The position numbers were made by a program, and so were the translations under genes. Below, in pieces: positions 1-30,239 of a stretch of DNA of 30,239 bases. The first letter of the stretch is position 1. Every line of letters begins with the position of its first letter. The DNA lies in IMG/VR virus record IMGVR_UViG_3300034375_000580, positions 1-30,239 of that record; one strand, 5' to 3'. The DNA comes from a virus. The notes under the pieces were generated by a model, which saw nothing but the letters and a program-made list of their open reading frames with translations, was not told where the DNA came from and ran no database searches.

Positions 1-1
1 C

Positions 2-157
2 GACAGAAACTTGCGGGAGGTGAGCCGTCGCACGAATATTAGTTACTCGACGTTACGAAACTTAGTCAAAACAAAACATCCAGATCCGAATTTGAGTACC
101 GTAGAGAAGTTGCAGGATTACTTCAACACGACGATTCCTGGGTGGACAAATGGCTGA
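2..157 (+). CDS. XRE/Cro-type helix-turn-helix regulator, C-terminal part
   Basis: An open frame enters from the left edge and runs 51 codons to a TGA. The visible residues include REVSRRTNISYSTLRNLVK and then LSTVEKLQDYF. This is the usual pattern of a Cro/C1-type DNA-binding domain: a recognition turn (TNISYSTLRNL) followed by the helix that chooses the metabolic set point (TVEKLQDYF). The stop overlaps the primase-helicase start by 8 bp, so the two genes are probably translationally coupled and expressed together. The N-terminus is outside the window. A repressor or early-gene regulator role is inferred from the fold only. A short open frame could be chance, but the motif match is good. 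Confidence 0.6.
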   Translation, partial: DRNLREVSRRTNISYSTLRNLVKTKHPDPNLSTVEKLQDYFNTTIPGWTNG

Positions 158-2162
158 TATACGAGAATTATGGAAGAATTCAGAGAGGTCTGATCCGCCA
201 GAGCTACAGTTCCGTCGGGCTATAATTGATGCAGGTCTTGAACCACCTTCGGAGGTGATACTTGATGGCAAGATTCATAGATTTAATTCGGGAAGCAAGG
301 GACGATCTGGTTTCGGCGATAAAAGCGGATGGTATGTCGGTTATAGTGATGGCATTCCTGCTGGGCGTTTTGGTGATTGGCGTTGGGGTGTAGAGCATAA
401 CTTTGTAGCCGACATTGGTCGTAGGCTAACTGCCCGTGAAGAGATAGATTTTGCGCGTCATCTGGATGAGGCTCGCAAGGTTCGTGAAGCGGCGGAGAAA
501 AAGATGCGCGAGAACGTGGCTGACGTTGTGGACAAGATATGGTCTGAATCCGCAGAGGCTAACGCAGATCATCCGTATCTAGTTAAGAAAAGAATTGATC
601 CAAATGGCGCTAGAGTAACCGGCGATGGTAGACTCATCGTGCCGTTATTCAACGCCGATGGCGAGATGACGACTCTCCAGTATATCGACGCGTCTGGTGG
701 CAAGCTCTATCACACTGGAGGCAAGACTGGCGGATCGTATTGGCGCATCGGGGATAATGAAGATTCGCATATCTACATTGCGGAAGGTTTTGCAACGGCG
801 GCAACGATAGCTCAGGTCACAGATAAGGCTTGTTATGTCGCGTACTCTGCATCAAATATTCCTACCGTAACTGGCCTGCTGAGGGATCGTTACGGCCCGT
901 CAAAGCGCATCATCATTGTCGCCGATAACGACGCGAACGGCGTTGGTAAAAACTATGCCGACCAAGCATCGGCTAAGTTTGGTGCGACTGTCATCATCCC
1001 TCCAGTCGATGGCATGGATGCGAATGACTATTTGTTGGCTGGAAACGATCTCTCAGCCCTCCTAGAGCCGCCTGAGCAAACGTTTGACTGGTTGCTCGAT
1101 GGTAACGACTTCCGCAACTCTCCCGCGCCTATATCGTGGCTAATCAAGGGCTGGATGCAGAACAATAGTCTAATGATGGTTCACGGGCCATCGGGATCAG
1201 GCAAGACATTCTTGATGCTCGACTGGTGTCTGCGCCTGGCCGCAGTTGATATGGAGAATCGTGACTGGTGCGGACACAGAACCAAGCAAACGCCAGTGGC
1301 TTATCTGGCCGGTGAGGGCCACCACGGATTGCGAGGACGTATCGCCGCATGGCTCCAGCATCATGATGTAGACAGTATACAGATGTGGATATCCAAAAGC
1401 GGCACTGATCTAAATACTCACGAAGGCCTTGTAAAGGTAATTGAGAACATCAGAGCTTTGCCGGTTAGACCAAAGGTTATCGTTGTAGACACATTGCACC
1501 GATTTTTACTTGGCGATGAGAACTCAGCGCAAGATGCCAAGACGATGCTCGATTCGTGCGCCGTGCTAATGGAAGAGTTCGACTGTACTGTTATCCTGGT
1601 GCATCACACTGGCGTATCTGAAGAGGCACAGCACAGGGCCAGGGGATCAAGCGCCTGGCGCGGTGCATTGGATATCGAAGTGAGTGTGAAGCCAGGTAAC
1701 TCTGATCGGCCAATTGAAATTGTGCAACGCAAGATGAAAGATGCCGAGATGCAAAAATCTAAATTCTTTGATCTCAAGCCAGTCACAATCAACGGTTGGC
1801 GTGATGAGGATGATCAATTGGTGTCGAGCGTTGTGCTTGATCCGGCGAATGAGCCTATTAGAGAGAACAAGAAAAGCTCAAAGGTTGCAGAGTTCAGAAA
1901 GCGATTTGAGCGCGCTTGGCATGCATCACATCGTGAGCGAGATGCAAAAGGTCGTCCATTTGTAGATAGGAACGCAATGCTTGATTTCTTAACTGGGCCT
2001 TTCATTGGCATGTCAGAGCCAGCCGCTAAAAAGGCATTACAAAAAGATCCATCACGCATGATTGGATGCTTAATTGATGGAGAAATAATCGTGCCATTTG
2101 GCAATGGATGGTCTGCAACTGACGCGGCAATGATCTTGGATCTTGAGTCGCAATGTCGATAA
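150..2162 (+). CDS. TOPRIM primase fused to RepA-like AAA helicase
   Basis: Probably the replicative primase-helicase of the phage. The N-terminal third has the look of a DUF-type primase front end. A TOPRIM domain follows: IYIAEGFATA from residue 208, ADNDANGVGK with acidic residues near 259-261, and DANDYL from 290. The C-terminal half is a RecA/RepA-like ATPase with Walker A GPSGSGKT (346-353), Walker B VIVVDT (D447) and the VHHTG motif found in this helicase family. At 670 residues it has the usual size of such fusions. It starts 8 bp inside the preceding regulator gene. The DNA behind it is filled with GGACAA repeats, a pattern that in related genes can encode a Gly-Gln-Asp-Lys-Thr-rich tail. 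Confidence 0.85.
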   Translation: MADIRELWKNSERSDPPELQFRRAIIDAGLEPPSEVILDGKIHRFNSGSKGRSGFGDKSGWYVGYSDGIPAGRFGDWRWGVEHNFVADIGRRLTAREEIDFARHLDEARKVREAAEKKMRENVADVVDKIWSESAEANADHPYLVKKRIDPNGARVTGDGRLIVPLFNADGEMTTLQYIDASGGKLYHTGGKTGGSYWRIGDNEDSHIYIAEGFATAATIAQVTDKACYVAYSASNIPTVTGLLRDRYGPSKRIIIVADNDANGVGKNYADQASAKFGATVIIPPVDGMDANDYLLAGNDLSALLEPPEQTFDWLLDGNDFRNSPAPISWLIKGWMQNNSLMMVHGPSGSGKTFLMLDWCLRLAAVDMENRDWCGHRTKQTPVAYLAGEGHHGLRGRIAAWLQHHDVDSIQMWISKSGTDLNTHEGLVKVIENIRALPVRPKVIVVDTLHRFLLGDENSAQDAKTMLDSCAVLMEEFDCTVILVHHTGVSEEAQHRARGSSAWRGALDIEVSVKPGNSDRPIEIVQRKMKDAEMQKSKFFDLKPVTINGWRDEDDQLVSSVVLDPANEPIRENKKSSKVAEFRKRFERAWHASHRERDAKGRPFVDRNAMLDFLTGPFIGMSEPAAKKALQKDPSRMIGCLIDGEIIVPFGNGWSATDAAMILDLESQCR

Positions 2163-2172
2163 AGTGCTAATC

Positions 2173-2328
2173 TTGAGGACAAGACTTTATAATCAATATG
2201 TTAGAGGAGAAAAAGGACAGAGGACAATTGAGGACAAGACAAAATTGTCCTTTTGCGATCTCTTTAAAATCAATGACTTACAAGCAAAAAAAGACAAATG
2301 CAAGGACAAAATAATTGGAGGACAAGAC
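2173..2328 (+). repeat. Iteron-like direct repeats TTGAGGACAAGAC and GGACAA core
   Basis: TTGAGGACAAGAC occurs at 2173-2185 and 2228-2240, and with one extra G at 2315-2328. The shorter AGGACA core also occurs at 2214, 2221 and 2303. The complement TTGTCC lies at 2245, 2355 and 2364. Together these fill most of the 258-bp gap between the primase-helicase and TerS. The array could be a replication origin or protein-binding region, a transcription-stop region, or the remains of a repetitive coding tail of the helicase. A perfect TATAAT lies at 2188-2193 just behind the first copy, but no -35 box at normal spacing was found. Confidence 0.7.
2221..2254 (+). terminator. Hairpin with short T tract
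   Basis: AGGACAATT (2221-2229) pairs perfectly with AATTGTCCT (2243-2251) around a 13-nt loop that contains one of the 13-bp repeats, and is followed by a few T residues. The arms are AT-rich and the loop is long, so termination would be weak. It could equally act as an operator or an origin structure. Confidence 0.3.
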
Positions 2329-2365
2329 AAGACATACTCTTTAGAGTATGTCTTTTGTCCTTTTT
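2329..2365 (+). terminator. Rho-independent terminator-like hairpin before the terminase genes
   Basis: AAGACATACTC (2329-2339) pairs perfectly with GAGTATGTCTT (2344-2354) around a TTTA loop. The stem can extend outward through GGACAA and TTGTCC with a small bulge. T-rich DNA follows (TTGTCCTTTTTGTCC). It would separate replication-gene transcription from the packaging and structural genes. Confidence 0.55.
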
Positions 2366-2410
2366 GTCCCCGAGATTTGCGAGTAGAATTTGAGCTGTGG
2401 ATAACTTGTT

Positions 2411-2414
2411 GGAG
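2411..2414 (+). promoter_or_regulatory. Ribosome binding site GGAG setting the TerS start
   Basis: GGAG sits 6 nt before the ATG at 2421. The in-frame GTG at 2397 has no such site, so the ATG was chosen as the start. Confidence 0.6.
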
Positions 2415-2420
2415 TTAGAG

Positions 2421-2828
2421 ATGAGTGAAGAAGTGAAAATGGGAAGGCCAACTGATTATACCGATGAGTTGGTGGATAGAATTTGCGAGGAAATTGCGGC
2501 TGGAAGATCGCTGAATAAGATTTGTAGCGATGAGTCTTGGAGTCCAGATAAATCTACGTTTTATCGTTGGATGTATCGGCATCCAGAGATCCGCGACAAA
2601 TACGCGCGCGCGAAGAATGCGCAACAAGAATATGCGGCTGAAGATATCTTGGAGATCGCTTACGAAGCAACGCCTGAGACTTATAACGTGGCTCGATTGA
2701 AGGTCGACGCGCACAAATGGGTTGCATCAAAGCTATTGCCCAAACGATATGGAGAAAAACAACAGCTCGAACACACTGGCGAGTCTGGCGGGCCGTTGAT
2801 CATCAAGTGGAAAGGTGAGAATGTCTAA
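2421..2828 (+). CDS. terS: Terminase small subunit (TerS)
   Basis: Recognises phage DNA and directs the large terminase to the packaging start. The 135-residue product begins near GRPTDYTDELVDRICEEI and continues with an HTH-like segment (SLNKICSD...STFYRWMYRHP). It then has the helical stretch AEDILEIAYEA and the common ending RLKVDAHKWVASKLLPKRYG. This is the layout of Sf6-type small terminases. It sits directly before TerL, separated only by an overlapping small gene. An in-frame GTG 24 nt upstream would add eight residues, but the ribosome binding site favours this ATG. Confidence 0.8.
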   Translation: MSEEVKMGRPTDYTDELVDRICEEIAAGRSLNKICSDESWSPDKSTFYRWMYRHPEIRDKYARAKNAQQEYAAEDILEIAYEATPETYNVARLKVDAHKWVASKLLPKRYGEKQQLEHTGESGGPLIIKWKGENV

Positions 2829-2916
2829 TTTTGATAAGTTTCTGTTCGTGATGGTAACTTGTTTGGTGTTAACTGTATTTGCGATGTTCGCGGACTTTTT
2901 GAGGTGGCATGCCTGA
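2821..2916 (+). CDS. 31-residue single-pass membrane peptide
   Basis: A short frame overlaps the TerS end by 8 bp and the TerL start by 8 bp. It has AAAGGTGAG as a ribosome binding site just before its ATG. The peptide has one hydrophobic stretch (FLFVMVTCLVLTVFAMFADF) flanked by a short polar N-terminus and a basic end (LRWHA). Both the overlaps and the binding site suggest a real coupled gene that carries ribosomes from TerS into TerL. Its function is unknown. A small holin-like or envelope role is possible but not shown. Confidence 0.5.
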   Translation: MSNFDKFLFVMVTCLVLTVFAMFADFLRWHA

Positions 2917-4186
2917 GATAGATATTCCTTACGAAGCTAGAGATGTAATGATGCCTTTTCACCGGCGCAAGCAAAGGTTCGCTTGCCTGGTGGCTCACCG
3001 AAGATGCGGCAAGACAGTCGCCGCGATAAATGACCTGATTCGAGATGCGCTCGTGACCCCGCGAGAGAATGTGCGCGTTGGTTACGTTGCGCCAACTTTT
3101 CGCATGGCGAAACAGATTTGCTGGGATTATGCGAAGCATTACACCCAGCACATCCCTGGCATAAAGGTCAACGAGTCCGAGCTGAGGATCGACTTTCCGA
3201 ACGGCGCTAGGCTTCGATTGTTCGGCGCTGAGTCTGCCGAGTCGATGCGAGGTATCTATCTCGACTCAGTCGTGATGGATGAGCCAGCAGACTTTCCGGC
3301 CAACGTGTGGCCTACGATCATCAGGCCGACGCTTGCTGATCGTAGCACTCCAGATTCTCCAACTCGCGCCACATTCATTGGCACTCCGAAAGGTAAGAAT
3401 GAGTTCTGGGAGATATTTGACAAGGCCAAGGATGATGGCGATTGGTATACCGCAATGCACAAAGCGAGCGAGACAAATATACTGCCGCAGGCTGAGTTAG
3501 AGGACGCGCTGAAGATCATGGGCGAGGATCGGTACGAGCAAGAGTTTGAGTGTAGCTTCGAGGCCGCAATCATGGGAGCGTACTACGGCACTGAGATGAA
3601 GCGAGCGACTGAAGAAAACAGAATCACGACTGTGCCATATGATAGATCGATGGGCGTTGTGACTGCATGGGACTTGGGCGTTGGCGACTCGACATCGATA
3701 TGGTTTGCGCAATATGTCGGCGCTGAAGTTAGGTTGATCGACTACTACGAATCATCTGGAGTTGGCCTCGATCATTACGCTAACGTATTGCAAGACAAGA
3801 ATTATGTTTACGAATCTCACATATTGCCTCATGATGTGCAGGTCAAGGAACTAGGCACGGGGAAATCCAGGCTTGAGACGCTAGATAATCTTGGAATTAG
3901 ACCTGTCGAAATAGCACCGAACCTACGAGTTGACGACGGCATTCAGGCAGTACGATCCATGTTGGATCGATGCTGGTTTGATGAGAAGAAATGCAATCGA
4001 GGGATTGAAGCGTTGAGACAATATCAGCGAGACTTCGATGAGAAGGGCAGAACGTGGCGAGGTAGGCCAAGGCACGATTGGACTTCGCACGGTGCTGACG
4101 CAATGAGATACTTGGCCGTCGGCCATAGGCCGATGCAGACAAGCTGGGGCGAACCGATTAGGCGTAACTTGAAAGGTATTGTGTAA
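2909..4186 (+). CDS. terL: Terminase large subunit (TerL)
   Basis: The packaging motor and headful or site nuclease. The N-terminal ATPase has Walker A AHRRCGKT (residues 29-36) and Walker B VVMDE with D124 and E125. The C-terminal RNase H-like nuclease has acidic residues in AWDLG (D255), LPHD (D309) and HGADAMRY (D397). The 425-residue length is usual for the Terminase_6 type. GAGGTGG lies just before the ATG. The stop overlaps the next gene in a TAATG junction. In most tailed phages a portal gene follows at once; here the portal is about 17.7 kb downstream. Confidence 0.93.
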   Translation: MPEIDIPYEARDVMMPFHRRKQRFACLVAHRRCGKTVAAINDLIRDALVTPRENVRVGYVAPTFRMAKQICWDYAKHYTQHIPGIKVNESELRIDFPNGARLRLFGAESAESMRGIYLDSVVMDEPADFPANVWPTIIRPTLADRSTPDSPTRATFIGTPKGKNEFWEIFDKAKDDGDWYTAMHKASETNILPQAELEDALKIMGEDRYEQEFECSFEAAIMGAYYGTEMKRATEENRITTVPYDRSMGVVTAWDLGVGDSTSIWFAQYVGAEVRLIDYYESSGVGLDHYANVLQDKNYVYESHILPHDVQVKELGTGKSRLETLDNLGIRPVEIAPNLRVDDGIQAVRSMLDRCWFDEKKCNRGIEALRQYQRDFDEKGRTWRGRPRHDWTSHGADAMRYLAVGHRPMQTSWGEPIRRNLKGIV

Positions 4187-6063
4187 TGGCTGGGCCATTA
4201 GGGATATTTAAGTTTTTGGACACAACGATTGATCCGAGAACCTACAATAAGTTAAAAAAAGGCAAGGAAGCGGTCGATCGGCTAAAGTGGACTGAAAACA
4301 CTAGCCTTCAACCAGAAATACCTGCGCGAAAAAGTATTGAAGAATACGTCCAGAAAAATAAAACAGTTCCAATTATTTCATCTATCGTTGATAGGTCAAA
4401 AACGGATGCCATAATTGATAGTGTGAACGACATTCCGCTATCAAGACCTGTTAATGTTCAAGGTGGCACAGACTGGATGTTCAGGGATCCAGAAAAATTA
4501 TTTGCGAACCAAGAGGCAATTGCAAAAAGACATTTAGATGTTGCTCGCGCCGTAAGAGATAAATACGGAGTTGATCCATTGTTTGCTCCAAATTTAATGT
4601 CCCCAACAGGCGGAGACTTTGCAACGCATTCAGCAGAATTAGCTATGAGCCATGCGTTTGAAAGATTAGGCCCTGCCGCAAAAAAAGAATTAGATAATCT
4701 TATTAAAAGTCGTGGATTTGATGTTCAGAAAACTAGGCCTTTGCCGGATGGGAAAAAAGAAACATACACGAAAAATTATAAGATAGACGACTGGTACGGA
4801 ATAGATGATCCAAGATCAGTACAACAATTGCGAGATGCGCCTGCTGATCTAAGAAAAAGTATTGTCACTAAACTTGGAACCAAAAACTTTCTTGAATCAG
4901 AAGGATTTTTGTCGCCTGGAGAGATCAGAACAATCATTACTGCAGATGATCTTAGGAATGCTCGTGATAGCACGTTCACAAACATTGGAATATTTAATAC
5001 TGCTGGAGAGCTTACTCCAGCCAATCACTGGAGTTATTCAACAGCGTTTCCAGGCAAAGGCGATGCGCCATTAATTGAGGCTGGAAATATAGGAATACTT
5101 GATTTTGATACATTGCTGAAAGCTGGAGCGAAAGATGCATCTGGAAACATTCCAATTGTTCCGTATACAAAAGCTGACGGAAATCCAAGAATAATTGCTG
5201 ATCCAAGAAATCCAACTAATGCTGATCTTACTGCTATTGGTAGGAATATTAGCGTTGGAGAATTAAATGAGGCGCAATTAGAGAAATGGAAATCAGCAGG
5301 ATTGCTTGGAGTGATGGGGCTTGGTGGCGCTGGTGCGGCATCGGCAACAGAGATTCCTGAGTTCTTGGATCGCATATACAATCCGCAGAACCATAAGTTC
5401 ATCATGAATGATGACGGCTCAATATCTACGCATTTGATGGCGGCCGAAATGGACAGCGATGGCAATTGGTATGTGTTCCCGCTAATTCAAGAGGATGCCG
5501 ATGGCAACTTAAACGATTACAGGAACGACTTTGACACCGCGATGGAAAAGGCCATTACAAGTGGCAACTTCTTGCCGTTTGGTCAAAACAAAGATGCGGC
5601 GTTAGAGTTCAGCAAAAATTACAAGCAAGGAACGCCGCTCGAAGATTTCAATCCGATGAAGCCAACTACTGAGCAGAATATAGAGTCGAGGTTAAACACT
5701 CCAAGACGTGATGAAGTAACTCCGATTAGAAGAAATGCGGCTTTAGGTCTTATTGCAGATGCATTTAAACTTGGCAAAGATGTTTTGAACGATATGCCAA
5801 ATTTAAAAGCCTTAGTTGGGCAAGCATTTAGAGATGTTGGATTTGGGGCAGAAGTAGTCGGCGCAGAAGGAAGAGAGCCAGTTAAGGTAGAAGGAACATT
5901 GCCTGCTGGAAATATTCAGTTTGGATTAGCTCCAGAAGGATATGATAATTTGTCTTACGGTATGAGACCTACCGATGAGCAATTATTAGATATGGCATTA
6001 CTTGGCTTGGGAGGCATAGGTAATTTGATAAAACCAATTAAAGCGTTGCGAAAGGTAAGATAG
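4186..6063 (+). CDS. Large virion-associated protein of unknown function
   Basis: A 625-residue protein coupled to TerL by TAATG. No enzymatic motif was recognised. Residues about 372-388 form a Gly/Ala-rich hydrophobic stretch (LLGVMGLGGAGAASATE). It is followed from about 396 by RIYNPQNHKFIMNDDGS, then STHLMAAE and later FLPFGQNKDAALEFS. I associate this block with large structural or ejection proteins of podovirus-like phages. The region from about 370 to 500 looks richer in G+C than much of the AT-rich remainder. A second Leu/Gly-rich segment lies near the C-terminus. An internal or ejected virion protein is the best guess, from context. Confidence 0.6.
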   Translation: MAGPLGIFKFLDTTIDPRTYNKLKKGKEAVDRLKWTENTSLQPEIPARKSIEEYVQKNKTVPIISSIVDRSKTDAIIDSVNDIPLSRPVNVQGGTDWMFRDPEKLFANQEAIAKRHLDVARAVRDKYGVDPLFAPNLMSPTGGDFATHSAELAMSHAFERLGPAAKKELDNLIKSRGFDVQKTRPLPDGKKETYTKNYKIDDWYGIDDPRSVQQLRDAPADLRKSIVTKLGTKNFLESEGFLSPGEIRTIITADDLRNARDSTFTNIGIFNTAGELTPANHWSYSTAFPGKGDAPLIEAGNIGILDFDTLLKAGAKDASGNIPIVPYTKADGNPRIIADPRNPTNADLTAIGRNISVGELNEAQLEKWKSAGLLGVMGLGGAGAASATEIPEFLDRIYNPQNHKFIMNDDGSISTHLMAAEMDSDGNWYVFPLIQEDADGNLNDYRNDFDTAMEKAITSGNFLPFGQNKDAALEFSKNYKQGTPLEDFNPMKPTTEQNIESRLNTPRRDEVTPIRRNAALGLIADAFKLGKDVLNDMPNLKALVGQAFRDVGFGAEVVGAEGREPVKVEGTLPAGNIQFGLAPEGYDNLSYGMRPTDEQLLDMALLGLGGIGNLIKPIKALRKVR

Positions 6064-6066
6064 AAC

Positions 6067-6897
6067 ATGGGAATTCTTGACGAAATTATTTCTAAATTAA
6101 GAGGCCAGCCAGTTGAGCCTAATTTTAATGTAGAGCCTGATGGCCCACCGTCTCAAAATATTGCTCAAGCTCCAATAGTGAATAAAGGATTATTAGACAT
6201 AGGATCTGCGCTTCCTGAGCAACAATTGCAAGATGACAGGTATAAGAAATCCAAGATTAGAAGAGTTGTTGCTTCGAGGCCTGGCGAGACTGATTATGAG
6301 CTAGAAAATGGCGTTATTATTACAACAACTGGTGTTGTATCTGATAGGACTAATAATCCTGGCAACATAACTGTGCCACAATATTATCCAAATGATCCTC
6401 GTAAATCGTTTGAAAAAGCAAAAAGAACATTATCTTGGTTTAAAAATGCAGTTGATTTTATTGGCCCATTTAAAGAGCAAACAAAAGGCGGCAAAGATGT
6501 ATTTCAGTATTATCCTGTTTATCAAGACCAACAAGATGGCAATGAGGCCGCAAGATTTCTGCTAACCAAAGGAAAAGCTTACAAAAACAAATCTATCAAG
6601 TCTGCTCTTGCTACTTGGGCGCCGCTAAAAGGTGATGATACTACTCAATACACAAATACTATTGTTAATGAAATTAACAAAAACGTACCAAAAGGTCAAA
6701 AAGTTACGGAAAATACGCTTATCAAAGATTTGAGCGATGTTCAAATGAAATACTTTCAAGCTGGCATGAAAAAGCAAGAGGGATCTGGAGCCAAGCCGCT
6801 TCAATCATTTGTTAAAAGTGCTGGAAGAATGCAACAAGAAGGTTTGATAGGTAAAGATCAAATGAATGTTTTAGATATGCTCCCTAGGAATTTTTAA
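6067..6897 (+). CDS. RTNNPGNI-motif virion protein, possible muralytic domain
   Basis: A 276-residue protein. Residues 94-101 read RTNNPGNI. Further on come YQDQQDGNEAARFLL (from 152) and SALATWAP with QYTNTIV (about 179-200). This order resembles a family in phages and prophages with RNNNPGNI, a DG-containing helix and RWAPP...Y, often labelled structural protein and thought to have a lysozyme-like fold. It may help penetrate peptidoglycan. R-T-N-N replaces the more common R-N-N-N. The first 80 residues are Pro/Gln-rich and probably disordered. Expression is with the neighbouring virion genes. Confidence 0.55.
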   Translation: MGILDEIISKLRGQPVEPNFNVEPDGPPSQNIAQAPIVNKGLLDIGSALPEQQLQDDRYKKSKIRRVVASRPGETDYELENGVIITTTGVVSDRTNNPGNITVPQYYPNDPRKSFEKAKRTLSWFKNAVDFIGPFKEQTKGGKDVFQYYPVYQDQQDGNEAARFLLTKGKAYKNKSIKSALATWAPLKGDDTTQYTNTIVNEINKNVPKGQKVTENTLIKDLSDVQMKYFQAGMKKQEGSGAKPLQSFVKSAGRMQQEGLIGKDQMNVLDMLPRNF

Positions 6898-7524
6898 ATG
6901 ACAATAACAAACTACTCAACTCTACAATCGACGGTTGCAGACTTCCTAAACCGTAGCGATCTGACTAGCGTCATACCTACGTTTATTCAGTTGGCCGAGG
7001 CGCAAATTAACCGCGACGTTCGGCATTACAGCATGGAGGCTAGGACTTCTGCCCAGCAGGACGCAGGAGACGAATACATGCAAGTGCCATCGGACTGGAT
7101 CGAAACTATCAGGATGCATGTACAAGGCACTGGAACCACAACGCTTGACCTAATATCCAGAGCCTCCATGTCTGATAAACGAGAGGGAGCTGAGGATATG
7201 TCAGGCAGGCCTGAGTATTATTGCCATGCAGATGGCCAATTTCAGCTATATCCAACGCCAGATGCCGAATATACTATTGAGCTACTTTACTACCAAAAAG
7301 TGCCTGATTTGGCTTCAAATAGCACAAATTGGTTGTTAGATGACGCTCCAGATGTATATTTGTATGGAACGTTAATGCATTCTGCTCCATACTTGCAGGA
7401 AGATGGTAGGGCAACGGTTTGGGCTTCTCTTTATTCTGCGGCAGTTCAGCGTTTAAATGAGAGTTCGGAAAGATCCAGGTATTCTGGTTCAGGTTTAACA
7501 CTTAAAGTAAGAGGACTAGGCTAA
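6898..7524 (+). CDS. Head-completion/adaptor protein (P22 gp4 or SU10 adaptor type)
   Basis: Likely forms the ring between portal and tail. The 208-residue product begins with an N-terminal helical segment (TLQSTVADFLNRSDL, then IPTFIQLAEAQINRDVR), continues with MQVPSDWIE and the pair LYYQKVP and WLLDDAPDVYLYGTL, and ends in a helical stretch. These are the hallmarks I know from adaptor proteins of podovirus-like phages whose capsid protein is of the SU10 type, which agrees with the capsid gene here. The ATG follows the previous stop directly, and the next gene starts within its stop (TAATG). Confidence 0.65.
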   Translation: MTITNYSTLQSTVADFLNRSDLTSVIPTFIQLAEAQINRDVRHYSMEARTSAQQDAGDEYMQVPSDWIETIRMHVQGTGTTTLDLISRASMSDKREGAEDMSGRPEYYCHADGQFQLYPTPDAEYTIELLYYQKVPDLASNSTNWLLDDAPDVYLYGTLMHSAPYLQEDGRATVWASLYSAAVQRLNESSERSRYSGSGLTLKVRGLG

Positions 7525-7904
7525 TGAGTTTTTCAAATTATTTAGAAACAGAGCTTTTGGATCATGTATTTGCAAATGCGGCTTACACATCTCCAACAAC
7601 TGTTTATGTAGGGCTATTCACATCAAATCCAGATGAGGACGGAAGCGGAACAGAGGTATCTGGCGGTTCATATGCTAGACAATCTGGCTCATTTACCGTT
7701 TCTGGAAACACCGCTACTACAAATGCGGCTATTGAGTTCCCAACTGCAACTGCATCATGGGGAACGATTACTCACATAGGAATATATGACGCATCTAGCG
7801 CAGGCAATCTTTTGGCTTATGCCGCTTTGACGGCATCTAAAGCAATTGCTTCTGGCGATGTTTTCAGAATTCCTTCTGGAGATATTGACATTACGCTGGA
7901 CTAA
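7524..7904 (+). CDS. Small tail fibre/baseplate-type protein
   Basis: A 126-residue protein with the recurrent pattern YVGLFTSNPDEDGSGTEVSG, then YARQSG, then WGTITHIGIYDA and NLLAYAAL. This matches a widespread small beta-rich phage protein usually annotated as tail fibre or minor tail protein. Its biochemical job is not settled. It begins within the stop of the adaptor gene and is followed by two Ser/Thr-rich fibre-like genes, which supports a place in the tail tip or fibre complex. Confidence 0.55.
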   Translation: MSFSNYLETELLDHVFANAAYTSPTTVYVGLFTSNPDEDGSGTEVSGGSYARQSGSFTVSGNTATTNAAIEFPTATASWGTITHIGIYDASSAGNLLAYAALTASKAIASGDVFRIPSGDIDITLD

Positions 7905-7909
7905 TATAG

Positions 7910-8689
7910 ATGGCTAGAGGATATAGTGTTGCCAATTATGGCGACGGATATTTTGGCACTACAAAATATGTAGACGCTGTTGCGGCGGGCTCTGCATCAG
8001 CATCTTTATCCTCAAGCGGAACAAAAATAAAGTTAGGGGCATCAACTATTGCCCCAGCTTTATCTTTGACGGCTAACGCCACATATACAGTTAATGCTTC
8101 TGCGACAGTTAACGGACAAGTTGCGATTGGAACTCAGGGCGTTAGGATACAATTTGTAACATCAATTGTAGAAACGTCATCGACGACCGTATCTTCTGCT
8201 GAAAGAGTAAGATTTGGCGACGGATCAACTATAAGCGCAACATCTTTAGTATCTAGTGCGAATGCAATCGTTACTGCTGGCGGATCTGCTGATATTCCTT
8301 GTAGCTCTAGCGTAACCGCTAATTGTGAAAGAATATTCTTAGGCGCAACAACTGTTTCTCCATCTGCATCTGTAACTTCTAGCGGTTTAATAGTAAAAGA
8401 TGGATCTGGATCACTTTCCTCTTCATCTAGTGTAAGTAGCGTTGGCCAAATTACTGCTGGCGGGTCGCCAAACACAATATCGCCATCTTTGTCTATTATC
8501 GCAAATGGTCAAGGCACTTTATCTGGTGCGGTAGCGCCTTCAGCATCATTGTCACCTACTGTTGCTGGCACTAGAGTTAGATTGGCTTCTTCTATAAAAG
8601 CATCGGAATCTTCATTGGTGGTTATAGGAAGAAGAAAATGGGAGATAATTCCTGTAAATTCTGTAACATGGACACAAATAGCCGCTTAA
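7910..8689 (+). CDS. Ser/Ala-rich repetitive tail protein
   Basis: A 259-residue low-complexity protein composed mostly of Ser, Ala, Thr, Val and Gly. It contains degenerate repeats of roughly 22-24 residues, seen in segments such as KIKLGASTIAPALSLTANA, RVRFGDGSTISATSLVSSA and RIFLGATTVSPSASVTSS. The spacing suggests a regular beta structure such as a solenoid or trimeric fibre shaft. The C-terminus (KWEIIPVNSVTWTQIAA) departs from the repeat and has a short conserved-looking W...P...WT pattern. It lies between two tail genes. Function as a fibre component is inferred. Confidence 0.55.
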   Translation: MARGYSVANYGDGYFGTTKYVDAVAAGSASASLSSSGTKIKLGASTIAPALSLTANATYTVNASATVNGQVAIGTQGVRIQFVTSIVETSSTTVSSAERVRFGDGSTISATSLVSSANAIVTAGGSADIPCSSSVTANCERIFLGATTVSPSASVTSSGLIVKDGSGSLSSSSSVSSVGQITAGGSPNTISPSLSIIANGQGTLSGAVAPSASLSPTVAGTRVRLASSIKASESSLVVIGRRKWEIIPVNSVTWTQIAA

Positions 8690-8701
8690 AAGGAGTGAAA
8701 A

Positions 8702-9211
8702 ATGGCTGATACTACAACGACGACTTACGGCCTCACTAAACCAGAAGTCGGCGCATCTGAAGATACTTGGGGAACCAAGTTAAATACTAACTTAGATACT
8801 CTCGATGATTTGCTAGATGGAACAACGGCGATTGCGCCAAATCTATCAACTCTTACAGTTAATGGAGTTGCAGTTACATCGACTGCCGCAGAGCTTAATA
8901 TTCTAGATGGAGTAACTGCTACTGCCGCAGAACTAAATACGTTAGATGGCATTACCGCAACTGTTACTGAGCTAAATTATACTGACGGAGTTACGTCGGC
9001 AATACAAACTCAGATAGACGCAAAAGCTCCAATTGCAAGCCCAACTTTTACAGGAACTGTAAATATACCTACAATTGATTTTGGCGATTGGACGATTACT
9101 GAGTCTGCTGGCGTTTTGTATTTTGCAACTGGCGGTACAAACAAAATGAAGCTAGATGCTTCTGGAAATCTTACAGTTGTTGGCAACGTGACCGCATACG
9201 GCACAATGTAA
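8702..9211 (+). CDS. Tail fibre protein with TAAELN-LDG repeats
   Basis: A 169-residue protein. Its N-terminus (TYGLTKPEVGASEDTWGTKLN) is a common fibre start in environmental phages. Residues about 60-97 hold three tandem copies of TAAELNxLDGVTA, the last degenerate (TVTELNYTDGV). Next is QTQIDAKAPIASPTFTGTV, which is typical of trimeric fibres, then a beta-rich end with FATGGTNKMKLDASGNL. A full AAGGAG site precedes the ATG. The repeat region is probably a trimeric shaft. It may form the shaft for the adhesin encoded next. Confidence 0.75.
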   Translation: MADTTTTTYGLTKPEVGASEDTWGTKLNTNLDTLDDLLDGTTAIAPNLSTLTVNGVAVTSTAAELNILDGVTATAAELNTLDGITATVTELNYTDGVTSAIQTQIDAKAPIASPTFTGTVNIPTIDFGDWTITESAGVLYFATGGTNKMKLDASGNLTVVGNVTAYGTM

Positions 9212-9222
9212 AGGATAGATAA

Positions 9223-10206
9223 ATGGCGTTACCAAGTAGCGGGACTATAAGTATAAGTCAAATAGCTTCTGAGTTTTCGGATACTGCGCCTCATTCTATG
9301 AGCGAGTTTTATAGAGGCGGCGGAAAAGTTCCAGACTCACCAACAAATACTTCAATACCTACTTCTGGTCAAATAGCTGTAGGAAATTTTTATGGCGCTC
9401 AAAATAGAGTTGGATTGCCATTAACAATTAGTGGAAATACTCAAAATTACGATCTTTGGAGTAATGTTTCTGGTAATCCTGGATACTCTGCAGGATCTAC
9501 TGACATCACATTGACTATCAATCCAGGAGTATTTGTAGGATCAACTTCTACAGGAAGTTACGCACTTTCAATCCCTGGAAGTTTTACATCGGGAGACACT
9601 GTAACAGTTGTGAACAACGGAACTGTTATTGGGATGGCAGGAAACGGCGGTATAGGAGGCGGCAACCCACCGTGGCCAGAGAATGCGTCTGGTGGTAGCA
9701 ATGGCGGCAATGCTGTTTATGTTAATTTTGCAACTACTATTACCAACAATGGAACGCTTGCCGGAGGCGGTGGTGGAGGAGGTGGCGGAGGACGTGGCGC
9801 TGGAACTAAACCAAGGCCTCCAAAACAAGGAGGCCCAACAGTCGTCATTTATGGTGGCGGCGGCGGAGGCGGCGGAGCAGGATATAATGCTGGATCTGGG
9901 GCTACTGGCGGCCAAAATACTACAGCTAACGGTGCGCCAGGGAGCAGTGGATCGCCTACTGGTGGCGGAGGCGGAGGTGCCGGAACAACAGATAACCCAT
10001 CATATGGTGGGCCAGGAGGGCCAGGGGGATCTGGAGGCGGACAAGGCGCTAACGGTAACAGTGGAAGCCCAGGAAATGGTGGGCCTGGGTTTGCTCCTGA
10101 TTTTATAAGGGGCGGAGCCGGTGGAGGCACAAGAGGCTATTATTTGGTAGGAAATCCATACGTTACATATCCAGCAACCGGAACAAGATTAGGTCAAGTT
10201 TCTTAA
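9223..10206 (+). CDS. Glycine-rich receptor-binding adhesin
   Basis: A 327-residue protein. Residues 1-60 (starting MALPSSGTISISQIASEFSD, later QIAVGNFYGA) match a start I know from phage fibre proteins. A beta-rich part follows (TDITLTINPGVFVGS, SFTSGDTVTVVNNGTVIG). The last 190 residues are dominated by Gly, with runs of up to ten Gly and blocks such as GGPGGPGGSGGG. This composition resembles adhesins whose tips are packed polyglycine type II helices, as in gp38 of T2/S16-like phages. Variable loops between Gly runs would contact the receptor. It is followed by a small gene that could be its assembly helper. Confidence 0.7.
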   Translation: MALPSSGTISISQIASEFSDTAPHSMSEFYRGGGKVPDSPTNTSIPTSGQIAVGNFYGAQNRVGLPLTISGNTQNYDLWSNVSGNPGYSAGSTDITLTINPGVFVGSTSTGSYALSIPGSFTSGDTVTVVNNGTVIGMAGNGGIGGGNPPWPENASGGSNGGNAVYVNFATTITNNGTLAGGGGGGGGGGRGAGTKPRPPKQGGPTVVIYGGGGGGGGAGYNAGSGATGGQNTTANGAPGSSGSPTGGGGGGAGTTDNPSYGGPGGPGGSGGGQGANGNSGSPGNGGPGFAPDFIRGGAGGGTRGYYLVGNPYVTYPATGTRLGQVS

Positions 10207-10218
10207 AAAGAGGACATT

Positions 10219-10569
10219 ATGCAAACAGTTACAGTAAAAATAATAGATTTTGACGAAGAAAGTGGATCATTAATTTGTTCATTTGCTTCTGATACTACAA
10301 AATCAAACAATCCAGATGATTACAGATCATTTGCATTTCAGCCTGTACTAATGTGGCCTGACGCAAGCACTACAGAAGAAGTAATGACTGAGTTGGCTAG
10401 ATGTGGAATGGGTATGTGCCAAGAATTTGAAAGGCAAGAATCTCTTAAAAGTAATTCTGATAAAACTAATTCATATAAAAATATGGTTAATCAGGTTAAA
10501 ACTTTTAATGTTTCAGACCTTTTGGTTAATAACTCTCCAGAAGAGCAAATTCCATCGGTGGAGGTATAA
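10219..10569 (+). CDS. Unknown protein after the adhesin, possible assembly factor
   Basis: A 116-residue acidic protein with an AGAGGA site before its ATG. The first part (TVTVKIIDFDEESGSLICSF, then YRSFAFQP and MWPDAST) looks beta-rich; the second is helical (EEVMTELARCGMGMCQEFE). No motif was recognised. Small genes directly behind fibre or adhesin genes often encode chaperones for them, and position is the only reason to propose that here. It could also be a virion component. Confidence 0.5.
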   Translation: MQTVTVKIIDFDEESGSLICSFASDTTKSNNPDDYRSFAFQPVLMWPDASTTEEVMTELARCGMGMCQEFERQESLKSNSDKTNSYKNMVNQVKTFNVSDLLVNNSPEEQIPSVEV

Positions 10570-10571
10570 AA

Positions 10572-11054
10572 ATGCAAAGGAAAGTATATAGAGCATTTGG
10601 CTTTCTTGTATATAACAATATATTTAAAGATGCAGAGCCATATTTTCCAGCTTATGCCGCCAATAGAAAATGGTTTAACTATTTCACTAAAGGCTCGATG
10701 GTAAATAACGTCGTAATGTCTACAAATGAGGCATTACCAGATTGGCATACTGGATCATGGGTAACTCCAGATGATTTAACGTTTTCAGGAACGGTAAGTC
10801 ATGGAATTGTTGGCGATACTGAAGTTTGGTGCATAGCGGCAGAAGAAAATAACAATTATTTGCCAGATTGCGAGAAGTGGTTTTTGGCCGCAGGAAGCTC
10901 AGAGAACTTGCCGGTTAACACAAAAATTATGTTTTGCAATGGATCATTGTCAGTAAACGGACAAACGATTACAAATCCAACTCAATTAAAAATTAAATCA
11001 TCTGATACAACGGTTACCGCCAATCAAGATTGTTTTGGTATAAAATTTGTTTGA
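10572..11054 (+). CDS. Unknown beta-rich protein in the accessory block
   Basis: A 160-residue protein preceded by GGAGGT at good spacing and ending in a TGATG junction with the next gene. The N-terminus is Tyr/Phe/Asn-rich (FGFLVYNNIFKDAEPYFPAY). The middle and end (SHGIVGDTEVWCIAAEE, KIMFCNGSLSVNGQTI, DCFGIKFV) look like alternating beta strands, with four to five Cys residues. A cupin or jelly-roll fold is conceivable, but no metal-binding set could be picked out. No family was recognised. Tight coupling to the oxygenase-like gene suggests a shared pathway. Confidence 0.5.
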   Translation: MQRKVYRAFGFLVYNNIFKDAEPYFPAYAANRKWFNYFTKGSMVNNVVMSTNEALPDWHTGSWVTPDDLTFSGTVSHGIVGDTEVWCIAAEENNNYLPDCEKWFLAAGSSENLPVNTKIMFCNGSLSVNGQTITNPTQLKIKSSDTTVTANQDCFGIKFV

Positions 11055-11641
11055 TGTACGCCAAACAGCTAGATATCAGTTTTCCAATTCCAGAGGATCG
11101 GGATAGACAGATATTAAGCGAGCATGGAAAGCTAAAGATATCTAACAGGCCAAGTTTAATTAGGCGAAATTTGTTAGAAGTTGACGACTACTTAAATCTC
11201 TTACCGCAAGTAAGAGATTTTTGTATTGACTCATCTATTAGCGACTTAAAGTTGCTAAGTCCTCATTTACACACAAAAGACAAGTCTGTTATCAACTTTT
11301 ATCTAAGCACAAACAATGAAGTTACATCGTTCTGGGAGGGCAAAGATGAGTTCGACGACAGATGGACAACCGATGGTGGCGACACTTATTACAACGTAAA
11401 ACCTGAAAATCTTGATGTTGTTTACAGATTCTGCGCTAAGCCTGGCGACGTATGGATACTCAATCCTCAAAAAATACATTCAGTATTGCCAGATATTGAG
11501 GCAGAAGAAAATATCAAAAAAGGCAACAAAGATAGAAGATTGATACATTACGTCAGAAAAAATACAAGAAAGATGATTCAGTTAATTTTTAATATAGAAA
11601 TTGATGAAATGATAGAAAGGATTTATGGAACAAAACTTTAA
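11054..11641 (+). CDS. 2OG-Fe(II) oxygenase-like protein, metal site apparently incomplete
   Basis: The 195-residue product has the sequence order of a double-stranded beta-helix oxygenase. PHLHTKDKSVINFYLSTN starts at residue 70, then comes YRFCAKPGDVWILNPQKIHS with H142, and finally RRLIHYV with R161/R162. A canonical H-x-D is not seen: H73 is followed by T74 and K75, with D76 one place too far. It may be a substrate-binding or structural relative that lost catalysis, or it may use a different acidic residue. The ATG at 11054 overlaps the previous stop. An in-frame ATG at 11030 would add eight residues but lies deep in the previous gene. Confidence 0.5.
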   Translation: MYAKQLDISFPIPEDRDRQILSEHGKLKISNRPSLIRRNLLEVDDYLNLLPQVRDFCIDSSISDLKLLSPHLHTKDKSVINFYLSTNNEVTSFWEGKDEFDDRWTTDGGDTYYNVKPENLDVVYRFCAKPGDVWILNPQKIHSVLPDIEAEENIKKGNKDRRLIHYVRKNTRKMIQLIFNIEIDEMIERIYGTKL

Positions 11642-12794
11642 ACACATTAAAGATGCAATGCACATTGAAACATGCAATTTTTTAACAAATTTTTTAAGAC
11701 AATGTTCAGAAAATAATATTGGTATGGACGATGGGCAATGCCCAAAAAGCTCGTCTGTTTCAAGCCACCAACATGATATTTTAGACAAGGTTTTAGAAGA
11801 ATTTACTCCGTTTATGGAAAAAGAAGTTGGGAAAAAATTGTTTCCTACATATGCATATGCTAGGTATTACCTTAATGGAGAAGTTTTGTTATGTCACACG
11901 GATAGACCGGCTTGCGAGTACAGCGCAACTATTACTCTTGGTTTTGACAAAAATGTTTGGCCTATATTTATAGCAAATCCAGGAAAGGAAACAGATCAAG
12001 GGATTATTGGGGAATTTGACGAAATATTTAGAGTCAAAGATGTTAATAAAATAGAAATGGAAGTAGGAGACGCTGTTGTTTACAAGGGAGGCGTTGCTCC
12101 TCATTGGAGAGATGCTTTTGAAGGACAATGGCAAGCGCAAATATTTTTACATTATGTAGATCAAAACGGAAAATATTCAGAAGAAAAATTTGATCGTAGA
12201 AAAAAATTATCGCATCACAAAATTGATGATGATAAAAATGATAACGAATTATTATATTGGTATGTGCCTAATGCTATCGCTGATATAGCTTGTGATCAAA
12301 TGATTGAAAAATTTGAATTATCTGAATCTCACAAAGCATTTGTTGGAGGTACTACAAGTGGAGAAAATGGATTAGTTGATCTTAGTATTCGTGATGTAAA
12401 CAAAATACAGATAACAAATGAAATTGGTATTGGAGCAACGCTAACAGGAATTGGATTTAATATTAATAAGCGTTCTTGGAATTTTGATGTTACCCATAGC
12501 AATCAATCTGAATATTTAAGATATGATGTAAATGGCCATTATGTTTGTCATCCTGACACTTATCTTGTCCCATCTGAAAAGGAATGCAGAAAGATAACTG
12601 TACTTGCTTTTTTAAATGATGATTTTGAGGGAGGTAAGTTTTATTTACAAAATGGCCATTCTAAAACTTATCCTGAACAGAAAAAAGGAACTGTTATTGC
12701 GTTTCCTAGCTTTATAAATCATGGAGTCGAGCCAGTAAAGTCTGGCATAAGGCGTAGCATAGTTACATGGATTGTCGGGCCTTGGTTTAGATAA
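11625..12794 (+). CDS. Two fused 2OG-Fe(II) oxygenase domains
   Basis: A 389-residue protein with two prolyl-hydroxylase-like halves. Domain 1 (about 70-180) has CHTD with H91 and D93, and the distal histidine H160 in VAPHWRD, ending QAQIFLHYVD. Domain 2 (about 290-389) has CHPD with H309 and D311, distal H366 in NHGVEPV, and an arginine pair R376/R377 in GIRRSIVTWI for 2-oxoglutarate binding. Domain 2 is therefore complete. In domain 1 the place of the arginine is held by WQAQ. Each domain would use Fe(II), O2 and 2-oxoglutarate to hydroxylate a substrate that cannot be named. It overlaps the preceding gene by 17 bp and is notably AT-rich (15 G+C in the 60 bases 11641-11700). Confidence 0.8.
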   Translation: MEQNFKHIKDAMHIETCNFLTNFLRQCSENNIGMDDGQCPKSSSVSSHQHDILDKVLEEFTPFMEKEVGKKLFPTYAYARYYLNGEVLLCHTDRPACEYSATITLGFDKNVWPIFIANPGKETDQGIIGEFDEIFRVKDVNKIEMEVGDAVVYKGGVAPHWRDAFEGQWQAQIFLHYVDQNGKYSEEKFDRRKKLSHHKIDDDKNDNELLYWYVPNAIADIACDQMIEKFELSESHKAFVGGTTSGENGLVDLSIRDVNKIQITNEIGIGATLTGIGFNINKRSWNFDVTHSNQSEYLRYDVNGHYVCHPDTYLVPSEKECRKITVLAFLNDDFEGGKFYLQNGHSKTYPEQKKGTVIAFPSFINHGVEPVKSGIRRSIVTWIVGPWFR

Positions 12795-12795
12795 C

Positions 12796-13527
12796 ATGAA
12801 ACAGCACCATAAATTACTTATATCTCAGGCGCTCATACATTTAATCGGGATAGTAGGCATTTTTCTATATTTTGACGCTAAATTCTTATGGCTAACTGTC
12901 GCTGGAGTGTTTTTGTTCGCCCATTTAGGCATAGGAATTTATTGTCACAGATATTTAGCTCATCATTCTTTTGAAACTAGCTCTTTTGTTGAGAAAATAT
13001 TAAATTTTTTATCAATTATGTGTTTGCAAGGGCCGCCAATGGTATGGGCGGCAAACCATGTTACTCACCATAAGAACGCTGATCAAGAAGGAGATCCGCA
13101 TCCAGCAAGCTCATGGTTTAGGACTTGGTTTTGGATAGGTACTGACAAAAACTCTGTTATATGTCAAAAGACAATAAAAAGACTGTCAAAGGACAAAATA
13201 CACAAAAACACAAATAAACACTATTACAAAATATATTGGTCAATTATCATTATTTCTAGCTTTTTTGACTTTAAGGCGACTTTGTATTTGTTTGTTTTGC
13301 CTGTTATTTACGCATTCCATATGTCGTCATTTACTAACGTAATACTGCATAAATTTGGATACAGAAACTTTGAAACTAACGATAAATCGATGAATTTGCC
13401 AATACCGATACTGTTAGATAGCGCATATCACAACAATCATCACGCTATGCCTAAATCTTACAATATGGCAGTTAAATGGCACGAATTTGATATGTTAGGT
13501 CATGTGATAGATTTAATAAGGAAGTAA
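12796..13527 (+). CDS. Fatty acid desaturase (delta-9 acyl-CoA/acyl-lipid type)
   Basis: A membrane di-iron enzyme that puts a double bond into fatty acyl chains. All three histidine boxes are present: HRYLAHH (51-57), HVTHH (88-92) and HNNHH (212-216). H175 and H185 (HMSSFTNVILHKFG) supply the extra ligands typical of the delta-9 group. Hydrophobic segments lie at about 8-48, 65-80 and 145-175. At 244 residues or slightly less it is short for the family, and no cytochrome b5 domain is fused, so electrons must come from host proteins. The ATG at 12796 follows the oxygenase stop by one base. A phage-borne metabolic gene; effects on host membrane fluidity or lipid supply are inferred. Confidence 0.88.
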   Translation: MKQHHKLLISQALIHLIGIVGIFLYFDAKFLWLTVAGVFLFAHLGIGIYCHRYLAHHSFETSSFVEKILNFLSIMCLQGPPMVWAANHVTHHKNADQEGDPHPASSWFRTWFWIGTDKNSVICQKTIKRLSKDKIHKNTNKHYYKIYWSIIIISSFFDFKATLYLFVLPVIYAFHMSSFTNVILHKFGYRNFETNDKSMNLPIPILLDSAYHNNHHAMPKSYNMAVKWHEFDMLGHVIDLIRK

Positions 13528-13530
13528 CAA

Positions 13531-15015
13531 ATGGCTCTAATACCACTACAGATACAGGCCGGAGTCTTTAGAAACGGCACAGAATTTGAGCAATCAAACA
13601 GATGGCGAGATGCAAGTTTAGTGCGCTGGCATAACGGCTCGATGAGGCCTGTAGGCGGTTGGTCTACCAGAGTTTCTTCTGCATTTGATGCCGCCGCCAG
13701 AGGAATGCACTCTTGGGTTGATAACTCAGATGACAGCCACATAGTTGCCGGAACTTATGCAAAATTGTTCCATGTTAATGCGTCTGGAACTGTAGTTGAG
13801 ATTACTCCATCTGGATTAACTGCAGGATCAGAAGATGCCGCAGTCAATCTTGGATATGGAGGTGGATATTATGGTCTTGGATACTACGGAGTTGAAAGAC
13901 CAAATACTGGAGTATTTCAGGAGGCCACAACTTGGTCATTGGATAACTGGGGCGAGTATCTCGTCGCCTGTTCTCCCCAAGATGGCAAGTTATATGAGTG
14001 GCAACTTGATACTGGAGTTGTAGCCGCTCAGATATCAAACGCACCTGTTGATAACTTAGGATTGATAGTTACAGAAGAAAGATTCTTATTTGCTCTTGGA
14101 GCAGGTAGTAATCCGAGAAAGGTGCAGTGGTGCGATAGGGAAGACAACACGACGTGGACTCCAGACGCTACAAACGAAGCTGGCGACATTGAGTTGCAGA
14201 CAAATGGCCAAATCATGGCCGCCGCTAGAGTTAGAGGTAAAACTTTGATCGTAACTGATAACGACGCTCATTCTGCTACTTATCAAGGGCCACCGTTTGT
14301 TTATGGGTTTGAAAGAGTTGGAACAGCTTGCGGTCTTGTATCTCGAAAAGCAATAGCGTCAATTGACGATGGCGCTTTTTGGATGGGGGCAAGAGGCTTC
14401 TTTATGTTCGATGGATCTATAGCAAGAGAGATTCCATGTGACGTATCTGATTATGTTTTTGCTGATATAAACAAAAACCAAATAAGCAAGACATACGCTG
14501 TACATAACAGTCAGTATGGCGAAATATGGTGGTTCTATCCAAGCAATGACTCATTAGAGAACAACAAATATGTAGCTTTTGATTACCTTGAAAAACACTG
14601 GGAAATAGGCGAAATCGACAGGACTTGCGGCGTTGATAGGGGAGTTTTCACAAATCCAATATGGGTTGACGCGAGTGGAAACATTTACGACCAAGAGTTA
14701 AGTGAGCAATTGGGGCATGGATCTTATGATGTTTTTGCCGAAACCGGCCCGATAAGCCTTGGCGCTGGCGATAACATAATGAAAGTTACAAGCCTTATAC
14801 CTGACGAGAAAACACAAGGTGACGTGACCGTAACATTTAAAACTAGGTTTTATCCAAATGACTCAGAATCGTCGTTTGGGCCGTATACCATGTCAAATCC
14901 TACTGACGTTAGGTTTAGCGGGAGGCAGGTCAGGATGCGCGTTGACGGCGCGAGAAATACTGCTTGGAGGTCTGGCGTAATGAGGATCGAGGCCAAGCCA
15001 GGAGGTAACCGTTGA
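13531..15015 (+). CDS. Packaged-DNA stabilisation/tail hub protein (P22 gp10-like)
   Basis: A 494-residue protein. The start (IPLQIQAGVFRNGTEFEQ, then RWRDASLVRWHNGSMRPVGG) is a well-known opening in podovirus-like genomes where the product is called stabilisation or tail protein. Repeated blade-like segments with aromatic and Gly residues follow (YVAFDYLEKHWEIGEID, FWMGARGFFMFDGSI), consistent with a beta-propeller. The end is beta-rich (TVTFKTRFYPN, RFSGRQVRMRVDGA). P22 gp10 closes the portal channel after packaging; a like role is inferred. The gene resumes the tail module after the accessory block and overlaps the next start by 4 bp. Confidence 0.6.
   Translation: MALIPLQIQAGVFRNGTEFEQSNRWRDASLVRWHNGSMRPVGGWSTRVSSAFDAAARGMHSWVDNSDDSHIVAGTYAKLFHVNASGTVVEITPSGLTAGSEDAAVNLGYGGGYYGLGYYGVERPNTGVFQEATTWSLDNWGEYLVACSPQDGKLYEWQLDTGVVAAQISNAPVDNLGLIVTEERFLFALGAGSNPRKVQWCDREDNTTWTPDATNEAGDIELQTNGQIMAAARVRGKTLIVTDNDAHSATYQGPPFVYGFERVGTACGLVSRKAIASIDDGAFWMGARGFFMFDGSIAREIPCDVSDYVFADINKNQISKTYAVHNSQYGEIWWFYPSNDSLENNKYVAFDYLEKHWEIGEIDRTCGVDRGVFTNPIWVDASGNIYDQELSEQLGHGSYDVFAETGPISLGAGDNIMKVTSLIPDEKTQGDVTVTFKTRFYPNDSESSFGPYTMSNPTDVRFSGRQVRMRVDGARNTAWRSGVMRIEAKPGGNR
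15001..15006 (+). promoter_or_regulatory. Ribosome binding site GGAGGT supporting a TTG start
   Basis: A full GGAGGT lies 5 nt before TTG at 15012, inside the last codons of the gp10-like gene. It supports initiation at TTG in the TTGA junction. Confidence 0.6.
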
Positions 15016-15686
15016 GTTCGCCTCTACCGCCAAATCCAAATACAGGAAATTGGCAGATATGGGCCGAAAGGTTAAATGCATTCTTAACTAGGACAAGAGA
15101 TGTTCTAAGAAGTTTAACCAACGGAGACTCAGCCGCAGAAGATGGCGTTCTCATGTGGGATCGCTCAATTGAGCATCCTGTGGTTTCTCTTGACGGAGAA
15201 TGGGTTCCTCTTGCCTATGGTGACAATGAATACATGGGCTATGGATATGGCGCATTTTTAGATTTTAGCGATCAAACCGCAGGAGCAATTGACACCGCAA
15301 CGGCTATAACTTGGGGCCAAACGGCATATTCAAAAAATATATCAGTAGGCAGTCCCAGCAGTAGAATAGTGTTTCAAAAAGCAGGAAAATACTACATTCA
15401 CTTTACTGCACAACTAAATTCTCAGTCATCGAATGCAAAAACATTTTGGTTTTGGCCAAGGTTAAACGGAACTGACGTAACTGGTTCCACCATGAGAATA
15501 ACTATGCACGATAACGATGAGGCAAAAACCATAGCAAGGGCGGCCATATTCGATGTATCTGCAAATGACTATTTAGAGGCAATGTTTGCCGTAGATGACC
15601 TAGATACAGCCTTGAAATCATACGCGGCAGAAACATTTTGCCCAGCAGTTCCATCTGTAACTTTGATGATAAAAAGCATAGCTTAA
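15012..15686 (+). CDS. Jelly-roll (C1q/TNF-like) tail protein with TTG start
   Basis: A 224-residue protein. Residues 1-60 have a helical N-terminus (NWQIWAERLNAFLTRTRDVL) and WDRSIEHPVVSLDGEWVPL, a common attachment-type opening in fibre proteins. The rest resembles a C1q-like jelly roll: YSKNISVGSPSSRIVFQKAG, YYIHFTAQLNSQSS, FWPRLNGTDVTGSTMRIT and AIFDVSANDYLEAMF. Such domains form trimers and often cap fibres. It begins at TTG with a strong binding site, and overlaps the next gene by a TAATG junction. Receptor or structural role is inferred. Confidence 0.6.
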   Translation: MSSPLPPNPNTGNWQIWAERLNAFLTRTRDVLRSLTNGDSAAEDGVLMWDRSIEHPVVSLDGEWVPLAYGDNEYMGYGYGAFLDFSDQTAGAIDTATAITWGQTAYSKNISVGSPSSRIVFQKAGKYYIHFTAQLNSQSSNAKTFWFWPRLNGTDVTGSTMRITMHDNDEAKTIARAAIFDVSANDYLEAMFAVDDLDTALKSYAAETFCPAVPSVTLMIKSIA

Positions 15687-16069
15687 TGACAAATAATGCT
15701 AGAAACACTCTTACAGAAGAGCTTGTCAGGTGCAAAGTTTGGATTGAAAACGCTTTGGCTTACTCTGGCAACACTCACAGTTTTGACGATATTGCTCTCG
15801 GCGTTCTTGGCCACCGTTATCAGTTGTGGCCTCTTGAGAACAGTTGTGCGGTAACAGAATTTGTTGAATTTCCTCGACAAAAACACTTTCACGTTTTTTT
15901 AGCTGGTGGTACGCTTAACGAAATTTTACAGCTAAATGAGCCATTTGCTCAGTTTGCTAAGGCTAATAACTGTACCGTCATGACTATAGCTGGAAGGCCT
16001 GGATGGGAAAAGGTACTAGAAAAGTTAGGCTGGGATTACCAGTTTACAACGCTTAAAAGGGAGATTTAG
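15686..16069 (+). CDS. GNAT-like small protein (T7 gp13-like fold)
   Basis: A 127-residue protein. The order VEFPRQKHFHVFLAGG, AKANNCTVMTIAGRPGWEK and LGWDYQFTTLKREI resembles the acetyltransferase-like fold also found in T7 internal virion protein gp13 and related phage proteins. The GRPGWEKVL segment is the strongest clue. The usual acetyl-CoA loop (Q/R-x-x-G-x-G/A) is not seen, so catalysis is doubtful. The start at 15686 was chosen because it forms a TAATG junction; an in-frame start 48 nt upstream would overlap the tail gene more. Its neighbours are internal or ejection-type proteins. Confidence 0.5.
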   Translation: MTNNARNTLTEELVRCKVWIENALAYSGNTHSFDDIALGVLGHRYQLWPLENSCAVTEFVEFPRQKHFHVFLAGGTLNEILQLNEPFAQFAKANNCTVMTIAGRPGWEKVLEKLGWDYQFTTLKREI

Positions 16070-16750
16070 ATGAGTGGCGGAAAAGGTGGCGGAAGCCGAA
16101 CTTCAACAACTGAAATGCCAGCTTGGATGAGGCCTTATGCTCAAAGAAACTTAGAAAGGGCTGAAACTGCTCAAAAGATTGGATATCAGCCGTATTTTGG
16201 CCCAGATATAGCCGCTTTTAATCCTACTCAAGAGGCGGCTTTTAATGCAAACATAGGAGCCGCAGAGGCGTTCGGATTAGTTCCTAGAGGATCTGTAACT
16301 GCAATGCAAGGCATGGCTCCAGAGCCACAAACATTTGAAGGCGGTCTTAAAGCATATTCATCTGCCCCATTGTACGAGCAAGCTCTAGCTGAGTATAAAT
16401 CAAGGATGCCTGGACAGGTTGCTCAATACAACAAATTGTTTGTTGATCCATATAATGAGCCTGATCAGGCAGATCCTGGATATGCTTCTCCTGAAACTAA
16501 AACAACTGGATATGGCCCTGGCGGTTTATCGCTTAATCCAATAGGTGCTATAGCTCCAGTTGCTGGCTCAGGGGTCAGTTTTATTCCAGGACGTGGTCAA
16601 GCGCCAGGTTCATTTATTCCTTATGGGTGGGAACTTCTTGGAAATAACTTACTGGTAAAAAGTAGAGAAGATGGATTGGTTTCTGATTACGATCCAAACA
16701 CTGGTGAATGGATTCATTATTACAATTATCAAAATCCTAGAAAATACTAA
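16070..16750 (+). CDS. N-terminal-type ejection/internal virion protein
   Basis: A 226-residue protein with AAAGGGAG before the ATG. Its opening has TEMPAWMRPYAQRNLERAE, then YQPYFGPDIAAFNPTQEAAF and an Ala-rich helix. This is the start of a long virion protein in many phages, in which the text normally runs on into the Ala/Gln-rich section found here in the next gene. The C-terminal half is Gly/Pro-rich (GYGPGGLSLNPIGAIAPVA) and ends YYNYQNPRKY. The gene may therefore be one half of a split gene, or may have a replaced C-terminus. Confidence 0.5.
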   Translation: MSGGKGGGSRTSTTEMPAWMRPYAQRNLERAETAQKIGYQPYFGPDIAAFNPTQEAAFNANIGAAEAFGLVPRGSVTAMQGMAPEPQTFEGGLKAYSSAPLYEQALAEYKSRMPGQVAQYNKLFVDPYNEPDQADPGYASPETKTTGYGPGGLSLNPIGAIAPVAGSGVSFIPGRGQAPGSFIPYGWELLGNNLLVKSREDGLVSDYDPNTGEWIHYYNYQNPRKY

Positions 16751-16778
16751 AGATATATATTAAGTAAAGGAAAATAAT

Positions 16779-17756
16779 ATGGCTGGCGCAGGAGTTCCAA
16801 ATGTAAATGAAGCCGCCGCGCAGGGAGTATACAGCGCTGGAATTGGATCGGCACAAGGTATGGGATACACGCCACAGCAAGTGCAGGCTGGGCAATTAGC
16901 TACTACGAATATTGCTCCATACATGAATCCATACACGAATGAAGTTATCCAAGCTAATGAGGCTGATATTCTTCGTGGCGCTCAGATGGGGATAAACAAT
17001 CTTGGCGCACAAGCGCAAGCCGCTAGAGCTTTTGGTGGATCTAGACATGGTGTTATGGAGGCAGAATTAGGTAGAAATGTCGCACAACAGTTGGCTCAAT
17101 CGTCTGCCGGATTAAGGCAGGCTGGATTCCAAAATGCGCAACAGGCCGCATTAGCCGATATTCAGAACCAAATGGCGGCTCAACAATATAACGTTGGCGC
17201 AGGATTGCAAGGGCAACAACAACGTCTAGCCGCCGCTAACCAGCTTGCTAACATTTCAAATCTTGGATTTGGCATGGGACAGACGGTACAGCAAAATCTC
17301 ATGCAACAAGGCGCGCTACAGCAAGGCGTTCAGCAGGCATTGATAGACGCGGCAAAACAACAATACGCCGGATATACTGGCGCACCTGCGGCATCAATAA
17401 ATTATGTATCTAACGCAATTGGAGCTACTCCTATGGGTAGCACTACAACACAAAGCGGAAGCCCTGGGTTATTTAATATGCTATCTACAATAGCAGGCAT
17501 AGCCGCCCAAGCTGGAATGTTTCCAACTTCAGACGTAAGGCTTAAAAAAGACATTAAGCAAATAGGAAAACTTCCTAACGGAATTAATCTGTACAAATGG
17601 GCATGGAACAAGATTGGTAAAGCTATCGGCGCAGATAAGTTTCCAACCGTTGGAGTTTTGGCTCAAGAAGTTCAAAAAATCAATCCAGAATTTGTTGTTA
17701 AAGGGGATGATGGATATTTGAGAGTTAATTATTCAAAAATTTATTCTGCAGGATAA
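16779..17756 (+). CDS. Ala/Gln-rich helical virion protein with C-terminal S74 chaperone
   Basis: A 325-residue protein. IAPYMNPYTNEVIQANEADI introduces an Ala/Gln-rich helical section with AFGGSRHGVMEAELGRNVA, typical of podovirus ejection or tail proteins. From residue 250 the sequence TSDVRLKKDIKQIGKLPNG, then YKWAWN, TVGVLAQEV and YLRVNYSKI is a Peptidase S74 intramolecular chaperone. In this family the chain cuts itself at the Ser before Asp (here S251-D252) once the trimer has folded. S74 is usual on beta fibres and less expected on a helical protein. A separate AAAGGA site precedes the ATG, 28 bp after the previous stop. Confidence 0.7.
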   Translation: MAGAGVPNVNEAAAQGVYSAGIGSAQGMGYTPQQVQAGQLATTNIAPYMNPYTNEVIQANEADILRGAQMGINNLGAQAQAARAFGGSRHGVMEAELGRNVAQQLAQSSAGLRQAGFQNAQQAALADIQNQMAAQQYNVGAGLQGQQQRLAAANQLANISNLGFGMGQTVQQNLMQQGALQQGVQQALIDAAKQQYAGYTGAPAASINYVSNAIGATPMGSTTTQSGSPGLFNMLSTIAGIAAQAGMFPTSDVRLKKDIKQIGKLPNGINLYKWAWNKIGKAIGADKFPTVGVLAQEVQKINPEFVVKGDDGYLRVNYSKIYSAG

Positions 17757-17759
17757 GAC

Positions 17760-18161
17760 ATGATTAATCCTTTTGATCCTTACGGGTTATATACAGATCC
17801 AAATCAACTTGGCGTTGGGAAAAATATTATAGGAGCTAATAAAGCTGTGGCTCCACAACAACAGCCAGTTGGCTTGTTAGGCATACAACCAAGGCAACTT
17901 CCTCAAGCTGAATTTACAGAACAGCAGTTAGATGGCAATGGGCTTCAAATGGCCGCAAATGCATTTATGAAGAATAAAAATCCTGCAACTGACTATGCTC
18001 TTAGTGCTGGAGGAATATCAGAACCAGGCTTAAAGATGCCAGTTCAAACAGGTGGCAATGCAATGATGCCTAATACATATGACTTTCAAGCTCCAACAAA
18101 TTTTGGCTTGGATCCAGTTAATACAAGCGGACTAGGACTGTTTTTGAATAAATATTTTTAA
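17760..18161 (+). CDS. Unknown Pro/Gln/Asn-rich protein
   Basis: A 133-residue protein with short motifs such as INPFDPYGLYTDPNQLG, VGLLGIQPRQLP and AFMKNKNPATDYAL. No family was recognised. Composition suggests a mostly disordered linker or tail-internal component. Its place between the S74 protein and the two large ejection-type genes makes a virion role likely. The start codon follows the previous stop by three bases, so it is probably translated with its neighbours. Confidence 0.5.
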   Translation: MINPFDPYGLYTDPNQLGVGKNIIGANKAVAPQQQPVGLLGIQPRQLPQAEFTEQQLDGNGLQMAANAFMKNKNPATDYALSAGGISEPGLKMPVQTGGNAMMPNTYDFQAPTNFGLDPVNTSGLGLFLNKYF

Positions 18162-18172
18162 AAGGCTAGATA

Positions 18173-20158
18173 ATGGCTACTTTTCGAGATTCATTTGCTG
18201 AAACAATAACAGAAGAAGATTTACAAAGAAACAGAAGAGACAGGTTAGCTCATTTAGCGCAAGAACGCGCAAGAATGGAAATGGCTAATAGGCTTGGAAT
18301 TGATTATGAGTATCTTGGAACTTTGCGAGATCAGGCTGACAATCAAATCCAAAATCAAATGCCAAATGAGCTAACGATTGATCCAATTGAATTAACAATT
18401 CCTAGTCAGCCACAACCAAGATATCAGTCTGGATTTGATGGTCAAATGATACGTCAAGGAACAGTTGTTCCTCCTCAGCCTAATACTACAGGATTGTCTT
18501 TATTAGGAGAAAACGCTACTTCTCTTGCTAATGATATTGTAAACAGAAGGCGAAATAGGATTTCCAATCAATCGCAGGCATCAATGCCTACTTCGTCTGC
18601 AAATAATCCTGTAATGACAGGTATATTGCAGGCTTTATCTCAGCCTCAATCAGTTCAAAATGTTACTGGATCCCCTACTGGATATTCGCCTGAAATGATA
18701 AGGGCGCAAAGCCAACAGCCTCGGATTGATCAAGAGGCTGGAGTTGATTATCGATCTGGATCGCCAGCAGGTTACATGTCTGCTATGGAAAACGAGAGCA
18801 TGAATCCAACTAGATTTTCTGGATTACTTGGACAGCCAGGAGTTGAACAAAGGCAAATAAGTGGCGCACCTAGGGACGTTGTTGATGGGTCTAATCCAAT
18901 TCCAATAGATCCAGTTATGGCACCAGTTCAATACATTGAAGAAAATCAAAATATTGATCAATATGGGCTTGGAGAAGAGGAAAGCAGATTAGGGCTTAAA
19001 CCAGGCGGAGGCGTTGGCCTCAAATCTGATTTAATTGATTACGCAAAAGATGGTAGCGGCGATGTTTTATATAACGGCCAAAACACTGGAGTAAAAGCTG
19101 ACGAATTGAATGAGGCACAACAAAGACTTTCTGGAAATTATGGTTCTCAAGATCATTATCAAAAGACTTTTGGTAACCAAGAATTTTTATTGGCATTAGC
19201 TATTGGTCTAAACTCATTAAGCACATTCCCGAACCAGCAATGGGGGCAATTTTTGCAAGGTCAAATGCAAAGCATTCAAAAGCGCAAAGGCGCTATTGAT
19301 GGCGCTAACTGGTTATTGAGCAAAGGCAGAAGGGATCTTGCAGAGGCAGTAGCTACTGGTACTTTAGATTTTGATAAAGCATATGCTGAATTTACCAAAA
19401 AGCCTGAAGAAACATTTAGAGAGTTTACTGCAGAAGAATACAAAGCAATTGGACACGATCCATTAACAGGTGGTCGAATCCAAGTTAGCAATACAAGTGG
19501 CAGAATAATAGGTGGCCCATACACTAAATCAACTGCTTCTGTGACAAATGTTAATTTTCCTGGAGAAGCTGGAAAAGAAAGAGATAAGGCTTTTGCTAAA
19601 ACGTATACAGAAAATCTAGAAAAACTTCCTGATCAAATGCAACAAATAAATACACTTAAAAGTGTTGTTGATTCATTAGAGTCTGGAGAGGTAGAAACTG
19701 GAATTTCAAAAGGTTTGTTGCCTGAATGGGCTTTAGCACTTGTTGATCCAAAAAGTTTGGATGCAAGAAATCAAGTAGCATCTGTGGTTCAAAGAACTTT
19801 GAGAGAAACTCTTGGCGCTCAATTTACAGAGCGTGAAGGAGAAAATTTATTACGCAGGGCTTGGGATTTAAGGCAACCAACAGAAGTAAACATTAGAAAT
19901 ACTCGTAGGTTGCTAGAAACAGCAATGGCATTTGTAGAAGAACGAACTAACCAAATGCAATGGTTTGAAGATAACGGTACGTTGGATGGATATAAATCAG
20001 ATGCACTAAATAAATTAAGAAGTGAACTAGTCAAAATGAAAAATGAACTTGTTGCGCCTTTACCAAAAGATTATGACGATCAAGTAGGCGCATCTGGGAA
20101 AGGCCCAAAGCAATTTAAAAAAGACGGCGTTGCGTTTACAATTGAAGAGGTTGATTAA
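18173..20158 (+). CDS. Large internal virion/DNA ejection protein
   Basis: A 661-residue protein. It starts with a charged helix (EEDLQRNRRDRLAHLAQERA), then a long Gln/Pro/Asn-rich disordered part up to about residue 330. A short hydrophobic section (FLLALAIGLNSLSTFP) follows near 337. The last 200 residues are helical, with TLRETLGAQFTEREGENLL near 547, a signature I associate with ejection or tape-measure-like proteins of podoviruses and other environmental phages. No lytic domain was seen. It ends in a TAATG junction with the next ejection-type gene. It probably enters the host with the DNA. Confidence 0.6.
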   Translation: MATFRDSFAETITEEDLQRNRRDRLAHLAQERARMEMANRLGIDYEYLGTLRDQADNQIQNQMPNELTIDPIELTIPSQPQPRYQSGFDGQMIRQGTVVPPQPNTTGLSLLGENATSLANDIVNRRRNRISNQSQASMPTSSANNPVMTGILQALSQPQSVQNVTGSPTGYSPEMIRAQSQQPRIDQEAGVDYRSGSPAGYMSAMENESMNPTRFSGLLGQPGVEQRQISGAPRDVVDGSNPIPIDPVMAPVQYIEENQNIDQYGLGEEESRLGLKPGGGVGLKSDLIDYAKDGSGDVLYNGQNTGVKADELNEAQQRLSGNYGSQDHYQKTFGNQEFLLALAIGLNSLSTFPNQQWGQFLQGQMQSIQKRKGAIDGANWLLSKGRRDLAEAVATGTLDFDKAYAEFTKKPEETFREFTAEEYKAIGHDPLTGGRIQVSNTSGRIIGGPYTKSTASVTNVNFPGEAGKERDKAFAKTYTENLEKLPDQMQQINTLKSVVDSLESGEVETGISKGLLPEWALALVDPKSLDARNQVASVVQRTLRETLGAQFTEREGENLLRRAWDLRQPTEVNIRNTRRLLETAMAFVEERTNQMQWFEDNGTLDGYKSDALNKLRSELVKMKNELVAPLPKDYDDQVGASGKGPKQFKKDGVAFTIEEVD

Positions 20159-21867
20159 TGCCTATATATAAAATTACAAATCCAGATAATGGAGAAGCCG
20201 TTCAAGTATGGTCTGACTCACAAGAGAATGCCATTAAAAAATTTCAATCTGAAACAAGGGCGCCAAAAACTTTTCGCATTAAAGATCCAAGATCAGATGT
20301 TCCTCAAGATATAACTGCATTTGACGCTAAAGATGCAATTAAGATTTCTCAAAATATGCCGGAAACAGGCCTTGCAACTCAATTTGTTGCTGGCGCAAAT
20401 GTTGGCGCATCTAACGTTATGGGTTTGCCTGTTGATTTAGTTACAGGAGGCATAAACAAAGTTGGCGGATATTTTGGAATGGATCCAATTGAAAATCCTG
20501 TTGGTGGATCTGAGTTTTTTAAAAATATAATGGAAGCACCTCAAGATTTACGAGGTAGACAAAGGCTTTCTGATATAGCGCCAACAACTAAATCTGAAAG
20601 ATTTGCAAGAAAGGTTGGAGAATACGTTGGTGGATCTGCTGTTCCTGCCGCTGGTCTTGCATCAAGAACTCAAAATATAGGTAGAAATTTAGCCGGTGAA
20701 GCAATTGCTTCTACATCTGGAGGATTGGCAGAACAAGGATTAGTTGAGGTTACAAACGGTAAAGCCCCGCATTGGGCAAGAACGTTAGCAGGGATGACCG
20801 GAGCGTTTTCTCCATTTGGCGCTTTAAAAATAATTAAAGGCATGTTTGATCCATCTAAACAATTGCAAGAAATAATAAATCAAGGAAACTTGCAAGCTGG
20901 AAAGATGAAAAATGTTGCATCAGACATTTATACTTCAATTGAGGAAAACAAATCTATTGTTGCCCCATCAAAAAACGCTGATGAATTTATAAAAGAATTG
21001 TCTCCTGTTTTTGAGAAAAAAGGATGGATGCGCACAAAAACCAATAATCTAACTGGATCTCAAACTACTGATATTGACAGCAAATATACAATAGCAAAAG
21101 GAGTTTGGGAAAAAATTAGCGAAAGATTTTATCAGAGAAACCTATCTGGCGCTGACATGATGGCTGATTGGAGACTGCTTAATGACGCTAGTAGACAAGC
21201 AAAAAAAGCGGCATCAATGGGTAGCGCATCTGGTACAGAATCAAAAATAATAGGTGAAATGATCAAAAAGTATGAAGAAAAATTTGGTTCATATTTAGGT
21301 CAAGATTTTAAAACGGCAAATTCTCTTTATAGAAGTGCATCAAATGCAGAAGAATTATCAACAGCTTTAGATTTGGCTTCTATTAATTTTAATAAATTAA
21401 ATGCAAATCAATATAAACAATTGCAAAATAAATTAAGTCAATTTGCGGCAAGAGAAATTAAAAAAGGAAAAGCAAGTAGTTTTAGCTCTCAAGAAATAAA
21501 AGCAATTAGAGATGCGGCAAAAACAAGTAAATTAGAAGATTTTGCAATGTGGGTTGGAAATGTTAGAAAAATTGTTGGATTGCCAGGAGTTGCGGTATCA
21601 GGAGGTGCGGCTTACACTGGATTGATTGATCCTCTTAGCGCGGCGGCTGTGGGCGCAACGGCTGTTGGAGTAGGAAGCGGCGCTCAGGCTATTGCTAGAG
21701 GAGCGCAAAGAAGAGATATAAGTAATATGATTTCAGAAATACTTGGAAATCCAAAGATGTCTCAAGAAGGAAAAAACAAATTACTTAACGCTCTTTCTGT
21801 ATATTTAGGGCCATCTTCTGAAAGCGCAATAAAAGAAGCTCAACAAAGTTTGCCAGAAATGCCATAA
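20158..21867 (+). CDS. Internal virion/DNA ejection protein with hydrophobic C-terminal segment
   Basis: A 569-residue protein. It opens with two short beta-rich repeats (YKITNPDNGEAVQVWS and FRIKDPRSDVPQDITAF, each ending in a small helix) that look like a duplicated module. A Gly/Ala-rich part follows, then a long helical region rich in Lys and Glu. An Ala/Gly/Val segment at about 473-514 (AVSGGAAYTGLIDPL and onward) could insert into membranes. These features fit a protein ejected to form part of the trans-envelope channel. Coupled to the preceding gene by TAATG and followed directly by the portal gene. Confidence 0.55.
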   Translation: MPIYKITNPDNGEAVQVWSDSQENAIKKFQSETRAPKTFRIKDPRSDVPQDITAFDAKDAIKISQNMPETGLATQFVAGANVGASNVMGLPVDLVTGGINKVGGYFGMDPIENPVGGSEFFKNIMEAPQDLRGRQRLSDIAPTTKSERFARKVGEYVGGSAVPAAGLASRTQNIGRNLAGEAIASTSGGLAEQGLVEVTNGKAPHWARTLAGMTGAFSPFGALKIIKGMFDPSKQLQEIINQGNLQAGKMKNVASDIYTSIEENKSIVAPSKNADEFIKELSPVFEKKGWMRTKTNNLTGSQTTDIDSKYTIAKGVWEKISERFYQRNLSGADMMADWRLLNDASRQAKKAASMGSASGTESKIIGEMIKKYEEKFGSYLGQDFKTANSLYRSASNAEELSTALDLASINFNKLNANQYKQLQNKLSQFAAREIKKGKASSFSSQEIKAIRDAAKTSKLEDFAMWVGNVRKIVGLPGVAVSGGAAYTGLIDPLSAAAVGATAVGVGSGAQAIARGAQRRDISNMISEILGNPKMSQEGKNKLLNALSVYLGPSSESAIKEAQQSLPEMP

Positions 21868-21877
21868 GGAAATATAA

Positions 21878-23971
21878 ATGAAGCCAGAACGCATGGATAA
21901 AACGAAGATTGAAGGCATTGTACAGAATGCTGTACAAGATGCTGTTGACTTCATTGAAAGCGAAATAGCAGAAGATAGGATTAAAGCACAACGCTACTTT
22001 GATGGCGAAGTGGATATTGGCCAAGAGGACGGCAGATCGAAGGTAGTTGCTACTAAAGTACGCGACACAGTTCGAGCTATCAAGCCAAGCCTTATGCGCG
22101 TGTTTTTGTCTACCGATAAGCCAGTTGAGTATGTGCCAAAAGGCCCAGAAGATGTATCAACGGCTCAAATGGCTACTCAATACATGCACTGGGCATTTGG
22201 AGAGCTTGGCGGATATCGCATTGTAAATGATGCGTTCCATGACGCATTAGTCAAGAAAGTTGGAGTTCTGAAGGTATATTGGGACAAATATACAGAATCT
22301 GAAACATACTCTTATACGAATTTAACCGATGATGAATTTACCGCAATTGTTAGTGAAGATGACGTTGAAGTTATTGAGCATAGCGAAGAAAGTTCTATAT
22401 CCATTGATGAAATGGGCATGGAAATGGAAGCTAGAGAACATTCTGTCACGGTTATACGAAAGAATGAAAAAGGGCGCATGATGGTTGAATCTGTCCCGCC
22501 AGAGGAATTCATGGTGGACAGAAACGCTAGATCAATTGATGACTTCTATGTCATAGCTCACCGCACCGAGATGCGCGTATCTGACGTTGTCAACATGGGA
22601 TACGATTTTGATCAAGTCTCAAAACTAACCGGAATTGGCTCAAGTGACACATACTCAGAACAAGAAGATTTTGAGCGTCGCGGGTACCAGATGGACGAGG
22701 ATGATCAAACGCCAGACTTGTCAATGAAGCTGGTGGCAATTACCGAAGCCTACATGAAGATGGATATCGAAGGCACTGGAGTTGCACAGCTATATAAATT
22801 TACGCTTGGCGGTAACGATTATCAGCTATTGGATTATGAGCCTTGGACAGAAGTCCCATTTGCAATATTTGAGATAGATCCAGAGCCACACGCATTCTTT
22901 GGTCGATCTGTGGCAGATTTGATCATGACCGATCAAGATGCGGCCACAGCTATGCTTCGTGGCGTGCTGGATAACGTGGCATTGACTAACAATCCAAGGA
23001 TTGGATTTGTAGAAAATCAGGTCAATGTAGACGACCTCTTAAATAACGAGATTGGCGGTATTATCCGCATGAAGTCTCCAAACGCCATTCAGGACATTTC
23101 TGTGCCGTTTGTGGCCGCGCAAACACTTACGGCTATCCAGTATATGGATCAGATGATTGAGGGCAAGACAGGCGTTTCTAGGGCCGCTATGGGCCTAGAT
23201 CCAGATGCCCTACAAAATACTACCGCTACGGCGGCTCAGTTGACCGCACAAGGCGGCGCGGCTCAGGTAGAGGTAATGGCAAGGAATCTGGCAGAAGGCG
23301 GCATGAGGCGCTTATTTAAGCTCATGTTGAAGCTGTTTGTAGAGAACAGTGACGAAGAGCAATTAATGCGTATGAATAGCCAGTTTGTGCCTATTGATCC
23401 ACGCTCGTGGAACACCAATATGGACGTTATGTGTAACGTTGGCCTTGGAACTGGGCAAGACGATCAAAAAGCCGCCGCACTGCAACAAGCTCTAGGGCTA
23501 CAGATGCAGATATGGCAGACATATGGCCCAGGCAATGGCTTGGTAACGATGACGCTAATTCGCAATACATTGGCTGATATGTTAGCTGTTGCTGGCATTA
23601 GAAACAGTGACAGATACTTCTCGCCAATGAACGAACAACTTGAGCAACAGTTGATTCAGATGAAGATGATGGAAGCATCACAGAGGCCTCAGCCACTTGA
23701 TCCAGGAAATGCAATGGTGCAAGCAGAGCAACTCAAAGCTCAGGTTAAAGCTCAGACAGATTTGGTCAAGATGCAAGTCGATGCTCAAAAAGCTATTGCG
23801 CAAGATGATAGAGAGCGCGATAAGATGGATCAAGATTTGCTTATTGAGGCCGCTAAAATACTTGGGCAATATGGAGCAAAAGTTGATGTTGAGGCTATAA
23901 AACAGGCTCAACAGGCTCCTAGATATCCAGATCAAGCTCCTGCTCAAGCTGTTACTGGCGGAAGGTTTTAA
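21878..23971 (+). CDS. Portal protein (P22-type)
   Basis: The dodecameric ring through which DNA is packaged and ejected. At 697 residues the size fits P22-type portals. Recognisable parts are AQRYFDGEVD near the start, SKVVATKVRDTVRAIKPSLM, AFHDALVKKVGVLKVYWD, then SVPPEEFMVDRNARSIDD, FFGRSVADLIMTDQDAAT, NNPRIGFVENQV and EGKTGVSRAAMGLDPDALQN. The C-terminal third is helical and Gln-rich, as expected for the barrel. AAGGAA precedes the ATG. The stop overlaps the next small gene (TAATG). Scaffold and capsid genes follow, so this is the head module. Confidence 0.9.
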   Translation: MKPERMDKTKIEGIVQNAVQDAVDFIESEIAEDRIKAQRYFDGEVDIGQEDGRSKVVATKVRDTVRAIKPSLMRVFLSTDKPVEYVPKGPEDVSTAQMATQYMHWAFGELGGYRIVNDAFHDALVKKVGVLKVYWDKYTESETYSYTNLTDDEFTAIVSEDDVEVIEHSEESSISIDEMGMEMEAREHSVTVIRKNEKGRMMVESVPPEEFMVDRNARSIDDFYVIAHRTEMRVSDVVNMGYDFDQVSKLTGIGSSDTYSEQEDFERRGYQMDEDDQTPDLSMKLVAITEAYMKMDIEGTGVAQLYKFTLGGNDYQLLDYEPWTEVPFAIFEIDPEPHAFFGRSVADLIMTDQDAATAMLRGVLDNVALTNNPRIGFVENQVNVDDLLNNEIGGIIRMKSPNAIQDISVPFVAAQTLTAIQYMDQMIEGKTGVSRAAMGLDPDALQNTTATAAQLTAQGGAAQVEVMARNLAEGGMRRLFKLMLKLFVENSDEEQLMRMNSQFVPIDPRSWNTNMDVMCNVGLGTGQDDQKAAALQQALGLQMQIWQTYGPGNGLVTMTLIRNTLADMLAVAGIRNSDRYFSPMNEQLEQQLIQMKMMEASQRPQPLDPGNAMVQAEQLKAQVKAQTDLVKMQVDAQKAIAQDDRERDKMDQDLLIEAAKILGQYGAKVDVEAIKQAQQAPRYPDQAPAQAVTGGRF

Positions 23972-24198
23972 TGAATATTAAAGATAAAGCATCAAAGGTT
24001 AGACAGCTTCAAGGCGACGAGACTTTTATCTCAGTTATGGAGGCTATCAAATCTAAGCAAGTTGCAATTTTTTTAAATTCAAACTCTACTGAAAAGGATC
24101 GAGAAAAGGCGCACAACGTTATTTGTGCATTAAGCGAGGTCAATGATTACATTAACTCAGTTTTAACTGACGAAAAAATCTTTGACAAAAACAACTAA
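23971..24198 (+). CDS. Small helical protein between portal and scaffold
   Basis: A 75-residue, mostly helical and charged protein (KASKVRQLQGDETFISVMEA, later EKDREKAHNVICALSEVNDY). Its start lies in the stop of the portal gene. Small helical proteins are often found in this position in podovirus-like head modules, but I cannot name the family. A role in portal or scaffold assembly is inferred from its position and from tight coupling. Confidence 0.6.
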   Translation: MNIKDKASKVRQLQGDETFISVMEAIKSKQVAIFLNSNSTEKDREKAHNVICALSEVNDYINSVLTDEKIFDKNN

Positions 24199-24212
24199 GG
24201 GAGATAAGCACC

Positions 24213-25217
24213 GTGTCTGACACGACTGAAAACCAATTTGACGGAAGTATTGAGCAAGCAGTTGGACTTATTGTACAACCTGACGAGCCAGAAGAAGTAG
24301 AGACAGAAGAGGTTACTGATTCCGAAGATGCCACTCCAGAGATGGAAGCGTCAGAAGAGGTATCGGATGAGGTAGATGACGCTGAGGTCGACGACAGCGA
24401 GGAAGAGGAAGTAGAAGTCGAAGCGAAGGATAGTGACGAAGAGGCTGATGACGAAGCCGATTCTGAGGAACCAGTTTGGCACACCGTCAAGGTTGATGGC
24501 GTGGAACAACAGGTAAGCCTAGAGGATCTAAAGCGAGGTTATTCAGGCCAAAAGTATATCCAAAAGGGAATGCAAGAAGTTGCCCAGTCTAAAAAAGAAC
24601 TTGAGGCAATGTACGGCGATCTCAATGCTAGACGGCAGAACGTAATGCAACTAGAACAGATGTATCAATCTGGTCAAATTCTGCAAGAACCAAAAGCACC
24701 TACAAAGGCTCTCTTCGACGAAGATCCATTAGGATATGTGGAAGCAAAAGCCCAATATGAAGAGGACATTCAGAAATATCACGCTCAAAGGCGGAAAATT
24801 GCAGAAGAAATTCATTATGCAAAAGAAGCCGAAAAAAAAGCTAAGGAATACTATACTCAGCAAGAGGCAATTAAATTGCTAGAACTTGTGCCTGAGTTAA
24901 AAGATCCGAAACAATCTGAATCTCTGAAAAATAGGATGTATAAGTTAGCTACTGAATACTATGGTTACACCCATAAAGATATGGAGGAACTAATAGATAG
25001 CAGAGCGGCTAGGATCTTAGCAGATGCCACAAAGTACAGGAATATGATGGATGGCAAGTCGAAAGCCGAGGCGAAAGTCAAGGGCGCGAAACCAGTCATA
25101 AAGCCTGGGGCAAAGAAAGTTGAAAATCCGCGCCAGAAAGCAATGGAACGGCAACGGGCCAAATTTAAACAAAGCGGGCGCATCGAAGATGCCCTTAGCT
25201 TTATTGTTAATGAATAA
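24213..25217 (+). CDS. Capsid scaffold protein with GTG start
   Basis: A 334-residue protein whose first 90 residues are extremely acidic (runs such as DDSEEEEVEVEAKDSDEEAD). Next comes WHTVKVDGVEQQVSLEDLKR and GYSGQKYIQKGMQEV, which is a well-known scaffold motif. A long Lys/Glu-rich helical region follows, and a basic C-terminus (KPVIKPGAKKVENPRQKAME). Such proteins guide procapsid assembly and are removed before packaging; the basic tail usually binds the coat protein. The GTG start has GGGAG about 10 nt upstream. No protease domain was seen. It sits directly before the major capsid gene. Confidence 0.8.
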   Translation: MSDTTENQFDGSIEQAVGLIVQPDEPEEVETEEVTDSEDATPEMEASEEVSDEVDDAEVDDSEEEEVEVEAKDSDEEADDEADSEEPVWHTVKVDGVEQQVSLEDLKRGYSGQKYIQKGMQEVAQSKKELEAMYGDLNARRQNVMQLEQMYQSGQILQEPKAPTKALFDEDPLGYVEAKAQYEEDIQKYHAQRRKIAEEIHYAKEAEKKAKEYYTQQEAIKLLELVPELKDPKQSESLKNRMYKLATEYYGYTHKDMEELIDSRAARILADATKYRNMMDGKSKAEAKVKGAKPVIKPGAKKVENPRQKAMERQRAKFKQSGRIEDALSFIVNE

Positions 25218-25234
25218 CTTTGAGGTAAATTAAA

Positions 25235-26191
25235 ATGGCACAACCAAGTAACACTTTTGACAGCTATGATGCTGTTGGTATTAGAGAGGATCTTTCTAAT
25301 ATCATTTATGACGTATCTCCAGAAGATACACCTTTTTACTCTAAAGCAAAAAAAGTAAAAGCAACCAACACTTACCATGAGTGGCAAACAGATGCTCTTC
25401 GATCTTCTGCGGCTAACGCTCACATTGAAGGCGATGACACAACTGCTAACTCTCGTACAGCAACTGTACGTCGTGGTAACTACACTCAAATCTTTAAGAA
25501 CGCAGTTATCATTCCTGATACTGACAAAGGTTTGAACAAAGCTGGCCGCGCATCTGAGATTGCTTATCAAATGCTCAAGACTGCTAAAGAGCAGAAACTT
25601 GACATTGAGAAAGCTCTCTTTGACAACAATGCTCGCGTTGCTGGCGACAGCTCAACTGCTCGTGAACTTGCTGGCGCTCCTGCATGGTTGATTTCTAACA
25701 CCGACTTTGGTGATAACGAAGGTGCAGATCCAACTGGTGACGGAACTGACGCTCGTACAGACGAGACGACTACGCTTCAAGCGTTTGATCAAACTCGTTT
25801 TGACGGTGTTATGCAGTCAATTTGGGAAGCTGGTGGCAAGCCAGACACTGTTTATCTTTCAGCATTCCAGATGAACAAAGCTCTTGCATTTACTGGTAAC
25901 AACAATCAGCGTTCAGCAGTTCAGGCTGGTGACATGAAAGTTGTTAAATCACTCGACGTGTACGTCACGCCTTGGGGAACAATTGAGTTCCTTCCATCTC
26001 GTGAGAACCGTTCACGCGACGTGTTCATCATGCAAGATGACATGTGGTCAGTTGCAGTTCTTCGCGGAACTTCAAACACTGAGCTTGCAAAAACTGGTGA
26101 CAACACCAAGCGTCAAGTCGTAACCGAGCTAACTCTCGTATGTAACAACGAGAAAGCACACGGCGGCGTATTTGACAACACAGTATCTTAA
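25235..26191 (+). CDS. Major capsid protein (SU10/DUF5309 type)
   Basis: The 318-residue coat protein. Near the start are YDAVGIREDLSNIIYDVSPE and DTPFYSKAKKVKATNTYHEW, a strong signature of the SU10-type HK97-fold family. Then come GNYTQIFKNAVIIPDT, EKALFDNN, LAGAPAWLISN, VYLSAFQMNKAL and DVYVTPWGTIEFLPSRENRS. Codon use is strikingly regular (CGT and CTT/GCT rich), as expected for the most highly expressed gene. GAGGT precedes the ATG. A strong terminator follows eight bases after the stop, which would keep capsid transcripts plentiful relative to the downstream genes. Confidence 0.92.
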   Translation: MAQPSNTFDSYDAVGIREDLSNIIYDVSPEDTPFYSKAKKVKATNTYHEWQTDALRSSAANAHIEGDDTTANSRTATVRRGNYTQIFKNAVIIPDTDKGLNKAGRASEIAYQMLKTAKEQKLDIEKALFDNNARVAGDSSTARELAGAPAWLISNTDFGDNEGADPTGDGTDARTDETTTLQAFDQTRFDGVMQSIWEAGGKPDTVYLSAFQMNKALAFTGNNNQRSAVQAGDMKVVKSLDVYVTPWGTIEFLPSRENRSRDVFIMQDDMWSVAVLRGTSNTELAKTGDNTKRQVVTELTLVCNNEKAHGGVFDNTVS

Positions 26192-26198
26192 TTGATAC

Positions 26199-26225
26199 GG
26201 GGGGGCTAAATGCCCCCCTTTTTTT
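26199..26225 (+). terminator. Strong rho-independent terminator after the capsid gene
   Basis: GGGGGGC (26200-26206) pairs with GCCCCCC (26212-26218) around the loop TAAAT, followed by seven T residues. This is a textbook intrinsic terminator, and no promoter was recognised between it and the next gene, so downstream genes may depend on read-through. Confidence 0.92.
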
Positions 26226-26230
26226 AGGAG
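26226..26230 (+). promoter_or_regulatory. Ribosome binding site AGGAG supporting a TTG start
   Basis: AGGAG directly follows the terminator T tract and lies 6 nt before TTG at 26237. It justifies the TTG start, since no ATG exists near the beginning of this frame. Confidence 0.6.
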
Positions 26231-26236
26231 TTTGTT

Positions 26237-26527
26237 TTGAAAATTAAAGAAATAGTTCATCACGACGACGGTGGAGATACTCTTACCATTGAGAGAGTGT
26301 ATGACAATCAACCAGTTTTAGATTCTGTCAAGCAAATAAAAGATGCCGGACTTGGGCAAACTGGCGATAAAAGACTGGTAGGACGCATTCCTTTGCATAT
26401 AATGGCGCAATGGCTCAAGGAGGCTGGCATTAGTTGGTCTGACCATGAGGCGGCCAAAGAAGTTATTAAGCGCAAGATACTATCTGGCGACTTTAGTAAA
26501 TTAAGAGTATGGGAAGGAACATACTGA
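26237..26527 (+). CDS. Small conserved-looking unknown protein after the capsid gene
   Basis: A 96-residue protein from a TTG start. It begins with a short beta part (VHHDDGGDTLTIERVYDNQP) and ends with a helical part, WLKEAGISWSDHEAAKEVIK, then FSKLRVWEGTY. The C-terminal segment looks like one I know from small genes near capsid genes in environmental phages, but the function is unknown. It ends in a TGATG junction with the next gene. Low translation would be expected from TTG, which fits a regulatory or accessory part rather than a bulk structural one. Confidence 0.6.
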   Translation: MKIKEIVHHDDGGDTLTIERVYDNQPVLDSVKQIKDAGLGQTGDKRLVGRIPLHIMAQWLKEAGISWSDHEAAKEVIKRKILSGDFSKLRVWEGTY

Positions 26528-26778
26528 TGGATCAAACTTTATTCAACTGGGTTTTCGGTATAGCTACTACATCTCTGGGATTTCTTATAAACAGCATATG
26601 GAGTTCTATACGAGACATACAGAAGGCTCAATCGAGGCTTCAAACAAGACTCAGTGAAGTGGAAGTGTTGGTCGCCGGAAGCTATGTTAAACGCCAAGAA
26701 TTTGAAAGATTTGTTGATAGAGTTATTGATAAGTTAGATGCTATCGACGCAAAGATTGACGGAAAGGCTGACAAGTAA
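26527..26778 (+). CDS. Membrane-anchored coiled-coil protein
   Basis: An 83-residue protein with one membrane segment near the start (LFNWVFGIATTSLGFLINSI) followed by a helical coiled-coil-like part (IRDIQKAQSRLQTRLSEVEV, then FVDRVIDKLDAIDAKIDGKA). The ATG at 26527 overlaps the previous stop and has GGAAGGA upstream; an in-frame ATG at 26509 is less likely. Topology would place the coiled coil on one side of the inner membrane. A holin, spanin-like or membrane adaptor role is possible. The stop overlaps the next small gene in a TAATG junction. Confidence 0.65.
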   Translation: MDQTLFNWVFGIATTSLGFLINSIWSSIRDIQKAQSRLQTRLSEVEVLVAGSYVKRQEFERFVDRVIDKLDAIDAKIDGKADK

Positions 26779-26903
26779 TGGCCAAAGTTAAATCTTTTGA
26801 TTCAAAACCAAAACCAATTCCTAAAAGAAAAAAGTTAAGCAAACGTAAAAAATTAGCAAAAATAGCTAAGAAATCTAAACCTAAGAGTCCATTATTCCGA
26901 TGA
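26778..26903 (+). CDS. 41-residue strongly basic peptide
   Basis: A short frame coupled at both ends: TAATG with the preceding gene and ATGA with the following one. It consists largely of Lys and Arg, with stretches such as KPIPKRKKLSKRKKLAKIAK, and contains no Cys or acidic residue except one Asp. Such a peptide would bind nucleic acid or anionic membrane surfaces. No family was recognised. The perfect coupling supports a real gene despite its size. Confidence 0.6.
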   Translation: MAKVKSFDSKPKPIPKRKKLSKRKKLAKIAKKSKPKSPLFR

Positions 26904-27469
26904 GAAAACTACTACTAGCGCTACTTTTAACTATCCCAGTTGCAACTTCTACCGCAACAGATACTGTAAGTAGCACGGTATCTAGTACAGTTTCTAGTTC
27001 ATCTAACACCGTTGGCACTACCACTGTAGATAAAACAGTAAACAGTGCGCACTCTCCAAACGTAATCGTAAACAATACTGATATATGTACTACTGGAGTT
27101 GCTGGCGCGGTTCAAACTCAGATACTTGGAATATCTGGCGCAACTACTATCCGTGACGTTAATTGTGAAAACTTAAAGTTATCAAAACAGCTATACGCTA
27201 TGGGCATGAAGGTTGCCGCAGTTTCATTATTATGTATGGCGGATCATCGAGTATTTCAGTCAATGTGGGACGCTGGTACATATTGCCCAATCAATGGACT
27301 GATTGGTAAAAACGCAAAACAAGCATGGCTTGCTAATCTTGATCGAGTGCCAGAAGGCGCGCTTGAATATGAAAAAACAGTATTAGCGGCAGAAGTTGAG
27401 AGGGCAGAAAAGTTTAAAGCTAAGTATGAGAAGCCAAAAGGCCCACGTCAATGGCATTCCGTAAGGTAG
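26900..27469 (+). CDS. Secreted protein with Ser/Thr-rich linker and Cys-containing domain
   Basis: A 189-residue protein with a classical signal peptide (MRKLLLALLLTIPVATSTA, cut probably near residue 19). A Ser/Thr/Val-rich linker follows (TVSSTVSSTVSSSSNTVG). The conserved-looking domain has NTDICTTGVAGAVQTQ, then RDVNCENLKLSKQLYAMGM, AVSLLCMADHRVFQSMWDAG and TYCPINGLIG, with four Cys residues that could form disulphides in the periplasm. The C-terminal tail is charged and helical. I associate this pattern with marine phage genes of unknown role. Export to the periplasm is inferred. The next gene starts 19 bp before its end. Confidence 0.65.
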   Translation: MRKLLLALLLTIPVATSTATDTVSSTVSSTVSSSSNTVGTTTVDKTVNSAHSPNVIVNNTDICTTGVAGAVQTQILGISGATTIRDVNCENLKLSKQLYAMGMKVAAVSLLCMADHRVFQSMWDAGTYCPINGLIGKNAKQAWLANLDRVPEGALEYEKTVLAAEVERAEKFKAKYEKPKGPRQWHSVR

Positions 27470-28701
27470 CATTATCGCTACTAATTCCTAGCTTTTGTCT
27501 TGCGGTAGATACTACCGATAATCTTATTGACAATTCTGAATGGACTTTCGACGGCGATATAGACTTTTGGCAATCTGGCGCTGACAGTGTTATATGGGTT
27601 TATAGCAATACAGAAGCCACCGTATCTCAGGTAATAGATTTAAGTCAATATGAGTTCATTGGCGATATAAGATACGGCATGAGCGCATACGGATGTAACA
27701 ATACACCTAGTGGTGCATGGTGTGAGCAAACTGCTGACACCAGCTATTACGATACTCTTACTGTTACGGTTAATTACGGCAACAACACTTACACCGATAC
27801 GGTAACGTTAAACTATAACGATTACTTTGTGGATTACGATTTCTCGTTTACTGCCACAGAAGATTACACCACAGCTACTATCAGCTTTACTTCGCAAGAT
27901 CCAGGCGGATGGGATGGATACTTTGCCAGCGCAACTACAGACGTATATTTCAATCTCGATTACAACACTTACACCGAGATGTTAGTTACCGATCCAGCGC
28001 TAGATGACATTATCAATCCAGACTTTTCCGATATAGCTATAGATCCAGTTGCAGATATAGGCATTGATCCATCTATGGATGTTGGCGTTGATACTACAAT
28101 GCCATCGCTTGATCCAATAGTTGTTGAAATTGACATGCCTGGGATGGATACAACTATGGACGCTCCAATGGATATGGCAGACATGAGTATGCCAGATATG
28201 GAGATAGCTCCAATGGAGTCTCCAGAAATGTCAGAAGAGGTAATGGTTGAGATCGAAATGTCAGATCAACAACCAACTCCAGAAATGGCTCCAGCAGAGC
28301 AACGGCAAGAGCCAGAAGTGGCGCAAGAGCAATCTTCGCAAGAACCTGACGCTAAAGTTGAGCAGGCGCAATCTGAACAGCAAGAATCATCTGATTCATC
28401 TTCTTCTGGTAGTTCTGAAACTAAGTCTAATGTCATAACGATCACCGAAATGAGTATGCAACAGGTTGCCGCCAACTTTGATTCAGCCTATGACGCACAG
28501 GCTCAGGCGGTAGCTATTGCGGTTATGTCAATGTCAGCGCCAAGCTATGAGGCAGTGGCGCAACTTCAAGATGCTGAGTTTTACGATATTATAGAACTCA
28601 AGGAAACTAACAAGCTAAAAGATAGACTTTGGGGCGCGATTTACTTAGACGATAAAAAATGGAACGAAATGGTGGACGAACAATATGAGTACAGAAATTA
28701 A
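27451..28701 (+). CDS. Secreted beta-sandwich protein with Asp/Met/Pro-rich stalk
   Basis: A 416-residue protein with a signal peptide (VALSLLIPSFCLAVD at residues 6-20). Residues about 20-175 are beta-rich and aromatic (NSEWTFDGDIDFWQSGAD, LTVTVNYGNNTYTDTVTLNY), resembling a carbohydrate-binding or adhesion-type sandwich. A long stalk follows, first rich in Asp, Met and Pro (MDTTMDAPMDMADMSMPDME), then in Gln, Glu and Ser. The last 80 residues are helical (AANFDSAYDAQAQAVAIAVM). The Cys in the signal peptide region might be a lipobox, but LPSF-C does not fit well. Role unknown; periplasmic or virion surface placement is inferred. Confidence 0.65.
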   Translation: MAFRKVALSLLIPSFCLAVDTTDNLIDNSEWTFDGDIDFWQSGADSVIWVYSNTEATVSQVIDLSQYEFIGDIRYGMSAYGCNNTPSGAWCEQTADTSYYDTLTVTVNYGNNTYTDTVTLNYNDYFVDYDFSFTATEDYTTATISFTSQDPGGWDGYFASATTDVYFNLDYNTYTEMLVTDPALDDIINPDFSDIAIDPVADIGIDPSMDVGVDTTMPSLDPIVVEIDMPGMDTTMDAPMDMADMSMPDMEIAPMESPEMSEEVMVEIEMSDQQPTPEMAPAEQRQEPEVAQEQSSQEPDAKVEQAQSEQQESSDSSSSGSSETKSNVITITEMSMQQVAANFDSAYDAQAQAVAIAVMSMSAPSYEAVAQLQDAEFYDIIELKETNKLKDRLWGAIYLDDKKWNEMVDEQYEYRN

Positions 28702-29398
28702 CGTAGGCGGCATTAAATTTACTGGTGGAAAAGTTTTTGCGGTATTGACGGCACTTAGTAGTGCGGCTGGTATCGTTTGGGGAGCCGCGTTGTTCTGGCA
28801 AGATTATGAGGGCTTAAAAGCAAAGCTCAGAAATCTTGATCCAGGCGCAATCGAGACTCAAGTAAACACTTCTATGATTAAAGTAGAGGAGGCAATTAGC
28901 TATGCAAGAGATATTAAGGAAGATTTACGAACTGATGTTATCAATGTTGAAAGCGCTTTATCTGATGTTGAAAAAGCCATGCGAGATGTTGAAAAAAGGA
29001 ATCGTGATGTTTTGGCAGAAGCTAAAATCTATTTTGATGATCGAATAAATCAAATAGACAGCAAATCAAAAGCAAACGAAAGCTCTAACCGCAAACTTGT
29101 TGAAGATTTTCAAAAATGGTTTGACGAAAGATTGCAATCAGTAGATGCGCAGTCTCAGGCAAACTTGGACAAAAGTCGCAAAGCATTAGATGATGCGCAA
29201 TCTAAGTTTGAATCTAGGATGGCGGCATTTAATGAAAATGCAGTTGCATGGGAAGAGCGCAATAGAGAGGCAATTGTCAACGCTCAGAAATGGTTTGACG
29301 AACGCGTTGTGTCAGTTGACGCACAAATGAAAGAGCTTGAAGAGCGTATGAACAAGCGCATAGATCGAGCAATGACTAACATATTGGCGGATCAATAA
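28685..29398 (+). CDS. Membrane-anchored coiled-coil protein with FDER repeats
   Basis: A 237-residue protein. It has one membrane segment at about 15-40 (GKVFAVLTALSSAAGIVWGA), then a long charged helical region. Three related units appear near residues 115, 152 and 203: YFDDRINQIDSKSKAN, WFDERLQSVDAQSQAN and WFDERVVSVDAQMKE. This is a long coiled-coil rod fixed to a membrane, similar in plan to the 83-residue protein upstream. It overlaps the secreted protein gene by 17 bp. A spanin-like or scaffold role across the periplasm is possible; no family was recognised. Confidence 0.65.
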   Translation: MSTEINVGGIKFTGGKVFAVLTALSSAAGIVWGAALFWQDYEGLKAKLRNLDPGAIETQVNTSMIKVEEAISYARDIKEDLRTDVINVESALSDVEKAMRDVEKRNRDVLAEAKIYFDDRINQIDSKSKANESSNRKLVEDFQKWFDERLQSVDAQSQANLDKSRKALDDAQSKFESRMAAFNENAVAWEERNREAIVNAQKWFDERVVSVDAQMKELEERMNKRIDRAMTNILADQ

Positions 29399-29406
29399 AA
29401 AAGTAA

Positions 29407-29808
29407 TTGGCTGATCCAGTAGCTAGGCGTAATTCTCGTTATAAGAATGCATACGGAATTACTTTTAAAGATTACGTTGAGATAGCATTTAGGCAAGACA
29501 ATAAATGCTTGATCTGCGGGATAGACGGCAAGGACACAGAGAGAGGCAAATTATCTGTTGATCACTGCCACGAATCTGATCAAATTAGAGGATTAATTTG
29601 TCAGAAATGTAATACTGGGCTTGGGCTTTTTAAAGACAATCCTAAAAGTTTAAGTAAAGCTATTAGATATTTAAAACGATTTAAAAGGAAGCAGTTATGT
29701 TTGGAATGGGGCCGGAAGTGTTATTGGCTGCTGGCGGTAATCTCATGGGCATTGTCTCCGGTTTACTGGCGAACGCGCAAAAGGCAAAAGCAGACCAACA
29801 TAAAATGA
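29407..29808 (+). CDS. Endonuclease VII-like HNH nuclease
   Basis: A 133-residue protein of the recombination endonuclease VII family (T4 gp49 type), which resolves branched DNA before packaging. YGITFKDYVEIAFRQDNKC is followed by a zinc site of C34/C37 and C65/C68, the catalytic VDHCH with H53, and N69 and N78 as the further active-site candidates. The start is a TTG with no clear ribosome binding site, eight bases after the previous stop, so coupling or a different start is possible. The domain is complete by about residue 93 (AIRYLKRFKRK). The remaining 40 residues lie in DNA that also codes for the next gene, so this tail may be spurious. Confidence 0.75.
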   Translation: MADPVARRNSRYKNAYGITFKDYVEIAFRQDNKCLICGIDGKDTERGKLSVDHCHESDQIRGLICQKCNTGLGLFKDNPKSLSKAIRYLKRFKRKQLCLEWGRKCYWLLAVISWALSPVYWRTRKRQKQTNIK

Positions 29809-30167
29809 TGATGGAGAAGCTCACGTTCGATCTCGAACGAGCTAAAGTCCATTCAGAGCTGTCAAACAAAGAGTTTCAGGTAAGGACTTCTGATAAGTTT
29901 TCGAGTTTAACTAGGCGCATATTGGTTTTGGCTTTTCTAGCTATGGTGGTTGTTATCAGCCTTGCGCCAATGATTGCACCAATAGATATTGCAGTGCCAG
30001 TTGAAATGAAGTCTGGCGGCAAGTATCTATTTGGGCTGATTGACACTACAAAAACATGGACTGAGTGGAAAATTATTGAACACGCGGCCATGTTTAGGAC
30101 TACATATGACCAAGTGCTTATAATGGTATTTAGTTTTTATGTAGGCTCATCCGCAGTTAAACGTTAA
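29697..30167 (+). CDS. Holin-like membrane protein
   Basis: A 156-residue protein with AAAAGGA before its ATG. It has a Gly/Leu-rich hydrophobic N-terminus (PEVLLAAGGNLMGIVSGLLA), a charged helical part (KMMMEKLTFDLERAKVHSEL), a strong membrane segment near 75-95 (ILVLAFLAMVVVISLAPMIA) and a last segment (QVLIMVFSFYVGSSAVKR). The plan resembles the three-segment holins seen in gene transfer agents and marine phages. A holin would time lysis by opening the inner membrane. It overlaps the nuclease gene by 112 bp in another frame, which is large for this genome. Confidence 0.6.
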   Translation: MFGMGPEVLLAAGGNLMGIVSGLLANAQKAKADQHKMMMEKLTFDLERAKVHSELSNKEFQVRTSDKFSSLTRRILVLAFLAMVVVISLAPMIAPIDIAVPVEMKSGGKYLFGLIDTTKTWTEWKIIEHAAMFRTTYDQVLIMVFSFYVGSSAVKR

Positions 30168-30176
30168 GGAGACAAA

Positions 30177-30239
30177 ATGAAAACTTGCCCAACTTGCCCA
30201 AGCCCTAAGAAATGCATGGCCGCCGGTGAATGCATGATG
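30177..30239 (+). CDS. Start of a small Cys-rich protein, cut by the window edge
   Basis: AAGGAGA lies 5 nt before the ATG, and the frame stays open through 21 codons to the end of the window. The visible product begins MKTCPTCPSPKKCMAAGECM and has four Cys residues at 4, 7, 13 and 19. A small zinc-binding protein or a disulphide-rich peptide fits. The rest is outside the window. Confidence 0.55.
   Translation, partial: MKTCPTCPSPKKCMAAGECMM

Follow-up and report, generated by a model that had tools for sequence, protein, structure and literature searches.

In the window, the 30,239-nucleotide stretch of DNA from a marine bacteriophage analysed here, positions 9223–13527 form a single cassette comprising a glycine-rich adhesin gene and the five genes that follow it, a better description of the locus than the five-gene block alone. 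The reading that we favour, if by a narrow balance, is that this unit is an adhesin-hydroxylation, or maturation, cassette, in which we infer the adhesin to be the substrate and, likewise, the residues that are modified and the part played by a chaperone. The principal evidence is the fold and active-site residues of the twin-domain oxygenase c389, the repeated occurrence of its relatives beside glycine-rich tail proteins, and an independently replicated association between c389 and the proline content of the adhesin tip.

Organization of the locus

The first-pass annotation had described five tightly coupled genes between the adhesin and a gp10-like gene, and the coordinates bear this out: 10219–13527 contains five forward ORFs, almost without gaps (Table 1). 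By homology, the likely start of c203 is the ATG at 11054, within a TGATG overlap with c160, and not the TTG at 11030; c389 begins 17 nt inside c203, and c251 probably starts at the ATG at 12796, not at the TTG at 12772. The adhesin had been taken as the left border of the block. However, in Octadecabacter virus DB2, gp12 directly abuts the gp10 homologue (gp13), the adhesin and the five-gene block both being missing. Because the outer flanks abut in DB2, we have drawn the cassette to include the adhesin, which is thus a member of the unit. The nearest match to the portal protein was also from an Octadecabacter virus (47%); a scan of bacterial genome contigs with c116, made in an attempt at host assignment, found no relative.

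Table 1. Features of the cassette and its flanks
Feature	Position	Strand	Basis
Conserved tail gene, left flank of the inserted unit	8702..9211	+	49% identical to Octadecabacter virus DB2 gp12
adh, glycine-rich adhesin, 327 aa, 28% Gly, first cassette gene	9223..10206	+	phrog_10745 3e-21; phrog_11439 tail fiber 5e-9
Hypervariable adhesin loop RGAGTKPRPPKQGGPTVVIY, near-invariant Lys201 (codon at 9823)	9793..9852	+	Comparison of 42 adhesins
c116, small conserved protein directly after adhesin	10219..10569	+	Conserved family A3
c160, conserved, possibly structural	10572..11054	+	Family A4; in 41/47 cassettes
c203, 2OG-oxygenase-like DSBH protein without HxD	11054..11641	+	AlphaFold2 pLDDT 87.6; fold comparison
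c389, twin DSBH oxygenase, C domain prolyl-hydroxylase-like	11625..12794	+	PF13640 4.2e-14; triads; fold matches
c251, membrane fatty-acid desaturase-like, optional member	12796..13527	+	PF00487 8.5e-14; boxes HRYLAH, HVTHH, HNNHH
gp10-like virion protein, right flank of the inserted unit	13531..15015	+	phrog_3287 E 2.5e-93; 64% identical to DB2 gp13

The block had also been called AT-rich, and the local G+C counts given for it and for a reference segment (15/60, 20/60 and 29/60) were exact on recount. At 0.344, its G+C is essentially as low as that of any 3,309-bp stretch in the window; away from the block, no value below 0.377 was found. We considered horizontal acquisition on this basis and rejected it. 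Although the dip itself stands, the block genes have third-position G+C (0.21–0.35) that is ordinary for the tail genes of the window (0.20–0.28 in g7910, g8702, g18173 and g20158), so that their composition argues only weakly for a foreign source.

The oxygenase-like proteins and the desaturase

The C domain of c389 scored 53.7 bits against PF13640 (cut-off 27), a model that matched all 56 members of the c389 family at E<=0.01. Invariant in these 56 sequences are H309, D311, H366 and R376 of the C domain and the N domain triad H91, D93 and H160; the usual position of the 2OG-binding Arg in the N domain is occupied by an invariant Q172, and another conserved Arg of that domain may serve for 2OG. 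The closest solved folds were Tpa1/OGFOD1, the best by Foldseek, with PHD2 also found, and VIA Z scores were 18.0 to vCPH and 17.8 to the Pseudomonas prolyl hydroxylase (PPHD) with EF-Tu. On these comparisons c389 is nearest in fold to protein prolyl hydroxylases, not to AlkB-type enzymes. PBCV-1 vCPH, PPHD, which acts on EF-Tu, and yeast Tpa1/human OGFOD1 share the DSBH fold and the HxD...H...R residues with the C domain, and Tpa1/OGFOD1 have two DSBH domains, as in c389. The identity of c389 to these enzymes is ~16–22%, and it departs from them in having kept one metal triad per domain and in its tie to a glycine-rich phage adhesin.

The pairs annotated '2OG-Fe(II) oxygenase' and 'ferrochelatase' in pelagiphages and cyanophages (PMC9599517) match the two domains of c389, which differs in being fused into one gene and in lying within an adhesin–c116–c160–c203 cassette. 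The passages of that report dealing with the pair treat it as metabolic genes and do not discuss glycine-rich neighbours. The PHROG name ferrochelatase (phrog_2954/3531) was rejected for the N domain, in which no such Pfam or NCBIfam domain was found and which has a DSBH fold with HxD...H; this suggests that the label on the partner gene of the marine phage pairs is wrong. A role in defence was also considered and rejected, the sole PADLOC match being to a generic 2OG model that is catalogued as CRISPR-associated.

The AlphaFold2 model of c203 (pLDDT 87.6) resembled 6n1f (VIA Z 10.1) and ycfD (9.7), and P-H71-x-H73-T, H142 and R172 are invariant in this protein. An HxD/E metal motif was not found, the invariant P-H-x-H-T standing in its place. 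Because this motif is missing despite the DSBH fold, we describe c203 as oxygenase-like only; its motif does not support the status of an iron enzyme. The c251 product scored 52.4 bits against PF00487 (cut-off 29.7) and matched an acyl-CoA desaturase in the PDB (5e-12); against the DesA fatty acid desaturase model NF049918 (NCBIfam) it reached 78 bits, under the equivalog cut-off of 400. Of the three iron- and oxygen-dependent enzymes first assigned to the block, c389 (both triads) and c251 (three His boxes) are therefore retained, c203 standing as an oxygenase-like protein.

Conservation of the cassette

An independent scan with c116 gave 85 contigs, with 80 loci kept for the c116 family and 47 non-redundant cassettes. 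The c116 gene lay directly downstream of the adhesin, or fibre-tip, gene in 84 of the 85 contigs. Among the 47 cassettes, c160 was present in 41, c203 in 40 and c389-type genes in 36; 44 had at least one DSBH gene, and extra 2OG-oxygenase genes had often joined. The cassette is kept among phages whose gp10 and gp4 are ~28% identical to those of the window, identity in the adhesin and c389 being 56–66%. The genes thus travel together and with the adhesin, and the independent occurrence in relatives that would have counted against the first-pass annotation was not seen. In the open-access journal literature searched, no description of an adhesin–oxygenase cassette was found.

The desaturase was present in only 10/47 cassettes, and joint lipid remodelling, proposed at first as one role of the block, is accordingly not its core role. 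A related explanation is that the oxygenases and the desaturase remodel the host surface or membrane by acting on lipid or surface glycan, for example in superinfection exclusion or release. The c251 product is a genuine membrane protein of the desaturase type, and PhyH-like Pfam models matched 25/56 c389 sequences, ranked under the prolyl-hydroxylase-type match; however, the oxygenases persist without the desaturase, and we consider this explanation improbable.

No match to c116 was found in Pfam, PHROGs or NCBIfam, nor any convincing sequence similarity to known or solved tail-fibre chaperones (Tfa/gp25). Its gene position makes it a candidate adhesin-folding chaperone, and c160 is possibly a structural protein. 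In sequenced phages, c116, c203 and c251 had no match or remote ones only, and a second small-gene scan with a single protein as query returned the query itself as its sole match. A glycine-rich fibre with its chaperone encoded alongside has been described for Pam3 gp24/gp25 (PMC9608196). Like adh, Pam3 gp24/gp25 and S16 gp38 combine polyglycine motifs, hypervariable distal loops and a small gene directly downstream; unlike in the window cassette, oxygenases are not described there.

Relatives of c389 in other contexts

Relatives of c389 recur beside unrelated glycine-rich tail proteins, including those of cultured pelagiphages and cyanophages. Among 69 loci found by homology, 38 had the relative no more than two ORFs downstream of a glycine-rich ORF, against 11.4 expected from the other ORFs of the same contigs, and 50 had the two within four ORFs. 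When a small gene, S, was used as the starting point, 118/124 copies followed a glycine-rich protein and c389 was adjacent in 71. A split c389 pair lies within ~3.5 kb of a glycine-rich tail protein in HTVC033P, HTVC023P, Sf-CH11, ACG-2014b, S-MS29 and S-CAM8; S-T4, ACG-2014f and S-SCSM1 carry a c389-type pair without such a neighbour.

Earlier literature read marine phage 2OG-Fe(II) proteins as metabolic or DNA-related (PMC3037559), and the oxygenases of the cassette could likewise be auxiliary enzymes of 2OG consumption, oxidative DNA repair or nucleotide modification that occupy a late-gene hotspot by the adhesin. Consistent with this, c389 lies in a replication module, by DNA polymerase, exonuclease or HNH genes, in ~18 contigs, and Syn19 has a single-domain relative between uvsY and uvsW; a glycine-rich adhesin was found elsewhere in 3/17 replication-module contigs, most of these contigs being fragments. 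These contexts, like the pairs that have no glycine-rich neighbour, weigh against adhesin hydroxylation. Such enzymes would, however, leave unexplained the repeated glycine-rich adhesin neighbours in unrelated phages, the proline association described below and the c389 tree, in which the glycine-rich-neighbour context occupies deep branches and the replication contexts are nested. The best folds, moreover, are those of protein prolyl hydroxylases, and on this evidence we regard the metabolic or DNA-related explanation as rather unlikely.

Proline content and the hypervariable loop of the adhesin

The glycine-rich tip contained more proline in adhesins next to c389 than in those that were not (6.3 versus 4.0%, p=1e-5). 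In the discovery set, where proline was one of 20 residues examined, the values were 6.1 and 4.7% (p 0.009), and in an independent replication they were 7.1 and 1.9% (p 1.8e-4). The association held in 22/30 pairs matched on S, and phylogenetic regression gave p 4e-6 (lambda 0.42) and p 0.01 (lambda 0.99). Gly, Asn and Asp showed no effect; glutamate, too, differed in the comparison without phylogenetic correction. Within the adh family alone, the difference was not significant (8.1 versus 6.3%, p 0.11), and one T4-like contig (L166) with adh–c116–c160 and no nearby oxygenase still had 9.4% proline. The association might reflect chance co-inheritance of c389 with proline-rich adhesin lineages, with no functional link between them: related contigs are not independent, and under a strict Brownian model the effect falls to p 0.01. 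Against this stand at least 15 changes in c389 presence on the S tree, the independent replication and the lack of a G+C confound, and we judge such hitch-hiking very improbable. The earlier idea of a collagen-hydroxylase-like enzyme acting on a Gly/Pro-rich adhesin is supported indirectly by the fold, the gene neighbourhood and the replicated proline association, the adhesin itself being the putative substrate.

The window's adh had no match in Pfam; other c389-linked adhesins matched PF21722 (Gly_rich_2). An alignment of the adh family and the loops of 42 non-redundant adhesins revealed polyglycine motifs and hypervariable distal loops. The loop lysine is kept in 40/42, and 44 of the 54 lysines after residue 120 fall inside the hypervariable loop. 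Both adhesins that lack it belong to cassettes without c160 and c203, an observation made post hoc. Its association with c203 was not significant (p 0.052); that with a c160-like gene (p 0.0035) was post hoc and assumes that genes of ~163 aa, whose direct HMM scores are weak, are c160-like. These two adhesins, along with the near-constant presence of c160, would suit a different substrate for the oxygenases, such as c160, c116 or a neighbouring tail or other late protein. We give this little credence, since the large class made up of a glycine-rich protein, S and c389 has no c160 and conserves c389 equally well.

Discussion

Our working model of adhesin hydroxylation is that the cassette would be expressed together with the late tail genes and that adh would form a tail-fibre tip of the trimer type that has hypervariable receptor loops and a distal domain of stacked polyglycine, its folding or assembly aided by c116 and perhaps c160. 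As the glycine-rich tip assembles, c389, a twin 2OG-Fe(II) oxygenase resembling prolyl hydroxylases, would add hydroxyl groups to its prolines and possibly to the conserved lysine of the loop, probably joined by c203. The hydroxyl groups may stabilize the loops or suit them chemically to the receptor while leaving loop sequence unconstrained, and the desaturase c251 would be an optional add-on.

Collagen hydroxylation is carried out by large viruses, through the PBCV-1 prolyl 4-hydroxylase and the mimivirus lysyl hydroxylase. As proposed for the window cassette, these viruses use their own hydroxylase on their own Gly/Pro-rich proteins; however, they are giant viruses of eukaryotes and the products are collagen triple helices, whereas the window encodes a bacteriophage adhesin, the glycine-rich part of which is not collagen Gly-X-Y.

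Among the 'auxiliary metabolic genes' of marine phages that still lack an explanation, the 2OG-Fe(II) oxygenases are some of the commonest, the usual guess being DNA repair or 2OG metabolism. Synteny, fold and the replicated sequence association instead point them to chemical maturation of the adhesin. We suggest, tentatively and with slightly less than even confidence, that aquatic phages have dedicated hydroxylation cassettes that modify glycine-rich receptor-binding tips, at proline and at the conserved lysine in hypervariable loops, and that a good part of the marine '2OG-Fe(II) oxygenase' and 'ferrochelatase' genes belong to them. If this is true, it would add a new layer to phage host recognition, give one very common unexplained family of ocean-phage enzymes a concrete job, and move many genes so annotated from auxiliary metabolism to virion maturation.

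RESULTS

The window, a 30,239-bp IMG/VR record, carries genes for a P22-type portal, gp4-like and gp10-like proteins, a scaffold and a major capsid protein; among sequenced phages, Octadecabacter Antarctic DB virus 2 (DB2) has the portal closest to the window's (47%). The five genes c116, c160, c203, c389 and c251, which separate the glycine-rich adhesin gene (adh) from the gp10-like gene, are as tightly packed as the first-pass annotation had stated, and the low G+C content that it reported was confirmed: the block, at 0.344, has the window's lowest G+C over a 3.3-kb stretch, the minimum elsewhere being 0.377. Third-position G+C resembles that of other tail genes, so that composition says little about the origin of the block. 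In DB2, no gene separates the homologue of the gene at 8702-9211 from that of gp10 (64% identical): the adhesin and all five block genes are absent. The flanking genes thus adjoin in a relative without the block; the adhesin is missing there too and is therefore part of the inserted unit.

Features of the inserted unit and its flanks (window positions)
Feature	Position	Strand	Remark
Flanking gene	8702-9211		Homologue in DB2
Inserted unit	9223-13527		Adhesin included
adh, glycine-rich adhesin gene	9223-10206	+	
Lys196 and Lys201 of adh	9808-9825		Hypervariable loop
c116, c160, c203, c389, c251	between adh and gp10-like gene	forward	Nearly gapless
Start of c203	11054		Placed from homologues
c389 N domain	11625-12211		
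Start of c251	12796		Placed from homologues
gp10-like gene	13531-15015	+	

The claim that three block genes encode iron- and O2-dependent enzymes stood for two. In c389, two double-stranded beta-helix (DSBH) domains carry HxD...H triads, with H91/D93/H160 and H309/D311/H366/R376 kept in 56/56 aligned relatives, and c251 matches PF00487 and has the three His boxes of acyl desaturases. The AlphaFold2 model of c389 (pLDDT 88.8) matches Tpa1/OGFOD1, and its predicted C domain resembles vCPH (Z 18.0, rmsd 3.0 over 163 residues), EF-Tu prolyl hydroxylase (Z 17.8, rmsd 3.1 over 173) and PHD2 (Z about 17). The N domain has an invariant Gln172 instead of the usual 2-oxoglutarate (2OG)-binding Arg. The third protein, c203, is likewise predicted to adopt a DSBH fold (pLDDT 87.6, AlphaFold2; Z 10.1, rmsd 3.2 over 138 to 6n1f; Z 9.7, rmsd 3.0 over 149 to ycfD), but an invariant PHxHT occupies the expected HxD position; we therefore regard it as oxygenase-like by fold only. 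Neither c116 nor c160 matched anything known.

PHROGs labels the c389 N domain 'ferrochelatase', a domain found there by neither Pfam nor NCBIfam. The marine-phage genes so annotated (phrog_2954, phrog_3531), which include DSBH-like genes at four other loci, look like DSBH proteins with HxD...H rather than ferrochelatases, and the name is probably a mistake passed on through annotation.

The order adh-c116-c160-c203-c389(-X)(-c251) recurs in podoviruses identified independently through c389 relatives; with the window they share only about 28% identity in gp10 and gp4, as against 56-66% in adh and c389. In a separate c116 profile scan, adh lay directly upstream in 84/85 contigs. Of 47 non-redundant cassettes, 41 had c160, 40 had c203, 36 had c389-type genes and 34 had gene X, which matches PF13640; 44 had at least one DSBH gene. 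The block genes, apart from the desaturase (10/47), thus tend to co-occur. Reduced cassettes (adh-c116-c389; four loci, L007-L010) and cassettes lacking c251 (three) or c389 (four, L107-L110) also occur, some neighbours unlabelled by these profiles match 2OG-oxygenase families (Pfam), and in many cassettes two genes, of about 188 and 200 aa, encode the c389 domains separately. In the T4-like contigs L123 and L166, adh-c116-c160 directly precedes neck-type genes and oxygenase genes are absent from the neighbourhood; these contigs are a natural comparison group for oxygenase-bearing cassettes.

Beyond this cassette, dozens of other aquatic phages carry c389 relatives (42-48% identity), most of which directly follow a Gly-rich tail protein and a gene of 65-95 aa, here called S. 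A Gly-rich ORF lies at most two ORFs upstream of the c389 relative in 38/69 cases; the expectation, calculated from the remaining ORFs on those contigs, is 11.4. Other relatives (at least ten loci) lie in replication modules, with genes for DNA polymerase, exonuclease or HNH endonuclease as neighbours, and a Gly-rich adhesin is encoded elsewhere on three such contigs. In the c389 tree, relatives from replication modules are nested, and the deep branches belong to the Gly-rich context. A search based on S placed a Gly-rich protein before 118/124 S genes, and c389 is adjacent in 71 of these 118, which makes it an optional accessory of the S family. Where it is absent, a gene of 92-94 aa usually takes its place (16 loci). 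The split pair and a Gly-rich tail protein are no more than about 3.5 kb apart in the GenBank phages HTVC033P, HTVC023P, 023Pt_psg01, Sf-CH11, ACG-2014b, S-MS29 and S-CAM8; S-T4, ACG-2014f and S-SCSM1 have the pair with no such protein that close. In Synechococcus phage Sf-CH11 (L091:6424-7980), a tryptophan 7-halogenase gene sits inside a run of four 2OG-oxygenase-type genes flanked on both sides by Gly-rich tail proteins.

Since the S family includes members with and without c389, the adhesins of the two groups can be set against each other. Proline stood out in the first sample (6.1 vs 4.7% under a stricter domain definition; n=47/23, P=0.009), and the difference was repeated in an independent scan (7.1 vs 1.9%; n=17/7, P=1.8e-4) and in both samples pooled (6.3 vs 4.0%; n=64/30, P=1e-5). 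It was positive in 22/30 pairs matched on S (Wilcoxon 9e-4, sign test 0.016), and phylogenetic regression on the S tree, where c389 presence changes at least 15 times, yielded P=4e-6 for the best lambda and P=0.01 for lambda 0.99. In that regression serine was slightly lower, and glycine and asparagine showed no association. Within the window's own adh family, with few contrasts, the values of 8.1 vs 6.3% did not differ significantly (P=0.11). The Gly-rich tip of the adhesin has 15 prolines in 165 residues in the window and one in 125 in L107, a close relative without c389; L166, with 9.4% proline and no oxygenases nearby, is a counter-example.

The adh family also has a near-invariant lysine in one loop whose neighbouring residues vary. 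It is present in 40/42 non-redundant proteins, in a loop that differs in both length and sequence between proteins, and is usually the sole lysine of the whole Gly-rich part; the window has two, both in this loop. A proline lies within two residues of 36/44 loop lysines, and the two proteins without the lysine (L007, L112) belong to cassettes lacking c160 and c203.

DISCUSSION

PBCV-1 provides a precedent for virus-encoded hydroxylation of proteins rich in Gly and Pro. For phage 2OG oxygenases, earlier authors have proposed roles in DNA repair or 2OG metabolism (PMC3037559) or noted a pairing with 'ferrochelatase' (PMC9599517); one survey considers a prolyl hydroxylase and collagen tail fibres possible (PMC9301287), and EGLN3-like folds are reported for marine phages (PMC12774648). 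The portions of these four sources consulted contain no description of an adhesin-linked oxygenase cassette.

The nearest structural precedent for a Gly-rich tip with a small adjoining gene is Pam3, whose trimeric fibre gp24, with a polyglycine tip and variable distal loops, is folded by the chaperone gp25 (PMC9608196). By analogy with gp25, c116 or S would bind the Gly-rich tip in its unfolded state, giving the oxygenases access to it before closure. That genetic linkage here reflects modification is our inference. Predicted fold, synteny and the proline association together point to prolyl hydroxylation of the tip. The loop lysine is a second candidate for the modified residue and, as a post hoc lead from sequence comparison, its constancy within a hypervariable loop suggests a chemical role that would not be tied to receptor specificity.
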